A DNA stretch of 64,000 bases from Nitrospirota bacterium (GTDB lineage Bacteria; Nitrospirota; Thermodesulfovibrionia; Thermodesulfovibrionales; SM23-35): contig JACAFF010000039.1 in assembly GCA_013388455.1 (NCBI GenBank), positions 1 through 64,000 on the forward strand, in the 5' to 3' direction. Below the pieces are notes generated by a model, which saw nothing but the letters and a program-made list of their open reading frames with translations, was not told the origin of the DNA and made no database searches. The translations under genes and the position numbers were made by a program. Below, piece by piece: positions 1-64,000 of this stretch; the stretch's first letter is position 1, and each line of letters begins with the position of its first letter.

Positions 1-664
1 GCCACTTTTCAGATATAGAAAGTTCTTTGGTACGTTCCTTTACCAATTCTTCAAGATGGGAAGAGTATTGCTCAAGTTTTTGTTTTTCTTGATTGAGTTC
101 ATATTGAAGGCTGAGCTCGCTTGTCAGTCTTTTCTGGTTAAGAAATCGTATAACTGTTGTTACTGAAGCTGTCGATAATAAGAACGCATTGTTGTTTATA
201 AAAGTATGTAAATCCGAAATATTGTCAAAAAGAATGATTGGAACAAGATATATAGAATAAGCTATAGCAACAATTAACAAGGCTGTTTTGAGAAAACACG
301 GGATAAAACCAAGTACAAAGACAAGGGTTAGTACGATGCCAGCGTAATAGGTTGACTTGTGTCCTCCTGAGGACAATATCATAAGCTCGACTGTAGCTGA
401 TGTAAGGACTGTACTGAAGATGATGATAAGATTTTGTGATTTTTTGTTCACATGTTTTCTGTTAAAAAGATACAGTATGAGCATTAAGAAAGAACACATC
501 AGTCTGTAAATCAAAAACCTCGTAGCATTTTCCGGATCAACAAATCGGTCAAGGATGTTGAGAAAAGTTATAACAAATGCCCCCAAGACAAGTCCGACAG
601 ACAACCAGAAATTCGTTATTTTTGTTAATTCTTGTTCTATGTAATTGTTTTTATACTGATCCAT
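1..664 (-). CDS. Membrane sensor protein, probable histidine kinase (3' part cut off)
   Basis: Reading leftward from an ATG at 664 the frame stays open to the window edge (about 221 codons). The N-terminal 175 residues hold roughly six hydrophobic segments with very short loops, resembling an integral-membrane sensing module. A charged coiled coil follows, ending in LEELVKERTKELSISEKW, the kind of linker that precedes a histidine-kinase or diguanylate-cyclase output domain. The output domain lies outside the window, so the enzyme class is inferred. The gene is last in a same-strand run that begins at 6161 and lies only 64 bp behind the acyl carrier protein gene, so co-transcription is likely. 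The start has only a weak ribosome-binding site. Confidence 0.7.
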   Translation of the reverse strand, partial: MDQYKNNYIEQELTKITNFWLSVGLVLGAFVITFLNILDRFVDPENATRFLIYRLMCSFLMLILYLFNRKHVNKKSQNLIIIFSTVLTSATVELMILSSGGHKSTYYAGIVLTLVFVLGFIPCFLKTALLIVAIAYSIYLVPIILFDNISDLHTFINNNAFLLSTASVTTVIRFLNQKRLTSELSLQYELNQEKQKLEQYSSHLEELVKERTKELSISEKW

Positions 665-728
665 AGCCCTATCTATATCTTAAAGTAAAAAGCATTACTT
701 TTACTGGCTTAAAGTAAATTCATTATTA

Positions 729-971
729 CTATTTTACAATCAATTCTTTTGCTAAGTCTATAATTTGCTTTACAGTGGAAATCTGCGGTATGTCTTCGTC
801 ACGCACAGAAACCTTAAACTTTTTCTCAAGTGCTACGATAATCTCAATAGCCTTAATAGAATCGATCTCCAAGTCTTTAGCAAGATTCGATTCAGGTTTG
901 ATTTCCACTTCTTCCATCCCAGAGACTTCTGAAATTATTGATATAATTTCCTTTTCTAAAGTATCAAACAT
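729..971 (-). CDS. Acyl carrier protein
   Basis: An 80-residue acidic helical protein with the carrier signature DSIKAIE, where Ser38 is the expected 4'-phosphopantetheine attachment site. Length is normal for a stand-alone ACP. It abuts the upstream ketosynthase gene with no gap, so translation is probably coupled. Because it sits among two ketosynthase-like proteins, a dehydratase and methyltransferases rather than with fabD and fabG, it is probably a dedicated carrier for this locus and not the housekeeping AcpP. That last point is inference. Confidence 0.93.
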   Translation of the reverse strand: MFDTLEKEIISIISEVSGMEEVEIKPESNLAKDLEIDSIKAIEIIVALEKKFKVSVRDEDIPQISTVKQIIDLAKELIVK

Positions 972-2207
972 TTATCTTTCTCCTTGCGAAATGAATTTTT
1001 TTAAAACCAGACAGGCATTATTCCCACCGAATGCAAAAGAGTTATTCAAGGCTATTGTTACTTTGTGTTCCCTTGCTTTGTTTGGCACACAATCAATATC
1101 GCATTCAGGATCCGGTGTTTCAAAGTTAATGGTTGGCGGTATAATATCGTTCTTCACTGTCAGAGCACATGAAACTGCTTCAAGTGCTGATGCTGCTCCC
1201 ATAGTATGACCAATCATAGATTTTATTGAGCTCACAGGAATTTCTTTATATCTTGAGCCAAAGACCTCTTTTATTGCTGCAGATTCAGCTTTATCATTTG
1301 TAGGAGTTCCCGTTCCGTGTGCGCTTATGTAATCAACATCCTCTCTCTGAATTCCAGATTCGGACAATGCTCTTAGCATACACCGGACAAGGCCTTCAAC
1401 AGAAGGTTGGGTCATATGTTGTGCATCACAACTCAAACCATAACCTAATATTTCGGCATAAATAGGAGCACCTCTTTCGATAGCGTGCGTTAGAGATTCT
1501 AATACAAGTATGGCTGAACCTTCTGCAACCATCATCCCTTTTCTGTTTTTATCGAATGGTTGGCATTTTTCTGGTGCAACTGCTTTGAATTGATTAAAGC
1601 CTGTAAATGAAATTCTTGAGAAAGGATCCGATGCACCAGCAAATACAATATCAGCTTTTTTCATACGAATTAAATCAAATCCATATCCTATTGCATAATT
1701 TCCTGCTGCGCAGGCTGTTGAGAAAATGTAATTTGGACCATTAAGATTTAGTTCTCTGGCAATCATGGCAGGGGTTGTATGTGTTGGAAGCTGAAAAAAC
1801 AATTCACTTTCAACGGCATCATTTTTTATTAGTCTGTCATTTATTTTTTCAATTGTTTGTATAGAACCAGAAGTAGTACCGATACAAGTACCTGTCTTAA
1901 TGTTAGAGATGATATCATTTGTGAGCTTTGAGTCTTCGATTGCAAATTTCATAGCTGTAAGAGCAAGCTGTGAAGCTCTGCTGTATAAATGAACTTTCTG
2001 TTCCGGAATAAAATTAAAAGGATCGAAATCTTTTATCTCACCTCCGTAGTGAGTGAAATGATTCGATGTATCAAAAGAAAAGACAGGACTTATTCCGGAA
2101 TGGCCTTCAAGGAGGCTGTCCCAAAAATTTTTCCAGCCATTCCCAATTGACGAAATGACACCCAGGCCAGTTATAACTATCCGACGATTGTCAGCATAAT
2201 TCATCAT
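972..2207 (-). CDS. Beta-ketoacyl-ACP synthase, FabF type, catalytically complete
   Basis: 411 residues, the usual length of a KAS II. The thiolase-fold catalytic triad is intact: Cys166 in STACAAGN, His297 in SAHGTGTPTND and His334 in MIGHTMGAAS. It should condense malonyl-ACP with an acyl starter while releasing CO2. The gene lies between a methyltransferase gene (10 bp gap) and the ACP gene (adjacent). A second, catalytically altered ketosynthase-like gene stands two genes upstream, so the two may form a KS/chain-length-factor heterodimer as in type II polyketide systems. The FabF-like fold is clear; membership of a specialised pathway is inferred from context. Confidence 0.93.
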   Translation of the reverse strand: MMNYADNRRIVITGLGVISSIGNGWKNFWDSLLEGHSGISPVFSFDTSNHFTHYGGEIKDFDPFNFIPEQKVHLYSRASQLALTAMKFAIEDSKLTNDIISNIKTGTCIGTTSGSIQTIEKINDRLIKNDAVESELFFQLPTHTTPAMIARELNLNGPNYIFSTACAAGNYAIGYGFDLIRMKKADIVFAGASDPFSRISFTGFNQFKAVAPEKCQPFDKNRKGMMVAEGSAILVLESLTHAIERGAPIYAEILGYGLSCDAQHMTQPSVEGLVRCMLRALSESGIQREDVDYISAHGTGTPTNDKAESAAIKEVFGSRYKEIPVSSIKSMIGHTMGAASALEAVSCALTVKNDIIPPTINFETPDPECDIDCVPNKAREHKVTIALNNSFAFGGNNACLVLKKFISQGER

Positions 2208-2216
2208 AAATATTGG

Positions 2217-3074
2217 CTATTTTTTAAAACACAGAAAACGTCCGTATCTGAGGTAATTATAGTGCGTTTCAATCATAACCTTAAAATATCGAATTGATTT
2301 ATGAAAATATTCCTCTGAAGCACCCTTTAAGTATACCTTAGACATTTGCAGTTCTCTCAGACGAGCACGAAGACCGCGGTCAACAATGTCAGTCGTGTCT
2401 TCGGTATGGAGAACAACAAAGCCAGCCTGTTCCAGTAAACTTTTTGTTTCCTGAATAGTGTGCTGGAACCACACACCTTCAGCATACGTTCCGGGAAAAT
2501 CACCTCCAGCCTCATTCAGGTCACCTCTATCACCCCTTGCCCAGTCGTGGAAGCCCATTATTCCGCCCTTTTTTAAGACTCTATACAGACCTGACAGAGC
2601 GACTTCTTTATTCATCCAATGACAAATTGTTTCGTTGTGAAAAATCTTGTTAAAAGTGTTTTCAGAATAATCTATCTTGTGAACATCTTTAATGTCCCTT
2701 TTTATTAAAAAATCAACCCCCTCAAGAATGTCACAATCGATTGCCTTTTGAATTTGATTTGGATTGATATCGAATCCGATAATCCTGCAGCCATATAATT
2801 TTGCCATGAGTCTTGTTGGGGCGCCATTTCCGCATCCTGCATCCAGTATGAAGTCATCCTTCTCAATCTTCATCATTCTTAGTAGCTTTATTACTTCTGA
2901 TTGCAGGTGATGTGACATGCTTTCAGTATCAAATACCCTTCTATCGAGACTTTTTGGATCAACACCGAAAGACTTATACATTTTTTCAAGTTCTTCTGCT
3001 GTATAAACTGGGAACCCTATATTTTCGGAAAAGCTTTTGATTATATTTTTTGTGACCTGTTCTTCATTTAACAT
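2217..3074 (-). CDS. Class I SAM-dependent methyltransferase
   Basis: 285 residues from the ATG at 3074, chosen because a G-rich ribosome-binding site lies just upstream and because longer starts run deep into the dehydratase gene. The two genes overlap by 11 bp. Motif I, ILDAGCGNGAPTRL (about residues 76-89), with the acidic FDINPNQ motif after it, marks a Rossmann-fold SAM-binding domain. The overall layout resembles the sterol/isoprenoid C-methyltransferase group (HNETICHW motif in mid-domain), but the substrate cannot be read from sequence. Its position inside the ketosynthase cluster suggests it methylates a chain intermediate or product. Confidence 0.85.
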   Translation of the reverse strand: MLNEEQVTKNIIKSFSENIGFPVYTAEELEKMYKSFGVDPKSLDRRVFDTESMSHHLQSEVIKLLRMMKIEKDDFILDAGCGNGAPTRLMAKLYGCRIIGFDINPNQIQKAIDCDILEGVDFLIKRDIKDVHKIDYSENTFNKIFHNETICHWMNKEVALSGLYRVLKKGGIMGFHDWARGDRGDLNEAGGDFPGTYAEGVWFQHTIQETKSLLEQAGFVVLHTEDTTDIVDRGLRARLRELQMSKVYLKGASEEYFHKSIRYFKVMIETHYNYLRYGRFLCFKK

Positions 3075-3531
3075 GACTTTTCCCCCCAAAAACATTCTCT
3101 TTTTTGCTAAATATAAGTTCTGCTTCTGCCACTTTCTTTTCACCAACGAATGCCTCTGCGGTCACGTATGCACCGGTCGATAAAGATTTGATATTCATCA
3201 CCTTAATTTTTAACTGATCCCCTGGAACAACAGGATGATGAAACCGTGCCTTAACAGAACCGAGGAAATAGATAGATTTCTCTTCATTTGGTTCTATCTT
3301 AGTGCCTGCAGCAAAAAGAATTATAGCAGTCTGTGCCATAGCTTCAATTATAGCAACACCTGGCATAATTGCAACTTCAGGAAAATGGCCAAGAAAGAAT
3401 ATGTCATTTCCTGATACATTCTTTACTGCTAAGGCCTCTTTGCCAGGATTAACATCCAAAATCTTATCAATCATGATAAAAGGAAACCGCTGAGGGATAA
3501 GTTTTTTTATCTCTTCAAAATCGAGTTGCAT
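3064..3531 (-). CDS. fabZ: FabZ-type 3-hydroxyacyl-ACP dehydratase
   Basis: 155 residues starting at MQLDFEEIKK. The ATG at 3531 follows the previous gene's TAA by one base and has a GGAGG five bases ahead, which decides the start. It has the hot-dog-fold signature: FLGHFPEVAIMPGVAIIEAM, with catalytic His49 and Glu63, and the FabZ-typical IPQRFPFIMID near the N-terminus. It removes water from 3-hydroxyacyl-ACP to give trans-2-enoyl-ACP. It sits between the degenerate ketosynthase and a methyltransferase gene, so it may be a pathway-specific dehydratase rather than the housekeeping FabZ. Confidence 0.92.
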   Translation of the reverse strand: MQLDFEEIKKLIPQRFPFIMIDKILDVNPGKEALAVKNVSGNDIFFLGHFPEVAIMPGVAIIEAMAQTAIILFAAGTKIEPNEEKSIYFLGSVKARFHHPVVPGDQLKIKVMNIKSLSTGAYVTAEAFVGEKKVAEAELIFSKKENVFGGKSHVK

Positions 3532-3532
3532 T

Positions 3533-4768
3533 TTAGCCTCCATACTTTCCAAGCACGATTGCTGTATTATTACCATAGAAATCAGATGCGGTTAAAAGTA
3601 TATTATTTATTTTTTTACTTATCGCAATATTTGGCACGTAGTCCAGATCGCATTCAGAATCTTTTTCTAAATAATTTACTGTAGGAGGGATGATACCTTT
3701 TTGTAGAGAACAAACTGCTGCAGCAAGAGATAAAGCTCCTGATGCAGAATATGATTCACCTATCATTGATTTGATTGAACTAATAGGTATTTTGTATATC
3801 TGTTTTCCGAAAACCTCCTTAAAAACTTTTGTTTCCATTCTATCAAGTCCTTTAGCGGAGTTTGCGCTTGCAGAAATATAATTTATGTCGTCCGGATAAA
3901 GAGATGCACTTTTCAATGCATTGTTAATTGCGTTAATTAGACCTTTTCCTTTATGACTAAAATTGCTGTCTGATTCAGGATCAAAAGAATTGCCATAACC
4001 AAGCACATAAGCAAGTATTTTCGCGCCTCTTTTTAGTGCATATTCTTCATCTTCAAGAACAAGTACTGAAGCACCTTCAGAAAGAATAAAACCGTTTCTT
4101 CTCGCATCGAACGGGCAACATAGAGGTTCTGACCCATCAGTTCCAGATAAATATCCAAGTTTGTAAAAGGTAAGAAATGTCTCTTCGCATAATTCTTCAA
4201 CTCCTCCGGCAAGCACGATATGCGCTCTACCTAAATTTATAAAATCATAAGCATAAGAGACAGCATCAAGACTGGCACAAAAACCTGTAGATATTGTTGT
4301 ATTGAAGCCTTTTATTTTGAAACGAATTGATACCTGACTTGCTGGGGAATTAATTACTGTATTGGGGAAATGAGATGGATTGACATATTTAGGACCTTCG
4401 ATAAGACTTACACGGTCAAACTGGGATATGCTGTGAAGGCTTCCAAAAGTTGTTCCAATAGAGACACCGGTAGAGTGAGTGTTATCTTCTGAGATGTAAA
4501 GATTTGCATCTTCAATCGCTAACTTAGCTGCAGAGCAGATCAATGTTGTGCTTCTATCAAGAATGCGAAGATCTTTTTTACCGAGGAAAGTGATGGGATC
4601 AAAATCATTAATTTCCCCTGCTATATGAACATTAAAATTAGATGTATCAAAAAGGCTTATTGTTCTAAATCCTTTTTTGCCTTGAACCAGGTTATCCCAG
4701 TAAATGTCTTTCCCAATTCCTATCGGTGAAATAACACCAATACCGGTTATAACAATTTTTTTGTTCAT
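3533..4768 (-). CDS. Ketosynthase-like protein lacking catalytic histidines (chain-length-factor-like)
   Basis: 411 residues, same length and fold as the KAS II at 972-2207. Cys164 is present in STGFCASLD. The first catalytic histidine (HGTGT block) is replaced: the region reads YISASANSAKGLD with Ser301. The second (GHTMGA block) reads MIGESYSASG with Glu338. Without these histidines decarboxylative condensation should fail, so it is more likely a partner subunit like the chain-length factors of type II polyketide and aryl polyene systems. Classical CLFs lose the cysteine; this one keeps it, which is unusual. The next gene follows one base after its stop. Confidence 0.85.
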   Translation of the reverse strand: MNKKIVITGIGVISPIGIGKDIYWDNLVQGKKGFRTISLFDTSNFNVHIAGEINDFDPITFLGKKDLRILDRSTTLICSAAKLAIEDANLYISEDNTHSTGVSIGTTFGSLHSISQFDRVSLIEGPKYVNPSHFPNTVINSPASQVSIRFKIKGFNTTISTGFCASLDAVSYAYDFINLGRAHIVLAGGVEELCEETFLTFYKLGYLSGTDGSEPLCCPFDARRNGFILSEGASVLVLEDEEYALKRGAKILAYVLGYGNSFDPESDSNFSHKGKGLINAINNALKSASLYPDDINYISASANSAKGLDRMETKVFKEVFGKQIYKIPISSIKSMIGESYSASGALSLAAAVCSLQKGIIPPTVNYLEKDSECDLDYVPNIAISKKINNILLTASDFYGNNTAIVLGKYGG

Positions 4769-4880
4769 TCCTTTTTAATTTTATATCATTTAAAATTTAA
4801 TAAAATACTTTAATAAACGATGCTAACTATTTGAATTATAGTATAATTATACATAGCTGAATTAACCCCTACAAAAAAAG

Positions 4881-6161
4881 TTATTTTCTTATCAAATAAA
4901 ATACAATCAAACCAGAGTTATCACGGTTTTCTGATATTGCAGAATCAGGTATATTAGCCATGGTCAATATATTCCTGAATTCTTCTTCATTCCTCTGGAG
5001 GAAGCCGTCCCAGTCAACAATCCAGTGATAATCCGGGCCAATATAACGATTTGCATCCTTAAAAGCTGCTATTAAAATGCCACCTGAATTAAGAAGTTGA
5101 TACAGGGAATTTAATATTCTTATTAGAAATTCGGTTTCAAGATAATCAAAAAATCCAACACTGTAAATAATATCCTGCTTCCCGAATTCTTTCATGTTTA
5201 ATTCGTGGTCGAACATTCTGAGTGCATTATATTTTCGAAGGACAACCTGTTTTGATGATAGAGGAGAAATGTTTGTATATGAGAGACGATTGGCAGCAAA
5301 AGCAAGAGCATCGTTATCAAGATCAATGCATGTAAATTTAGCAGATGAACTTTCGATTTCGGAAGATAATTCAAACACTTCTCTGCAAGACCCGCACGCT
5401 ATATTTAATACAGCGGGATTATTTCTAATTAGTAGTTCATCTTTCAATATTGTTCTTAGTTTTTCTATTCTGTTTCTTACTGCTACAGTCAATGGAGCCC
5501 TTAGAAAAGCTAAATCCAGATAATAGCCAAGTCCTTGGGATAACGGGGTATTCCTGTACATGCCTTCGAGCATTTTATAGTCACCTTGATAGCCCTGAGG
5601 CCATGTTCGTGCACGGTTCATGAAATAGCTTTTTGATATTATATGGTTTGTTTTTTCACGGAATCTTATTTGAGCATCACGTATAATATTTCTGTCTTTA
5701 ACTTTTTCTTCAAAGTGTATATATGCATTTCTTATCTCTGAAATAGCATCCTCTATAGCCTGTAAAATGTCCTGAGGATTTTCATTTTTGTTTTGACATT
5801 TTTTTTCTATTTCTTCGAGTCGTTTGTTGAATAATTCTGTCGCTTCATCGATAATATCAACATGTTTCCCGTCCAGTTCAACTCCTACCCGGTAGCCATT
5901 ATCAGACTTAATACAATACTTTACAAAACCAGCTTTATCTTCTATGCCCTCATTAAACCAGATAATATGCCCCGGTTCTAACGGATAGTCTGTGTAAATA
6001 CCTAAACCATTTTCACTGATATCAAAAGACCTGCCATGTGCCTTTAGCCATTTGCGTTTCCTGTCAATAATTGAGCTGAAAGAATAATCAATAGATTGAG
6101 TAAACGGTTTTCTTTCAAATCTCCTTACCCTTTCATACTGAGCTTTCAATACATTTTCCAT
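4881..6161 (-). CDS. PilZ domain fused to a PhcB-like SAM methyltransferase
   Basis: 426 residues. The N-terminal ~110 residues form a PilZ domain with the c-di-GMP signature: R13-x3-R17 and DISENG (Asp47, Ser49, Gly52). A charged helical linker follows. The C-terminal ~200 residues are a class I methyltransferase with NIACGSCREVFEL (253-265) and FTCIDLDNDAL (276-286), plus IIYSVGFFDYL and the GYQGDY segment. These blocks resemble the PhcB family, which makes fatty-acid methyl-ester quorum signals in Ralstonia; this is recognition by eye. It is first gene of the minus-strand locus, with a good AGGAGG before the ATG. The fusion suggests c-di-GMP-controlled methyl transfer. Confidence 0.82.
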   Translation of the reverse strand: MENVLKAQYERVRRFERKPFTQSIDYSFSSIIDRKRKWLKAHGRSFDISENGLGIYTDYPLEPGHIIWFNEGIEDKAGFVKYCIKSDNGYRVGVELDGKHVDIIDEATELFNKRLEEIEKKCQNKNENPQDILQAIEDAISEIRNAYIHFEEKVKDRNIIRDAQIRFREKTNHIISKSYFMNRARTWPQGYQGDYKMLEGMYRNTPLSQGLGYYLDLAFLRAPLTVAVRNRIEKLRTILKDELLIRNNPAVLNIACGSCREVFELSSEIESSSAKFTCIDLDNDALAFAANRLSYTNISPLSSKQVVLRKYNALRMFDHELNMKEFGKQDIIYSVGFFDYLETEFLIRILNSLYQLLNSGGILIAAFKDANRYIGPDYHWIVDWDGFLQRNEEEFRNILTMANIPDSAISENRDNSGLIVFYLIRK

Positions 6162-6237
6162 GCTGTTTTACCTCCTCTTTATAGAAAAATAGTTTTATAA
6201 AAATGACAAAATGTTTTTAACCATAATTTAAACAATT

Positions 6238-7020
6238 CTATTCTGTCTTGCTCCCTTTCCCAAATTTATCTAAAAAAGGTTTTACAAGATCTATCGGGAC
6301 AGGGAAGATTATCGTTGAGTTTTTCTCTGTTGCAATTTCTGTCAAAGTCTGCAGAAATCTAAGCTGTAATGCCGAGGGTGAAGTTGCAATAATATTTGCA
6401 GCCTCTGTGAGTTTTTGCGCAGCCTGGAATTCACCTTCAGCATGGATAACCTTTGCCCTTCTTTCACGTTCGGCTTCTGCCTGTTTAGCAATCGCTCTTA
6501 ACATTTCAGTTGGGAGATCAACATTTTTTACTTCGACCGCAGTTACTTTTATACCCCATGGCTCGGTCTGGAAATCGATAACCTTTTGAAGCTCTGCATT
6601 GACTTCCTCTCTTTTAGTCAGAAGATCGTCAAGCTGGCTCTGTCCGAGTATGCTCCTGAGTGTTGTTTGAGAAATCTGTGAAGTAGCAAAATAGAAATCT
6701 TCGACCTCAGTGATGGCTTTTATAGGATCCATTACACGGAAATAGATAACTGCATTAACTTTAACAGTTATATTATCTTTTGTTATTACGTCCTGAGGTG
6801 GCACATCCATAGTTACCGTCCTTAGACTGACTTTAACGAGTTTGTCGATTATCGGCCAAATTATGACAAGGCCAGGACCTTTAACTGGTATCACCCTGCC
6901 AAGCCTGAAGACAACTCCTCTTTCATATTCCCTTAGAATTTTGATAGCACTTGAAAGGAAATATATAATTAAGAATATTATCAAGAGGAAACCCATAAAA
7001 GATGGTGCAATAAAAGGCAT
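6238..7020 (-). CDS. Slipin/stomatin-like SPFH-domain membrane protein
   Basis: 260 residues. One N-terminal hydrophobic hairpin segment (about residues 5-25) precedes a band-7/SPFH domain with [26 protein letters not shown] and the family-typical [12 protein letters not shown]. The C-terminal part carries the helical [17 protein letters not shown] stretch that drives oligomer formation. A ribosome-binding site (AAAGGAG) precedes the ATG. It lies 19 bp behind a NfeD/ClpP-class protease gene; slipin-NfeD pairs are conserved across bacteria and archaea and are thought to organise membrane microdomains and quality control. The family call is firm, the cellular role only general. Confidence 0.93.
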
Positions 7021-7039
7021 GATAAACTCCTTTCTTAAA

Positions 7040-8359
7040 CTATAGTTTTTTTACCTTAACAGTTAAACCTTCGATAGATTCTATAACTATCTTTTCCCCT
7101 TTTGTTATAGGTTCATCTGAAAAAGCTGACCATCGTTCTCCGTGTAATAATACCATTCCTCCTTCTTTTGTAATATTGGTAACCGCAATACCTTTTTCTC
7201 CCATTAGACCCTCTAACCCTGTTACAGGTTTTCTTTTATATGCCTTAAATGCAAGGCTGAATGTTAGTGTAAAAAATAAGGCAGTTATGATTACTGCTGG
7301 AAGTATGATGTAAAAGGAAAGTTTCATGAACGGTGCTGGTGATTCAAATAACATGATTGAACCAAGTATCATTGAAATTATTCCACCTATCGTTAATATG
7401 CCATGTGATATGATTTTTACTTCCAATATAAACATGATAATGGAAAGAATGATTAATAACAAGCCTGCATAATTTACAGGAAGGGTCTGAAAAGAATAGA
7501 AGGCGAGTATCAGGCATATCCCTCCTATCACTCCAGGAAAAATTGAACCTGGGTTTGTTAGCTCAAAAAATAGACCATAAAAACCAAGGAGCATTAATAT
7601 ATAAGCAATATTAGGATCAGATATCAGCCCCAGTATTTTGTGTCTGATGCTCATGTTTTCACGTATTACAACAGCATTTTTGGTATTTAGCACTTTTTCC
7701 CCGAGAATTGTTTGAACTTTTTTACCATGGATTTCGTCAAGTAAAGAATTGATATTCTTTGATATTAAATCAATTACATGAAGATTAAGGGCCTCTGTTT
7801 CTGTAGCAGAAATGCTTTTTCTGACAGCATCTTCTGCCCATTGAATATTTCTTGCTCTTTTCTCAGCAATAGATTTTATGTATGCAGCCGCATCGTTTGT
7901 TGCTTTTTCTGCCATTGTTTTATCCATTTTTTCACCGATACCTACAGGATGAGCAGCCCCTATATTTGTTCCTGGAGCCATTGCTGCAATATGTGATGCC
8001 AGAGTTATAAAGACACCTGCTGAAGCTGCCCTGCTTCCACTTGGTGAGACATATACTATTACTGGTATTTCACTGCCAATTATATCTTTCACAATATTTC
8101 TCATAGAAGTATCTAATCCACCCGGAGTATCTAATTCAATAATGAAAGCTTCCACTTTTCTTTCATTTGCTTTTTTTATTTGTTTTGTAATGAATTCAGC
8201 AACAACTGGATTTATTACGCTCTGAATAGTTATTACCATAACTTCTTTTTTTGTTTCTTGTGAATATGATATAGAAAAAATTGAATAGAGTAGAAAAATT
8301 AAAATAATACTCCATGAAAATATAATTTTTTTCTTTAAACAAAAGGGGGTATATATCAT
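7040..8359 (-). CDS. nfeD: NfeD-family membrane-bound serine protease (ClpP class)
   Basis: 439 residues. An N-terminal signal/anchor (about 11-33) leads to an extracytoplasmic ClpP-like protease domain with [10 protein letters not shown], Ser113 being the likely nucleophile; Lys152 in [12 protein letters not shown] is a candidate base by spacing. Four or five hydrophobic segments follow (about 248-360). The C-terminal ~60 residues form the NfeD OB-fold ([12 protein letters not shown]). This is the full-length NfeD1b architecture. Its partner slipin follows in the same operon; archaeal homologues cleave stomatin C-termini, so the slipin at 6238-7020 may be its substrate (known for the family, inferred here). 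Confidence 0.93.
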
Positions 8360-8420
8360 ATTTCAAATTATAGTTTTAATAAAAAGGAATTTCAACAAGC
8401 TATTAAAATATATAAAATCG

Positions 8421-9353
8421 TTAAATTTCAAGCAGTTCAAAAAGTGTTATTAATACAGATTCACTTAGTGCTTTAAGATTATATCCACCCTCGAGGGTAA
8501 AAATAATGGGCGGGATTGTATGTCGTACTAACTTTTGACATGAAATAATACTTCTTACAATATTTCTTATTCCTTCATTAGAAACATAAATTCCAGAGAG
8601 AGGATCACTCGAAAGAATATCATATCCAGCAGATACGAGAATAATATCAGGATTAAATTTCATTACGAGGTTTGGTAATATATCATTATAACAATGAAAA
8701 AAGTCTTTATCTCCAGAGCCTGCTTGTAAAGGTATATTATATGTAAATCCCTTACCCTTGCCAACCCCTCTTTCTGAATCAGTACCTGTGCCTGGATAAT
8801 GAGGATATTGGTGTGTGCTGAAATAAAATATTGTGTCATCTTCTTCAAATATATGCTGTGTTCCATTTCCATGATGCACATCAAAGTCAACAATAAATAT
8901 CTTTTTATAGCCAATTTTTTGTGCATATCTTGCACCAATAGCAACATTATTGAATATACAAAAACCCATTGCACTATCTTTCTCAGCATGATGCCCAGGA
9001 GGTCTAACTGCACAGAATGCCCTTTCTATTATTCCCTGTTTAGTTTTTTCAAGAGCTTCTATAATGGCGCCAGCAGCGTAAAGTGATACTTCGAATGTAT
9101 GCTCTGATATATATGTATCCGAATCGTAAAATCCCGTAAAGGATTTTATGTTATCGAAATATTTTTTTGTATGAACTTCAAGAATATCATTTTCTTTTGC
9201 AGGACAGGGTTTTAGATGAATTAGCTTATTCCATAAAATAGATTTCTGGAGTGTTTCGAGGATTACTGTTAATCTCTGAGAAGATTCAGGATGCCCAGGT
9301 GGCATTTTATGCTTAAGAAATATATCATCATATATAAAACCAACTTTTTTCAT
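8421..9353 (-). CDS. HDAC-family (class II-like) deacetylase
   Basis: 310 residues with the arginase/deacetylase fold signatures: VRPPGHHAEKDSAMGFC (His121, His122), VDFDVHHGNGTQ (Asp158 and His160 as zinc ligands), THQYPHYPGTG, and SAGYD near residue 250, then TLEGGYN. Bacterial members act on acetylated lysines or small acetylated amines such as acetoin-pathway or polyamine substrates; the substrate here is unknown. It is the last gene before a 237-bp gap and lies upstream, on the same strand, of the nfeD-slipin pair with a 61-bp spacer, so read-through is possible. Confidence 0.92.
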   Translation of the reverse strand: MKKVGFIYDDIFLKHKMPPGHPESSQRLTVILETLQKSILWNKLIHLKPCPAKENDILEVHTKKYFDNIKSFTGFYDSDTYISEHTFEVSLYAAGAIIEALEKTKQGIIERAFCAVRPPGHHAEKDSAMGFCIFNNVAIGARYAQKIGYKKIFIVDFDVHHGNGTQHIFEEDDTIFYFSTHQYPHYPGTGTDSERGVGKGKGFTYNIPLQAGSGDKDFFHCYNDILPNLVMKFNPDIILVSAGYDILSSDPLSGIYVSNEGIRNIVRSIISCQKLVRHTIPPIIFTLEGGYNLKALSESVLITLFELLEI

Positions 9354-9418
9354 TTTAAACCTGACATTTGCTATAGGGTCTCCATATTTCTGTCATTCTA
9401 CGCTTTATGTGAAAACCA

Positions 9419-9475
9419 GTTTTTCTGGTTTCCTGCTGAGTTTATCCCGTACTTGATACAGGGTATTAAGACGCA
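9419..9475. repeat. Diverged copy of an ATTCCTGC-type dispersed palindromic repeat
   Basis: The stretch TTTCCTGCTGAGTTTATCCC and what follows resembles 51756-51810 over about 50 bases (TTCCTGCTG, TTTATCCC, CTTGATA and GGG blocks in the same order), with roughly three quarters of positions shared by eye. It lies in the gap between fhs and the deacetylase gene. The inverted-repeat arms are degraded here. No coding role is apparent. Confidence 0.45.
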
Positions 9476-9498
9476 TTTCAGGATATTTACATAATTTA

Positions 9499-9527
9499 GA
9501 AACCCTGTGGTTTTACCGCAGGGTTTC
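9499..9527 (-). terminator. Hairpin terminator after fhs
   Basis: A 12-bp stem (GAAACCCTGTGG against CCGCAGGGTTTC, one G-U type mismatch) closes a 5-base loop. It stands 64 bp past the fhs stop codon and before the deacetylase gene. The minus-strand 3' flank is AT-rich but lacks a clean U-run, so it may end transcription inefficiently or act as an mRNA-end stabiliser. Confidence 0.6.
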
Positions 9528-9590
9528 TCATTAAACAAAGGGTAGATGATTAATCACCATTTTGATTAATCTACTTAAAACAAACAACAA

Positions 9591-11363
9591 TTAAAATAAA
9601 CCTTTAACTTTACCTGTTTTTACATCCACATCCACTCGACGAAATGCAGGGTCTGAACTTGTTCCTGGCATAAGACTGATATTTCCAGCTACAGGACAGA
9701 TGAACCTTGCCCCACCATAAATAAGAAAATCACGAATGTGAAGTGTCCATCCTTTTGGTACCCCTTTAATTGTAGGGTCATGAGAAAGGGATAGGTGAGT
9801 TTTTACCATCATTGTAGCATAATCTCTGAATTTTGGATCCTTTTCAAACCTTTCAGCTTTAGCTGTTGCCTCAGGTGAGTAACTAACACCGTTTGCACCA
9901 TAAACCTCTTTAGCTATTAGTTCAATTCTTTTCCGTATAGGGGTTTCAAGATCATAGAGGAATTTAAAATCAACCCTATCATTACAGGCATCAATGACTG
10001 CATCAGCCAGCTCGAGAGCACCTTCACCTCCATATTGCCAGTGCTGTGATACAGCAACACGTGCACCTGCAGCCTCACACATCCTCTTCGTTAATTTAAC
10101 CTCTTCATCTGTATCAGTGTGGAACCTGTTTATACAGACAACAGGATTTATGCCTGCCTTTTTCACTGTATTAATATGATGAATTACATTTGACATTCCA
10201 TCTTCAAGCCATTTGAGATTTTCCTCAAAATATTCCTTTGGAATAGGTCTACCTGGGATTACAGGTGGTGCTCCTGCATTAACACCATGATGTTTCAATG
10301 CCCTTATTGTTGCGGTGATTACAGATACATTAGGAATATTGCCTGAATAACGACATTTTACATTCCAGAATTTTTCAAAACCGATATCTGCACCAAAACC
10401 TGATTCTGTAATATGATAGTCAGACAATTTAAGACACATCTTATCTGCAACAACGGAAGATTGACCGACAGCAATATTTGCAAAAGGCCCTGCATGTACA
10501 AAACACGGCTGGCCTTCCAATGACTGGAGTAAATTTGGATTTATAGCATCTCGCATCCATGCTGTCATTGCTCCTGCAACTTCCAGATCTTCTGTTGTAA
10601 TTGGATTTCCTTGTTTATCATATGCAACTACAATACCACCTATTCTTTTGCGAAAATCTGCAAGGTCACTGAATATAGACAATATAGCCATTACTTCAGA
10701 CGAAACTGCAATGCCGAATTTAGATGGCATCATGAAACCATCCATTTTACCACCAATCCCTATAATGATATTACGGAGAGCTTGCGCACAATAATCAATA
10801 ACCCATCCCATTTCAATGTTTTTAGGATCAATATTTAGGCGCTTCAAATTTCTTTTTGAGAGTTGTTCATCTGTGTAATTGAATTCATGTTGCATTCTTG
10901 CTGTCAGAGCAACCATAGCAAGGTTATGGGCATTCATAACAGCGTTGATGTCACCGGTAAGACCAAGAGAAAATTCTGTGAGAGGAATACATTGTGATAA
11001 ACCACCGCCTGCAGCAGAACCTTTAATATTCATAGTTGGACCGCCTGATGGTTGGCGTATAGCTGCGGTAACTTTCTTTTTACGTTTACCCAATCCTTGT
11101 AAAAGACCGAGGGTAGTTGTTGATTTTCCCTCACCTAAAGGGGTAGGGGTAATCGCTGTTACTTCGATAAATTTACCATCTGGCTTATTTTTTAATCGAT
11201 CGAGCACTTTTGAATAATTTACTTTTGCAATATAGTGTCCATGAGGTATAAGTTCATCCGTTTCAATCCCCAATTCCTCAGCCAATTGCAAAGAGGTCTT
11301 CATGGTTTTCTCCGCTGCTTCAGCAATTTCCCAATCTGCATTTTTTGTAGGGTCCAATAGCAT
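9591..11363 (-). CDS. fhs: Formate--tetrahydrofolate ligase
   Basis: 590 residues, slightly longer than the common ~557 because of an N-terminal extension. It makes 10-formyl-tetrahydrofolate from formate, ATP and THF in the cytoplasm, the entry step of the methyl branch of the Wood-Ljungdahl pathway and a source of C1 units. Seen in the sequence are the P-loop [12 protein letters not shown] (73-84), [13 protein letters not shown] context, and [17 protein letters not shown] clear AAAGGAGG precedes the ATG. It lies behind the formate dehydrogenase genes on the same strand, linking formate production or oxidation to C1 metabolism. Confidence 0.97.
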
Positions 11364-11501
11364 GTTAAAAATCCTCCTTTCTTAATAGATTGGTGTCATT
11401 AGTCAACAGTCATTTGTTACTGATTAGATATAACGATAGTTACAAAATTCCATTTTTACTGATGACCAGCGACTAATGCAGTGACGCCTATTGTTTATGT
11501 A

Positions 11502-11957
11502 TTAATAGCTAATTAAAGCACTCAGGAATTTATCATTCATTCTTCTTAAATTCTTACTCATCACGATAGCAATTCTCTTAACAATATTAAGTGCCATAGC
11601 ACAGTCTTCTTCCATTAATCTCTCAAAATCTTCTTTGGGAAGCAAAAGCAGTTCCGAGTCTTCAATGGCTACGGCGGTTGCTACATGTTTTCGATTTTCG
11701 AGAATGGACAATTCTCCAAAAAAATGACCTGTAGTCAGAACAACGAGTGTTTGCCTCCAGCCATCTGCTGTAACCCTTGAAATCTCAACCTTGCCACTGT
11801 GTATTAGCCATAATCCTTTTGTGTCGTCTTTTTCTTTAAAGACTTGTTCACCTTTTTTAAATGATATCTTCTTTAACATTTTAGATATCTTGTTAAGAGT
11901 TACGCCGTTTACATCTTGTAACAATATCTGCTGTTTTAAAATATCTGTTTTAATCAT
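11502..11957 (-). CDS. Stand-alone cyclic-nucleotide-binding-domain protein
   Basis: 151 residues comprising one Crp-like sensor domain: a beta-roll with GLWLIHSGKVEISR and the phosphate-cassette-like FFGELSILENRKHVATA, then a helix. No helix-turn-helix follows, unlike a transcription factor. It is 18 bp behind fdhA and shares its strand, so it may be an allosteric or scaffold protein for the formate system. The FGELSIL segment lacks the canonical R-x-A-S arginine spacing, so cyclic-nucleotide binding is uncertain. A strong GGAGGAGG ribosome site precedes the ATG. Confidence 0.8.
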   Translation of the reverse strand: MIKTDILKQQILLQDVNGVTLNKISKMLKKISFKKGEQVFKEKDDTKGLWLIHSGKVEISRVTADGWRQTLVVLTTGHFFGELSILENRKHVATAVAIEDSELLLLPKEDFERLMEEDCAMALNIVKRIAIVMSKNLRRMNDKFLSALISY

Positions 11958-11975
11958 AAATGACCTCCTCCGTTA

Positions 11976-14708
11976 TTAAACACTAAAATTTTTAATTGCC
12001 TCTATCTTAACTGCACAAACTTTCAATTCTGGTATTTTTGCGATTGGGTCGAGAGCATTATTTGTGAGAATATTTGCCGCTGCTTCTTTGAAATGGAAGG
12101 GTATAAAAACAGTGCCTTTTAATAAGCGATCTGTTGTATAAACTCTGATATCAATATGTCCCCTTCTTGAAGACACTCTTACCATGTCTCCATCAAATAC
12201 GCCAATATTGGAAGCATCTTCAGGATGTATTTCTATGTACGCATCGGGAGATATAGCATTAATAGCGTGGATCTTTCTTGTCATAGTACCTGTATGATAC
12301 TGGAAAAGCTGTCTTCCTGTCGATAGATAGAACGGATATTCTTCATCAGGTAGTTCTTCAGATGGTCTATAATTAACAATTGTAAAAACAGCTTTCCCTC
12401 TCGGAAAACCACCTTTGAACAGATATGGTGTTCCTGGATGATCAAGAGTAGGGCATGGCCATTGAATGCCTTTTTGGGAAATTCTTCCATATGTTATACC
12501 AGCTAAAGCTGGCCAGAGTTCTGCTGCTTCACGAAAGACTTCTTCAATGATTGTATAGTTCATTTTATATCCAAATCTCTTAGCTAATTCTATAATAATG
12601 TTTGCATCATCTTTAGATTCACCCGGCGGATCAATTGCCTTTCTGACGCGTTGAACCCTTCTCTCTGTATTCGTAAATGTCCCGTCTTTTTCCGCAAAAC
12701 ATGCAGATGGAAGTATGACATCAGCAAGAGCTGCCGTTTCGGTCATAAATATGTCCTGGACAACAAGAAAGTCAAGATTATTTAACGCCTTCAATGTATG
12801 ATTCAAATCAGGGTCGCTAAGAGCTGGATTTTCTCCCATGATATACATCGCTTTTATATTTCCGAGAATCGCTTCTTTTATCATCTCAGTAGCAGTAAGG
12901 CCGACCTTGCCGGAAAGATTTACTCCCCATGCTTTTTCAAATTTAGTTCTTACACCATGGATATTTACTCTTTGGTAACCTGTATAAAAATCAGGGATAC
13001 AACCCATATCGGTTGCTCCCTGGACATTATTCTGACCTCTGAGTGGATTGACGCCTGTGCTTTCTCTTCCAAGATTACCGCTTATTAAAGCAAGATTAGC
13101 TATTGTAAATACATTTTCTGTTCCATGGGTGTGTTGGGTAATCCCCATTGTATAATAAATTCCAGGCCTCACTGCATTTCCATAAAGAAGTGCTGCCTTT
13201 ATAATTTTTTCTTTAGGAACTCCTGTGATTCTTTCGCCTTCTTCAGGAGTAAAATGATTAAGAGATTCTTTAAAACTTTCGAAACCATCAGTCCGTTCTT
13301 CTATGAACTTTTTATCAATTAAATCTTCTTTAATCATTACGTGCATTATTGAATTTATAAGCGCAACATCAGTTCCAGGCCTATGCTGTAACCATAATGT
13401 TGAGAATCTTACAAGGTCGATTTTTCTTGGGTCAGCAACAATAAGTTCCGCTCCTTTTCTAATAGCCTTCTTCATTTTCAGTCCTATAATTGGATGTGTT
13501 TCAGTTGTGTTCGAACCTATAACAAAGATTACATCATGACCCTCAATTTCAGGAATCGAATTTGTCATTGCTCCTGAACCAAATACAGTTGCCAGCCCGG
13601 CAACTGAGGAACTATGTCAGTACCTCGCACAATGGTCAACATTATTCGTTCCGATTACAGCTCTCATGAACTTCTGAAATAGGTAGTTTTCTTCATTTGT
13701 GCATCGGGCTGAAGCGAGGCCACCTATTGCGTCAGGCCCATAATTCTCTTTTATCTCTCTAAGCCTTTTTGAAACGTATTCGAAGGCTTCGTCCCATGAT
13801 ACCTCTCTAAAGAGTGAGGTGTGAGTTGTGAAATGTGAGGTGATTACCTCCCCATTCGGATTCTCTTTTGGGGCTATTCTAATGAGAGGTTTTGTAAGTC
13901 TTTCAGGACTGTTGACAAACCCATAGCCAAATCTACCCTTTGCACAGAGCCATCCCTCATTAATAGTGTTTTCTCTTGATGATACCCTTATGATTTCATT
14001 CCTGTGGATATACAAAGTTATATTGCATCCACATCCACAATAAGGACATATGGTTTCAACTTCTTTAAAATTCTGTCTTCCTTTGTTAGCCCACATCTTA
14101 CCGGTAAGGGCTCCTGTAGGACATACTGCAACACATTGACCACAAAATTCACACTTAAGATCTTTATCAAACGGAGGAGCAATTTTTGTATTGAGCCCTC
14201 TATATGCAAAATCAATAGCGCTTACCCCCTGAACTTCTTCACAAATACGGACACACTGCCCGCACAGAATGCATTTTTCCATATCTCTTTCTATAAAAGG
14301 ATTTGCATCCCTTTTTGTATAAATTCTTCTTTGACCCTCAAATCTGTTTTCTCTTAAACCATAAAAATAAGCTAATTCCTGAAGTTTACAATCTCCTGAC
14401 CTTTCACACACCATGCAATCTTTAGGATGGTCAGAAAGGATTAATTCAAGAGTTGTTTTTCTTAATTTTTCAAGTGTAGGGCTTGTTGTTTTAACTATCA
14501 TGCCATCTTTTGCAAAAGTTGTGCAGGAGGCAACTGGTTTAGCGATTCCATTTACCTCGACTAAACAAAGTCTACATCCCCCATAAGGCGAAAGGGCAGG
14601 ATGGTGACACAGAGTAGGAATAGGAATATCGAGTTTCCTTATAGCATCGAGAATTGTGGAAAGTTTCCTCACAGTTACTGTTTTGCCGTCTATTTTTAGT
14701 GTTACCAT
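11976..14708 (-). CDS. fdhA: NAD-linked formate dehydrogenase catalytic subunit, selenoprotein
   Basis: One 910-residue gene read through an in-frame UGA at 13617-13619 (residue 364). Sequence before the UGA ends NNVDHCARY and after it continues HSSSVAGLATVFGSGAM, the exact family context in which Sec (or Cys) binds molybdenum/tungsten. N-terminus: [2Fe-2S] ferredoxin domain (Cys34, Cys45, Cys48, Cys62), then His/Cys and 2x[4Fe-4S] clusters, then the molybdopterin domain starting with ICPYCGCGCN. It oxidises formate (or reduces CO2). No Tat signal, so it is cytoplasmic. NuoF- and NuoE-like subunits upstream complete an NAD-reducing, possibly electron-bifurcating complex. Confidence 0.95.
13586..13606 (-). 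promoter_or_regulatory. Bacterial SECIS hairpin of fdhA
   Basis: Read on the minus strand, ten bases after the UGA comes a perfect 8-bp stem (CAGTTGCC with GGCAACTG) closing a five-base G-rich loop GGGCT. The loop begins 18 bases after the UGA, matching the spacing in E. coli fdhF. This is the expected position for SelB recruitment. Confidence 0.85.
13617..13619 (-). other. Selenocysteine UGA codon of fdhA
   Basis: The codon TGA (minus strand) interrupts an otherwise continuous, family-conserved reading frame between CARY and HSSSV. Upstream and downstream halves each match formate dehydrogenase and have no independent ribosome-binding site between them. Confidence 0.93.
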
Positions 14709-14755
14709 ATTCCTCTTTACAAATATTGTCTATTTATTAATGTTTGCTCCTTATA

Positions 14756-14830
14756 ATTCGGCAGTCCTTAAGCCGGAACCCATTTTTATAGATTCTAAAT
14801 TCCTGCTTCCACAGGAATGAAAAAATTCCC
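14756..14830. repeat. ATTCCTG-type palindromic repeat between fdhA and its NuoF-like partner
   Basis: The 160-bp gap holds ATTCCTG-cttcca-CAGGAAT (7-bp stem) preceded by a second inverted pair, CGGCAGTCCTTAAGCCG. It resembles the hairpin at 51766-51805 and the degraded copy near 9430. Being inside an operon, it could stabilise or partly terminate the nuoFE-like transcript ahead of fdhA. Confidence 0.5.
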
Positions 14831-14868
14831 GAATATATCAAAAGACTACTATTCTTACAGTTCACGGT

Positions 14869-16647
14869 TCACGATTTCGTAATTGCCTTAAACTTGCATA
14901 CATCAAAACATGTCCCGCATTTAATGCATATGTCAGTGTCTATTTTATGTGGAGATTTTCGCACACCTCTGATTGCATCAGCAGGACATACCCTTTTGCA
15001 TGCTCCGCAACCTGTACATAAGTCTTCATTTATGTAATATGTAATCAAATCTCTGCAGACTGCTGCAGGACATTTTTTGTCTCTGATATGAGCTTCGTAT
15101 TCGTCCCTGAAATATTTGATAGTACTCAACACAGGGTTAGGAGCAGTCATTCCGAGACCACAAAGAGAAGTTGCCCTTATATGAGTACCCAGATCTTCGA
15201 GAAGTTCTATATCACCTTCTTTGCCATTGCCATTAGTAATTCTTTCCAATATTTCAAGCATCCTTTTTGTTCCAATCCTACAAGGCACGCATTTACCACA
15301 GGATTCTGCCTGTGTAAATTCAAGAAAAAACTTTGCTGTATTAACCATACAACTTGTTTCGTCGAGAACGACCATCCCACCTGAACCCATTATTGAACCA
15401 ACTTGTGCAAGTGATTCGTAATCTACTTCGATATCAAGAAGATCTGCAGGTATACATCCTCCCGAAGGCCCTCCTGTTTGCACTGCTTTTAAAGACTTGC
15501 CACCTTCAATCCCTCCGCCAATATCATAAATTATTTCCCTCAGGGAGATTCCTAAAGGCACCTCAATCAATCCAGCATTCTTTATCTTTCCTGTTAATGA
15601 AAAGACTTTAGTCCCGCCGCTCCTTTCAGTTCCAAGATTTTTAAACCAGTCGGCACCTTTCAAGATAATTTTAGGAACATTAGCAAAAGTTTCAACATTA
15701 TTCAAAACCGTTGGTTTTCCCCACAGCCCCTTTTCAGCCGTTCGCCATAGCTTAGGGGTTGGCATTCCACGTTTGCCCTCGATAGAACGCATCAGAGCGG
15801 TTGCTTCTCCACAGACAAAGGCACCAGCCCCTTGAAATATTTTCAAATCGAAATTAAAACCTGTTCCGAATATATTCTGTCCGAGAAAGCCCTCGGAATA
15901 ACACTGATCTATAGCAAGTTGAAGTCGTTTTACTGCCAGAGGATATTCAGCGCGGACATATATATAACCTTTGGAGGATTCCGTAGCCTTTGCACAGATA
16001 ATCATGCCCTCAATAACAGAATGAGGATCCCCTTCCATTACAGCTCTGTCCATAAATGCGCCGGGATCTCCTTCGTCTCCATTACAGATAACATATTTGA
16101 TGTCAGAGTTTATATTTAATCCAAGTTCCCATTTAATACCTGTAGGGAAACCGGCGCCTCCTCTTCCTCTTAAATTAGATTCTTTTATTACTTCTACGAT
16201 CTCTTTTGAACTCATAGAGGTAAAGGCTTTCTCTGCTGCTCGATAACCTCCGACTGCAATATAGGCATTAATGCTTTCCGGGTCTATTTCACCGCAGTGA
16301 GAAAGCACCAATTTAGTCTGTTTATCGTGGAACGAACGATATTCTTCACCAGTAACCCATTCCATAACCGGTGTTCCTTTTATAATATGTTCATCAAATA
16401 TTCTTTGAACCATCTCAGGTTTTACAAGTTTATATGTAGTTTTTTCTCCATTTATTAAAATATCTACAAGGACATCTTTTGAACAGAAACCCCTGCAGCC
16501 AACTTTATGAATTGAGCAATGGTCTTTAAAATTAGCTTCGATATTATAAGAAGAGAAAAGAGATTTGAATCTTGATAGAACCTCTTGCCCGCCGGCAGCG
16601 ATTCCGCCTGTGCCAGTGCATACTTTTATTTCTATATTTCTTTTCAT
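14869..16647 (-). CDS. NuoF-like diaphorase subunit of the formate dehydrogenase complex
   Basis: 592 residues in the three-part HydB/FdhB layout. First comes a thioredoxin-like ferredoxin domain (1-100; Cys10, Cys51, Cys55; the first pair reads CTGTGG, so one usual Cys is absent). Next is the NuoF core with GRGGAGFPTGIKWEL (FMN), CNGDEGDPGAFMDR (NAD(H)) and the ESCGKCVPCRIG iron-sulfur motif. Last are two [4Fe-4S] ferredoxin motifs (CTGCGACKRVC, CIKCGTCFDVC). It passes electrons between NAD(H) and the iron-sulfur chain of FdhA. Its ATG overlaps the stop of the NuoE-like gene (TAATG). The added ferredoxin domains are typical of bifurcating enzymes but do not prove bifurcation. Confidence 0.93.
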   Translation of the reverse strand: MKRNIEIKVCTGTGGIAAGGQEVLSRFKSLFSSYNIEANFKDHCSIHKVGCRGFCSKDVLVDILINGEKTTYKLVKPEMVQRIFDEHIIKGTPVMEWVTGEEYRSFHDKQTKLVLSHCGEIDPESINAYIAVGGYRAAEKAFTSMSSKEIVEVIKESNLRGRGGAGFPTGIKWELGLNINSDIKYVICNGDEGDPGAFMDRAVMEGDPHSVIEGMIICAKATESSKGYIYVRAEYPLAVKRLQLAIDQCYSEGFLGQNIFGTGFNFDLKIFQGAGAFVCGEATALMRSIEGKRGMPTPKLWRTAEKGLWGKPTVLNNVETFANVPKIILKGADWFKNLGTERSGGTKVFSLTGKIKNAGLIEVPLGISLREIIYDIGGGIEGGKSLKAVQTGGPSGGCIPADLLDIEVDYESLAQVGSIMGSGGMVVLDETSCMVNTAKFFLEFTQAESCGKCVPCRIGTKRMLEILERITNGNGKEGDIELLEDLGTHIRATSLCGLGMTAPNPVLSTIKYFRDEYEAHIRDKKCPAAVCRDLITYYINEDLCTGCGACKRVCPADAIRGVRKSPHKIDTDICIKCGTCFDVCKFKAITKS

Positions 16648-17108
16648 TAATCTGTTTTTTTCAATTTATTTAATTCTTTTATCATTTTGTCCAGAGTCAT
16701 CTTGCCATGAACGTCCTTATTGAAAATCATTACAGGGGCAATCCCACATGCGCCGATACAATTAACCTTTTCAACTGTAAATTTAAGATCATCAGAAGTA
16801 TTTTCGCCTTCTGGAATATCGAGCTCCATAAAAATCCTGTTTATTAATCTTTCAGACCCCCTAACATGACAAGCTGTTCCACGACATATGGTAATTACAT
16901 TTTTACCTCTCGGTTTAAGATGGAACTGTGAGTAAAAAGTGGCTGTTCCAAAAAAACGACTGGCTGGAATATCAAGCTTTTTTGAAAACCAGTAAACTGC
17001 TTCTTGGGGGATATAACCAAAATGTTCCTCAATATCCTGAAGAATAGTTATAATATTACCATCATTTTTTTCAAAGTTTTCTAATATTTTTTTATAGATA
17101 TCATTCAT
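16647..17108 (-). CDS. NuoE-like [2Fe-2S] subunit
   Basis: 153 residues, standard for NuoE/HydC/FdhC. The helical N-terminus (EEHFGYIPQEAVYWFSKKL) is followed by the thioredoxin-like domain with cluster ligands in ICRGTACHVRGS and VNCIGACGIAPVM. It should act with the NuoF-like subunit to form the NAD(H)-oxidising module. It is first gene of the fdh operon; its promoter should lie in the 248-bp divergent gap before argD. Confidence 0.94.
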   Translation of the reverse strand: MNDIYKKILENFEKNDGNIITILQDIEEHFGYIPQEAVYWFSKKLDIPASRFFGTATFYSQFHLKPRGKNVITICRGTACHVRGSERLINRIFMELDIPEGENTSDDLKFTVEKVNCIGACGIAPVMIFNKDVHGKMTLDKMIKELNKLKKTD

Positions 17109-17184
17109 TTTTAATTTAATACGTAAAAATAGAAACTATTAGCATAATGTTGTAACAAAGTCAATAGTTTTTTATAATCCCGAG

Positions 17185-17308
17185 TATTTACCCCTAATAA
17201 TGCAATTAAAATAATGTTTTAATATATATCAGGGTCGATACCTTAGTATACTGATTATTTGTTATCCGAAAAAACATAAATTTTTTATGGACATGGATAA
17301 CTAACATG
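17185..17308. mobile_element. Probable decayed MITE-like element in the fdh/argD divergent gap
   Basis: Compared with 26524-26707, this gap shares ATGC-A-ATTAAAATAATG (16 of 18 positions) at 17201-17216, then CGATACCTTAG (11 of 11) at 17236-17246 and ATGGATAA further on, in the same order. The intervening sequence has diverged. The rest of the 17109-17356 gap shows no gene. Confidence 0.4.
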
Positions 17309-17356
17309 AAAGGGAATGTTTGATTTTTAGCAATATTTTCCGTTATTATCACAAGC

Positions 17357-18556
17357 ATGGAATATAAAAAATTATTCGAGGAATCAAATCGTTATATAAT
17401 GAACACATACAAAAGATATCCTGTTGTCCTGAGAAAGGGCAGGGGTATGAAAGTGTGGAGTTCTGATGGAAAAGAATATCTTGATTTTGTAGCGGGTGTT
17501 GCAGTAAATATACTGGGCCATTGTAATCCGAGGGTTGTCGTTGCTATACAGAAACAAGCGCAGAGACTTATACACATATCAAATTACTATCATATTGAAC
17601 CACAGATTAAACTTGCAAAGTTACTTGTTGAGCATTCTTTTGCAGATAAAGTATTTTTTTGTAATTCAGGAGCAGAAGCGAACGAGGCAGCAATAAAACT
17701 TGCGAGAAAATATGCAAAAGAAAATTATAGCTATGAAAAATATCATATAATAGCAGCAAAAAATTCATTTCATGGAAGAACTTTTGGAGCAATGTCTGCT
17801 ACAGGACAGGAGAAATTTCAAGCAGGATTTGAACCGTTAGTTCCAGGGTTTGATTATGTTGAGTTTAATGATATTGAGAACCTTAAAAAGACAATCACGA
17901 ATAATACATGTGCGGTTATTCTTGAGCCCATACAAGGTGAGGGTGGTGTAAGAATGCCTGATAAAAACTATCTCAAAGAAGTAAAGAATTTATGTAAAAA
18001 TTATAATGCACTTCTTATTCTTGATGAAGTTCAGACCGGAATGGGTAGAACAGGAAAACTATTTGCATATGAGCATTTCGATGTTGTTCCAGATATTATG
18101 ACTATAGCAAAAGGACTCGGTAACGGAGTTCCAATTGGAGCAATGTTAACAACTGATGAGATTGCTTCTGCTTTTAAACCAGGTAATCATGCAACAACGT
18201 TTGGTGGTAATCCACTCGTGTGCGCTGCGGCAGTAGCAACAATTGAAACACTCCTTGAAGATGGATTCATACTGGATCAATGTAACAGAATGAGTAAATA
18301 CTTTTTTGAAAAGCTTGAACAATTAAAGGCCGAATTTCCATATTTTATTAAAGAGATAAGGGGCATTGGACTTATCATAGGTGTAGAACTGACAAGGGAG
18401 TGTGATACAATCGTAAATGCATGTCTTAATAAGGGGATACTCATTAACTGCACAATGGGGAATGTTTTACGCTTTGTTCCTCCTTTAATCATACAGCGAA
18501 AAGATATTGATCTTCTTGTAGAAGTTCTGCGCGATATTTTATCGAAATTGACTTAA
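17357..18556 (+). CDS. argD: Acetylornithine aminotransferase
   Basis: 399 residues, class III PLP aminotransferase. Seen are NSGAEANEAAIKLARKY (103-119), Asp223 in LLILDEVQTGMGRTG, which holds the PLP pyridine nitrogen, and Lys252 in TIAKGLGNGVPIGAM, the Schiff-base lysine. It transfers an amino group from glutamate to N-acetylglutamate semialdehyde in arginine synthesis; the same enzyme often serves succinyl-diaminopimelate in lysine synthesis. argF follows after 18 bp, which supports the arginine assignment. Confidence 0.95.
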   Translation: MEYKKLFEESNRYIMNTYKRYPVVLRKGRGMKVWSSDGKEYLDFVAGVAVNILGHCNPRVVVAIQKQAQRLIHISNYYHIEPQIKLAKLLVEHSFADKVFFCNSGAEANEAAIKLARKYAKENYSYEKYHIIAAKNSFHGRTFGAMSATGQEKFQAGFEPLVPGFDYVEFNDIENLKKTITNNTCAVILEPIQGEGGVRMPDKNYLKEVKNLCKNYNALLILDEVQTGMGRTGKLFAYEHFDVVPDIMTIAKGLGNGVPIGAMLTTDEIASAFKPGNHATTFGGNPLVCAAAVATIETLLEDGFILDQCNRMSKYFFEKLEQLKAEFPYFIKEIRGIGLIIGVELTRECDTIVNACLNKGILINCTMGNVLRFVPPLIIQRKDIDLLVEVLRDILSKLT

Positions 18557-18574
18557 TACTCAATGGAGTTGAGA

Positions 18575-19495
18575 ATGAGTTTCGAAAAAAAGAAAAGAGA
18601 TTTTCTTACAATTCTTGACTTATCAACCATCGAAATAGAGGGTTTAATAAGAAGAGCAATAGAACTTAAATCAGGCAAAGATGCAAGCAAGTGTCCATTA
18701 ATTGGCAAAAGCATCGGCCTTTTATTTGAAAAATCTTCCACAAGGACAAGGATTTCTTTTGAGGTTGGTATTTATCAGCTTGGAGGGCAATCTATCTATA
18801 TGAACCCGAAAGAGACACAAATCGGAAGAGGAGAGACAATTTATGACACAGCAAAAGTTTTATCGAGATACCTTAATGCAGTTGTAATAAGAACCTTTAG
18901 TCATGACAGACTGAGAGAGTTTGCTGCAAACTCTTCTATACCGGTAATTAATGGACTTACTGACCTTCACCACCCATGCCAGGCGCTTGCTGACTTAATG
19001 ACCATCTTTGAGAAAAAAGGACGTCTCAAGAAGATTAATCTTGCTTATATCGGTGATGGTAATAATGTTGCGCATTCCCTTCTTGAAGCTGCTACAATGA
19101 CTGGTATGAACATTTCACTTGCATGCCCGAAAGGTTATGAACCGGATGCAAAAATAGTCAAAAAAGTGAAGGAATTAGCAAGTAGCAGGATTTTAATTAT
19201 TAGAGAGGCTGAAGAAGCTGTAAGCAAAGCGGATATCGTTTATACCGACGTCTGGGTTAGTATGGGACAGGAAAAAGAAGCTTCAAAGAAAAAGAAGAAA
19301 TTCAAAAAGTATCAGCTAAACAAGAAGATTCTTTCTTTAGCACAGAAAGATGCTATTGTGCTTCATTGTTTACCAGCACACCGTGGTGAAGAGATAACCG
19401 ATGAAGTTATTGATGGACCTCAGAGTGCAGTATTTGATCAAGCAGAGAATAGATTACATACTCAGAAAGCATTATTAGAGTTTCTATTGACGTGA
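18575..19495 (+). CDS. argF: Ornithine carbamoyltransferase
   Basis: 306 residues starting MSFEKKKRDF; the ATG at 18575 has GGAG six bases ahead, whereas the in-frame ATG 12 bp earlier has none. It shows the carbamoyl-phosphate motif SSTRTRISFE, the HHPCQALAD motif and the ornithine-loop HCLPAHRGEE that separates OTCase from ATCase. It makes citrulline from ornithine and carbamoyl phosphate. Carbamoyl phosphate would come from carB, encoded at 27735. Confidence 0.95.
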   Translation: MSFEKKKRDFLTILDLSTIEIEGLIRRAIELKSGKDASKCPLIGKSIGLLFEKSSTRTRISFEVGIYQLGGQSIYMNPKETQIGRGETIYDTAKVLSRYLNAVVIRTFSHDRLREFAANSSIPVINGLTDLHHPCQALADLMTIFEKKGRLKKINLAYIGDGNNVAHSLLEAATMTGMNISLACPKGYEPDAKIVKKVKELASSRILIIREAEEAVSKADIVYTDVWVSMGQEKEASKKKKKFKKYQLNKKILSLAQKDAIVLHCLPAHRGEEITDEVIDGPQSAVFDQAENRLHTQKALLEFLLT

Positions 19496-20347
19496 GTGAA
19501 TAAAAGAGCTTTCTATTTAATATTTTTTACTGTTTATACATTATTCTGTACTTATCATGTCCATGCAAAAACTATTCAAGCAGAAATAATCCCCATTGAA
19601 GTTCGTCCTGGAGACCCTTTTCTTGTTAAAGTAACTGGAATAAAGTCTTCAAAAAATCTTTATGCTTCTTTCAAAAATAGTGAATTACATTTCAATAGCT
19701 GTGGGGCAAATTGTTATCTTGCAATCGGTGCAGTAGATATAAAAACAGAACCAGGAATATATCTATTACAATTTAAATCCGGGAAAAGGAAGCTCATACG
19801 GGAAATAAAGGTAATTGAAACAACTTTTCCAAAACAGGAAATAAGTTTATCTGATGAAAAAGTTTTTTTAGACCGAAAAAATCTGAAAAGGGTTAAGAAA
19901 GAAAATAAGAGATTGAAGACTATCTTCAGAAAAGTCACACGTAAACTCTGGGATGGAGACTTCATCCTTCCTCTCGAAAATGATATAACTACAGATTTTG
20001 GAACTGAGAGAATAATAAATCGTGACATAAAGAGTCTGCACACTGGAGTGGATATAAGGGGAGAAGAGGGAGAAGAGATAATGGCATCTAACAGTGGAAA
20101 GGTAGTTTTTAAAAGAGAGCTATTTTTTGGTGGTAAAACTATTATCATTGATCACGGAGACGGAATATATACAATTTATATGCATCTTTCAAAATATAAC
20201 GTAAAGCTTCATGAAATTGTTCCTAAAGGTTTTATTATAGGCTATGTCGGTTTTACTGGAAGGTCAACAGGGCCACATCTGCACTTCGGAGTAAAAATAT
20301 CAAAGATCAACGTGAATCCGATTTCTTTATTTGAACTCGAATTATGA
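19496..20347 (+). CDS. Exported M23-family peptidase
   Basis: 283 residues with a GTG start that immediately follows the argF stop, so translation is probably coupled. An N-terminal signal peptide ends near residue 24. A beta-rich ~90-residue region and a short basic coiled coil (about 125-150) precede the LytM domain, with zinc ligands in LHTGVDI and TGPHLHFG and the family GKTIIIDHGDGIYTIYMHLS block. It should cut peptidoglycan cross-bridges, or act as an activator of amidases, in the periplasm. All metal-binding residues appear intact. Confidence 0.88.
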   Translation: MNKRAFYLIFFTVYTLFCTYHVHAKTIQAEIIPIEVRPGDPFLVKVTGIKSSKNLYASFKNSELHFNSCGANCYLAIGAVDIKTEPGIYLLQFKSGKRKLIREIKVIETTFPKQEISLSDEKVFLDRKNLKRVKKENKRLKTIFRKVTRKLWDGDFILPLENDITTDFGTERIINRDIKSLHTGVDIRGEEGEEIMASNSGKVVFKRELFFGGKTIIIDHGDGIYTIYMHLSKYNVKLHEIVPKGFIIGYVGFTGRSTGPHLHFGVKISKINVNPISLFELEL

Positions 20348-20455
20348 ATAATTATTTCTACCTTTTTATTTATCCTGAGAATAGTAAATTTCATGTAAGA
20401 ATAATTTATAATTAACCTAACAGGATAAGATGCTCAATTCATAAAAAATGAATCT

Positions 20456-21148
20456 ATGATAGAAAATATCAAGATAGATTTTCTCAGGAATTCATATCTA
20501 TTTTCTTCCCTCACAGATGAAGAATTGCAACAAATATGTAAGGAAATTGCAATTGAAGAATTCAAAAAGCATGAAACAATTTTACATGAGGAAGATACTA
20601 ATGAATTTATGTACATAATTTTATACGGTAAGGTAAAAGTTTCGAGGATAAATGAAGACGGAAAAGAAATCATTCTTGCTCTCCATCAAACTAATGATTC
20701 CTTTGGAGAATTGTCACTTATAGATGGCAAGACAACCCCTGCTACGGTATCAGCAATTGAGGATTCACTTATAGCTTTTATTTCGAGGAAATCATTTTAT
20801 TCCATACTCTTAAATCGTGAAAAGGTGCTCGAAAAGATACTGTATGTGCTATGTTCAAGGCTACGTGAATCCTGGAATAAAATTTTTTTATTGAATTCAA
20901 AAAATGCAGCACAAAAGATAAAAATGCTTTTTCTTATGCTCTCCCACGAATATGCAGAAAAGACATCAAATGGGATAATAATCACTATTAAACTCACACA
21001 TCAAGAAATAGCTGATATGACAGGATTAACAAGAGAAACAGTTACAAGAGTGATTGATAAGCTTCAAAAAGATAAGGAAATATCTATACTTAACAATAAA
21101 TTTATACAACTTAGTAATGATTTTCTTAAGAAGTATTCTGATATGTGA
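20456..21148 (+). CDS. Crp/Fnr-family transcription regulator
   Basis: 230 residues. The N-terminal beta-roll has FMYIILYGKVKVSR and FGELSLIDGKTTPATVSA; the long dimer helix follows, and the C-terminal winged helix has LTHQEIADMTGLTRETVTRVIDKL, whose recognition helix (RETVTRV) is typical of TGTGA-binding members. There is no N-terminal cysteine cluster, so it is not an iron-sulfur FNR. The ligand is unknown. A perfect TGTGA-N6-TCACA palindrome overlaps its stop codon (21144-21159), pointing to a target directly behind the gene. Confidence 0.92.
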   Translation: MIENIKIDFLRNSYLFSSLTDEELQQICKEIAIEEFKKHETILHEEDTNEFMYIILYGKVKVSRINEDGKEIILALHQTNDSFGELSLIDGKTTPATVSAIEDSLIAFISRKSFYSILLNREKVLEKILYVLCSRLRESWNKIFLLNSKNAAQKIKMLFLMLSHEYAEKTSNGIIITIKLTHQEIADMTGLTRETVTRVIDKLQKDKEISILNNKFIQLSNDFLKKYSDM

Positions 21149-21159
21149 TTTACATCACA
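21144..21159 (+). promoter_or_regulatory. Perfect Crp-type operator
   Basis: TGTGATTTACATCACA is an exact TGTGA-N6-TCACA palindrome; its first half contains the stop codon of the Crp-family gene. Its centre (21151.5) lies 41.5 bases before the start predicted from the extended -10 at 21178-21186, which is the class II activator geometry. Confidence 0.65.
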
Positions 21160-21177
21160 GACTGCCTAAAAGATTTT

Positions 21178-21186
21178 TGTTATAAA
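21178..21186 (+). promoter_or_regulatory. Extended -10 promoter element
   Basis: TGTTATAAA matches the extended -10 form TG-N-TATAAT with one mismatch. No -35 hexamer is needed for a class II activator promoter. The predicted start is near 21193. Confidence 0.5.
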
Positions 21187-21192
21187 TTAATT

Positions 21193-21252
21193 AAAATCCC
21201 TACCAATAACCCCTCCTTCCAACCCTTCGACCCCTCGGAGGGTTGTCTTTTT
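21193..21252 (+). ncRNA. Putative small RNA with a C-rich anti-Shine-Dalgarno segment
   Basis: From the predicted start to the terminator is about 60 nt with no open frame. The 5' half contains ACCCCTCCTTCC, complementary to G-rich ribosome-binding sites; the 3' half is a strong terminator hairpin. There is no plus-strand gene to serve behind this promoter, since the next gene is convergent, so a short non-coding transcript is the simplest reading. This is a prediction only. Confidence 0.4.
21220..21252 (+). terminator. Strong intrinsic terminator
   Basis: An 11-bp stem (CAACCCTTCGA with TCGGAGGGTTG, one G-U pair) closes a CCCC loop and is followed by TCTTTTTT. It ends transcription from the Crp-family gene and from the putative small RNA, and separates them from the convergent gene at 21265. 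Confidence 0.85.
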
Positions 21253-21264
21253 TATAACCATATA

Positions 21265-21621
21265 TTAATCAACATTTAATTCCTTTTTCAGCCATGCTTT
21301 AAGTTCACCTTCAGGGGCATACATGCCTTTAAGTAGACATACTGTTTTTTCAAATTGTTTCGGCAACTCAAATTTTGCAATTTCTTCTGCCTCCTGATGG
21401 TTTCTCTTAATTAAATAAATGTAATATGGTTTTGTCCAGCAATTAACTACAAAATAGACAGAATAATCGTTTTTTGACCTGACTATATGCCTTCTATTTT
21501 CCCCATGAGCCCAGATGTTACCCCACTCAAGATAAACTCTAACGGCCATTTCAGGTGTCATCTCCCAGTCGATTGAATTGATTAGAGACCTGTCCTTTTT
21601 TAATTCATCAAGAGTTAACAT
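21265..21621 (-). CDS. Conserved hypothetical protein
   Basis: 118 residues from the ATG at 21621, which has AGGAGG at good spacing (a TTG two codons earlier is less likely). It is soluble, rich in Trp and charged residues, with notable blocks MAVRVYLEWGNIWAHG, RSKNDYSVYFVVNCW and YIYLIKRNHQEAEEIA. No signal peptide, membrane segment or cofactor motif is visible. It resembles small conserved proteins seen in sulfate-reducing anaerobes (the DVU0772-like group comes to mind), but I cannot confirm that. Function unknown. Confidence 0.75.
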   Translation of the reverse strand: MLTLDELKKDRSLINSIDWEMTPEMAVRVYLEWGNIWAHGENRRHIVRSKNDYSVYFVVNCWTKPYYIYLIKRNHQEAEEIAKFELPKQFEKTVCLLKGMYAPEGELKAWLKKELNVD

Positions 21622-21704
21622 TTTCAACCTCCTTATTTTATATATATATTTTAACTTAAAATGAGAATTGCAGAAATGACAAAATTTCTTTTAAAATCAA
21701 TCAT

Positions 21705-21789
21705 GCGAGAGTGGCGGAACTGGCAGACGCGCTGGACTTAGGATCCAGTGGGTAAAACCGTAGGGGTTCAACTCCCCTCTCTCGCACCA
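21705..21789 (+). tRNA. tRNA-Leu (anticodon UAG)
   Basis: An 85-nt cloverleaf with acceptor GCGAGAG/CTCTCGC, discriminator A and encoded CCA. The anticodon arm CTGGA-CTTAGGA-TCCAG gives anticodon TAG (Leu, CUN codons). A long variable arm (GTGGGTAAAACCGTA region) marks a class II tRNA, and the T-arm GGGGTTCAACTCCCC is intact. Confidence 0.97.
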
Positions 21790-21989
21790 TTTTTAATATT
21801 CAATCTAACCTATATCTAACTATAACTATGTTATTAAAAATCATGGGGTTAGCTTCTTTATTAAATAACTTCTATTAATCCGAAAATCTTTATTTCTATA
21901 ACATATCTATTTTGATATACTAATAAAAATAATAAGGTAATGTCGAAAGTTTCATGGAAAAAAGTACGGGATATGAAAACAAACTATGA

Positions 21990-22037
21990 GGGGGGTTAAA
22001 ATGTCTCCCGCCAGCGGGGGGGACAAGAAGGGAGGCA
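21990..22037. repeat. GC-rich palindromic repeat, related to 43798-43848
   Basis: In an AT-rich surrounding, this block has GGGGGGTTAAAATGTC, CCCGC-ca-GCGGG and GGGGGACAAGAAGGGAGG. Read against the reverse complement of 43798-43848 the order TTTAAT, C-run, central GC dyad, GGGGGGACAA(A/G) and G-run is the same. Likely a dispersed palindromic unit. Confidence 0.5.
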
Positions 22038-22075
22038 AGAAAAAAATAAACAATGCATTGATATTTAAGGGTTTT

Positions 22076-22097
22076 AAGTCTTTTTGAGAAAAGACTT
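22076..22097 (+). promoter_or_regulatory. Hairpin ahead of the DsrE-like gene
   Basis: AAGTCTTTT-tgag-AAAAGACTT is a perfect 9-bp stem with a 4-base loop, followed by TTGATA. It could be a weak terminator or leader structure 32 bp before the DsrE-like start. The stop codon of a 28-codon open frame falls in its loop. Confidence 0.4.
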
Positions 22098-22128
22098 TTG
22101 ATAATAATAATAAAATAAGGAGGGGGAT

Positions 22129-22593
22129 ATGAAACACATGCATGAAAAGAAAACAGAATCAGAAGGGAAAGCAGCTTTTATAACTTCGAGAGATACCCTT
22201 GACGGTGCATATCCTGGACTTATATTAGGTATCAATGCAGTCCGTTTAGGTCTTGAAGCAAGGGTATTTTATACTTTTATGGGTATCAATGTTATACGAA
22301 AAGGATGGATCGAAAAGGCCAAATTCCATCCTCCTGGACTAATGGGAGCAATTCCAGGAATGGCAGCAATGGCAACATGGATGATGAAAGGGAAGATCGA
22401 AAAAGCCCGGATACCTACTTTACCTGACCTGCAGGAAATAGCATCACTGGAAGGGGTAAAATTTATTGCCTGTAAAATGACAGTAGATATGATGGGACTT
22501 AAACAGAAAGATTTTATTGAAGGAGTTATTATAGAGCCAGCAGAAGATTTCCTGAAATATGCTATAGACTGTAAAATTTGTCTTTATACGTAA
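22129..22593 (+). CDS. DsrE/DsrF/DrsH-like family protein
   Basis: 154 residues with the DsrE-like fold: an N-terminal strand and loop (AAFITSRDTLDGAYPGLILG), a Met/Gly-rich amphipathic middle (LMGAIPGMAAMATWMM) and the family block VKFIACKMTVDMMGLKQKDF with a single cysteine (near residue 122) in the sulfur-carrying position. Members bind persulfide or shuttle sulfane sulfur, often at the membrane. It is preceded by AAGGAGGGGG. It stands alone before a FadL-type gene. A different DsrE-family gene lies at 50167. A role in sulfur trafficking is family knowledge, not shown here. Confidence 0.85.
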   Translation: MKHMHEKKTESEGKAAFITSRDTLDGAYPGLILGINAVRLGLEARVFYTFMGINVIRKGWIEKAKFHPPGLMGAIPGMAAMATWMMKGKIEKARIPTLPDLQEIASLEGVKFIACKMTVDMMGLKQKDFIEGVIIEPAEDFLKYAIDCKICLYT

Positions 22594-22658
22594 CTATCAG
22601 TCCATATTGAATGAAATTATCTAAAAAAGGTTTACAGTTAAAACTAAAAGGGGGTCTT

Positions 22659-23930
22659 ATGAAAATAATGCTGAGGTTAATCTTGATATTTGTTTTTATT
22701 TTGTCTTTGAGTGGTTTGTCATATGCTACAAATGGTATGAACATGATCAGTTATGGTGGACAAGAAGCTGGAATGGCTGGTGCAAGTCTTGGTGTTTCCA
22801 ATAACCCAGTAGCAATGAATAACAATCCAGCCGGGCTTACAGCGATTCAGAATGCAGATTTAATATTAGGTCTTTCCCTATTAATGCCAGATCTTAAGCA
22901 TAGGGATTATATCTCGCCGTTCGGTCCGAATAACAAGGAAGGTGAGGATAGAGTTTTCCCATTGCCGATTTTAGCTTATGCAAGCAGGGTTGGTAATAGT
23001 TCTTTAATACTTGGTGTTGGAGTATTTGCTCAGGGAGGGATGGGTGCTGACTTTAAAGGTCTCAATACTGCTTTTGGAACAGCAGACCGAACATATACTA
23101 ATGTGCGTTATGCAAAGATTACTCCATCAATCGCATATGAGATAACAAAAAATTTTTCAGTCGGAGTTGCTTTCAATGTTGGATATTCTGATGTAGAAAT
23201 GGAATTTTTCCCTAATACCTTTTTCCCTGGTGCAGAGGGTGTACCTTCTTTTGCTGGTATGGATCTTGAAAATGAATATGCTTTTGGATATGGTGCAAAG
23301 ATAGGTCTTATGTATAAATTAAGCGATGTGATAAGTATTGGCTCTGTTTATACAACGCGCTCTGAACTTGATTATGACAATGGAGAGATCGAATTTTATG
23401 GTCCAGATCCCATAGGGGGGAGATATGATGCTTCTATGGAAGGTTTTGCCTGGCCTGCTTCGTGGGGAATTGGAATAGGTATTACACCTAACAGTAAGAC
23501 ACTTATCGCTGCTGATATAACATGGGTAAATTGGAATGATGCACTGGATACTGTTACCATAAAAAACGCAAGCAATGTGCCAGGAATGGATTCTATTGAT
23601 TTCAGAATGGACTGGAAAGACCAGATAGTTATTGCCATTGGTGGTGCATATGATGTTACTGAAAATCTGACTGTAAGAGTAGGGTATAACTATGGTGAGA
23701 ATCCTGTGCCTGATGAAACATTAAGTCCTCTATTCCCTGCAATTACGGAACATCATATAACTTTTGGTTTTGGTTATAAAATAAGCAAAAACATGAGGAT
23801 AGACGGTGCTTGGGAACACGCATTCAATAATACAGTTACTTATTACAATCAGGAAGCTCCATTCGGACCCAACGCTATTGAAGAACATAGCCAGAATACA
23901 GCACATCTTTTTGTATCATATACATTTTAA
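22659..23930 (+). CDS. Outer-membrane transporter, FadL/OmpP1/TodX family
   Basis: 423 residues from the ATG at 22659, which has GGGGG ahead and starts a proper signal peptide (MKIMLRLILIFVFILSLSG...SYA). The mature N-terminus NGMNMISYGGQEAGMAG and the NPA block (NNNPAGLTAIQNADL) are hallmarks of the FadL hatch. The rest alternates as beta strands and ends in a Phe (HLFVSYTF), as outer-membrane barrels do. It imports long-chain fatty acids or other hydrophobic compounds across the outer membrane. It shows the cell is diderm. Confidence 0.92.
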   Translation: MKIMLRLILIFVFILSLSGLSYATNGMNMISYGGQEAGMAGASLGVSNNPVAMNNNPAGLTAIQNADLILGLSLLMPDLKHRDYISPFGPNNKEGEDRVFPLPILAYASRVGNSSLILGVGVFAQGGMGADFKGLNTAFGTADRTYTNVRYAKITPSIAYEITKNFSVGVAFNVGYSDVEMEFFPNTFFPGAEGVPSFAGMDLENEYAFGYGAKIGLMYKLSDVISIGSVYTTRSELDYDNGEIEFYGPDPIGGRYDASMEGFAWPASWGIGIGITPNSKTLIAADITWVNWNDALDTVTIKNASNVPGMDSIDFRMDWKDQIVIAIGGAYDVTENLTVRVGYNYGENPVPDETLSPLFPAITEHHITFGFGYKISKNMRIDGAWEHAFNNTVTYYNQEAPFGPNAIEEHSQNTAHLFVSYTF

Positions 23931-23939
23931 GAAATAATT

Positions 23940-23977
23940 TAACATTCCTGGGGGTGTAATGCTCCAAAGGAATGTTA
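23940..23977. terminator. Bidirectional terminator between convergent genes
   Basis: TAACATTCCT and AGGAATGTTA form a perfect 10-bp stem around an 18-base loop. It sits nine bases after the FadL stop and 19 bp before the stop of the convergent ferredoxin membrane protein gene. Confidence 0.7.
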
Positions 23978-23996
23978 AATCGCAAAGGTTTTATTA

Positions 23997-25547
23997 TTAA
24001 ATCAAAATTTGATTTGTCTTTGACCTTGATTCTCCTGTGTTTGTAACATATATGGCAGGTTTTGAGCCGACAGGACATTTAGCTTCGCAGATGCCACACC
24101 CGATACAAAGGTTAAGATCAACATGAGGCTGTTTTAAAAATATCTTTTTACCCTCTCTATCTTTGACAACTACTTCTTCAAGCCATATAGCCTTCGTGGA
24201 AGTAGGGCATACTTCTTCACATACAATGCAGGGAGTTTTATGAGCATAAGGAAGACATCTACCTTTATCAATCATAGCAAGCCCGATCCTTAAATTCATT
24301 TTCTCTTTAAGAGATAATTTTTGTATTGCACCAGTTGGACAGACCTGGCCACAGAGTGTACAACGATATTCACAATATCCAATCTCCGGGATGAGTCTTG
24401 GTGACCATATACCTTCAAGCCCGGCTTCAAGAAATGTCGGTTGAAGGCCATTAGTAAGGCATACCTTCATGCATTCACCACATTTGACACATCTCTTCAA
24501 AAATTCTCTTTCTTCAAGTGCTCCCGGGGGTCTTAGTAAAAAAGGATTATAAAAACCTGACTTAGAAACAGGAGAAGATCTGATTAAAGGAACTGCTAAA
24601 ACCCCTGATACTATTGAAAGCACAACCTGTCTTCTGCCAAGGTTCATAGGTAAAGGTCTATTCTTTCCCAACCCAAAACTTACTGCATTGGCAGGACAAA
24701 TGTCATCGCAGTTAAAACATGCAAGACATTCAGTTTTACTCCATTCTTTGCTTTCTTTTTTTAAAGCTCCTCCTTGGCAGGCAGTTGAGCACAGATTGCA
24801 TGAATTACAACCCTCACTAACTTCACGTTTTAGGATGGCATTACGGGAAAAAACTCCTAAAAGTGCACCGAGAGGGCAGATATATTTACACCAGAATCTC
24901 CTCTCAAAAAGATTCATCATTAGTATAGTGAAGAATATCAAGCCAATAAATATCCCCTGAAAATAAAAAGGTTGATGAAAAGACAATATTTTTTGTTTCA
25001 GAAAATCATATATGGATTCAGATATGCTAACAATGCCGGAAATATTAGTGTTATAAATTGCATCAAAAAACCCCCTTATTCCATAATCAATTAATGGATA
25101 GATACTAATAGATAATGATCTTATTAGAAGGGATATAGGGTCAAGGATGCCGGCAATTTGAAGTGTAAAGATAGAAGAAAAGATAATGATTATAAGGATA
25201 TAGTATTTTACCCTATGCCAGTTCTTACGGATTTTCATCGGGTATTTTTTTCTTAATGAGCTTACGATATTGTTGAGAGTGCCGAGAGGACAAACCCACC
25301 CGCAGAATACTCTTCCTAACGGGATTGTCAGGAGAATGAGTATGAGTGAGAGAAAAAAAGCAGGGGGTATATTTTTACTATGTGTAGACAACATTGTAGT
25401 GATGAAAATTAAGGGATCAAAATCGAGAAAAAGCTTTACAGGATATCCAAGTGTATCGTTACCTTTTGATTCAGTCTGAAAGAAAAGAAAAAGAAACAAC
25501 AAAAGGAATAATGCCTGTGAAAATCTTCTAAGATTTTTTTTAGACAT
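23997..25547 (-). CDS. NapH/NapG-like membrane polyferredoxin
   Basis: 516 residues. The N-terminal half has five or six membrane segments and two CxxxCP motifs characteristic of NapH/NosR/CcoG proteins (FCGWVCPLG, WCKYICPLG). A ferredoxin pair follows (CNSCNLCSTAC, CLACFNCDDIC). The C-terminal ~200 residues are NapG-like with four more cluster motifs (CVKCGECMKVC, CTLCGQVCP, CIVCEEVCP, CIGCGICEAKC). NapG and NapH are normally separate; here they are fused. It likely carries electrons from the quinone pool or membrane to a periplasmic partner. It overlaps the DUF362 gene by 8 bp, so the two work together. Confidence 0.88.
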   Translation of the reverse strand: MSKKNLRRFSQALFLLLFLFLFFQTESKGNDTLGYPVKLFLDFDPLIFITTMLSTHSKNIPPAFFLSLILILLTIPLGRVFCGWVCPLGTLNNIVSSLRKKYPMKIRKNWHRVKYYILIIIIFSSIFTLQIAGILDPISLLIRSLSISIYPLIDYGIRGFFDAIYNTNISGIVSISESIYDFLKQKILSFHQPFYFQGIFIGLIFFTILMMNLFERRFWCKYICPLGALLGVFSRNAILKREVSEGCNSCNLCSTACQGGALKKESKEWSKTECLACFNCDDICPANAVSFGLGKNRPLPMNLGRRQVVLSIVSGVLAVPLIRSSPVSKSGFYNPFLLRPPGALEEREFLKRCVKCGECMKVCLTNGLQPTFLEAGLEGIWSPRLIPEIGYCEYRCTLCGQVCPTGAIQKLSLKEKMNLRIGLAMIDKGRCLPYAHKTPCIVCEEVCPTSTKAIWLEEVVVKDREGKKIFLKQPHVDLNLCIGCGICEAKCPVGSKPAIYVTNTGESRSKTNQILI

Positions 25548-26448
25548 TTAAATTTTTTATTTTAAGCCGTGAAAGATCCATTACACCGATTCCTATTTCA
25601 GCTCCAGCTTTAACATATGAAAGGTCACTTCCTTTCATGCCAAAGAGAGTTGCTCCATAAGAATCAATAGCAACCTGGTCAATTCCAGCAATAACAGTAT
25701 CAAGCCTTTTTACATCTTTAAGATCCCCTCCTTGAGGACCATTTGCAGTGAGTATACGAATAGCATCGAGTATAGTAAGTGTAGGTTTGATAACGAGACA
25801 GATGTCAGCAAGGCACTCTCCTATCCTCTGATGAATAGCTCCTCGCTGTCCACCCATCACTCCCATCCAGTTTTTCATTGACATAGTAAGCTTTGCGAGG
25901 CCATGATTTTTTGCGATCGGGACATTAATAACTTTATCGGCTTCAAAAATATCTTTATAAAGAGGCCATGAAGTAAGAGCCTGTCCCTTTATTGAAATAT
26001 CTTTAAATCTTCTGTTGTCAATAAAGCTGACTTCTGCTCCAAGTGAACGTGCAGCATCTGCAATCCCACTCTGTTTGTAGCATCTCCTTGGGTCATTGAC
26101 GCTTCTATCAAATACTTTTACTTTTTTTGCTCCTGCATCGAAGCAGAGTTTCACTATTGTCGCAACTACTTCTGGATTTGTATTTGCAGCTTGTTCAGGA
26201 AGTCTATCCCATGCCATATTTGGCTTGACAACAACAATATCACCCCTCGAAACGAATTTTCTCATTCCCCCCATTGCATCAATAGCTGCTTTTGTCATGT
26301 CAGCAGGGCTTTTATTTTTTCCTTTAACTACTACAAGGTCGTATTTTTGTGAAGCATTAGCAGAACTAAAGAGGCTTTCGATACTATTTTCCAAAAAAAA
26401 CCCACAACCTCCGACAGTTGCAATTTTCAAAAAATCTCGCCGATTCAT
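25540..26448 (-). CDS. DUF362-domain protein with Tat signal
   Basis: 302 residues. The N-terminus MNRRDFLKIATVGGCGFF carries the twin-arginine motif RRDFLK, so it is probably exported folded. The body is a DUF362 domain with VVVKPNMAWDR, VNDPRRCYKQSGI, NVPIAKNHGLAKLTMSMKNW and VAIDSYGATLFG. DUF362 proteins are poorly understood and often neighbour ferredoxin-type proteins; some carry iron-sulfur motifs, but this one lacks a clear ferredoxin cluster. Translational overlap with the polyferredoxin gene suggests the exported partner of that electron-transfer protein. Confidence 0.85.
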   Translation of the reverse strand: MNRRDFLKIATVGGCGFFLENSIESLFSSANASQKYDLVVVKGKNKSPADMTKAAIDAMGGMRKFVSRGDIVVVKPNMAWDRLPEQAANTNPEVVATIVKLCFDAGAKKVKVFDRSVNDPRRCYKQSGIADAARSLGAEVSFIDNRRFKDISIKGQALTSWPLYKDIFEADKVINVPIAKNHGLAKLTMSMKNWMGVMGGQRGAIHQRIGECLADICLVIKPTLTILDAIRILTANGPQGGDLKDVKRLDTVIAGIDQVAIDSYGATLFGMKGSDLSYVKAGAEIGIGVMDLSRLKIKNLNV

Positions 26449-26523
26449 AATCCCATCCCTTTTAAATATATTTTTAAATAAATTTATTTAATTTATTTTA
26501 CCATATAAACCTACTATTCTCCT

Positions 26524-26707
26524 GTTAACCTGAAAGATGCGATTAAAATAATGCAGATGTTGTGAGAAAATTTATCTTCCGATACCTTAGGGTGCCTTAA
26601 ACAGATGATTTCACGAATATTTTCATTCATTAAACGAATATGGATAATTTAATAATCATATCGAGTTAAAGAAATTTTTGAGCAATATCTGCATTATTTA
26701 GGTTAAC
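26524..26707. mobile_element. MITE-like element with terminal inverted repeats, copy 1
   Basis: The ends read GTTAACCT at both sides (inverted), followed inward by AAATAATGCAGATGTTG on the left and its near-inverse CAATATCTGCATTATTT on the right. Left arm (26543-26586) and right arm (26660-26706) each match the other copy at 43751-43944 at about 41 to 43 of 44 or so positions. About 184 bp, no coding capacity. It fills most of the 26449-26814 gap; the remainder shows nothing else. Confidence 0.65.
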
Positions 26708-26814
26708 AATGAAATACTTTTAACCCTGATTATTTATAAATAATAATACAGACTAACAGCAGATTTTTAAGTGTTATGTTACACTGTAAAAAAAGTATCT
26801 TACAGGAGGTTATA

Positions 26815-27000
26815 ATGGATATGGATAAAGAATTGTCTCAGAAGAAAAAGCCTGATCCTGAACGTGTTGAGATATTGAAAGCACTTCCGCGTGAATTAAA
26901 AGAATCACTTACTATTGAAGAAACAAACGCCATACTATTTGAAGATGTCTGGCCTGATTCATTACAGGAAAAGTTAAAGAAATATATGGTTGAAGAATAA
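26815..27000 (+). CDS. Small charged protein of unknown function
   Basis: 61 residues, starting at the ATG at 26815 behind CAGGAGG with ideal spacing. It is highly charged and helical (KALPRELKESLTIEE, DSLQEKLKKYMVEE), with no cysteine, no signal and no recognised domain. It precedes the archaemetzincin gene by 12 bp on the same strand, so it may be co-expressed with the protease. Real coding is supported by the ribosome site and neighbour spacing; function unknown. Confidence 0.65.
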   Translation: MDMDKELSQKKKPDPERVEILKALPRELKESLTIEETNAILFEDVWPDSLQEKLKKYMVEE

Positions 27001-27012
27001 GTATTAGACGGT

Positions 27013-27543
27013 GTGTTGAAAAAAATACTTATTATTCCTATAGGGGATATTGATCAGTATATACTGCATAGTATTTCTCAAAAACTTGAAAAGACATTCC
27101 ATGATAAGCTTGAAATAGGGAAGAAAATACAACTACCACAGGATTCTTATGATTCTGATAGAAAACAATATAATTCATCAATTATCCTTCAGAATATAAA
27201 ACCCATTAAACCAACAAATGTTGACCTTATACTCGGAATAACTGATGTAGACCTTTTTGTGCCGGAACTCAACTTTGTTTTCGGAGAAGCAGATGTATCA
27301 TCTGGAATAACGATAATATCTCTCTTGAGGCTGAAGCCTGAATTCTACGGAGAAACACCTGATATGAAACTCTTTCTTGAAAGGGCTGAGAAGGAAGCAA
27401 TTCATGAGCTTGGTCATGCATACTGGCTTGGACATTGCACAAATCCAAATTGCATCATGTATTTTTCTAACACAATCTATGATACAGACATAAAAGGCTC
27501 GGGATTTTGCAGAAAATGCAGAAGGTTACTCGGGTATTTTTAG
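27013..27543 (+). CDS. Archaemetzincin-family zinc protease
   Basis: 176 residues with the diagnostic zinc motif HELGHAYWLGHC (His131, His135, His141) and the following NPNCIMYFSNTIYDTDIKG and FCRKC, giving the four-cysteine second zinc site typical of archaemetzincins. Length is normal. The start is GTG (27013) or the next codon TTG; there is no strong ribosome site, which suggests coupling to the small gene just upstream. Substrates of the family are unknown. It is common in archaea and scattered in bacteria. Confidence 0.93.
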   Translation: MLKKILIIPIGDIDQYILHSISQKLEKTFHDKLEIGKKIQLPQDSYDSDRKQYNSSIILQNIKPIKPTNVDLILGITDVDLFVPELNFVFGEADVSSGITIISLLRLKPEFYGETPDMKLFLERAEKEAIHELGHAYWLGHCTNPNCIMYFSNTIYDTDIKGSGFCRKCRRLLGYF

Positions 27544-27734
27544 AAAAGACAATAAGGTTAATAAAAAGCCTTGGCCATTTTAAAATTTCCTCTACAATCT
27601 CTATAGCAAAAGTGTTACTATATCTAACCCAGATTATTTATTCATAGACGATGGTTAATAAGACAGGAAAGAGTATTATAGCGGATTTTTTGCCCAAGAA
27701 ATTCAGTAATACTTAATTTTAGGAAGGTGAAGTC

Positions 27735-30700
27735 ATGCCAAAACTGAAAGATATTAAAAAAGTAATGATAATAGGTTCAGGCCCGATTGTAATCGGGCAG
27801 GCATGTGAATTCGATTATTCAGGAACGCAGGCTTGCAAGGCATTGAAAAATCTTGGATATGAGATAGTTCTGGTTAATTCAAACCCCGCAACCATAATGA
27901 CAGATCCTGGAATAGCTGATGTTACATATATTGAACCTCTAAATGTTGAATACATGATAAAAATTATTGAAAAAGAGAGACCCGATGCAATCTTACCTAA
28001 TCTGGGTGGACAAACGGGATTGAACTTATCTTCAGAATTGTATCGTAAAGGCATACTCGATAAATACGGAGTGAAGATTATTGGTGTGCAGGCAGAAGCC
28101 ATTGAACGCGGTGAAGATCGTATCGCGTTTAAGGAAACTATGAATAAGCTTGGCATAGAGATGCCGCGAAGCGAACCTGCCTTAAGTGTTGAAGAGGCTG
28201 AAGAGATTGTTTCAAGACTTGGCTTTCCTGTTGTAATACGTCCTGCATATACGCTTGGAGGCACAGGAGGTGGACTTGTCTACAATCTTGAAGAACTTCG
28301 TGTGGTTGCAAGCAGGGGAATATCTGCAAGCCTTATAGGACAGATCCTGATAGAAGAATCCGTCCTTGGTTGGGAAGAGCTTGAACTCGAAGTTGTTCGT
28401 GATGCAAAGAACCAGTGCATTACAGTATGTTTTATTGAAAATGTTGATGCAATGGGAATTCATACGGGTGATTCGTACTGCACTGCACCAATGCTCACCA
28501 TTGATCCAGAACTTCAACAAAGATTGCAGAAATATTCTTATGATATCGTTGAGGCCATTAAGGTAATCGGGGGGACTAATATCCAGTTTGCACATGATCC
28601 GAAAACAGGAAGGGTTGTAGTGATTGAGATAAATCCAAGAACCTCCCGTTCTTCTGCGCTTGCCTCTAAAGCAACCGGATTTCCTATCGCTCGTATCTCA
28701 GCACAACTGGCAGCAGGTTTAACCCTCGATGAAATACCGTACTGGAGAAAAGGTACTCTCGAAAAATATACCCCATGGGGAGAATATGTAGTAGTAAAGT
28801 TTGCCAGATGGGCATTCGAGAAATTTGAAGGGGTTGAAGATAAGCTTGGTACGCAGATGCGTGCAGTAGGCGAAGTAATGAGCATTGGTAAGACATATAA
28901 GGAAGCATTCCAAAAGTCAATACGTTCTCTGGAGATCGGAAGATATGGACTCGGTTTTGCCAAGGATTTCAATAAAAAGTCTCTTAATGAACTCATGGAT
29001 ATGCTCTCTTATGCGACAAGTGAAAGGCAGTTTATCATGTATGAGGCCTTGAGGAAGGGAGCAAAGGTTGATGAACTATATGAAAAGACTCACATAAAAC
29101 CATGGTTCATAGAACAGATGAAAGAAATCGTCGAATTGGAAGAAGAATTACTTAAATATAAAGGTAAAATATTACCTGATGAACTACTAATCAGGGCAAA
29201 GAAAGATGGTTTTGCAGACCGTTATCTTTCACAACTTCTTGGAATATCAGAAAAAGATATACGTACACGAAGGAAAGAACTAAAATTAAATCAGTCATGG
29301 GAACCTGTTCCTGTAAGTGGCGTTGAAAATGCTGCCTATTATTATTCAACATACAATTCTCCTGACAGACTACCGATAAGCAGTAAGAAAAAAATAATGG
29401 TGATTGGTGGCGGGCCTAACCGTATCGGGCAGGGCATTGAGTTCGATTATTGCTGTGTGCATGCAGCATTTGCCTTGAGAGACAAAGGATATGAGTCCAT
29501 TATGGTAAACTGCAACCCAGAGACAGTTTCTACAGATTACGATACATCTGATAAATTGTATTTCGAGCCTATAACTGTTGAAGATGTGCTGGGCATATAT
29601 GAGAAGGAAAAACCAGAAGGGATTATTATTCAGTTTGGAGGGCAGACACCTCTCAATATAGCAAAGGAACTCTCTGAAGCCGGTGTGAGAATAATCGGGA
29701 CATCTCCGGAAACTATAGATCTTGCAGAGGATAGAGACCGTTTCCGACAGATGATGAAAAAATTAGGTATTCCTATGCCTGATTCAGGAATGGCAAGCAC
29801 ACTCGATGAAGCGTTAAATGTTGCAAGCAGAATAGGGTATCCGCTTATGGTCAGACCATCATATGTTCTTGGAGGACGTGGTATGGAGGTAGTTCATGAT
29901 GAGCAGATGCTAATACACTATGTAAATGCTGCTGTAGATGTTACTCCTGACCGGCCGATTTTAATTGATAAATTCCTTGAAAACGCAATCGAAACAGAAG
30001 CAGATGCAATTTCTGATGGTACAGATGCATTTATACCTGCAGTAATGGAACATATTGAGCTTGCAGGAATACATTCAGGTGATTCTGCATGTGTTATTCC
30101 TCCTATAAGTATTCCGCCAAAGCATCTTGAAACCATACATGAATTTACTCGAAAAATTGCTGTGGAGTTAAATGTTATAGGTTTGATGAATATTCAGTAT
30201 GCTATTGCTAATGATACGGTATATGTACTTGAAGCAAATCCCAGGGCATCACGAACAGTTCCGCTGGTTTCAAAGGTATGCAACATTCAGATGGTGCGTA
30301 TCGCAATGGAGATAATGCTGGGCAGCAAGCTTTCAGAAATGAACCTTAAATCTTTTTATATACCTCATTTCGGAGTGAAGGAGGCGGTATTCCCGTTCAA
30401 CATGTTTCATGAAGTTGATCCTATCCTCGGGCCCGAGATGCGTTCAACAGGAGAGGTTCTTGGTATGGGTAATTCTTTTGGGCTTGCATATTATAAAGCA
30501 CAGGAAGCAGCTCAACAGAAACTTCCAACTTCTGGAACAGTTCTTATAACTGTAACTGATGAGGATAAACCTGCTGCTATGCAGGTTGCGAAGCGTTTTG
30601 AAAGGCTCGGATTTCAAATATTTGCAACCCGTGGAACATTCAATTATCTTGCTAAACACGGAATAAACGCAAAATTGATAGATAAAATGCATGAGGGCCG

Positions 30701-30935
30701 TCCTAATATTGTTGATGCCATAAAAAACAGAAAAATACATCTTGTAATTAATACTCCAAGTGGAAGATTGAGCAAGCATGATGATTCATATATACGAAAA
30801 TCTGCTATAAAATATAAAGTGCCTTATATAACTACAATAGCAGCGGCAGTAGCCGCTGCACGTGGGATTGAGGCGTATCACAAAGGTCATAATGACATAA
30901 AATCACTTCAGGAATATCACGCTGATATTAAATAG
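27735..30935 (+). CDS. carB: Carbamoyl-phosphate synthase large subunit
   Basis: 1066 residues, full length. It has two homologous ATP-grasp halves: the first begins with MIIGSGPIVIGQACEFDYSG, the second with VIGGGPNRIGQGIEFDYC. Each contains its Gly-rich ATP loop (PAYTLGGTGGG; PSYVLGGRGMEV). The C-terminal ~130 residues are the MGS-like allosteric domain (ATRGTFNYLAKHGI). It makes carbamoyl phosphate for arginine (argF here) and pyrimidines. The glutaminase partner carA is not in this window. AGGAAGGTGA precedes the ATG. The 191-bp gap before it holds no visible gene. Confidence 0.97.
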   Translation: MPKLKDIKKVMIIGSGPIVIGQACEFDYSGTQACKALKNLGYEIVLVNSNPATIMTDPGIADVTYIEPLNVEYMIKIIEKERPDAILPNLGGQTGLNLSSELYRKGILDKYGVKIIGVQAEAIERGEDRIAFKETMNKLGIEMPRSEPALSVEEAEEIVSRLGFPVVIRPAYTLGGTGGGLVYNLEELRVVASRGISASLIGQILIEESVLGWEELELEVVRDAKNQCITVCFIENVDAMGIHTGDSYCTAPMLTIDPELQQRLQKYSYDIVEAIKVIGGTNIQFAHDPKTGRVVVIEINPRTSRSSALASKATGFPIARISAQLAAGLTLDEIPYWRKGTLEKYTPWGEYVVVKFARWAFEKFEGVEDKLGTQMRAVGEVMSIGKTYKEAFQKSIRSLEIGRYGLGFAKDFNKKSLNELMDMLSYATSERQFIMYEALRKGAKVDELYEKTHIKPWFIEQMKEIVELEEELLKYKGKILPDELLIRAKKDGFADRYLSQLLGISEKDIRTRRKELKLNQSWEPVPVSGVENAAYYYSTYNSPDRLPISSKKKIMVIGGGPNRIGQGIEFDYCCVHAAFALRDKGYESIMVNCNPETVSTDYDTSDKLYFEPITVEDVLGIYEKEKPEGIIIQFGGQTPLNIAKELSEAGVRIIGTSPETIDLAEDRDRFRQMMKKLGIPMPDSGMASTLDEALNVASRIGYPLMVRPSYVLGGRGMEVVHDEQMLIHYVNAAVDVTPDRPILIDKFLENAIETEADAISDGTDAFIPAVMEHIELAGIHSGDSACVIPPISIPPKHLETIHEFTRKIAVELNVIGLMNIQYAIANDTVYVLEANPRASRTVPLVSKVCNIQMVRIAMEIMLGSKLSEMNLKSFYIPHFGVKEAVFPFNMFHEVDPILGPEMRSTGEVLGMGNSFGLAYYKAQEAAQQKLPTSGTVLITVTDEDKPAAMQVAKRFERLGFQIFATRGTFNYLAKHGINAKLIDKMHEGRPNIVDAIKNRKIHLVINTPSGRLSKHDDSYIRKSAIKYKVPYITTIAAAVAAARGIEAYHKGHNDIKSLQEYHADIK

Positions 30936-31105
30936 CCCCAGAAGTTAGTTGAATATCATTAGCATTTAGCAGTATAATTTTGCCGTAATACTATTTATGG
31001 GGGGTGATAAGGTAGAAAAGAAATTCATTTTTGTATTAAATTATTTTTTATTTAAATCAAAAATATTATTTAAAAGAGAGGAATCTACTTAATAAGGAGG
31101 GGAAT

Positions 31106-31894
31106 ATGAAGATTAAAATTTTTTGTATTGTCTTATCTTTGTTCATGATAAGCTTTGTTTTTGGTTGCAAGCCTGCTGAAAAGCCTGTGGAAAAACCTGC
31201 CGAACCTGTTAAAGAAATTCACTGGGGATATCAGGGAGAGGGTGCTCCTGAAAACTGGGGGAAATTGAAGCCAGAATATGCCTTGTGTGGGAGTGGAATG
31301 TCGCAGTCTCCTATAGACTTTAATAAGACATATAAGACTGACCTGGATGAAATTGAATTTGCTTATAATGATACACCACTTAAAATAATTAATAACGGAC
31401 ACTCTATTCAGGTCAATTGTGAACCTGGAAGCACAGTCATGATTGATGGTGAAAAATATGAACTTGTTCAATTCCACTTCCATGCGCCGAGTGAGCATAC
31501 TGTTAACGGACAGTTCTATGATATGGAACTACATCTGGTTCATAAAAATCAAAATAATGATATTGCTGTTGTTGGTGTATTCATGAAAAAGGGCGTAGAG
31601 AACAAACTGATACAGGTTTTATGGGACAATATCCCAACAGAGATAGATAAAGAAAATCTTGTGAGTGGGATTTCTGTTAACGCGTCCAGCTTGTTGCCAA
31701 AAGACAGAAAATATTATCATTACTTTGGTTCTTTAACAACCCCGCCATGCACTGAAGGAGTAAACTGGAGTGTATTCAAGACACCTATTCAGGTATCTGA
31801 AGCCCAGATAGAAAAATTTAAAACTGTTATGGGTGTAAACAATAACAGGCCAGTACTTAAAGTTAACAAGAGATTTATTCTGGAATCGAGATAA
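31106..31894 (+). CDS. Alpha-class carbonic anhydrase, lipoprotein
   Basis: 262 residues. A lipoprotein signal ends in FVFGC (Cys21), then a Lys/Pro/Glu-rich spacer (KPVEKPAEPVKE). The catalytic domain has SQSPIDF, the zinc histidines His124 and His126 in QFHFHAPSEHT and His143 in MELHLVH, and the C-terminal TTPPCTEGVNWSV block. It interconverts CO2 and bicarbonate at the periplasmic side. Cys61 and the TTPPC cysteine probably form the family's disulfide. AAGGAGGGG precedes the ATG. It could supply CO2 or bicarbonate for autotrophic or formate-linked metabolism (inference). Confidence 0.95.
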   Translation: MKIKIFCIVLSLFMISFVFGCKPAEKPVEKPAEPVKEIHWGYQGEGAPENWGKLKPEYALCGSGMSQSPIDFNKTYKTDLDEIEFAYNDTPLKIINNGHSIQVNCEPGSTVMIDGEKYELVQFHFHAPSEHTVNGQFYDMELHLVHKNQNNDIAVVGVFMKKGVENKLIQVLWDNIPTEIDKENLVSGISVNASSLLPKDRKYYHYFGSLTTPPCTEGVNWSVFKTPIQVSEAQIEKFKTVMGVNNNRPVLKVNKRFILESR

Positions 31895-31913
31895 AGTATT
31901 TTGCTATTAAATG

Positions 31914-31950
31914 ACAGAGGGCAGAGAAATTTATTTCCCCGCCCTCTGTT
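31914..31950 (+). terminator. Terminator after the carbonic anhydrase gene
   Basis: ACAGAGGGC and GCCCTCTGT form a 9-bp stem, with the inner GAAAT/ATTTC extending it. A short TTTG tract follows. It stands 19 bp past the stop codon. Confidence 0.7.
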
Positions 31951-31968
31951 TGATATAATCATAAAACT

Positions 31969-32352
31969 GTGACAGACTATGGCAAAATAAAAACCTTTGT
32001 TCAGAAGACTCTTGGATGTGGCTGTCCAGAAGAAGTATTTAATTCTATAAGTTATCTGCCAGATGTAAAATTGGGTGATATTACTTTAAAAAGCAGGATA
32101 AATATTGGTAATAGACTTCTTGTATATATAGTGGAAATAGATAACCCTGATCTTCTAAAGAAAAATCTTACAATTCTCATTGCTGAAGGAAAGAAGGACA
32201 GAGATAGTTTCGGGATGAACAGGCTGCGTCTTGTAATTGTATCCGATATGAATGATATTCATAAGCATGCCCATTCTATTTTTAATTCAATTGTGAAAGA
32301 TGAAAAGGTTCATCTGCATGTTATTTCTAAAAATAACTTGCCGGAATTTTAG
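31969..32352 (+). CDS. Hypothetical protein with an N-terminal CGC motif
   Basis: 127 residues with a GTG start. The N-terminal TLGCGCPEEVF has a Cys-x-Cys pair followed by a conserved-looking Pro-Glu-Glu; the rest alternates strands and helices (RLLVYIVEIDN, TILIAEGKKDRD, RLRLVIVSDMND). No signal or membrane segment. The fold is not recognised; a small redox or metal-binding protein is possible from the CGC motif only. It precedes the GspA-like gene by 21 bp on the same strand. Confidence 0.65.
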   Translation: MTDYGKIKTFVQKTLGCGCPEEVFNSISYLPDVKLGDITLKSRINIGNRLLVYIVEIDNPDLLKKNLTILIAEGKKDRDSFGMNRLRLVIVSDMNDIHKHAHSIFNSIVKDEKVHLHVISKNNLPEF

Positions 32353-32373
32353 ATAGAACAAATAGAATTTCTT

Positions 32374-33537
32374 ATGTATATAGAATACTTTGGCCTAAAA
32401 GAATCTCCTTTTTCGATAGCTCCGGATCCACGTTATCTTTATCTTAGTGAACAACATAGAGAAGCACTTGCACACTTGATATATGGAGTAAACAGTGATG
32501 GCGGTTTTGTTCTCCTTACAGGAGAAGTCGGAACAGGTAAAACAACTGTATGTCGTTGTCTTCTTGAACAACTTCCAGAAAATACTAAAATCGCATTTAT
32601 TATCAATCCTAAATTGACAGTTGATGAACTTCTGGCATCAATATGTGACGAATTTGGTATAGACTATCCTGCTAACAATAAAAGTATAAAGGTCTTTGTA
32701 GATAAAATAAATAAGTATTTACTTGAAAATTTCGAAAGAGGGCATAAGACTGTAATTATTATAGAAGAGGCTCAGAATCTCACTATGGAGTTGTTAGAAC
32801 AAATAAGACTTTTAACAAACCTTGAAACCACAAAGAGTAAATTATTACAGATTATAATGATAGGTCAGCCAGAACTCAGAGATATTCTCTCAAGGTCTGA
32901 ACTCAGACAAATTTCACAACGAATTACAGCACGTTATCATATTGGACCTTTATCAAGAAAAGAAATTGTTTTCTACGTAAACCATCGTCTTACAATAGCA
33001 GGAGCAAGAGAGAAATTATTCCCTGATTATATATTCAAAAGTATATATCAGTATAGTCATGGAATTCCGAGACTTATTAATATGATTTGTGATAGAGCTT
33101 TGCTTGGAACATATGTTCAGGGAAAAAAATATGTAGATAAATCCACATTGAAAAAAGCTGCTATGGAAGTATCTGGAGATCTCAAAACTCGAGGTTACAA
33201 TAGAAAAACATTGAAATGGATATTGACTATATTTTTACTTTTTCTTTCTGCAAGTTCAATTTTTATTAGCTATTTTCGATATAGAGAAGATATTGTTAAA
33301 AATAAAACAATTCTCTCAGGAGTAAAAACATCTGAAGAAACAAATTACAAGACTTTTAATTGGATGATAGATGAAGAAATAATCAAGAATGACGTAGATA
33401 CCACTTACCGGGCAAATACAAGACAATGGAATATCCCTTATCAGTTACAAAAGCAATCTGCAGTATGCGATTTTACTCAAGGAGATGGTTTACTATGTTT
33501 GACACCTGATGGTGTCATAGAAATAGGGAAAAGATAA
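32374..33537 (+). CDS. ExeA/GspA-like AAA ATPase with membrane anchor
   Basis: 387 residues. The N-terminal YFGLKESPFSIAPDPRYLYL is the ExeA-family start. Walker A is GEVGTGKTT (50-58), Walker B VIIIEEAQNL and sensor region QIRLLTNLETTK. A single membrane helix (about 275-297) is followed by an extracytoplasmic tail of ~90 residues. ExeA/GspA works with ExeB/GspB to assemble type II secretion or related envelope complexes; a GspB-like gene follows two bases later, supporting this. No secretin or pseudopilin genes lie in the window. Confidence 0.92.
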   Translation: MYIEYFGLKESPFSIAPDPRYLYLSEQHREALAHLIYGVNSDGGFVLLTGEVGTGKTTVCRCLLEQLPENTKIAFIINPKLTVDELLASICDEFGIDYPANNKSIKVFVDKINKYLLENFERGHKTVIIIEEAQNLTMELLEQIRLLTNLETTKSKLLQIIMIGQPELRDILSRSELRQISQRITARYHIGPLSRKEIVFYVNHRLTIAGAREKLFPDYIFKSIYQYSHGIPRLINMICDRALLGTYVQGKKYVDKSTLKKAAMEVSGDLKTRGYNRKTLKWILTIFLLFLSASSIFISYFRYREDIVKNKTILSGVKTSEETNYKTFNWMIDEEIIKNDVDTTYRANTRQWNIPYQLQKQSAVCDFTQGDGLLCLTPDGVIEIGKR

Positions 33538-33539
33538 AA

Positions 33540-34205
33540 ATGTCATATATACTCGATGCTCTTAAAAAATCCGAGAAAGAACGAAGACGTGGTGTTGTGC
33601 CTGATTTACTAACCATACAAGAAGTTGCCTCACAGAAGGAAAAAAAACATTATCTATGGTTTTATCTGCTAATATTTGCTTTAATTTTGAATGCTGGACT
33701 TTTCGTATTGATGCTCGCACACTGGGAGAAAGATCAAAAAAATATTGTTAATCAAAAACCTATATCTAAAAAAACCAGAGAACTTTCAGAGGAAAGTTTA
33801 AAGTCTGATATAGTTGAAAGTAAATCTGTTTCATATAAATCAAAAGAAGTCAAATCAACATTTATTGAAAAAAATGATATTGAAGATACTTCAGAACAAA
33901 AGAAACAAATACTTTTGAGTGTTAAAAATACATCTGAGATAAAATCAAAAAAGACAGAAATCCCTATTAAGAACAAAATATATAATCTAAATGAATTACC
34001 ATTATATATTCGAGAGAAATTACCTTCTCTAAAAATTGCTGTTTCAATTTATTCAGATGACCCAACCTTACGAATGGTGAAAGTTGATAACAAGACGTTG
34101 CATGAAGGTGAATATCTGACAGATGGTCTAAGATTAGATTCAATCACCAATGATGATGTGATTTTCAGTTATGAGGGCTTTCATTTTCGTGTAGCAACTA
34201 GGTAG
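33540..34205 (+). CDS. GspB/ExeB-like membrane protein
   Basis: 221 residues. The N-terminus MSYILDALKKSEKERRRG is the typical cytoplasmic GspB signature. One membrane helix (about 39-63) precedes a Lys/Ser/Glu-rich periplasmic linker of ~80 residues. The C-terminal ~70 residues match the GspB periplasmic domain (KIAVSIYSDDPTLRMVKVDN and LRLDSITNDDVIFSYEG). It is the partner of the ATPase encoded two bases upstream. Confidence 0.88.
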   Translation: MSYILDALKKSEKERRRGVVPDLLTIQEVASQKEKKHYLWFYLLIFALILNAGLFVLMLAHWEKDQKNIVNQKPISKKTRELSEESLKSDIVESKSVSYKSKEVKSTFIEKNDIEDTSEQKKQILLSVKNTSEIKSKKTEIPIKNKIYNLNELPLYIREKLPSLKIAVSIYSDDPTLRMVKVDNKTLHEGEYLTDGLRLDSITNDDVIFSYEGFHFRVATR

Positions 34206-34376
34206 ATTTCATAATTCTTTACTTCAATAAAAGCAAAGTCGTATAATATTGTTTCATTTAATTATAGTATATATCTATTCACTGAAACATTTGTTACAGG
34301 ACATAAAACGATCAATATAGCAAGAGATTTCGCAGCTTATCGCTGGCTTGGGAATCATATTAATGAGGTTTAAAAT

Positions 34377-35159
34377 ATGAAAATAGTCGTATGTATTAAA
34401 CAGGTGCCTGATACTGCTGAGGTGAAAATTAATCCTGAAACCGGGACCCTTATTAGAGAAGGTGTGCCAAGCATTATTAATCCATTCGATATGCATGCAC
34501 TTGAAGCAGGGATTCAGATTAAAGAGAAAGTCGGTGGTAAGGTTACCGTTATTACTATGGGTCCTCCACAAGCCGAAACAGCACTAAGAGATGCAATATC
34601 AATTGGTGCTGATGAAGGAGTACTTATTTCAGACAAAGAGTTTGCAGGCTCAGATACATGGGCAACATCATATACTTTATCAAAAGCCATAGATAAAATC
34701 GGTGCGGATATTATTCTATGTGGTAAACAGGCAATAGATGGTGATACAGCACAGGTTGGTCCTGAGACTGCTGAGTTTCTGAATATTCCGCATATCTCAT
34801 ATGTTAAAAAAATTGAAGAGATTAATGAAAATATAATAAGGGTTCAAAGGATGATGGATGAAGGATATGATATTGTTGAATCTACTATGCCAGTATTATT
34901 AACAGTTGTGAAGGAGATAAATGAACCGAGATTGCCCTCATTGAAGGGTAAAATGGCTGCCAAGAAAGCTTTAATTCAGAAATGGGGACAGTCAGATATA
35001 CAGGCTGAAAAAGATAATATAGGCATTAAAGGTTCACCAACACAGGTGAAAAATATCTTTAGTCCTGAAGCCCGCTCTGATAGAAAAATGCTTGTAGGGT
35101 CACCGGAAGAACAGGTTGAAGCTTTACTTCAGGAACTCAGGAGTTTGAAATGTCTGTAA
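34377..35159 (+). CDS. etfB: Electron transfer flavoprotein beta subunit
   Basis: 260 residues, the normal EtfB size. It begins MKIVVCIKQVPDTAEVKI and has the adenine-nucleotide-binding stretch CGKQAIDGDTAQVGPETAEF and the C-terminal REINEPRLPSLKGKMAAKK-like motif (ALSO seen as VKEINEPRLPSLKG). It overlaps etfA by 10 bp. In the dimer it holds AMP or, in bifurcating ETFs, a second FAD. The stretch before it (34206-34376) has no gene. Confidence 0.94.
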   Translation: MKIVVCIKQVPDTAEVKINPETGTLIREGVPSIINPFDMHALEAGIQIKEKVGGKVTVITMGPPQAETALRDAISIGADEGVLISDKEFAGSDTWATSYTLSKAIDKIGADIILCGKQAIDGDTAQVGPETAEFLNIPHISYVKKIEEINENIIRVQRMMDEGYDIVESTMPVLLTVVKEINEPRLPSLKGKMAAKKALIQKWGQSDIQAEKDNIGIKGSPTQVKNIFSPEARSDRKMLVGSPEEQVEALLQELRSLKCL

Positions 35160-36346
35160 TAGTTAATATAGAAAAATGTACAGGTTGTGAAAATTGTATT
35201 TCATCTTGCCCGTTTGATGCAATTGTAATTAAAGAGGGAAAGGCATTTATTAATGAATATTGTCAGGCATGTATGAATTGTTTGAATGTCTGTCCTGAAG
35301 GAGCAATTATAGAAATAAAAGAAGAAAAGACAAAACAATTCAATATTGGAGATTATAAGGGAGTATGGATATTTGCAGAACAAAGAGAAGGAAAGATTGC
35401 TTCTGTTGCATATGAACTTTTAGGGATTGGCAGAAAACTTGCTGATAAATTAAATACAGAACTTTCAGCAATTGTATTTGGTGCATCTGAGTCAGAATCG
35501 CAAGAGCTAATCAGATGGGGTGCTGACAAGGTTTATTATACCGATAATGAGATCTTTAAACAGTTTAATGATGAACCTTATGCTAAACTTCTTACCATTC
35601 TTATTAATAAGTATCTGCCGGAGATTGTTCTAGCGGGTGCAACACCGATTGGTAGATCTTTTATCCCAAGGGTTGCAGCGAGGTTACGCACTGGATTGAC
35701 TGCAGATTGTACATCGTTTGAAATTGATAGTGAAACGCGAAATCTCCTACAGATAAGGCCTGCATTTGGAGGGAATATAATGGCTACCATACTCTGTCCA
35801 AATAACAGGCCACAAATGGCTACAGTAAGACCGAGGGTAATGAAACGTGGACAGTATGACAAAACAAGAGTAGGTGAAATTGTTAATATTACAGCAGATG
35901 GAATATCTTCACGAACAAAAGTATTACAGACTGTCAAGGAAGTTTCAGATCTAACGGTCAATTTACAGGAAGCGGATATTATAGTATCTGGCGGAAGAGG
36001 GCTTGGTGACCCTAAAGGGTTTAATCTTCTTAAAGAGTTGGCTGAAATACTGGGTGGTGCTCTTGGAGCTTCAAGGGCAGCAGTAGATTCTGGATGGATA
36101 CCATACAGACATCAGGTTGGTCAAACAGGTAAAACAGTTTGTCCAAAAATATATATTGCATGTGGAATATCAGGTGCTGTTCAACATCTTGTCGGCATGC
36201 AGTCTTCTGATATCATAATTGCAATTAATAAAAATCCTGACGCCCCTATATTCAATATTGCTACTTTCGGGATAGTGGGAGACCTGTATGAGATTATCCC
36301 GCTCTTGATCAAGAAGATTAAAGAAGCAAAGGGTTTAGGAAATTAA
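35150..36346 (+). CDS. etfA: Electron transfer flavoprotein alpha subunit with ferredoxin domain
   Basis: 398 residues. The first ~60 form a 2x[4Fe-4S] ferredoxin domain: Cys10, 13, 16, 20 (CTGCENCISSC) and Cys38, 41, 44, 48 (CQACMNCLNVC). The remainder is EtfA with GASESESQELIRWGADKV and the FAD-binding C-terminal domain (SGGRGLGDPKGFNLL, GASRAAVDSGWIPYRHQVGQTG, ACGISGAVQHLVGM). Ferredoxin-fused EtfA occurs with bifurcating or confurcating dehydrogenases in anaerobes. No acyl-CoA or lactate dehydrogenase gene is adjacent, so its partner lies elsewhere. Confidence 0.94.
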   Translation: MSVIVNIEKCTGCENCISSCPFDAIVIKEGKAFINEYCQACMNCLNVCPEGAIIEIKEEKTKQFNIGDYKGVWIFAEQREGKIASVAYELLGIGRKLADKLNTELSAIVFGASESESQELIRWGADKVYYTDNEIFKQFNDEPYAKLLTILINKYLPEIVLAGATPIGRSFIPRVAARLRTGLTADCTSFEIDSETRNLLQIRPAFGGNIMATILCPNNRPQMATVRPRVMKRGQYDKTRVGEIVNITADGISSRTKVLQTVKEVSDLTVNLQEADIIVSGGRGLGDPKGFNLLKELAEILGGALGASRAAVDSGWIPYRHQVGQTGKTVCPKIYIACGISGAVQHLVGMQSSDIIIAINKNPDAPIFNIATFGIVGDLYEIIPLLIKKIKEAKGLGN

Positions 36347-36357
36347 CAATTCTAAAT

Positions 36358-36383
36358 CAGCGGTGGCTGTAAGCCTTCCGCTG
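36358..36383 (+). terminator. Hairpin after etfA
   Basis: CAGCGG and CCGCTG enclose an inner GGCT/AGCC pair with a GTA loop. It lies 11 bp past the etfA stop; the T-rich CTATTTTTTCTT follows only after ~12 bases. Probably a terminator. Confidence 0.55.
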
Positions 36384-36546
36384 GAAAAATGATCTATTTT
36401 TTCTTCCCAAATATCTAATGACAGAGAAGCTTGACTTTTATTTATCTAAAGGTAGTGACTTGTTATGTGTCTTATTTGTATACATCTCGTCTATGTCCAG
36501 CTTTAACAACTATAATATGTAATTCCATTTGAATAATATTTTCACT

Positions 36547-36584
36547 ATTTCGTTTTTTATGATATTATGAATAAAAAACGAAAT
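36547..36584. repeat. Perfect 14-bp inverted repeat at the integrase remnant
   Basis: ATTTCGTTTTTTAT (36547-36560) and ATAAAAAACGAAAT (36571-36584) are exact inverse copies around a 10-base spacer. The ATG of the integrase-like fragment (36567) lies in the spacer. It could be a recombinase or regulator binding site, or a hairpin sequestering the start. Confidence 0.6.
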
Positions 36585-36752
36585 GGCGGATTGAAGCATT
36601 ATTCTTACAGCACTGAGCGAACATACCTTCAGTGGGTTGCACGTTTTTTGTCTTATGCCCTTATATCAGAGAATAAAAAGGTTGAAGATTTGTCGTTTAC
36701 AGTTTCGCTACAGATTTGCTTCAGAATGGCAAGCGGAGGAGATTTTAAAATA
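36567..36752 (+). pseudogene. 5' remnant of an integron/phage-type tyrosine integrase
   Basis: The ~60 codons directly before fabD, in the same frame, encode LKHYSYSTERTYLQWVARFL, a close match to the N-terminal core-binding (SAM-like) domain of integron-type and related integrases (consensus form RHYSxxTExxYxxWIxxF). The remaining integrase, including all catalytic residues, is absent; the frame instead runs into fabD, whose own ATG (36753) has GGAGGAG ahead. It is therefore a decapitated integrase left by an old insertion. The 36347-36566 part of the gap holds a terminator and the inverted repeat. Confidence 0.6.
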
Positions 36753-37682
36753 ATGAAAATTGCCTTTGTTTTTCCAGGTCAGGGATCACAATATGTTGGA
36801 ATGGGCAGAGAAATTTATGAGGCCTTTAATATAGTTAGAACGACATATCAGGAAGCATCAGAAGTTTTACAGTATAATGTTGCTGATTTATCCTTTAGAG
36901 GTCCGGAAGAAGAACTGAATAAGACTTACAGGACACAACCATGTATATTAACTCTGAGTATTGCAATTCACAGAATTTTAATATCAAAAGGAATAAATCC
37001 CTCAATCGTTGCTGGACACAGTCTCGGTGAGTACTCTGCTCTGGTTGCAGCAGATGTTTTATTATTTTCAGATGCACTTAAAATTACAGAAAAACGTGGT
37101 ATATTTATGCAAGAAGCTGTCCCTGAAGGTAAAGGACTTATGGCTGCTATACTTGGTTTAGAAAGAAACAAAGTTGATGAAATATGCCTATCTTTGAAGT
37201 CAGGATATGCTTATCCTGCGAATTATAACTGTCCTGGACAGATTGTGATTTCAGGTGAAAAAGATGCAGTAGAAGAAGCTATAAATTTATGTAAAGAGGC
37301 TGGTGCCAAAAGGGCAGTGCCCTTAACAGTGAGTGTCCCTTCTCATTGTAAATTAATGGAAACGGCATCCAGGCAACTTTCTGAAATTCTTGATACAATA
37401 AAATTTAAAAGGCCAACAATTCATTTTATCAGCAATAAAGATGCGAATTTTATAGAGGATGCAGAAGATATAAAGAAATCACTCATACAACAGCTTGGCA
37501 GTCCGGTACTCTGGGAGGATTCAGTGCGGCTGATGAAAGATTCAGGAGTGGATACATTTATCGAAGTGGGTCCTGGAAAAGTTCTATCAGGACTTATCAG
37601 GAGAATAGTAAATGATGTAAAAATATTTAATGTCGAAGATATGAAGGGGATTGAAATCATAAATTCGCAGATAAAATTATGA
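36753..37682 (+). CDS. fabD: Malonyl-CoA:ACP transacylase
   Basis: 309 residues starting MKIAFVFPGQGSQYVGMG at the ATG with GGAGGAG ahead; the longer in-frame start is integrase-derived. The catalytic serine is in VAGHSLGEYSAL, and the second catalytic His lies in SVPSHCKLM. It loads malonyl units on ACP for fatty-acid synthesis and might also serve the ketosynthase locus at 729-6161, which lacks its own transacylase (inference). It overlaps the recombinase gene by 4 bp, an unusual setting for fabD. Confidence 0.95.
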   Translation: MKIAFVFPGQGSQYVGMGREIYEAFNIVRTTYQEASEVLQYNVADLSFRGPEEELNKTYRTQPCILTLSIAIHRILISKGINPSIVAGHSLGEYSALVAADVLLFSDALKITEKRGIFMQEAVPEGKGLMAAILGLERNKVDEICLSLKSGYAYPANYNCPGQIVISGEKDAVEEAINLCKEAGAKRAVPLTVSVPSHCKLMETASRQLSEILDTIKFKRPTIHFISNKDANFIEDAEDIKKSLIQQLGSPVLWEDSVRLMKDSGVDTFIEVGPGKVLSGLIRRIVNDVKIFNVEDMKGIEIINSQIKL

Positions 37683-38596
37683 ATAAATACATTGATCAGT
37701 TTATAAGATATCTTGAAATCGAAAAAGGTGTATCAACACATACACTGAGGGCTTATAAAAAAGACCTTGAAGAATTATTTGAATATGTAAAAACTAAACC
37801 AGAAGAAATCGATATGGTCGATATAAGGGGTTTTATTGCAGAACAGATTAGGAAGGGTCTGAATAAAACAACTGTGAGCAGGCGTCTTTCCAGTATCAGA
37901 TCATTTTTTTCATATTTATACAGGGAAAGATTTGTCACATTCAATCCTGCAAAACTTGTGTCACATATCAGGACTGCAAAACTTTTACCACGGTTTTTAT
38001 CAGTTGATGATGTATTTGCACTTGTAGAGAAACCTGAAGGGATAGGTTTTCTGCCAGCAAGAGACAGAGCAATTTTAGAACTTCTTTATTCAAGTGGTCT
38101 TAGAGTGAGTGAACTTTCAGGACTCAATACTGATGATATTCATTTGAAAGATGCCCTGATAAAAATACGCGGTAAGGGTAGAAAAGAACGTATTGTTCCA
38201 ATTGGGTCAAAGGCGATTGATGCTGTAAAAACTTATCTTGTTGAAAGAATGTTATTTAAAAGCAAAGACAGGGCTTTATTTTTGAATAGACTTGGAAGTA
38301 GGTTGACAGACCGAAGTGTGAGACGTATAGTAGTTAAATATGCACGAACTTTAGGATTTAATGAAAAGGTTAGTCCCCATACTTTTAGACACTCTTTTGC
38401 AAGTCATCTTTTACAAGGAGGTGCTGACCTTAGAGTTATTCAAGAACTTTTGGGTCATTCTTCTCTCTCGACAACACAGAGATATACTCATTTAGATATT
38501 ACTCATTTGATGGATGTTTATGATAAGTCACATCCACTTGCAGGAGAAAAAAAGGCTTTTACACCAATAGTTCAGAAGAAAGGAAGTCAGGGATAA
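37679..38596 (+). CDS. xerC: XerC/XerD-type tyrosine recombinase
   Basis: 305 residues, typical Xer length. The N-terminal SAM-like domain (EKGVSTHTLRAYKKDLEE) precedes the catalytic domain with Arg in YSSGLRVSELSGL, Lys in RGKGRKERIVP, SPHTFRHSFASHLLQGG (HxxR), LGHSS and the tyrosine in TTQRYTHLD. It resolves chromosome dimers at dif. hslV and hslU follow, a conserved arrangement in several phyla (xerC-hslV-hslU), which supports a housekeeping role rather than a mobile-element integrase. Confidence 0.92.
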   Translation: MNKYIDQFIRYLEIEKGVSTHTLRAYKKDLEELFEYVKTKPEEIDMVDIRGFIAEQIRKGLNKTTVSRRLSSIRSFFSYLYRERFVTFNPAKLVSHIRTAKLLPRFLSVDDVFALVEKPEGIGFLPARDRAILELLYSSGLRVSELSGLNTDDIHLKDALIKIRGKGRKERIVPIGSKAIDAVKTYLVERMLFKSKDRALFLNRLGSRLTDRSVRRIVVKYARTLGFNEKVSPHTFRHSFASHLLQGGADLRVIQELLGHSSLSTTQRYTHLDITHLMDVYDKSHPLAGEKKAFTPIVQKKGSQG

Positions 38597-38632
38597 GCTA
38601 AAAGTAAAAATGAAAGTGAAGAGATTACAAAA

Positions 38633-39181
38633 ATGAATGAACAAAACAAATTGAAGGGTACAACTATACTCTGTGTAAAGCGTAATGAAAGGGTTGCTAT
38701 CGGAGGTGATGGACAGGTTACAATGGGGAATACTGTATTAAAAAAGAATGCCAGGAAAATCAGAAAGATGTTTGGAGACAAGATTCTTGCTGGATTTTCT
38801 GGTGCAACTGCCGATGCTTTTACTTTGTTTGAAAAGTTTGAAGTTAAACTTGAAACTTATCGTGGAAATATAACAAAAGCTGCTGTAGAGCTCGCAAAAG
38901 ATTGGAGAACAGACAAGATATTGAGAAGGCTTGAGGCTATGCTTGTTGTTGCTGATAATGAACACATATTTATTATCTCAGGCACAGGGGATGTAATAGA
39001 ACCTGAAAACGGAATTGCAGCTATTGGTTCAGGAGGACCTTATGCACAGGCAGCGGCAAGAGCGCTTATCGAAAATACTGAACTATCGGCAAAGGAAATT
39101 ATAGAAAAAGCAATGAAGATAACTTCAGATATTTGTATATATACAAATGAAAATATTGCAATAGAGGAGATTAATGGATAA
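38633..39181 (+). CDS. hslV: ATP-dependent protease subunit HslV
   Basis: 182 residues. Processing after LKG would expose the N-terminal threonine pair TTILCVKRN (Thr10) that serves as nucleophile. The family blocks [30 protein letters not shown] and [15 protein letters not shown] are intact. It forms a dodecameric peptidase capped by HslU. It overlaps hslU by 8 bp. Confidence 0.96.
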
Positions 39182-40514
39182 CATTACACCTAAAAAAATT
39201 GTTGAAGAACTTGATAAATATATAATAGGGCAGCACAAGGCTAAGAAAGCAGTAGCAATTGCTATGAGGAACAGGTGGCGCAGACAAAGACTTTCACCTG
39301 AATTGCGAGATGAAGTATTACCTAAGAATATAATTATGATAGGCCCTACTGGTGTTGGTAAGACAGAAATTGCACGGAGACTTTCAAGATTAGCGAATGC
39401 CCCATTCGTAAAAGTTGAAGCGTCGAAGTTCACCGAGGTGGGGTACGTTGGAAGAGATGTTGAATCGATGATAAGAGATCTTACAGAAATATCTATAAAC
39501 ATGGTCAAAACAGAACATGTTGAAAAAGTTCAAGAAAAAGCAAAAGCTCTTGCAGAAGAACGTCTTCTCGATCTGCTACTGCCCCAACCAAAAACTTTAA
39601 GGGGAACAGGAATAGAAGAAGAGGAAAGAGAGAAACACAGAGAGACAAGGGAGAGACTCAGAGCACAACTCAGGGAAGGAAAGCTTGACAACAGATACGT
39701 TGACATAGAAGTAAAGGAGAAGATGATACCCTTTGGTGTAGTTTCAAATGTCGGGCTTGAAGACCTCGAAATTAATCTAAAAGAAATGCTCGGAAACTTT
39801 CTGCCAGAGAGGGCAAAAAGAAAGAAAGTAAAAATTAGTGAAGCGCTGTCAATATTACAGAATGAAGAGGCGAACAAACTTATTGATATTGACAAGGTAA
39901 CAAAAGAAGCAATTGAGAGAGTTGAGCAGACAGGTATTGTGTTCATAGATGAAATAGACAAGATTGCAAGCAGAGGATATTCACACGGACCTGATGTTTC
40001 ACGTGAAGGTGTGCAGAGAGATCTATTGCCAATTGTTGAAGGAACAACTGTAACAACTAAACACGGACCAGTAAAAACAGAACATATTCTATTTATTGCT
40101 GCAGGGGCTTTTCACATGTCAAAGCCATCTGATCTTATACCTGAATTACAGGGGCGTTTTCCAATAAGGGTTGAATTAGATGCTCTTGGGAAAGAGGAAT
40201 TCATTAAAATTTTGACTGAACCTTACAATGCTTTAATCAAACAATATACAGCTTTGCTCTCTACAGAGGATGTAACATTAGATTTTACAGAAGATTCTAT
40301 AGATGAAATAGCAGGTATAGCAGCACATGTTAATGAGAAGACAGAGAATATTGGGGCAAGAAGACTTCATACAGTTCTTGAAAAACTCCTTGAAGATATC
40401 TCCTTTGAAGCACCTGAAAAAAAGAATGGTAAGCTCGTAATAGACAAAAAGTATGTAAGAGATAAGTTGAATGAAATCGTCAAAGACGAGGATTTGAGCA
40501 GGTATATTCTTTAG
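39174..40514 (+). CDS. hslU: ATP-dependent protease ATPase HslU
   Basis: 446 residues, normal for HslU. The N-terminal [16 protein letters not shown] is followed by Walker [15 protein letters not shown], the pore loop in [15 protein letters not shown] (GYVG), the I-domain (charged helices ~130-230), Walker [12 protein letters not shown] and the C-terminal sensor helix with [13 protein letters not shown]. It ends in the short tail that docks into HslV (DLSRYIL). It unfolds substrates for HslV. Confidence 0.97.
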
Positions 40515-40528
40515 AAGAGAAATTTTTA

Positions 40529-41188
40529 TTGAAACATTATATTTGTCTGTTAATTCTTATTAGTCTTATTGTTCATATAACTTCCTGTGCCTCTGTGCGC
40601 TATGAAAAATATCCGGACAGCGGTTATGCTGTTGCCTCCTGGTATGGAACAGAGTTTCACGGCAAACCGACTTCTTCAGGAGAAATTTTTAACATGTATG
40701 CTATGACATGTGCACATAGAAGTTATCCTTTTGGCACCAAACTTGTGATTACAAATATCTCCACGAATAAGAAAGCATATTGTATTGTGAATGACAGGGG
40801 GCCCTTTGTTGAAGGAAGAGATATTGATCTCTCATATGCTGTAGCAAAAGAAATAGGTCTAATACAAGACGGTGTTGGAAAAGTAAGAATCGATTATTCA
40901 GGAAGAGATGATTCATATATAAGAGAAGTTAAGGATGTTGCCAGAGAAGGTCCTTTTACTTTGCAGATAGGGTCTTTTATAGAAATTTCGAATGCCATTA
41001 GATTGAAGAAAGCCCTTGAGATGAAATATAACAAAGTATATATTACAGAAGCAGAGATTGAAGGGAAGAATTTTTACAGAGTTAGGATAGGAAAATTCAG
41101 CTCACGGAAAAATATATATTCTCTTGCAAATACTCTTGCAGATGAGGGTTATCCTGTTTTGATTACAGGTTATGAAGAAAAAATATAG
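40529..41188 (+). CDS. rlpA: RlpA-like lytic transglycosylase with SPOR domain
   Basis: 219 residues with a TTG start 15 bp behind hslU. The lipoprotein signal ends ITSCAS (Cys at about 20). The double-psi beta-barrel domain has YAVASWYGTEFHGKPTSSGE, the catalytic-type Asp in VNDRGPFVEGRDIDLS and the AKEIGL helix. The last ~75 residues form a SPOR domain (PFTLQIGSFIEISNA... YRVRIGKFSS) that binds denuded glycan at division sites. It cleaves septal peptidoglycan at the outer membrane. Confidence 0.92.
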   Translation: MKHYICLLILISLIVHITSCASVRYEKYPDSGYAVASWYGTEFHGKPTSSGEIFNMYAMTCAHRSYPFGTKLVITNISTNKKAYCIVNDRGPFVEGRDIDLSYAVAKEIGLIQDGVGKVRIDYSGRDDSYIREVKDVAREGPFTLQIGSFIEISNAIRLKKALEMKYNKVYITEAEIEGKNFYRVRIGKFSSRKNIYSLANTLADEGYPVLITGYEEKI

Positions 41189-41205
41189 AACTGGTGAAAT
41201 TCTTT

Positions 41206-42207
41206 ATGGCTACTCAATACCTTGGAACATTAAACAGTTATGACCCCCTCTATGATATACTTCTTGAGCAGATATATCCAGACGTAAAAAGCCCTATTAT
41301 TCATGTAGACAAAATGTCTTCAAAGAGAGTTTACAAATATACAGAAGAGAAGTCCCGAATCTCAATAATAGGTAAATTTTTTCGATTAAATGATCCTCAG
41401 CAAGACAGACTTCTCAGGAAAAAGGCTGAATTCGATAATCTAATAAAGATAAGGAGCTATGGTTTCGATAAATATCCTCTTTATGTTGTGCGTCCAATTA
41501 ATAGAGAAGAGAAAATAGGTCTTGCCCTAACAGAGGAATTTATTTCAGGAAAAGACCTTGATTATTACCTGAAAAAAGCAGTATTTGAAAACAAAAAAGA
41601 TGTTTTAAAAGATAAGCTTTCGAGACTTGCAAAATTTCTTCATGAATTCCACAGAAAAACTTCTATGAATTGTAACGTAGATCTGGATTCAGTAATTACA
41701 TATTTTCAAAAGATATTAAATAAACTATATATCCAAACAGTAATTTCTAAAGGTGACAGATTGTTATATCTAAAATTTATGGATAAATGGATTAATAGAG
41801 GATTACTTCAAAATGTGAAAAGTGTCATTATACATGGTGATGCGACGCCAACAAATTTTATATTTATGGAAAGTGGAAATGTTGTAGCAATAGACCTCGA
41901 GAGGATGAGACATTCTGATTCTGTGTTCGATGTTGGTATGGTATGTGGTGAATTAAAACATGCATTTATGTGGAGAACAGGTAATTCATATGCTTCAGAA
42001 CCATTTATCAGCCATTTTCTTAAATCTTATTCAAGTCACTTTAAGAATGTTGCGAGAGCATTCAGAGAAATTACTTTCAGAAACCCATTTTATATGGCAC
42101 TAACAGAATTAAGAATAGCAAGAAACAATTATCTTGATTGGAACTACAGGAAAAGACTTGCTTTTGAAGCCATGGAGTGTTTAAGATGGGGGCTTAAATT
42201 AAGATGA
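41206..42207 (+). CDS. Aminoglycoside-phosphotransferase-fold kinase
   Basis: 333 residues from the ATG at 41206 (GGTGA ahead; a GTG four codons earlier lacks a ribosome site). The kinase-like fold is shown by VIIHGDATPTNFIF (catalytic loop) and VVAIDLERMRHSDSVFDVG (metal-binding Asp). Such proteins phosphorylate small molecules, sugars or choline-type compounds; there is no basis to call it resistance. It overlaps the HAD hydrolase gene by 4 bp, so a kinase/phosphatase pair is encoded between rlpA and aroE. Confidence 0.85.
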   Translation: MATQYLGTLNSYDPLYDILLEQIYPDVKSPIIHVDKMSSKRVYKYTEEKSRISIIGKFFRLNDPQQDRLLRKKAEFDNLIKIRSYGFDKYPLYVVRPINREEKIGLALTEEFISGKDLDYYLKKAVFENKKDVLKDKLSRLAKFLHEFHRKTSMNCNVDLDSVITYFQKILNKLYIQTVISKGDRLLYLKFMDKWINRGLLQNVKSVIIHGDATPTNFIFMESGNVVAIDLERMRHSDSVFDVGMVCGELKHAFMWRTGNSYASEPFISHFLKSYSSHFKNVARAFREITFRNPFYMALTELRIARNNYLDWNYRKRLAFEAMECLRWGLKLR

Positions 42208-42914
42208 TAAAAGCTATTTTTTTTGATCTTTATGGAACGTTAATTGATATCAGGACTGACGAATATGATGATTCTGTTTATGAAACACTTTCAAGATATC
42301 TATCATATTATTCTTTTAATATCCCACCTGATGAACTAAAGAAATCCTATTTTGCACTTATTCAGAAAGATATGCAGAACAGCAAAGAAAAATATCCTGA
42401 AGTTGATGTATATAAAATCTTCTTTAGTATTCTTCAGGGATATGGAAGAAAAAAATGTCCAAAGTATTTTGTGACAAATATTGCTTTATTTTTCAGGGCT
42501 CTTACGCTTAAACATTTTTCAGTTTTTGATGGATCCTATGATGTTATTAATACTATTGCTAAAAAATATAAGATAGCCATAATTTCTGATGCACAGTGGA
42601 TATTTGCAGAGCCAGAAATGTCAGTGCTTGGTATCGATCAGTTATTTAATACAAAGATTTTGTCATCGAAAATGGGATTTAAGAAGCCTGATATAAGATT
42701 GTTCACTTATGCTATGGAAAAATTTGGAGTTAAATCTGAGGAGTCAATTTATATAGGAGACAATCCTATGAAGGATCTTAAAGGAGCAAAAAATGCAGGT
42801 ATGAGATTTATTCTTTTCGGATCGGAATACAGAGAATATAATGGTTTATACCCAGATAGATGTTTTTATCATTATTCAGAACTTATTGGAATCCTCAACG
42901 AGATAGAAAAATGA
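42204..42914 (+). CDS. HAD-superfamily hydrolase
   Basis: 236 residues. HAD motif I FFDLYGTLID (the second Asp position is Tyr-flanked, DLYGT rather than DxDGT, as in many haloacid dehalogenase-like members), motif II ISDAQW, motif III Lys in KMGFKKPD and motif IV GDNPMKDLKGAKNAG. The cap is C1-type and helical. It is probably a phosphatase for a small molecule, unknown which. Its stop overlaps the aroE start (ATGA). Confidence 0.9.
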   Translation: MIKAIFFDLYGTLIDIRTDEYDDSVYETLSRYLSYYSFNIPPDELKKSYFALIQKDMQNSKEKYPEVDVYKIFFSILQGYGRKKCPKYFVTNIALFFRALTLKHFSVFDGSYDVINTIAKKYKIAIISDAQWIFAEPEMSVLGIDQLFNTKILSSKMGFKKPDIRLFTYAMEKFGVKSEESIYIGDNPMKDLKGAKNAGMRFILFGSEYREYNGLYPDRCFYHYSELIGILNEIEK

Positions 42915-43741
42915 AGATAACAGGCCATACCAAGATTACTGGAATTTTTGGTTATCCTATCGAACATACATTGTCCCCTGTAATGCATAATGCGGCATTT
43001 GAAAATCTCGGGCTTGATTATTGTTATGTCCCTTTTCTTGTCCTTCCTGATGACCTTCCTTATGCTGTGAAATCAATAAGAGCCCTTAATTTACGAGGAG
43101 TCAATATTACTATACCTCATAAGGAAAAAGTAATGCCGCTTCTTGACGAGATTAAAGAAGAAGCTTCTATTATCGGTGCTGTTAATACAATTGTAAATAC
43201 AAACGGCAAATTAACAGGATACAACACAGACGGCATAGGATTCATACAATCACTAACAGAAAAAAATATTTCACTTGAAGGAAAGGACATACTTATAATA
43301 GGGGCAGGAGGCGCAGCGCGTGCTATAGGTTACTATATCAGTCAGAAAGCAAAATCACTTGCAATTTCTGGAAGAACTCAGTATAAGGTTGAAAATCTCG
43401 TCAAAGACTTGAATAGGTTTAATAAAAATAAAAATGTTATTTCGCTTGAAGATGTTACAGATATTAAAAAATATCATATGATAATAAATACAACTCCATT
43501 AGGTTTGAAAGGTAACGATCCATTACCTCTCGATATCGGTCTTTTAAGAAAGGATCAGATAGTATATGATCTCATATATAAAAAGACACCCTTAATCCAA
43601 AAAGCTACTGAAAAAGGATGTTTGACCCTCGATGGATCGGAAATGCTCATCTGGCAGGGAGCCCTTTCTTTTGAAATATGGACAGGCAAAAAACCTGATA
43701 TAGCAGTAATGCGCTCGTCTTTACTGGCTGCTATTAGGTAG
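42911..43741 (+). CDS. aroE: Shikimate dehydrogenase
   Basis: 276 residues from the ATG at 42911, which overlaps the previous stop. The substrate site has FGYPIEHTLSPVMHNAAF and NITIPHKEKV (catalytic Lys71), NTIVNTNGKLTGYNTDG (Asn/Asp), then the NADP-binding GAGGAARAIGYYI with the basic GRTQYK after it. It reduces 3-dehydroshikimate to shikimate in aromatic amino-acid synthesis. Full length and intact. Confidence 0.96.
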   Translation: MKITGHTKITGIFGYPIEHTLSPVMHNAAFENLGLDYCYVPFLVLPDDLPYAVKSIRALNLRGVNITIPHKEKVMPLLDEIKEEASIIGAVNTIVNTNGKLTGYNTDGIGFIQSLTEKNISLEGKDILIIGAGGAARAIGYYISQKAKSLAISGRTQYKVENLVKDLNRFNKNKNVISLEDVTDIKKYHMIINTTPLGLKGNDPLPLDIGLLRKDQIVYDLIYKKTPLIQKATEKGCLTLDGSEMLIWQGALSFEIWTGKKPDIAVMRSSLLAAIR

Positions 43742-43750
43742 ATAAATCTC

Positions 43751-43944
43751 TTTAACCCAAATAATGCAGATATTGCTCGAAAATTTCTTTAACTCGATAC
43801 ACCCCCCTTTGTCCCCCCTTGCCAAGGGGGGAATTAAAGGGGGGTGTATGTTCAATGAATAGAAATATTCATGAGACCATCAGTTAAAAGTGCACTATGG
43901 TATCGAAAAATAAATCTTCTCACAACATATACATTATTCTAATT
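43751..43944. mobile_element. MITE-like element, copy 2 (inverted relative to copy 1)
   Basis: TTTAACCCAAATAATGCAG starts one arm (43751-43798), which equals the right arm of copy 1 (26660-26706) with two or three differences; the other arm (43899-43943) equals copy 1's left arm (26543-26586) with about five differences. In place of ~20 AT-rich bases of copy 1 there is a 51-bp GC-rich palindrome. It occupies about half of the 43742-44145 gap; the rest is the hydrogenase promoter and leader. Confidence 0.65.
43798..43848. repeat. 51-bp GC-rich palindrome nested in the MITE-like element
   Basis: TACACCCCCCTTT...CCCCCCTTG is mirrored by CCAAGGGGGG...AAAGGGGGGTGTA, so the unit can fold into a long hairpin. 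A related unit is at 21990-22037. It stands out sharply against the AT-rich background. Confidence 0.75.
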
Positions 43945-43955
43945 AAAAAAATAAT

Positions 43956-43984
43956 TTGACAATGGAAAGTTTTTTTTGATAAAT
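43956..43984 (+). promoter_or_regulatory. Sigma-70-type promoter for the hydrogenase operon
   Basis: A consensus -35 TTGACA (43956-43961) is followed after 17 bases by ATAAAT (43979-43984) as the -10. It lies 160 bp upstream of the hydrogenase small-subunit start, giving a ~155-nt leader. Confidence 0.5.
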
Positions 43985-44076
43985 GTTAAATAGATAGGTG
44001 AATTATTATTAACTGTTATAAACCTTTAAATTGTCCTGTCTGTTCAGCAGATAGGCACGGATAGAGGAGGTGATGA

Positions 44077-44106
44077 GGGAATATTAAAAAATAATTAAGT
44101 ATTCCC
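44077..44106 (+). promoter_or_regulatory. Leader hairpin before the hydrogenase genes
   Basis: GGGAATA (44077-44083) and TATTCCC (44100-44106) can pair, followed by TTTTCC. Just upstream GAGGAGGTG precedes ATG AGG GAA TAT TAA, a four-codon frame that overlaps the left arm. This could be an attenuator; it may also be chance. Confidence 0.35.
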
Positions 44107-44145
44107 TTTTCCGAGTAAAAGTTCAAGGATTTATGGAGGTGACAA

Positions 44146-45150
44146 ATGAATGAGTTGGTTCGTTTTAGTAAAAATCTAAATAGTATTTTTGAAATTCGTG
44201 GTGTGAGTAGAAGGGATTTCTTGAAATATTGCGCTGCGACAGCTGCTTTATTCGGTATATCAGAACTGGAATTTACTTCTAAAGTTGTGCATGCAATGGA
44301 GACTTCCTCCAAAAAGCCGCCAGTTTTATGGTTAGAGGGACAGGACTGCGCGGGGTGTACCATCGCATTTTCACAAATTCTTTATCCACCTGCATCTTCT
44401 ATAATTCTTGATAAAATATCTCTCAGGTATCATGAAACAGTAATGGCAGCATCAGGAGATATCTCTGAAAAGGTTCTTCATGAGACAGTAGAAAAAGGCG
44501 GATATGTATTGATCGTTGAAGGTTCAGTGCCATCAGCAGATGATAGATTCTGCATGATAGGCGGAAAGGCTTTTCGAGTAATACTTGAAGAAACTGCTAA
44601 AAAAGCAGCAGCAGTTATTGCAGTAGGTGCCTGTGCAACATATGGCGGGATACCGGCTGCTACCCCAACAAAAGGTGTAGGATTAAATAAGGCGTTGCCA
44701 GGAAAAACTGTTATTAATCTTCCGACTTGCCCTGTTCATCCTGATCATCTGGCCGGAACAATTCTGTATTTCCTTACAACGGGGAAGGTCCCGGAACTGG
44801 ATAAAATCGGAAGACCTGTGATGTACTTCAAAGAAACAATACATGATAATTGCAGACGTCGTGCGCATTTTGATGCAGGAAGGTTTCTTAGAGACTGGAA
44901 TGATCCAAATCAGAAAGACTGGTGTATGTTCGAAAAGGGATGTAAAGGCCCCATGACAACATCTGACTGTGCTGTCCGCAGGTGGAATGATGGTATAAGT
45001 TTCTGTATCGATTGTGGAGGAGTTTGTATGGGATGTGCTGAGCCAGGTTTTTATGCTGAAATGACGCCATTATATACTGCTGAAAGTGAAACTTCAAAAC
45101 GGTTCTGGGCTATGAGAGAATCAAATTTAACTGATAAAAAGAACAGTTAA
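44146..45150 (+). CDS. hynB: [NiFe] hydrogenase small subunit, Tat-exported
   Basis: 334 residues. The Tat motif SRRDFLKYCAATAALFG (from residue 21) directs export with the large subunit. The mature part has WLEGQDCAGCTIAF (proximal cluster), GACATYGGIPAA, NLPTCPVHPDHL, and CRRRAHFDAG with the C-terminal cluster cysteines in CMFEKGCKGP and CIDCGGVCMGC. Three iron-sulfur clusters are expected, as in periplasmic or membrane-facing uptake (group 1) hydrogenases. No cytochrome b subunit follows, so electrons probably go to a periplasmic cytochrome or another carrier. AGGTGA precedes the ATG. Confidence 0.95.
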   Translation: MNELVRFSKNLNSIFEIRGVSRRDFLKYCAATAALFGISELEFTSKVVHAMETSSKKPPVLWLEGQDCAGCTIAFSQILYPPASSIILDKISLRYHETVMAASGDISEKVLHETVEKGGYVLIVEGSVPSADDRFCMIGGKAFRVILEETAKKAAAVIAVGACATYGGIPAATPTKGVGLNKALPGKTVINLPTCPVHPDHLAGTILYFLTTGKVPELDKIGRPVMYFKETIHDNCRRRAHFDAGRFLRDWNDPNQKDWCMFEKGCKGPMTTSDCAVRRWNDGISFCIDCGGVCMGCAEPGFYAEMTPLYTAESETSKRFWAMRESNLTDKKNS

Positions 45151-45164
45151 AGGAGGTGATTATA

Positions 45165-46727
45165 ATGGCAAAGAAAATTACTATCGATCCAATAACAAGA
45201 ATAGAAGGTCATTTGAAGATAGAAGTAGAAATTGAAAATGGTAAAGTGAAAAATGCCTGGAGTAGTGGTACAATGGCACGTGGATTTGAAGCAATGTTGA
45301 CAGGTAAAGATCCACGGGATGCATCATATATAACAAGTCGTTTTTGCGGCGTTTGTTATAGTGTTCACCAGATGGCTTCTGCACGTGCTTTAGATGCTGC
45401 ATTCGGAGCCGAAGTTCCATGGGGAGGAACATTAATCAGAAATCTCGTTATGGGTGCAGAATACATTTATGACCATTTAATTCATTTCTATCAATTAAGT
45501 GCTCTTGATTATATTGATATCATGGCTATTGCAGAATATAAAGGAAATGATAAAGAACTTCTTGCTGTAAAAGATAAAATCCTCTCTCTGGTAAAATCCA
45601 ATGATACTTATCCTCTAACACCAAGGTATGAACCAGATGAATTTTGTGTAAATGACCCTGAGCTGGTGATCATGGCAGTAAAACATTACATAGATGCCCT
45701 GAAAATGAATGCAAAAGCCAGAAATATGGGTGCTATATGGGGTGGAAGAACACCTCATTACCAGAATATTGTTGTAGGTGGTGTTACTTCTTATCCTGAT
45801 GTAAATCAGGTAGCCAGATTTCGAACTATGCTCGATGAACAAGCCAAGTTTGTTAACGAGGTATACATTCCCGATGTGTTACTGTTTGGAACTGGTCCTT
45901 TATGGAAGCTTGCAGAGATGGGTGTAGGTGGAGGTCATTATAATTATCTCTCCTATGGGGCGTTTGAAAAGGAACCAAACGGGAAGGAACTTGTCTTCCC
46001 TGCTGGTGTTATTGTCGGGATGAATCCGGCTGAGATTAAGATAGATAAATTTGATCCTGATAAGATAACTGAATCAGTAAAATATGGATGGTATAAAAAC
46101 AATAAACCAGTTCATCCATATAATGGTGAACAGGTGTTCGATCTCGATAAAAAGGGCGCTTATAGTTTTATCAAGGCACCCCGTTACAATGGTAAACCCA
46201 TGGAAGTTGGACCTTTAGCAAGGATGCTTGTAGCAAAAAATCCTGACATCATAGGTCTTGTTAAAAAAGGAGCAAAACCCGGTGCAGTGGCACGTCATGC
46301 AGCACGTGCTATTGAGACAAAATTGGTAGTTGATGCCTGTTATCATTGGTTAGATCAATTACTTATAGAAATGACAAAGCCTGGATTCAAAATTCATGAT
46401 ACCAACCATTGGAATCCTCCAGAGGCTGGAATGGGCGCAGGATTCTATGAAGCTCCGCGAGGTGCGCTTGGCCACTGGATAAAAATTAAGAATAAGAAGA
46501 TAGAAAACTATCAGGCTGTTGTTCCATCAACATGGAATGCTTCACCACGATGTGAAAATGAGATACGCGGACAGTATGAAGAGTCTCTCATTGGAGTTCC
46601 TGTGCCTGACCCTGATAATCCAATTAATGTTGTTCGTGTTATTCGTTCATTTGATCCATGTCTTGCTTGTGCAATACATATAATTGATCCTCAAACAAAT
46701 GAGATTAAGAAATTCATCATAGAATGA
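45165..46727 (+). CDS. hynA: [NiFe] hydrogenase large subunit
   Basis: 520 residues from the ATG at 45165 with AAAGGAGGTGA ahead. Nickel ligands: Cys61 and Cys64 in SRFCGVCYSVH (L1) and Cys499 and Cys502 in DPCLACAIH (L2). The L2 site is Cys, not Sec. The 15 residues after His505 form the C-terminal peptide removed by the maturation protease encoded next. The N-terminus TIDPITRIEGHLKIEVE is typical. It oxidises or produces H2 and is exported by hitch-hiking on the Tat signal of the small subunit. Confidence 0.97.
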   Translation: MAKKITIDPITRIEGHLKIEVEIENGKVKNAWSSGTMARGFEAMLTGKDPRDASYITSRFCGVCYSVHQMASARALDAAFGAEVPWGGTLIRNLVMGAEYIYDHLIHFYQLSALDYIDIMAIAEYKGNDKELLAVKDKILSLVKSNDTYPLTPRYEPDEFCVNDPELVIMAVKHYIDALKMNAKARNMGAIWGGRTPHYQNIVVGGVTSYPDVNQVARFRTMLDEQAKFVNEVYIPDVLLFGTGPLWKLAEMGVGGGHYNYLSYGAFEKEPNGKELVFPAGVIVGMNPAEIKIDKFDPDKITESVKYGWYKNNKPVHPYNGEQVFDLDKKGAYSFIKAPRYNGKPMEVGPLARMLVAKNPDIIGLVKKGAKPGAVARHAARAIETKLVVDACYHWLDQLLIEMTKPGFKIHDTNHWNPPEAGMGAGFYEAPRGALGHWIKIKNKKIENYQAVVPSTWNASPRCENEIRGQYEESLIGVPVPDPDNPINVVRVIRSFDPCLACAIHIIDPQTNEIKKFIIE

Positions 46728-47242
46728 ACCACTTATCAAAAGCTTCGCAGCAAGAAACCATTGGGGGAGACGCTGTCTCCCCCAAAAAAATTGTAATACT
46801 TGGAATTGGTAATATCCTGCTTTCAGATGAAGGTGTAGGTGTTCATATAGCAAATGAACTTATGAAGATGAAAATGCCCTCTGGAGTGTCTGTAATAGAA
46901 GGTGGCACAGACGGATTCCGACTTTTAAACATAATTACAGAGGCTGACCATTTAATTGTTATTGATGCTGTAAAAGGAGGAGCAGATCCTGGATCTATTT
47001 ATAGATTTGATATTAATGAAATAAAAAATGTTCCAAAAGGTTTCAAAACATCTGTTCATCAAATAGGTATTTTAGAGGTAATAGACTTATCAGGATTGAT
47101 AGGAAAGACGCCCCAGACGACCGTTATCGGTGTCGAGCCAAAGTCCTTTGAGATGAGCATGGACTTATCTCCAGAGGTAAAAGCAAAGATCCCCAGAATC
47201 ATTGAATTGGTGATGGAAGAGATAAAAAAGGCTGTGTCATAA
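46724..47242 (+). CDS. hybD: Hydrogenase maturation protease (HyaD/HybD family)
   Basis: 172 residues, the ATG overlapping the large-subunit stop (ATGA). The family starts at KKIVILGIGNILLSDEGVGVH with the nickel-probing Glu/Asp (Asp-Glu in LLSDEG), then VIDAVKGGADPG and SVHQIGILEVIDL. It trims the 15-residue tail of the large subunit after nickel insertion. The ~20 residues before the family start are extra and are encoded partly by a perfect hairpin (46761-46785). Confidence 0.94.
   Translation: MNHLSKASQQETIGGDAVSPKKIVILGIGNILLSDEGVGVHIANELMKMKMPSGVSVIEGGTDGFRLLNIITEADHLIVIDAVKGGADPGSIYRFDINEIKNVPKGFKTSVHQIGILEVIDLSGLIGKTPQTTVIGVEPKSFEMSMDLSPEVKAKIPRIIELVMEEIKKAVS
46761..46785 (+). promoter_or_regulatory. 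Perfect hairpin within the 5' end of the protease gene
   Basis: TTGGGGGAGAC and GTCTCCCCCAA pair perfectly (11 bp) around a GCT loop, 34 bp after the large-subunit stop and inside the protease reading frame. The stem should slow ribosomes or protect the 3' end of the hydrogenase structural mRNA. The A-run after it rules out a normal plus-strand terminator. Confidence 0.6.
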
Positions 47243-47254
47243 TATAATCAATAA

Positions 47255-49096
47255 ATGTCACGGCTTGATGACGAAATTAGGAAAGCAGAAAAAACAGCAT
47301 TTTATAACAAAATAATAGCAGTTTTTATTGTCATTTCTATCCTGATAGGGTCTATCGGTGGTTTTATATTCTGGACTATCTCGGATCTTCCAAATATAAG
47401 ATTGCTTGAAGAATACACTCCTCTTGAATCGTCGATTGTATATTCCAGTGATGGTATGGTCATTGCAGAACTTTATATCGAAAGAAGGACTTACATTCCT
47501 TATTATAAGATTCCCGATCATGTGAAAAAGGCATTTATATCGGTAGAGGACGTCCGTTTTTATATGCATCCAGGTATTGACTTTATTGGAATTTTGAGGG
47601 CACTATGGCATGATATTAAATCTGGAGAAATTGTAGAGGGTGGAAGTACGATTACGCAGCAGCTTGCAAGGATGCTATTCCTGAAGCCAGATAAGAGCAT
47701 AAAAAGAAAAATAAAAGAGGCAGCGCTTTCAATAAAAATCGAACAGCGATATACAAAAGATGAAATACTTGGTATGTATCTGAATCAGGCGTATTTTGGG
47801 ACAAGGGCTTATGGAATAGAGGCCGCAGCTCAAACTTATTTCGGAAAATCTACAAATGCTCTAACTATTTCAGAGGCGGCACTGCTTGCCTCTATTCCGA
47901 AAGCACCTTCAGTATACTCACCATTCAAAAATCTAAATAAAGCAAAAGAGAGAAGAGATTTTGTTCTCAAACAGATGTTGAAAAATAATTTTATTACTGA
48001 AGCTCAATTTATAGAGGCTCAGAATGACCTTATCCCTTCAACAGCTCATTTCAGAAAATATGATGCACCATATTTTATTGAGATACTCAGGCAGCAACTC
48101 GAATCTAAAATAGGAAATAGTCTTTACACATCAGGATACAAGATATATTCAACTATTGATTCAAGAATGCAGGAAATCGCTGAAAAAGCAGTAATAGAAG
48201 GAGTCTTAAATATACAAAAACGGGTTAAACCACCAGTCGAGGCAGCACTTATTGCAGTTGATATAAGAACTGGACATATTAAGGCAATGGTTGGTGGAAT
48301 TGATTTCTGGAGGAACCAATTCAACAGAGCAACTCATGCACTCAGACAACCAGGCTCAGCTTTCAAACCATTTGTTTATCTCACAGCGATCGAAAAAGGT
48401 ATGAGGTCAAATGATTTAATCCAGGACGCGCCTATATCTTTTCCTGGTGCAAAAGCAGGTCAAGTCTGGTCTCCAGAGAACTATGATGGAAAATACCACG
48501 GAGCAGTAACTTTAAGAACTGCTCTTGCAAAATCTCTAAACGCTGCAACAGTTAGACTTGCCTCTGAAGTTGGTGTCGAAGAAATTATTAAAAACGCTAA
48601 AAGATGTGGAATAACTAGTAAGCTAGAACCATATTTACCAATTGCACTTGGAGCATCAGACGTTACTCTTATAGATATGGTATATGCTTATGCAACTTTT
48701 GCTACAGGTCATCGTTTAAATCCGATTTTTTATGAAAGACTCTTCAATAGAGATGGGGTGCTTATTGCCGAGAATCAAATTTCCATGGAACAATTATTAA
48801 CTGAAGATAAGGTTGAAGAAATGAAAATACTTCTTAAGGCTGTTGTTGATGAGGGTACTGCTTATAAGGCAAAAGAATTAAAATTCCCGGTATATGGAAA
48901 GACAGGAACTACAAATGAATATACAGATGCATGGTTTATTGGGTTTGATGACAGAATAGCAGTAGGGGTATGGGTTGGGAGAGATAATCATAAACCAATA
49001 GGATCAAAAGAGACAGGATCAAGGGCTGCTTTACCTATATGGATTGATTTTATGAAAAAAGTGCATCAACAAACTCTCGTGGCTCAAAATCCCTGA
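47255..49096 (+). CDS. mrcA: Class A penicillin-binding protein (PBP1A type)
   Basis: 613 residues. A single N-terminal membrane anchor (about 20-42) precedes the glycosyltransferase domain with SVEDVRFYMHPGIDFIG (catalytic Glu) and EGGSTITQQLARMLFL. The transpeptidase domain has the active serine in RQPGSAFKPF (SxxK), a SLN motif in AKSLNAAT and KTGTTNEYTDAWF. It polymerises and cross-links peptidoglycan. It is shorter than Enterobacterial PBP1A. Its 3' end overlaps the convergent ftsY by 47 bp. Confidence 0.94.
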   Translation: MSRLDDEIRKAEKTAFYNKIIAVFIVISILIGSIGGFIFWTISDLPNIRLLEEYTPLESSIVYSSDGMVIAELYIERRTYIPYYKIPDHVKKAFISVEDVRFYMHPGIDFIGILRALWHDIKSGEIVEGGSTITQQLARMLFLKPDKSIKRKIKEAALSIKIEQRYTKDEILGMYLNQAYFGTRAYGIEAAAQTYFGKSTNALTISEAALLASIPKAPSVYSPFKNLNKAKERRDFVLKQMLKNNFITEAQFIEAQNDLIPSTAHFRKYDAPYFIEILRQQLESKIGNSLYTSGYKIYSTIDSRMQEIAEKAVIEGVLNIQKRVKPPVEAALIAVDIRTGHIKAMVGGIDFWRNQFNRATHALRQPGSAFKPFVYLTAIEKGMRSNDLIQDAPISFPGAKAGQVWSPENYDGKYHGAVTLRTALAKSLNAATVRLASEVGVEEIIKNAKRCGITSKLEPYLPIALGASDVTLIDMVYAYATFATGHRLNPIFYERLFNRDGVLIAENQISMEQLLTEDKVEEMKILLKAVVDEGTAYKAKELKFPVYGKTGTTNEYTDAWFIGFDDRIAVGVWVGRDNHKPIGSKETGSRAALPIWIDFMKKVHQQTLVAQNP

Positions 49097-49955
49097 GGTC
49101 ATCTATTCCCTCGCCCACACCGATGAGCTTTACAGGAATTCCGAGTTCTTTTTTAATAGCAAAAATAATCCCGCCTTTTGCTGTCCCATCAAGTTTAGTT
49201 AAAGCTATACCTGTAACACCTATAGCTTCGTTGAAGAGTTTTGCCTGTTGCAAAGCGTTCTGTCCTGTTGTAGCGTCAATTACGAGAAGTATTTCCTGAG
49301 GAGCATCTGGCAAAGCTTTCTCTATTGTTCTTTTGATCTTTTTCAATTCTTCCATAAGATTTATTTTAGTATGAAGTCTTCCAGCAGTATCTATAATAAC
49401 AACATCTATATTCCGGCTTTTTGCAGCCGCAACAGCATCGAAAACAACTGCAGATGGGTCTGAACCTTTTTGATGTTTTACTAATTGTGTTTCTGCCCTT
49501 TTTGCCCATATTTCAAGCTGTTCTATACCAGCAGCTCTAAAAGTATCACCGGCTGCAAGCAAAACAGAAAGCCCTTGTCTACGAAATCTGCTTGCAAGCT
49601 TTCCTATTGTAGTTGTTTTTCCTACACCATTTACGCCTATAGCGAGGATTATAAAAGGTTTGCTTCTGTTAACTGAAATTGGCTGTGGATGATCAAGAAT
49701 TGTTATCATCTCTTGCTTCATAAGATCCTTTACAGATATTAAATCATTTGCCTCACCTTTTTTTGATTTTTCACGTATAGACGAAATTATTTCTGAAGTA
49801 GCTTTAATACCAACATCAGCAGCAATCAATGCTTCCTCGAGTTCTTCGAGAGTTTTTTCATCAATCTTTCTGCCAGTAAGAATAGCCTCGACTTTTTCAA
49901 CGAGTGTCTTTCTTGTCTTTGTTAAACTCTCTTTTAGTTTATTAAAAAATCCCAT
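49050..49955 (-). CDS. ftsY: Signal recognition particle receptor FtsY
   Basis: 301 residues, essentially only the N and G domains without a long acidic A domain. G1 GVNGVGKTTTIGKLAS, DTFRAAGIEQLEIWAKR, G3 VVIIDTAGRLHTK, G4 LTKLDGTAKGG and the closing GVGEGIDDLRDFEP mark it as FtsY rather than Ffh or FlhF. It targets SRP-ribosome complexes to the membrane. It is transcribed toward the PBP gene, and the last 47 bp of both genes overlap. Confidence 0.96.
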   Translation of the reverse strand: MGFFNKLKESLTKTRKTLVEKVEAILTGRKIDEKTLEELEEALIAADVGIKATSEIISSIREKSKKGEANDLISVKDLMKQEMITILDHPQPISVNRSKPFIILAIGVNGVGKTTTIGKLASRFRRQGLSVLLAAGDTFRAAGIEQLEIWAKRAETQLVKHQKGSDPSAVVFDAVAAAKSRNIDVVIIDTAGRLHTKINLMEELKKIKRTIEKALPDAPQEILLVIDATTGQNALQQAKLFNEAIGVTGIALTKLDGTAKGGIIFAIKKELGIPVKLIGVGEGIDDLRDFEPREFVDALFS

Positions 49956-50166
49956 TGTATCTCCTCTATTTAAGTCATAATTTTAAATGTTCTAAAAGAA
50001 AATAATCAATTACTACTCCCTCATAGTGAATAATCTCTGACAATTTATTAAAATATTAATATATCCATAAAAAGGTAATTTAAGCTTGTCCCATTTATTA
50101 TTTAAGAAAACAATCTTCGAAAAAATTCATTTTATCACAAAAAACTTTTGAATAGGAAAGGAGGAA

Positions 50167-50484
50167 ATGCGAGTGAACATTCTTTTTATTATTTCTTCAG
50201 ATGATGCCGAAACAGTTTACAATGCTATGCGTTTAGCCAATATATCCGTTGAAAAAGGTGATGAAGTAAACGTATTTATGCTTGGGAAAGGGGTTCTTTT
50301 TGAGCAGATCAATAGCGAGCAGTTCAATGTGAAGGAACAGATTGACAAGTTTAAAGGCAATATGTATGTCTGAGGTGTATGCATGAAGGCCCACGGTCTT
50401 GTGGAAACAAAAGTTTGTCCTATCGGATATATGAACGACCTTTATGAATCAGTCAAAGAGGCAGATAAGGTGTTAACTTTTTAA
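50167..50484 (+). CDS. DsrE-family selenoprotein (UGA at residue 69)
   Basis: A 105-residue frame is obtained if the TGA at 50371-50373 is read as selenocysteine. The first 68 residues (MRVNILFIISSDDAETVYNA..., MRLANISVEKGDEVNVFMLG) are a DsrE-like alpha/beta domain that would be too short alone. The residues after the TGA, GVCMKAHGLVETKVCP and MNDLYESVKEADKVLTF, are the expected second half. In relatives the TGA position is Cys in a C-G-x-C motif, here Sec-Gly-Val-Cys. AAAGGAGG precedes the ATG. The genome must have Sec machinery because fdhA needs it. Probably a redox or sulfur-transfer protein. Confidence 0.8.
50371..50373 (+). other. Predicted selenocysteine UGA codon
   Basis: TGA interrupts a continuous DsrE-like frame exactly where the family carries the first cysteine of a CGxC motif; a TAA ends the frame 37 codons later. 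Confidence 0.75.
50391..50404 (+). promoter_or_regulatory. Candidate SECIS hairpin
   Basis: CCAC and GTGG (extendable by one G-U pair) close a loop GGTCTT, which contains the GGUCU loop of E. coli fdhF SECIS. The loop starts about 21 bases after the UGA, within the bacterial range. The stem is short, so this alone is modest evidence. Confidence 0.55.
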
Positions 50485-50713
50485 TCTTTTGCATAGAGTC
50501 AATAATGTTCAATATCAAGCACTATATTGTTAAATTTGAAAAGAGAAAATTGAAAATGTGGATGCATAACAATGATAAAACGAATAGAAGCTTTTATCAG
50601 CATTTTAATTGATTTTTGGTCGAACATGTGTGGATATCTTATTTTTTGCCCTAAAAGGTATATATAGATTAAAATATGTCAATTTAAATTTTTTGAATGG
50701 AGGGGTTTTATCG
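50485..50713. other. Intergenic stretch before asd
   Basis: 229 bp of AT-rich sequence. GATAAAA...TTTTATC near 50572-50598 can pair weakly. No gene, riboswitch or repeat was recognised; the asd promoter presumably lies here. Confidence 0.5.
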
Positions 50714-51733
50714 ATGTTGATGAAAAAAGATAGATATGTAGTTGCAGTAGTTGGAGCAACAGGAGCTGTCGGAAATGAGATGGTTAAAACACTTGAAGAA
50801 AGAAAATTTCCGATAGCTGAGATAAGACTTTTTGCCTCTGAACGTTCTGAAGGTAAAAAAATGCAGTTTTGGAAAAAAGAGATTCCAGTTGAAACCCTTA
50901 AAGAAAATTCTTTTAAAGGAATAGATATCGCTTTGTTTTCGGCAGGTGCTGAAAGGTCGAAAATATGGGCACCTGTAGCTGCTCAATCAGGTTGTGTTGT
51001 GATAGATAATTCCAGTCAGTGGAGAATGGATCCTGAAGTCCCGCTTGTAGTTCCTGAAGTTAATCCACATGATTTAAAATGGCATAAAGGAATTATTGCT
51101 AATCCAAATTGTTCAACTATACAGATGGTGGTTGTATTAAAACCAATTCATGACGTATCAAAAATTAAACGAGTTGTTGTGACGACTTTTCAGGCTGTAT
51201 CTGGAACTGGACAAAAAGCAATAGATGAGCTCCTGCGGCAGACAACGGATCTTATGAATTTCAGAGAAGTAATATGTAACGTTTATCCTTATCAGATTGC
51301 ATTCAATGTGCTTCCTCACATTGATAAATTTCTTGAGAATGGATATACAAAAGAAGAAATGAAAATGGTTAACGAGACAAGAAAAATTATGGGAGATAAT
51401 TCTATAAGAGTGACTGCAACAACCGTGAGGGTGCCTGTATTCAGAGGGCATTCAGAGTCAGTGAATATAGAAACAGATTCTAAATTGTCAGTGAATGAAG
51501 TAAGAGCGATTCTATCAAAAGCACCAGGAGTAATCTTATATGATGCCCCTGATAAAAACATTTATCCGATTCCGCTCGATGTTGCTGGAAAAGATGAAAC
51601 CTATGTCGGCAGGATCAGAGAGGATGAGTCAATAGAAAATGGAATTAATATGTGGATAGTCGCAGACAATCTGAGGAAAGGTGCAGCTCTAAATGCGGTT
51701 CAAATAGCAGAGAAACTTTTAGAAATGGTTTGA
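50714..51733 (+). CDS. asd: Aspartate-semialdehyde dehydrogenase
   Basis: 339 residues from the ATG at 50714, which has GGAGGGG ahead; an earlier in-frame ATG lies in AT-rich leader and encodes no family sequence. It has the NADP-binding VVAVVGATGAVGNEM, the catalytic Cys in IANPNCSTIQMV and the His-containing RVPVFRGHSESVNIE. It reduces aspartyl phosphate to the semialdehyde for lysine/diaminopimelate, threonine and methionine synthesis. Confidence 0.96.
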   Translation: MLMKKDRYVVAVVGATGAVGNEMVKTLEERKFPIAEIRLFASERSEGKKMQFWKKEIPVETLKENSFKGIDIALFSAGAERSKIWAPVAAQSGCVVIDNSSQWRMDPEVPLVVPEVNPHDLKWHKGIIANPNCSTIQMVVVLKPIHDVSKIKRVVVTTFQAVSGTGQKAIDELLRQTTDLMNFREVICNVYPYQIAFNVLPHIDKFLENGYTKEEMKMVNETRKIMGDNSIRVTATTVRVPVFRGHSESVNIETDSKLSVNEVRAILSKAPGVILYDAPDKNIYPIPLDVAGKDETYVGRIREDESIENGINMWIVADNLRKGAALNAVQIAEKLLEMV

Positions 51734-51755
51734 TCTATAGGCCTTCAAGTAGTCT

Positions 51756-51810
51756 GTTTTTCTTAATTCCTGCTGGATTTATCCCTTATTTGATAGGGCA
51801 GGAATGACAA
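51756..51810. repeat. ATTCCTGC-type palindromic repeat
   Basis: ATTCCTGC (51766-51773) and GCAGGAAT (51798-51805) pair perfectly, with an inner CCCTTAT/ATAGGG-like pairing. It lies between asd and the deaminase gene. Related units are at 9419-9475 and 14756-14830. It may act as a terminator or mRNA-end stabiliser. Confidence 0.6.
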
Positions 51811-51824
51811 CCTTTGAATAGATT

Positions 51825-53141
51825 ATGCAAAAGATTGATTACATTATAGGTGCTGATTATGTCCTACCAATGGATATGAAGCTAAGTATTATCAAAGATG
51901 GTGCTATTGGAGTAAATGGAAAAAAGATTATAGATATCGGGACATTTCAGAACATATTTCAAAAATATTCATCGTCAAATGTTATCAAAACAAAAAGCAC
52001 TGTTATATTCCCAGGATTGATTAATACTCATACACACGCAGCTATGGTCTATTTCAGAGGAATAGCTGATGATTTACCTTTGAAGATCTGGCTTGAAAAT
52101 CATATCTGGCCAGCTGAAAATAAATGGTTAAGCCCTGATTTTATTGCGGATGCGGTTGAACTTGCATGCGTCGAAATGCTCAAAGGTGGAATTACAACAT
52201 ATAATGATATGTATTTTTATGAAGACGCTGCAGGAATGGTTACTAAAAAAATTGGTATGAGGGCTGTTTTAGGTTCAGGAATACTGGATTTTCCAAGCAA
52301 AACAGCACAGAATTCAGATGAATATTTTACGAATGCAGAGTCATTCATAAAGAACTGGAAAGGTGATGAGTATATAACTCCTTGTATTGCTCCTCATGCT
52401 CTTTATACGTGTGGATCGGATACCCTGAAACGTGCGCGTAAAATTGCCGATGCTTATGATACACCCATACATATACATCTATCAGAGACAAAAACAGAGG
52501 TAAATGAAATTCAGAAAAGATTTCGGATGAAACCTGTCGAATATCTTAATAGTCTTGGGTTTCTCGATGAAAGGGTAATTGCTGCACATTGTATCTGGTT
52601 GACTGAAAGGGAAATAGAAATACTTGCTGAAAGAAAAGTCGGGGTTTCACATTGTGTCGAAAGTAACCTCAAACTTGCTTCTGGAATCGCTCCTGTTACC
52701 AAAATGCTAAATGCTGGAGTAAAAGTTACGTTCGGAACAGACAGTGCTGCAAGTAATAATGATCTAAATATTTTTAGTGAAATGTCGACTGCTGCAAAGC
52801 TGCATAAAGCAGTTTCAAAAGACCCGACTGTTATGGATGCAAGACATGTGCTGTGTATGGCAACTCGTTGGGGTGCTGAAGTTTTAGGCCTTGGAAAATC
52901 TATTGGAAGTCTTGAAATCGGAAAGATAGCAGATCTCGTTATTGCTACTATTCATAAACCTCATATGGTTCCAATTTATGATATTTACTCGCATATTGTA
53001 TATGCAATGAGAGCTTCTGATGTTCAGAGGGTGATGGTAAATGGAAAGTGGGTTGTTAACAACGGTAAGATTACAACAGTGGATGAATCTGAAATACTCT
53101 ATAAAGCTGAAAAATGGGCAGAGAAGATAAAAGGAAAATAG
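51825..53141 (+). CDS. mtaD: 5-methylthioadenosine/S-adenosylhomocysteine deaminase
   Basis: 438 residues, amidohydrolase superfamily. Metal ligands appear in GLINTHTHAAM, HIHLSETKTEV, IAAHCIWL and TFGTDSAASNNDLN, together with the substrate-loop PLKIWLENHIWPAE that is typical of MTA/SAH deaminases. It converts SAH to S-inosylhomocysteine or MTA to methylthioinosine, recycling products of SAM chemistry. Chlorohydrolase-type relatives (TrzN/AtzA) share the fold, but the motif set favours MtaD. Confidence 0.92.
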   Translation: MQKIDYIIGADYVLPMDMKLSIIKDGAIGVNGKKIIDIGTFQNIFQKYSSSNVIKTKSTVIFPGLINTHTHAAMVYFRGIADDLPLKIWLENHIWPAENKWLSPDFIADAVELACVEMLKGGITTYNDMYFYEDAAGMVTKKIGMRAVLGSGILDFPSKTAQNSDEYFTNAESFIKNWKGDEYITPCIAPHALYTCGSDTLKRARKIADAYDTPIHIHLSETKTEVNEIQKRFRMKPVEYLNSLGFLDERVIAAHCIWLTEREIEILAERKVGVSHCVESNLKLASGIAPVTKMLNAGVKVTFGTDSAASNNDLNIFSEMSTAAKLHKAVSKDPTVMDARHVLCMATRWGAEVLGLGKSIGSLEIGKIADLVIATIHKPHMVPIYDIYSHIVYAMRASDVQRVMVNGKWVVNNGKITTVDESEILYKAEKWAEKIKGK

Positions 53142-53148
53142 ATTAAAG

Positions 53149-54096
53149 ATGGAGAAGATAAAAATAGGAATCAGCAGTTGTCTGCTTGGAAAGAATGTAA
53201 GATATGACGGAGGGCACAAACTTGACCGCTATATAACTGATACTCTTGGTAAATATTTTGAATGGTTGCCAGTATGTCCTGAAGTCGAATATGGACTGCC
53301 TATCCCACGGGAATCTATGCGCCTAATAGGAGACCCAGAATCGCCACGTCTAATAACTATAAAAACAGGTATTGACCATACAGATGGCATGCTTAAATGG
53401 ACAGAAAGCAAATTGAAAGAGATTGAGAAAGAAGACCTGTGTGGATTTATTTTCAAAAGCAGATCTCCCAGTTCTGGAATAGGTGGAGTGACTGTTTATA
53501 CCCATTCCGGAATTCCGAATAGAAAAGGTTCTGGTATATTCGGTGGGGCATTTATTCGTAAATTTCCTCTATTACCTGTAATTGACGAAGGAAGATTGCA
53601 TGACCCTGCTTTGAGAGAAAATTTTATCGAGAGAGTATTTGTTTTTAAAAAATGGAAAGAATTTACCTCCCGGCCCAAAAAAATCAGTGACATGATATCA
53701 TTCCATACTGAACTTAAACTCCTTATATTATCACACAGTCCAAAACATTATAGTGCTCTCGGAAAAATAATTGCACATGCAAAGAAATATAGCAGTAACT
53801 TACTATATTCAGAATATATAAAGATTCTAATGGAGGGACTCAAACTGATGGCTACTGTAAAGAAAAATACAAATGTTTTGCTACATATAGTTGGTTATCT
53901 GAAAGATAAACTATCGAGAGACGATAAACAGGAATTGCTTGAAATTATCGAACAATATCACAAAGGTTTTGTGCCTTTAATAGTACCTATGGTTCTTGTT
54001 AAACATTATGTGAAAAAGTTTGATGAGCCTTATTTAAAGAGTCAATATTATCTAAATCCACATCCCGTAGAGCTTATGTTAAGAAACCATTCATGA
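53149..54096 (+). CDS. DUF523 and DUF1722 two-domain protein
   Basis: 315 residues. The N-terminal ~150 residues are DUF523 (GISSCLLGKNVRYDGGHKLD, PVCPEVEYGLPIPRE, FIFKSRSPSSGIGGVTVY), with conserved cysteines. The C-terminal ~150 residues are DUF1722 (LILSHSPKHYSALGKIIAHA and KRDDKQ-like SRDDKQELLEIIEQY). The fused form is widespread in bacteria; the biochemical function is unknown. It lies eight bases after the deaminase gene. Confidence 0.9.
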   Translation: MEKIKIGISSCLLGKNVRYDGGHKLDRYITDTLGKYFEWLPVCPEVEYGLPIPRESMRLIGDPESPRLITIKTGIDHTDGMLKWTESKLKEIEKEDLCGFIFKSRSPSSGIGGVTVYTHSGIPNRKGSGIFGGAFIRKFPLLPVIDEGRLHDPALRENFIERVFVFKKWKEFTSRPKKISDMISFHTELKLLILSHSPKHYSALGKIIAHAKKYSSNLLYSEYIKILMEGLKLMATVKKNTNVLLHIVGYLKDKLSRDDKQELLEIIEQYHKGFVPLIVPMVLVKHYVKKFDEPYLKSQYYLNPHPVELMLRNHS

Positions 54097-54099
54097 TTA

Positions 54100-54687
54100 T
54101 TAAATTTCTTTTCTTCCTTCGATTGCCTTGCTAAGGGTTACCTCGTCAGCAAATTCAATATCTCCACCTATGGGAAGACCATAAGCAATGCGTGTTACCT
54201 TCACTGGAAAAGATTTTAGCATCTCGCGTATATATTGAGCGGTCATTTCACCTTTAGTGTTCGGATTGGTAGCTATAATAATTTCTTGTATTGAATCTCT
54301 TTGAACCCTTGATATTAGTTCGTGAATTTTGAGTTTATCAGGCGTTATACCATCAATAGGTGAAATTGAACCGAAAAGAACGTGGTAAAGACCATTAAAA
54401 CATTTTGCTCTCTCAATAACAATTATATTACTTGGTTCTTCTACTACACAAATTTTTCTCCTGTCTCTTGAGCTATTTTTACATATACTGCAAACTTCAT
54501 CTTTTGTAATATTAAAGCATTCTTTGCAAAAACGTGCTTTATCTTTAACTTCTTTAATTGCTTCTGAAATTCCTTTTGCATCTTCCTCAGGCATATTAAG
54601 AATAAAAAAAGCGAGTCTCTGAGCAGTTTTTATTCCAATCCCAGGGAGTTTTGTAAGTTGCAATATAAGGTTTTCTATAATTTCCAT
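54100..54687 (-). CDS. recR: Recombination protein RecR
   Basis: 195 residues, normal size. It has the helix-hairpin-helix KLPGIGIKTAQRLAFFIL, a zinc site (Cys54, Cys57, Cys66, Cys69 in CKECFNITKDEVCSIC), the Toprim block VVEEPSNIIVIERA and IIATNPNTKGEMTAQYI, and the closing RIAYGLPIGGDIEFADEVTL. It acts with RecF/RecO to load RecA at gaps. dnaX, its common neighbour, is not next to it here. Confidence 0.97.
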   Translation of the reverse strand: MEIIENLILQLTKLPGIGIKTAQRLAFFILNMPEEDAKGISEAIKEVKDKARFCKECFNITKDEVCSICKNSSRDRRKICVVEEPSNIIVIERAKCFNGLYHVLFGSISPIDGITPDKLKIHELISRVQRDSIQEIIIATNPNTKGEMTAQYIREMLKSFPVKVTRIAYGLPIGGDIEFADEVTLSKAIEGRKEI

Positions 54688-54728
54688 TTAAATTTATCTA
54701 TTATAATTTATTTTGATTTTGCAGTATA

Positions 54729-55310
54729 TTAATGGACGAATTCTTTAATCTTAAGAATAATATCCATATTGTCTTCAAAAATACCCTGATGTGTATAAAC
54801 TACCATATTTTTTCTACTCACATCACGTTTTATAAAAAGTGTATATGGCACTCTTGGACTGCCAAGGGCTTTATGATTCAGAAACTCGTAATCAGTAAAA
54901 ACAGGGAATAAAACCCGATATTCCTTTCTGTATATATCTGTTTCTTTTACATTATTACCAACAGCAATTCCGATAACTTTTACGCGCCCCTTTAAAGAGG
55001 GGTCTTTTTCAATAGCTGAATAAACACTGTTAATCACAGGTACATTTCTGGGGCAGCTCGTACAATATGTACTGAAAACTTCGATAATAATCAGAGATCC
55101 TTTCATATTCGTAAGAGATATTTTTTTATTACTTGAAATTCCAAGATATTGCAATGTCTCTTTTGGAACAGGGCTGTTAAATACAAGATCAGGAATACTA
55201 AATTTTATATCTGAACTAATACCATCTGCATACAATGAATTTTCAGAATTATAAATAAAAGAACAAATTAAAATAGAGATTAAAAAAAATTTTTTTTTAT
55301 CATTTCCCAA
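54729..55310 (-). CDS. Exported TlpA/thioredoxin-like protein, start disturbed by a homopolymer
   Basis: About 193 residues. A signal peptide (KKKFFLISILICSFIYN) precedes a thioredoxin fold with the CxxC active site in VFSTYCTSCPRNVPVI. The start is awkward: the natural ATGA overlap with the upstream stop (ATG at 55304) runs into a TAA after seven codons because of an A9-T8 run; one extra A would give MIKKKFFLISIL in frame. As written, the TTG at 55310 or an upstream ATG at 55364 must be used. It belongs to a three-gene exported redox cluster. Confidence 0.8.
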   Translation of the reverse strand: MGNDKKKFFLISILICSFIYNSENSLYADGISSDIKFSIPDLVFNSPVPKETLQYLGISSNKKISLTNMKGSLIIIEVFSTYCTSCPRNVPVINSVYSAIEKDPSLKGRVKVIGIAVGNNVKETDIYRKEYRVLFPVFTDYEFLNHKALGSPRVPYTLFIKRDVSRKNMVVYTHQGIFEDNMDIILKIKEFVH

Positions 55311-55908
55311 GTTTCTCAAGCTCTTTGATAAGAATTTCAAGCTTTGGTCTCTTATTAATATCATGTATATCTATGTAACGTATAATACCTTTTTTATCAA
55401 TAATAAAAAGTGCTCTTTCAGTGACTCCATCTGACCGTAGTATCCCATATTTTTTTGCTACCGCACCATGAGGCCAGAAGTCTGAAAGCACAGGAAACCA
55501 TAAGCCTCCCATTTCATTTGTCCATGCGTAAAGTGTAGGTATATTGTCAACTGTGATACCGAGTAATATAGCATCATTTTTTTCAAAAAGAGATTGTGCA
55601 ATATTATAACCAGGCCATTGATCTGAACATACAGGAGTCCATGCTGCCGGCACAAAAGAAATAACAACATTCCTCTTCCCGAGATACTGACTGAGTCTTA
55701 TTTTTTCTCCTGTCAAAGAAGGAAGGGTGAAATCAGGTGCCCTATCACCGATTTTGAGTTTTGTTTTGCTATCAGTTGATTTCAATACCCCTGGATTATA
55801 GATCTTGCCTTTAAACTGTTCTGAAGCACTATAGGCACTGTTTACTGACAAGAATAACGATATAATTATTAATTGTGAAATAGAATAAAATATTCTTTTA
55901 TTTAGCAT
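55300..55908 (-). CDS. Exported peroxiredoxin (AhpC/TSA family)
   Basis: 202 residues with a signal peptide (SQLIIISLFLSVNSAYSA). The peroxiredoxin domain starts KIGDRAPDFTLPSL and has the peroxidatic cysteine in TPVCSDQWPGYN. A Trp precedes the usual Thr (AAWTPVC), as in many PRX5/BCP-like members. It should detoxify peroxides in the periplasm or at the membrane, reduced by a thioredoxin-fold neighbour. It overlaps the following TlpA-like gene and lies 11 bp behind another. Confidence 0.9.
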   Translation of the reverse strand: MLNKRIFYSISQLIIISLFLSVNSAYSASEQFKGKIYNPGVLKSTDSKTKLKIGDRAPDFTLPSLTGEKIRLSQYLGKRNVVISFVPAAWTPVCSDQWPGYNIAQSLFEKNDAILLGITVDNIPTLYAWTNEMGGLWFPVLSDFWPHGAVAKKYGILRSDGVTERALFIIDKKGIIRYIDIHDINKRPKLEILIKELEKLGK

Positions 55909-55919
55909 TGTTATGCCTC

Positions 55920-56492
55920 CTAATTTAAACCAGTTTCTTTAATAATAAGATCCAAAAATTCTTTAGGATCTTGAATACTTCCTACTCTGGAGAAGATAAC
56001 TTTATTAGAACCATCCTGTTTTATCTTCAATACAAAGAAATATGGTGTTCTTACTTCCCCAATCGTCTTATGAATAGAAAAAGATTCGTCTGCAAAAAGT
56101 GGAAATGGAACATTGTATTTATCTCTGAAAAAATCTACCTCAAAAGGTGTATTGCCTGCACCTATTCCAATAATCTTTATCCTGTCTTTGATGTCAGGCC
56201 TTTGTTTTATAATTGTGTACAATTCATTAACAGCAGGTGCCTCTTTCTGACAATAAGGACAATACATGCTGAAAATCTCAACAATTAAAACTTCAGTTTT
56301 TATCTGAGAAAGTCTGAAAGGTGTTATTGTTGCAAGACCAAGGTAGTCTTTTTCGTTTTGATTCTGTGGTGCACAAATTGTTATATCAGGGAATTTATCA
56401 TCCTTAGCAGGATATTCAGCAGCATTAATGTTTTGATAGAAAATTAATAAAACTGAAAAAAGTGCAATTTTAAAAACAATATATTTTCTCAT
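55920..56492 (-). CDS. Exported TlpA-like thioredoxin-fold protein
   Basis: 190 residues from the ATG at 56492 (GGAGG six bases ahead; an earlier ATG five codons upstream lacks one). Signal peptide MRKYIVFKIALFSVLLIFY...NINA. CxxC active site in FSMYCPYCQKEAPAVNELY. It resembles the TlpA-like gene at 54729 in layout (YCxxC, VPFPLFADESF, RTPYFFVLK), suggesting an old duplication flanking the peroxiredoxin gene. It probably donates electrons to, or oxidises, exported thiols. Confidence 0.87.
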   Translation of the reverse strand: MRKYIVFKIALFSVLLIFYQNINAAEYPAKDDKFPDITICAPQNQNEKDYLGLATITPFRLSQIKTEVLIVEIFSMYCPYCQKEAPAVNELYTIIKQRPDIKDRIKIIGIGAGNTPFEVDFFRDKYNVPFPLFADESFSIHKTIGEVRTPYFFVLKIKQDGSNKVIFSRVGSIQDPKEFLDLIIKETGLN

Positions 56493-56653
56493 TAAATTCC
56501 TCCACATTTTTAAATAATTTTATTTATTAATTATATTCTCTGTTAAGCGATATCCTTTGTCAAGAAAATAATACAAATAATATGTAACATGTTGAATTAA
56601 TTGTAACTCTAAGGTATTCTATAAATTAAAAAATTCTTTTGGAGGGTATTTTT

Positions 56654-59323
56654 ATGACTAAAAGGAAAGTCAAAAAATACGTATACTTCTTCGGTAACGG
56701 CAGAGCTGATGGCAGAGGGACTATGAAAGATCTTTTAGGAGGGAAAGGAGCAGGATTGGCTGAAATGACAAATTTGAAGATTCCAGTCCCTGCTGGTTTC
56801 ACTATTACAACTGAAGCATGTAATGAGTACTTTAAAGCCGGGAAAAAATATCCTCCAGGAATGTGGAAACAGGTTATTGATAACTTGAAGAAGGTAGAGA
56901 AAGTAATGGGAATGAGATTTGGTGACTCTTCTAACCCTCTTCTTGTTTCAGTAAGATCAGGTGCAAAATTTTCTATGCCTGGTATGATGGATACTGTATT
57001 AAATCTTGGGCTTAATGATATAACGATGAACGCATTGATTAAAAAGACTGGTAATGAACGGTTCGTATATGATGCTTACAGAAGACTTATTACAATGTTT
57101 GGTAGTATTGTTATGGGACTTGACAGGCAGAGATTCGAAAAAACACTTGAAGGTTTAAAGGAAAGAAAAGGAGTTCATCTTGATACTGAACTGACAGCAG
57201 AGGATCTTAAAGAACTTATTGAAGAATACAAGATTATATATAAAAGAGGAACTGGAGAAGATTTTCCAACAGACCCAATGGAACAACTTAATAAAGCAAT
57301 TAGTGCAGTATTTAATTCATGGTTTGGGGACAGGGCTGTTAAATATAGACGTCTGAATGATATCCCTGATGATCTTGGTACAGCGTGCAATATTCAATCA
57401 ATGGTTTTTGGTAATCTTGGAGAGAATTCAGGTACTGGAGTTGGTTTTACAAGAGACCCATCAACAGGTGAGAAAAGATTTTTTGCAGAGTGTTTGATAA
57501 ATGCTCAAGGAGAGGATGTTGTAGCAGGAATAAGGACTCCCCTCAGAATAGAAGAATTAAAGAAAAGACTTCCTGAAGCTTTTAAAGAACTTAACAGAAT
57601 TTACCAGAAACTTGAGAAGCATTACCGTGATATGCTTGATATAGAATTTACAATTCAGGAAGGGAAACTATATATGTTACAAACAAGAATAGGCAAGAGA
57701 ACCGCTGCTGCTGCCCTTAAGATTGCAATAAGCATGGTTAAAGAGAAGTTAATCGACAAAAAGACCGCTTTAATGAGAATAGATCCACAACAACTCGATC
57801 AATTACTTCATCCCATGATAGACCCTAAGGCTCAGGTTAGGGTAATTGCCAAAGGTCTTCCAGCATCACCAGGGGCTGCAGTCGGAAAAGTTGTATTTAC
57901 AGCAGAAGATGCTGAAAAGGCAGCAGACAAAGGCGAAAAGGTTATTCTTGTAAGAACGGAGACATCGCCAGAAGATATTGGAGGAATGAATGCTGCTCAA
58001 GGAATTCTTACAGCAAGAGGAGGAATGACTTCACATGCTGCTGTCGTGGCACGAGGAATGGGAAAATGCTGTGTTGTGGGTTGTGGCGCAATAAATATTA
58101 ATGAGATACAAAGATATTTTACTGTAAATGATCTTGTTATCAAAGAAAATGATTATATAACACTGAATGGGACAACAGGTGAGGTTATACTTGGAGAGGC
58201 TTCTCTGGTAGTGCCTGAGCTCACAGGTGATTTTGGAAAGTTTATGCAATGGGTAGATGAATTCAGGAAACTTGGAGTAAGAACAAATGCAGACAATCCT
58301 CATGATTCTGAAGTTGCAAGGAAATTTGGTGCTGAAGGCATAGGCTTATGCAGGACAGAACACATGTTTTTTGCTCCTGAAAGGGTAAGTGCCATGCGAG
58401 AAATGATACTCGCAGATGATATTGAAGGACGGGAAAGGGCACTTGTAAAATTGTTGCCTATGCAGAAGTCAGACTTTATAGAAATCTTTAAAGTAATGAA
58501 AGGTTTGCCTGTAACTATACGTCTTCTTGACCCACCACTTCATGAATTCCTTCCACATACTGATGAAGAATTAAAAGCCCTCTCTGTATCAATGGAAGTG
58601 CCCTTTGAAAAACTGAAAGCAAGAAACAAGGCATTACATGAATTCAACCCGATGCTCGGGCATAGAGGTTGCAGGCTTGGTATAACATATCCTGAGATTT
58701 ATGAAATGCAGGTAAGGGCAATAATGGAGGCTACATGCGAATTAGCAAAGCAGAAAATAAATGTAATACCGGAAATTATGATTCCACTCGTAGGACACGT
58801 CAATGAGCTCAAATTTATGCGGGAACTTACGGTAAGAATTGCTGAAAAAGTTCAGAAAGAATATAACACTAAAGTTAAATATACAATAGGTACCATGATA
58901 GAACTTCCGAGAGCTGCCTTAACAGCAGATGAAATTGCCACACAGGCAGACTTTTATTCTTTTGGTACAAATGATTTGACACAGACAGGGTTCGGCCTTT
59001 CAAGAGATGATGCAGGAAGATTCCTTCCGTATTATGTAGAGAAGGGCATATTGGAGAATGACCCATTTATAACACTTGATCAGTCAGGCATAGGACTCAT
59101 GATAAAGATAGCAGTTGAAAAGGGAAGGAGAGTCAAGAAAGGCTTGAAGATAGGAATATGCGGAGAACATGGTGGGGATCCAAAATCAGTAGAATTCTGT
59201 CATAAAGTCGGACTTGATTATGTCAGTTGTTCACCATTCAGGGTTCCTATTGCAAAGCTTGCTGCTGCACAAGCGGTGCTGAAAGAGAAAATGAAAAAAG
59301 ATTTATGTAAATCTACTGTGTAG
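56654..59323 (+). CDS. ppdK: Pyruvate, phosphate dikinase
   Basis: 889 residues from the ATG at 56654 (TTGGAGGG ahead), full length. The N-terminal ATP-grasp domain has LLGGKGAGLAEMTNL and VRSGAKFSMPGMMDTVLNLG. The swivelling domain carries the phospho-histidine in GGMTSHAAVVARGMGKCCV. The C-terminal PEP/pyruvate domain has GLCRTEHMFF, NPMLGHRGCRLG, SFGTNDLTQ and the catalytic Cys in GICGEHGGDPKS. It interconverts pyruvate and PEP with PPi, common in anaerobes that save ATP or fix CO2. Confidence 0.97.
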   Translation: MTKRKVKKYVYFFGNGRADGRGTMKDLLGGKGAGLAEMTNLKIPVPAGFTITTEACNEYFKAGKKYPPGMWKQVIDNLKKVEKVMGMRFGDSSNPLLVSVRSGAKFSMPGMMDTVLNLGLNDITMNALIKKTGNERFVYDAYRRLITMFGSIVMGLDRQRFEKTLEGLKERKGVHLDTELTAEDLKELIEEYKIIYKRGTGEDFPTDPMEQLNKAISAVFNSWFGDRAVKYRRLNDIPDDLGTACNIQSMVFGNLGENSGTGVGFTRDPSTGEKRFFAECLINAQGEDVVAGIRTPLRIEELKKRLPEAFKELNRIYQKLEKHYRDMLDIEFTIQEGKLYMLQTRIGKRTAAAALKIAISMVKEKLIDKKTALMRIDPQQLDQLLHPMIDPKAQVRVIAKGLPASPGAAVGKVVFTAEDAEKAADKGEKVILVRTETSPEDIGGMNAAQGILTARGGMTSHAAVVARGMGKCCVVGCGAININEIQRYFTVNDLVIKENDYITLNGTTGEVILGEASLVVPELTGDFGKFMQWVDEFRKLGVRTNADNPHDSEVARKFGAEGIGLCRTEHMFFAPERVSAMREMILADDIEGRERALVKLLPMQKSDFIEIFKVMKGLPVTIRLLDPPLHEFLPHTDEELKALSVSMEVPFEKLKARNKALHEFNPMLGHRGCRLGITYPEIYEMQVRAIMEATCELAKQKINVIPEIMIPLVGHVNELKFMRELTVRIAEKVQKEYNTKVKYTIGTMIELPRAALTADEIATQADFYSFGTNDLTQTGFGLSRDDAGRFLPYYVEKGILENDPFITLDQSGIGLMIKIAVEKGRRVKKGLKIGICGEHGGDPKSVEFCHKVGLDYVSCSPFRVPIAKLAAAQAVLKEKMKKDLCKSTV

Positions 59324-59422
59324 ATTTTTTTAATTATTAATTATTAAAAAAATGTATATTTACAGATTTGTTAATTCTATGTTATTTTTAAGTTTACGAA
59401 AAATTTGAAAGGTGGTGAAGTG

Positions 59423-59692
59423 ATGGCGATTGATAAGACATCTAAACAGTCAATAATCAATGACTTTAGGTTACACGAAAATGATACAGGTTCACCTGAA
59501 GTGCAAATTGCATTATTGAGTAAAAGAATAAATTATCTTACCGAACATTTCAAAACCCATAAAAGAGATCATCACTCAAGAAGGGGACTTTTAAAACTTG
59601 TAAGTCAAAGAAGGAGGCTACTTGATTACCTGAAATCATCAAATAAGGAAAGATATGAAAAGGTAATAGAACGTTTGGAAATAAGAAAATAA
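59423..59692 (+). CDS. rpsO: 30S ribosomal protein S15
   Basis: 89 residues from the ATG at 59423 with AGGTGGTGA ahead. The family sequence is intact: [36 protein letters not shown] and [11 protein letters not shown]. It binds 16S rRNA. pnp overlaps its stop (TAATG), the classical rpsO-pnp operon. Confidence 0.98.
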
Positions 59693-61788
59693 TGTATAAA
59701 GTTGAAACAGAAATTCATGGCAAGAAACTTACTCTGGAGACGGGAAAAATTGCAAAACAAGCTGATGGGGCAATAATTGCCCAATATGGTGATACTGTTG
59801 TACTTGCGACTGCTGTAGCAGATACAACATTAAAAGAAGGCCTCGATTTTATCCCTCTCACTATAGATTATCAAGAAAAAGCATATTCAGCAGGAAAGAT
59901 TCCCGGAGGTTTTTTCAAACGGGAAGGACGTCCAAGTGAAAAGGAGATACTTACATCACGTCTAATTGATAGACCTATTAGACCATTATTCCCGAAAGGA
60001 TTTTATCATGAAACCCAGGGTATTGTAAGTGTCCTTTCTTATGGAGATGAGAATATCTCAGATATACTTGGTATTATAAGTATGTCCGCAGCTCTTACAA
60101 TTTCTGATATTCCGTTTAAAACACCTGTTGGTGCAGTTAGAATTGGAAGGGTTGCAGGTTCATTTGTAATAAATCCCGACTTGAGGGTTGTTGAGGAATG
60201 TGACTTAAATCTAATTGTTGCAGGAACCGAGGACGCTGTTGTAATGGTAGAAGGTGAAGCTCTCGAAGTATTAGAAGCAGATCTTATTGAGGCTTTGGAT
60301 ATTGCACATGAGGAAATTAAACATATATGCAAACTTCAGAGAGAGTTTCAAGTTAACGCAGGAAAAGAAAAAAGAAGTATCGCAGTACCTGAAATAAATC
60401 AAGAACTTAAAAAAGCTGTGAATGAAATAGCTATTGATAAAATTAAATCTGCTATTACCATACCAGATAAGATCAAGAGGCAACGATCCCTTGATGAAAT
60501 ACTGAAAGAAGTAATAGATCAATTAAATACTGATGAGAAGGATCTAACTCTTGATATTGCCGCAGTATTCAATGAAATTGAAAGAGAACTGGTAAGAGGT
60601 ATGATAATAAATGAGAACAGGCGTGTTGATGGCCGAACAAATAAAGACATAAGACCGATAAGTGCTGATGTTGGTATCCTCCCCAGAACTCATGGGTCAG
60701 CTTTGTTTATCAGAGGTGAAACACAGTGTCTTGCTGTTGTAACCCTTGGAACATCAGATGATGAACAAAAGATAGATTCACTCGATGGTGAATCATTTAA
60801 AACATTTATGCTGCATTATAATTTTCCTCCATTCAGTGTTGGAGAAGTAAAACCATTGAAATCTCCAGGAAGGCGAGAGATAGGGCATGGTATGCTTGCT
60901 GAAAGAGCACTCAAGGCTATTATCCCTCCAAAACCAACATTCCCCTATACTATAAGGATTGTTTCAGATATTCTTGAATCAAATGGCTCATCTTCGATGG
61001 CAACAGTTTGTGGAGGTTCCCTGGCACTTATGGATGCAGGCGTTCCAATAAAATCACATGTTGCCGGAATTGCAATGGGTCTTATTAAAGAAAATGAAAA
61101 GGTTGTTATACTTACAGACATACTTGGACTTGAAGACCATCTTGGAGATATGGACTTTAAGGTAACAGGGACTGAAAAAGGTATAACTGCTTTCCAGCTT
61201 GATACAAAGATAGGCGGAATAACTCGTAATATTATGGAAGAGGCTCTTGAGCAGGCAAGACAGGGGAGACTTTTTATACTTGAAAAAATGAAGGAAACAA
61301 TTAGTGTACCAAGAGAAAATCTTGCTCCAAATGCGCCGAGAATCTATACTATGCAGATAAAACAGGACAAAATACGCGACGTGATAGGAACAGGGGGGAA
61401 GGTTATAAGAGGGATTGTTGAGCAGACAGGAGTAAAGATAGATATAGAGGACAGCGGTATTATAAATATTGCATCACCTGACGGTGAATCTGCAAAAAAA
61501 GCAATTGAGATAATAAATAGTATTACAGCGGAAGCTGAACTCGGGAGAATATATCTCGGAAAAGTGAAGAGAATCGTTGATTTTGGTGCTTTTGTAGAGA
61601 TACTGCCTGGAACAGAAGGCTTATTACATATATCGCAGATATCAGATAGAAGGATAGCAAAAGTAACTGATGAAATACACGAAGGAGACGAAGTACTGGT
61701 AAAAGTTATTGAAATTGATAAGATGGGCAGAATACGTCTTTCAAGAAGAGAAGCCATGAGAGAAAAGAGCGAGATAAAAAGAAGATAA
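59692..61788 (+). CDS. pnp: Polyribonucleotide nucleotidyltransferase
   Basis: 698 residues, typical for bacteria. It has two RNase PH-like domains, the second with the phosphate-binding and catalytic region (RTHGSALFIRGETQCL, GSSSMATVCGGSLALMDAG, ILTDILGLEDHLGDMDFK). A KH domain (IRDVIGTGGKVIRGIVEQTG) and an S1 domain (LGRIYLGKVKRIVDFGAFVE) close the protein. It degrades RNA 3' to 5' with phosphate. Its start codon overlaps the rpsO stop. Confidence 0.98.
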   Translation: MYKVETEIHGKKLTLETGKIAKQADGAIIAQYGDTVVLATAVADTTLKEGLDFIPLTIDYQEKAYSAGKIPGGFFKREGRPSEKEILTSRLIDRPIRPLFPKGFYHETQGIVSVLSYGDENISDILGIISMSAALTISDIPFKTPVGAVRIGRVAGSFVINPDLRVVEECDLNLIVAGTEDAVVMVEGEALEVLEADLIEALDIAHEEIKHICKLQREFQVNAGKEKRSIAVPEINQELKKAVNEIAIDKIKSAITIPDKIKRQRSLDEILKEVIDQLNTDEKDLTLDIAAVFNEIERELVRGMIINENRRVDGRTNKDIRPISADVGILPRTHGSALFIRGETQCLAVVTLGTSDDEQKIDSLDGESFKTFMLHYNFPPFSVGEVKPLKSPGRREIGHGMLAERALKAIIPPKPTFPYTIRIVSDILESNGSSSMATVCGGSLALMDAGVPIKSHVAGIAMGLIKENEKVVILTDILGLEDHLGDMDFKVTGTEKGITAFQLDTKIGGITRNIMEEALEQARQGRLFILEKMKETISVPRENLAPNAPRIYTMQIKQDKIRDVIGTGGKVIRGIVEQTGVKIDIEDSGIINIASPDGESAKKAIEIINSITAEAELGRIYLGKVKRIVDFGAFVEILPGTEGLLHISQISDRRIAKVTDEIHEGDEVLVKVIEIDKMGRIRLSRREAMREKSEIKRR

Positions 61789-61805
61789 GAAATAATAAAT
61801 ATTAC

Positions 61806-61843
61806 AAAAGGGGATATATTAGGTGTATCCCTTTTTAATTTTT
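61806..61843 (+). terminator. Intrinsic terminator after pnp
   Basis: AAAAGGGGATA and TATCCCTTTTT pair over 11 bp (one G-U) around a 9-base loop and are followed by AATTTTTA. It ends the rpsO-pnp operon. Confidence 0.8.
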
Positions 61844-61931
61844 ATTAGGTTCATTTCGGGGGTAACAAAGGCAGTCTTTATCGCAGAATTCAGGGATAAA
61901 TTAACTTGTTAAATAAATTACGAGTATAACT

Positions 61932-63176
61932 ATGTATGTAAGAGAACATTTATCAAATAATATTCCGGTTGTTATGGAAGTGCTCAAGAACATGAGGTCA
62001 GTTGTCCTTGGCGTGTGGGTTAAAGTAGGAGCAAGAAATGAGAATCCAAAAAAAAGTGGGATTTCACATTTTCTTGAACATATGTTTTTCAAGGGGACAA
62101 AGAAAAGAAGCGCAAAGGATTTAGCAGTTGAGATCGATTCACTTGGAGGTGAGCTGAACGCATTTACATCAAGAGAGACTACAACTTTCTATGTGAAGAT
62201 ACTCGACGAATATCTTGAAAAAGGCATTGATCTTTTATCAGATATTTTTTGTAATTCTATATTTCCTGAAGATGAGATAGAGAAAGAGAAGAGGATTATT
62301 AAGGAAGAAATAAAGATGGTCGAGGACTCGCCGGATGATTATATTCATGATTTATTTAATCATACCGTATGGGGCAATACAGGACTTGGACAATCTGTGC
62401 TTGGGAAAAGAGAAACGATAAGGTCTTTTACAAAAAATGATATTATGAGACATATAAAAACCTACTATGGAAAAGAAAATATTGTTATATCCTGTGCAGG
62501 TAACTTTGAACCTCAAAAATTACTTAAATTATTGAATAAAAGCTTCATCAAAATACAAAATAGTTGTTGCTCAGAAAAAAACAACATTCCTGAATTTAAG
62601 AATAGGGTTGAATTATTTGAAAAAGAACTTTCAGAGGCTCATATATGTTTTGGTATTAAAGGGATTCCACAGGCAAGCAATAAGAGATATGCACTTTTTC
62701 TTTTAAACACAATTTTAGGAGCTGGTGTTAGTTCAAAGCTTTTTCAGGAAATAAGAGAAAAAAGAGGATTGGCGTATACAATATATTCTTTTCTCGCATC
62801 ATATTTTGATACGGGTTTGTGGGGAATATATGCCGGGGTAAGCAGAAAAAATGTGACTGAAGTAATCGAACTCATTATGATGGAAATGTTTAGTTTGTGG
62901 AAAACTATTAATAAAAAAGAACTTGAACGTGCGAAAAATCAGCTAAAAGGAAATATTATGCTTTCGCTTGAGTCTACAAGCAGTCGGATGAATAATATTG
63001 CACGCCAGGAGATATATTATGGAAAATACTATTCTCCAAAAGAAATTATGCAAAAAATTGATGTTGTAACTATAGATAAACTGAAACAACTTGCAGAAGA
63101 ATTGATCGATCAAAAGCTATTTGCATTGACTGTCTATGGTCCTGTTAAAGAAGAGCAGTTGAAGGGGTTTTTATGA
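61932..63176 (+). CDS. M16-family zinc peptidase
   Basis: 414 residues, the single-chain processing-peptidase type. It has the inverted zinc motif HFLEH (His46, Glu49, His50), with the distal Glu in KRIIKEEIKMVEDSPDD. The substrate-binding second half has the R/Y region (FQEIREKRGLAYTIYSFLASY). No signal peptide, so cytoplasmic. In many genomes this gene follows pnp, as it does here after 143 bp. It degrades peptides; the natural substrate is unknown. Confidence 0.94.
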   Translation: MYVREHLSNNIPVVMEVLKNMRSVVLGVWVKVGARNENPKKSGISHFLEHMFFKGTKKRSAKDLAVEIDSLGGELNAFTSRETTTFYVKILDEYLEKGIDLLSDIFCNSIFPEDEIEKEKRIIKEEIKMVEDSPDDYIHDLFNHTVWGNTGLGQSVLGKRETIRSFTKNDIMRHIKTYYGKENIVISCAGNFEPQKLLKLLNKSFIKIQNSCCSEKNNIPEFKNRVELFEKELSEAHICFGIKGIPQASNKRYALFLLNTILGAGVSSKLFQEIREKRGLAYTIYSFLASYFDTGLWGIYAGVSRKNVTEVIELIMMEMFSLWKTINKKELERAKNQLKGNIMLSLESTSSRMNNIARQEIYYGKYYSPKEIMQKIDVVTIDKLKQLAEELIDQKLFALTVYGPVKEEQLKGFL

Positions 63177-63253
63177 TATAATTATTATGTTTTTAACATA
63201 CTGATTTCTCTCATCTTTCTGAGCTTTATACTCTTTTTAATTAGGAGGAAATT

Positions 63254-63421
63254 ATGCCAGCATATGAGTATATCTGCAAAGACTGTGGGAATGAGTTTCT
63301 GGTTTTTCTTTCTATCAAGGAATATGAAGCAAACCCAAAAGTTAAATGTTCAAAGTGCCAGAGCGACAATGTTGTAAAGAAACTTACTTCTTTTTATACA
63401 AAGACGAGTAAGAAATCTTAA
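63254..63421 (+). CDS. FmdB-family zinc-ribbon protein
   Basis: 55 residues behind a TTAGGAGG site. MPAYEYICKDCGNEF and VKCSKCQSDNVVKKLTSFY give two CxxC pairs forming a zinc ribbon. FmdB-type proteins are small putative regulators, first linked to formamidase expression; the true role is unknown. It lies 77 bp after the M16 gene. Confidence 0.9.
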   Translation: MPAYEYICKDCGNEFLVFLSIKEYEANPKVKCSKCQSDNVVKKLTSFYTKTSKKS

Positions 63422-63447
63422 ATGATATTTTGTATTTTTTGAATTAA

Positions 63448-63468
63448 GACTGAAATTCCTTTTCAGTC
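63448..63468 (+). terminator. Short hairpin after the FmdB gene
   Basis: GACTGAAA and TTTCAGTC form a perfect 8-bp stem around TTCCT. The downstream tract is only weakly T-rich, so it may be an inefficient terminator. Confidence 0.5.
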
Positions 63469-63530
63469 GTCGTGGCTTCTGTATTTTTAAAAATTTTATT
63501 ACATTTCTGGGTTGAAAAGATGAAATTTAG

Positions 63531-64000
63531 ATGATTATAGAACAGAAAATCAGACATTTATTTCCTGATGAATCGCATATTCCTGAAAAGTTTTTATTAA
63601 AAAAACAGGTTATTTATAATCAATACCTTATAAATGGAGAGCTTCAAGAATGGTCAGGGAAAATGTGCGATGTTATTTCTCCTGTCCGTCTTAAAAATTC
63701 AACTGGTATATTTCAAAAAGTAATAGGAAAGTATCCAAGTCTGACAGAAAAGGAAGCTATCGAAGCACTTAATTCTTCTCTTCAGGCATATGATTATGGA
63801 AGAGGAATCTGGCCTTCATTGCCATTAGTTGAAAGAATAGGATATTTTTTAAATTTTGTCGAACATTTGCAGAAAAAGAAGGAAGAAATAATTACTCTGC
63901 TGATGTGGGAAATAGGGAAACTGTATACCGATTCCCAAAAAGAATTCACCCGCACAGTGTCTTATATTAAAAACTCAATAAAAAAACTTAAAGAATTTCA
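63531..64000 (+). CDS. Aldehyde dehydrogenase-family enzyme, GapN-like (3' part cut off)
   Basis: The frame is open from the ATG at 63531 to the window edge (156 codons). It reads MIIEQKIRHLFPDESHIPEK, then VISPVRLKNSTGIFQKVIG, AYDYGRGIWPSLPLVERIGY, LLMWEIGKLYTDSQKEFTRT and VSYIKNSIKKL. This matches the N-terminal NAD(P)-binding half of the aldehyde dehydrogenase family, specifically the WEIGK-type group that includes non-phosphorylating glyceraldehyde-3-phosphate dehydrogenases. The catalytic cysteine lies beyond the window, so the substrate is unverified. Confidence 0.82.
   Translation, partial: MIIEQKIRHLFPDESHIPEKFLLKKQVIYNQYLINGELQEWSGKMCDVISPVRLKNSTGIFQKVIGKYPSLTEKEAIEALNSSLQAYDYGRGIWPSLPLVERIGYFLNFVEHLQKKKEEIITLLMWEIGKLYTDSQKEFTRTVSYIKNSIKKLKEF

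Follow-up and report, generated by a model that had tools for sequence, protein, structure and literature searches.

The window analyzed here, a 64,000-nucleotide stretch of a Nitrospirota genome, contains a gene of the DsrE family that is interrupted by a single in-frame TGA and preceded by a GGAGG ribosome-binding site (Table 1). Read through the TGA, the gene encodes the protein MRVNILFIISSDDAETVYNAMRLANISVEKGDEVNVFMLGKGVLFEQINSEQFNVKEQIDKFKGNMYV-U-GVCMKAHGLVETKVCPIGYMNDLYESVKEADKVLTF, where U is the codon at 50371–50373, and ends with a TAA stop at 50482–50484. Re-reading the sequence reproduced exactly the coordinates, the TGA, the Sec-Gly-Val-Cys context and the stop codon given in the original prediction. 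The same frame does continue past the TGA to the TAA, but over 36 sense codons and the stop rather than the 37 codons counted there. The TGA is codon 69 of 105 when counting from the ATG at 50167, and this numbering is used throughout for Sec69, Cys72 and Cys84. The GTG at 50173 is the likelier start, because relatives begin there and it lies 8 nt after the GGAGG; it opens a frame of 103 codons and would yield a 103-residue protein with the selenocysteine as Sec67.

Table 1. Features of the Sec-DsrE locus and a second selenoprotein gene in the window.
Feature	Position	Strand	Evidence
GGAGG ribosome-binding site	50160–50164	+	Sequence; 8 nt before GTG 50173, 2 nt before ATG 50167
DsrE-family selenoprotein gene	50167–50484	+	PF02635, 44.2 bits with TGA read through; relatives start at the 50173 codon
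In-frame UGA, selenocysteine codon, residue 69	50371–50373	+	Cys in stop-free homologues
Cys72 codon, second residue of UxxC motif	50380–50382	+	Cys in 52/52 clade-A Sec forms, 105/115 overall
Bacterial SECIS apical hairpin (putative)	50389–50406	+	Arms 50389–50394 and 50401–50406, loop GGTCTT 50395–50400; covariation over 21 Sec homologues
Cys84 codon, third conserved Cys (Cys-Pro)	50416–50418	+	52/52 clade-A Sec forms; absent in Sec groups B and C
Formate dehydrogenase alpha subunit fdhA, in-frame TGA at codon 364	11976–14708	-	Another selenoprotein gene in the window; independently points to Sec use

With the TGA read through, the match to PF02635 (DsrE) spans the whole length of the protein and clears the cut-off of 22.7 bits, and a profile search of the whole genome found the gene with one internal TGA at 34.7 bits. 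The window copy has no sign of decay. We conclude that 50167–50484 almost certainly encodes a selenoprotein. Under the standard code this gene would end after codon 68, whereas its product would be full-length and probably located in the cytoplasm.

Selenocysteine machinery is present in the same genome. It includes a tRNA-Sec (73.2 bits, also found by ARAGORN), selA about 6 kb from the tRNA-Sec gene (recognized by its sequence and not by profile search), selB (364 bits) and a selD that itself carries an in-frame TGA. The use of fdhA as a sign of Sec decoding, made in the original prediction, holds up, as this gene and its TGA were confirmed on the reverse strand of the window. Across genomes, selB was present in 21 of 21 tested that have the Sec form of DsrE (seven Nitrospirota and 14/14 Desulfobacterota) and in none of the six found through the stop-free form, all of which lie outside the order. 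Within the order, most genomes without the Sec form have selB as well, so the dependence runs in one direction only, with the Sec form requiring selB. The Sec-containing selD, matched over its full length, lies at G000:C24:24471, and at L130 5923–6900 (G000:C3, about 118900–120050) a yedF gene adjoins an apparently broken second selD, with fragments in two frames.

Conservation of the UGA codon and of a downstream hairpin

Seven Nitrospirota genomes (G000, G002, G003, G008, G011, G013 and G106) share the TGA at this codon. Four genomes of the same family (G011, G002, G003 and G008) encode the full protein with 78–87% identity, G013, also of this family, has a 5'-damaged copy, and G106 belongs to another family of the same order. 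In G013 (L008/L063, G013:C74, about 23390), an ArsR-type gene begins and then continues directly into the Sec-DsrE frame, which is truncated at its 5' end; the cause is either a deletion or an assembly join. A scan of genome contigs also found TGA forms in the Desulfobacterales, Syntrophobacterales, Thermodesulfobacterium and Desulfobulbaceae of the Desulfobacterota. In this phylum TGA lies at the same codon in about 48 loci (14 plus about 34), of which the extra ~30 came from a sample of 395 genomes of the phylum. The UGA is therefore shared with other genera and with another phylum, the outcome of a check that the original prediction had proposed. A scan of viral contigs found no relative of Sec-DsrE.

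The relatives next in rank belong to many phyla and include archaea; their codon at the Sec position is TGC or TGT, within a CGTC motif, and all 42 aligned stop-free homologues have Cys at the UGA column. In the full alignment of 115 sequences, which leaves out L200b (a frameshifted tail, mislabelled as Sec), Cys or Sec occupies this column in every row, in line with the proposal that the TGA falls where relatives have Cys. The second Cys is lost in 10 of the 115 and the third in 21, while the window's own subgroup retains Sec, Cys72 and Cys84 in 52/52 sequences. One stop-free branch from Nitrospirota (L046, L047, L048) has gone from CGKC to CQKS, keeping the motif's first Cys alone. Between the window gene and five Nitrospirota relatives, most differences downstream of the TGA are at third codon positions, just as upstream of it; together with the undecayed state of the window copy, this speaks against the pseudogene that had been named as a possible refutation.

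A hairpin with a GGTCT loop had been noted about 21 bases after the UGA. Its position and loop stood, as the loop starts 21 nt after the UGA with GG in the apical loop, and the helix covaries across the group; we take the GGUCU loop to be the same as that of E. coli fdhF. The window copy itself is weak: only the inner four pairs form (4 bp), its free MFE is no better than that of shuffles (z -0.07), and its lowest-energy fold is a different one. The support for this hairpin is thus comparative and not thermodynamic. Downstream of the UGA, 21 Sec homologues align without gaps and contain a six-pair helix (columns 19–24 with 31–36) around a six-base loop beginning with GG. Across these homologues 85.7% of helix cells are paired (73.8% in shuffles), 17 cells carry double changes (5.4 in shuffles), and the covariation score is 0.416, compared with 0.210 for shuffled alignments; 0 of 500 shuffles scored as high, and slid registers scored far lower. 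The helix positions pair at 3 to 6 of 6 in Sec forms but nearly always at 1 to 3 in stop-free (Cys) homologues, from which the hairpin is nearly absent. All but one of the sequences in two further Sec groups, B and C, likewise have a GG hairpin at this distance after the UGA. We propose that SelB and tRNA-Sec would decode the UGA as Sec, with the hairpin acting as the SECIS.

Sec groups and gene neighborhoods

In a first tree, the window's subgroup (A, with UGVC and a third Cys) formed one clade with 100/98 support and no Cys member. A larger tree contained the two further Sec groups: group B, with UGKC or UGKL/UGKS and without the third Cys (L182–L201, L209, L210 and L214), and group C, with UKK and placed near a Cys paralogue (L186 and L200). 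The starred branches of the larger tree, which rests on about 106 columns and has weak deep forks, force at least four label changes; one is due to the mislabelled L200b, leaving at least three changes by gain or by gain and loss. Although the second or third Cys is missing from groups B and C and from some stop-free forms, the first position is always kept, a pattern that fits a single-chalcogen chemistry with optional resolving thiols. The larger tree groups the Nitrospirota members as a single clade (100/97) within the Desulfobacterota, a placement which suggests that their Sec-DsrE was transferred from that phylum. Tandem stop-free (CGTC) and Sec DsrE genes occur at L067 3656–4318 and in L205, the L067 pair being followed by an SQR-like flavoprotein gene.

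The window gene stands alone between a divergent ftsY and asd, neighbors that give no functional hint. With FtsY and Asd at these places, we found at the window locus neither adjacent dsrF and dsrH (the DsrEFH complex) nor yedE-like and tusA neighbors, which would mark the YTD cluster (yedE-dsrE-tusA) of sulfur disproportionators (PMC8780430). There was no match to TsoA, TsoX or TsoY within the window. Among the Nitrospirota Sec forms, no neighborhood is conserved except between two close relatives, and TsoA was found neither in the window's genome nor in the other six Nitrospirota Sec-form genomes (0/11 Nitrospirota genomes tested).

In Desulfobacterota, genes for TsoA, TsoX, TsoY and an ArsR regulator recur near Sec-DsrE genes of the window's subgroup. 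The Tso proteins were identified by NCBIfam, TsoY by a fragment below the whole-protein cut-off only. TsoA lies within about 2.3 kb of Sec-DsrE in ten genomes (loci L233, L222, L224, L216, L221, L226, L227, L234, L064 and L067), with TsoX and/or TsoY in several; at L233 5252–6563 the order is TsoA, TsoX, DsrE, TsoY with gaps of 20 to 50 bases. TsoX, an HSGNPxU selenoprotein, adjoins Sec-DsrE in three genomes. By genome, TsoA is present in 13/43 Desulfobacterota with the Sec form as against 1/26 without it. According to PMC13188914, Tso comprises three selenoprotein genes, next to which additional selenoprotein genes of otherwise unrelated kinds are found; that description does not name DsrE.

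Of 20 Desulfobacterota loci examined, 11 have an ArsR-type regulator close to Sec-DsrE, and in six of these 11 TsoA is present too. Linkage of Sec-DsrE to one single ArsR regulator was rejected, as several ArsR types were found. In four Desulfobulbaceae-type loci, Sec-DsrE is followed by an SQR-like Pyr_redox_2 protein. The Desulfobacterota neighbors (Tso, ArsR and SQR-like) are consistent with redox work on sulfur or thiols, but with metal(loid) defence as well. The Tso and SQR-like links favor work in sulfur/selenium redox, without extending to the window's own genome. In L217 and L218 (about 1800–5830), a group-A Sec-DsrE gene is divergent from an ArsR gene in an arsenic-type island with a permease, an ACR3-like transporter and a redox-active-disulfide thioredoxin-like gene, all named by eye.

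Fold, known relatives and proposed chemistry

A structure model with Sec modelled as Cys (pLDDT 93.6, pTM 0.86) puts the Sec where strand 4 passes into the next helix, at the helix start. Its best structural matches are DsrE/DsrF-like, YchN, TusBCD and DsrEFH chains (Z 12.4–16.2), and the next match outside the family scores 8.5. The modelled fold is that of DsrE, YchN and TusD: it is shared over all 103 residues with YchN and DsrE-DsrF-like structures (1jx7, 3mc3) and with TusBCD/DsrEFH (Z 13–16). In a profile alignment, a Cys of the YchN CKTC motif stands at the Sec column, so that YchN has Cys where the window protein has Sec. TusD and DsrE act in hetero-hexamers with TusC/B or DsrF/H, whereas genes for such partners are not next to the window gene. 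The protein also weakly resembles YedF (TIGR03527), which has a C-terminal DsrE-like domain with CGxC, but lacks the SirA/TusA-like N-terminal domain and reaches 20 bits against a cut-off of 110. The genome's one other PF02635 match lies inside a YedF, a protein tied to selenium metabolism (PMC5322559).

DsrE-like UxxC selenoproteins were first reported in 2005, as two sequences in a Sargasso Sea survey (PMC1088965), and one was described in Desulfovibrio vulgaris in 2006 (PMC1794560). In 2026, DsrE-like selenoproteins, a largely uncharacterized group, were 'predicted with high confidence' and listed with WP_014524487.1 (PMC13188914). The belief that such proteins had already appeared in computational surveys was therefore correct, and the window protein is a further member of a family known since 2005. 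As far as these accounts describe it, the published family has PF02635, Sec in UxxC, a predicted SECIS and an uncharacterized function in common with the window protein; the published members are marine metagenomic or from Desulfovibrio, whereas ours is from Nitrospirota, a comparison made by description and not by subgroup (A or B). New, as far as we found, are the Nitrospirota branch, the three separate Sec groups in DsrE, and the operon-like Tso linkage in ten Desulfobacterota genomes. DsrE-like selenoproteins are thereby extended to Nitrospirota, in a set of about 55 sequences with covarying SECIS, and the Tso link and repeated Sec at one invariant DsrE position provide grounds for a testable proposal that selenium takes part in sulfur trafficking.

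In DsrE and TusD, the Cys at this place carries persulfide sulfur. From this we infer a perselenide or selenenyl-sulfide cycle for Sec69, in which the resolving thiols could be Cys72 and Cys84; by analogy, the carrier chemistry of this kind suggested in the original prediction is plausible. Sec69 would attack or accept sulfane sulfur from a persulfide or polysulfide to form Sec-S(n)-, which Cys72 of the UxxC motif could resolve as a selenenyl sulfide, Cys84 being a further candidate. Sulfide would then be released or the sulfur handed on, the host being an organism that has dissimilatory sulfite reductase. The genome carries dsrA (585 bits), which makes sulfite reduction a likely setting; co-occurrence of dsrA with the Sec form is uninformative, as nearly all tested genomes of the order have dsrA.

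Joining the computed reading frame, UGA conservation, SECIS covariation, Sec machinery and fold to an inferred chemistry, with its partners and direction, we hold with moderate confidence that the gene encodes a DsrE-fold selenoprotein that receives Sec via SelB and the SECIS and acts as a sulfane-sulfur (perselenide) carrier or reductase. More speculatively, subgroup A might be a selenium-based sulfur relay of sulfate- or sulfite-reducing anaerobes, with Tso as its partner in Desulfobacterota and carried to Nitrospirota as a stand-alone gene, Sec having been adopted at least three times because perselenide chemistry was advantageous. We offer this broader scenario tentatively.

Alternative explanations

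Instead of carrying sulfur, Sec-DsrE could serve as a broad-range reductase (thiol/selenol-disulfide or peroxide) or as a protein that binds or reduces metal(loid)s, an alternative that we consider rather unlikely. UxxC is a redox motif that would here work as in thioredoxin, and DsrE-like proteins are listed among thiol-dependent redox selenoproteins (PMC1088965). The ArsR genes at 11/20 Desulfobacterota loci, some accompanied by a permease and further arsenic-type genes, and the adjoining TsoX in three genomes could signal stress defence. However, the window copy has no ArsR or Tso neighbors, some members of Sec groups B and C do without the motif's second Cys, and the fold is that of a sulfur carrier and not of thioredoxin.

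Sulfane-sulfur carriage, the reading we prefer, also differs from a role in which Sec-DsrE carries selenium, as a selenium donor towards SelD, much as could be proposed for YedF. The weak match (20 bits) to the C-terminal part of TIGR03527 and the co-occurrence of selB in every Sec-form genome tested are consistent with such a donor. The genome, however, has its own true YedF elsewhere, and stop-free homologues live in genomes without selB, which indicates that the fold does not need selenium. We judge this role improbable.

Two further explanations would deny that a DsrE-fold selenoprotein is made. If the TGA were a true stop, the locus would be a pseudogene, the result of a sequencing error, or the source of a 68-residue product. 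The 68-codon frame up to the TGA is indeed free-standing, the G013 copy is 5'-damaged, and two Desulfobacterota copies (L211 and L212) look decayed. Yet more than 50 loci share the position of the TGA, with the downstream frame intact and a covarying SECIS, and the differences that follow it keep their third-position bias. We therefore regard a true stop as very improbable for the window gene and, as judged from sequence conservation, refuted for the group. Sequencing error and pseudogene, like a change of code, are rejected as readings of the TGA. For UGA being read as Trp or Gly in an altered code, which we consider extremely improbable, there is the open frame past the TGA and nothing more, whereas tRNA-Sec and selABD are present, homologues carry Cys and not Trp or Gly at the column, and UGA terminates other genes of the window and, in L050 and L051, even the DsrE gene.
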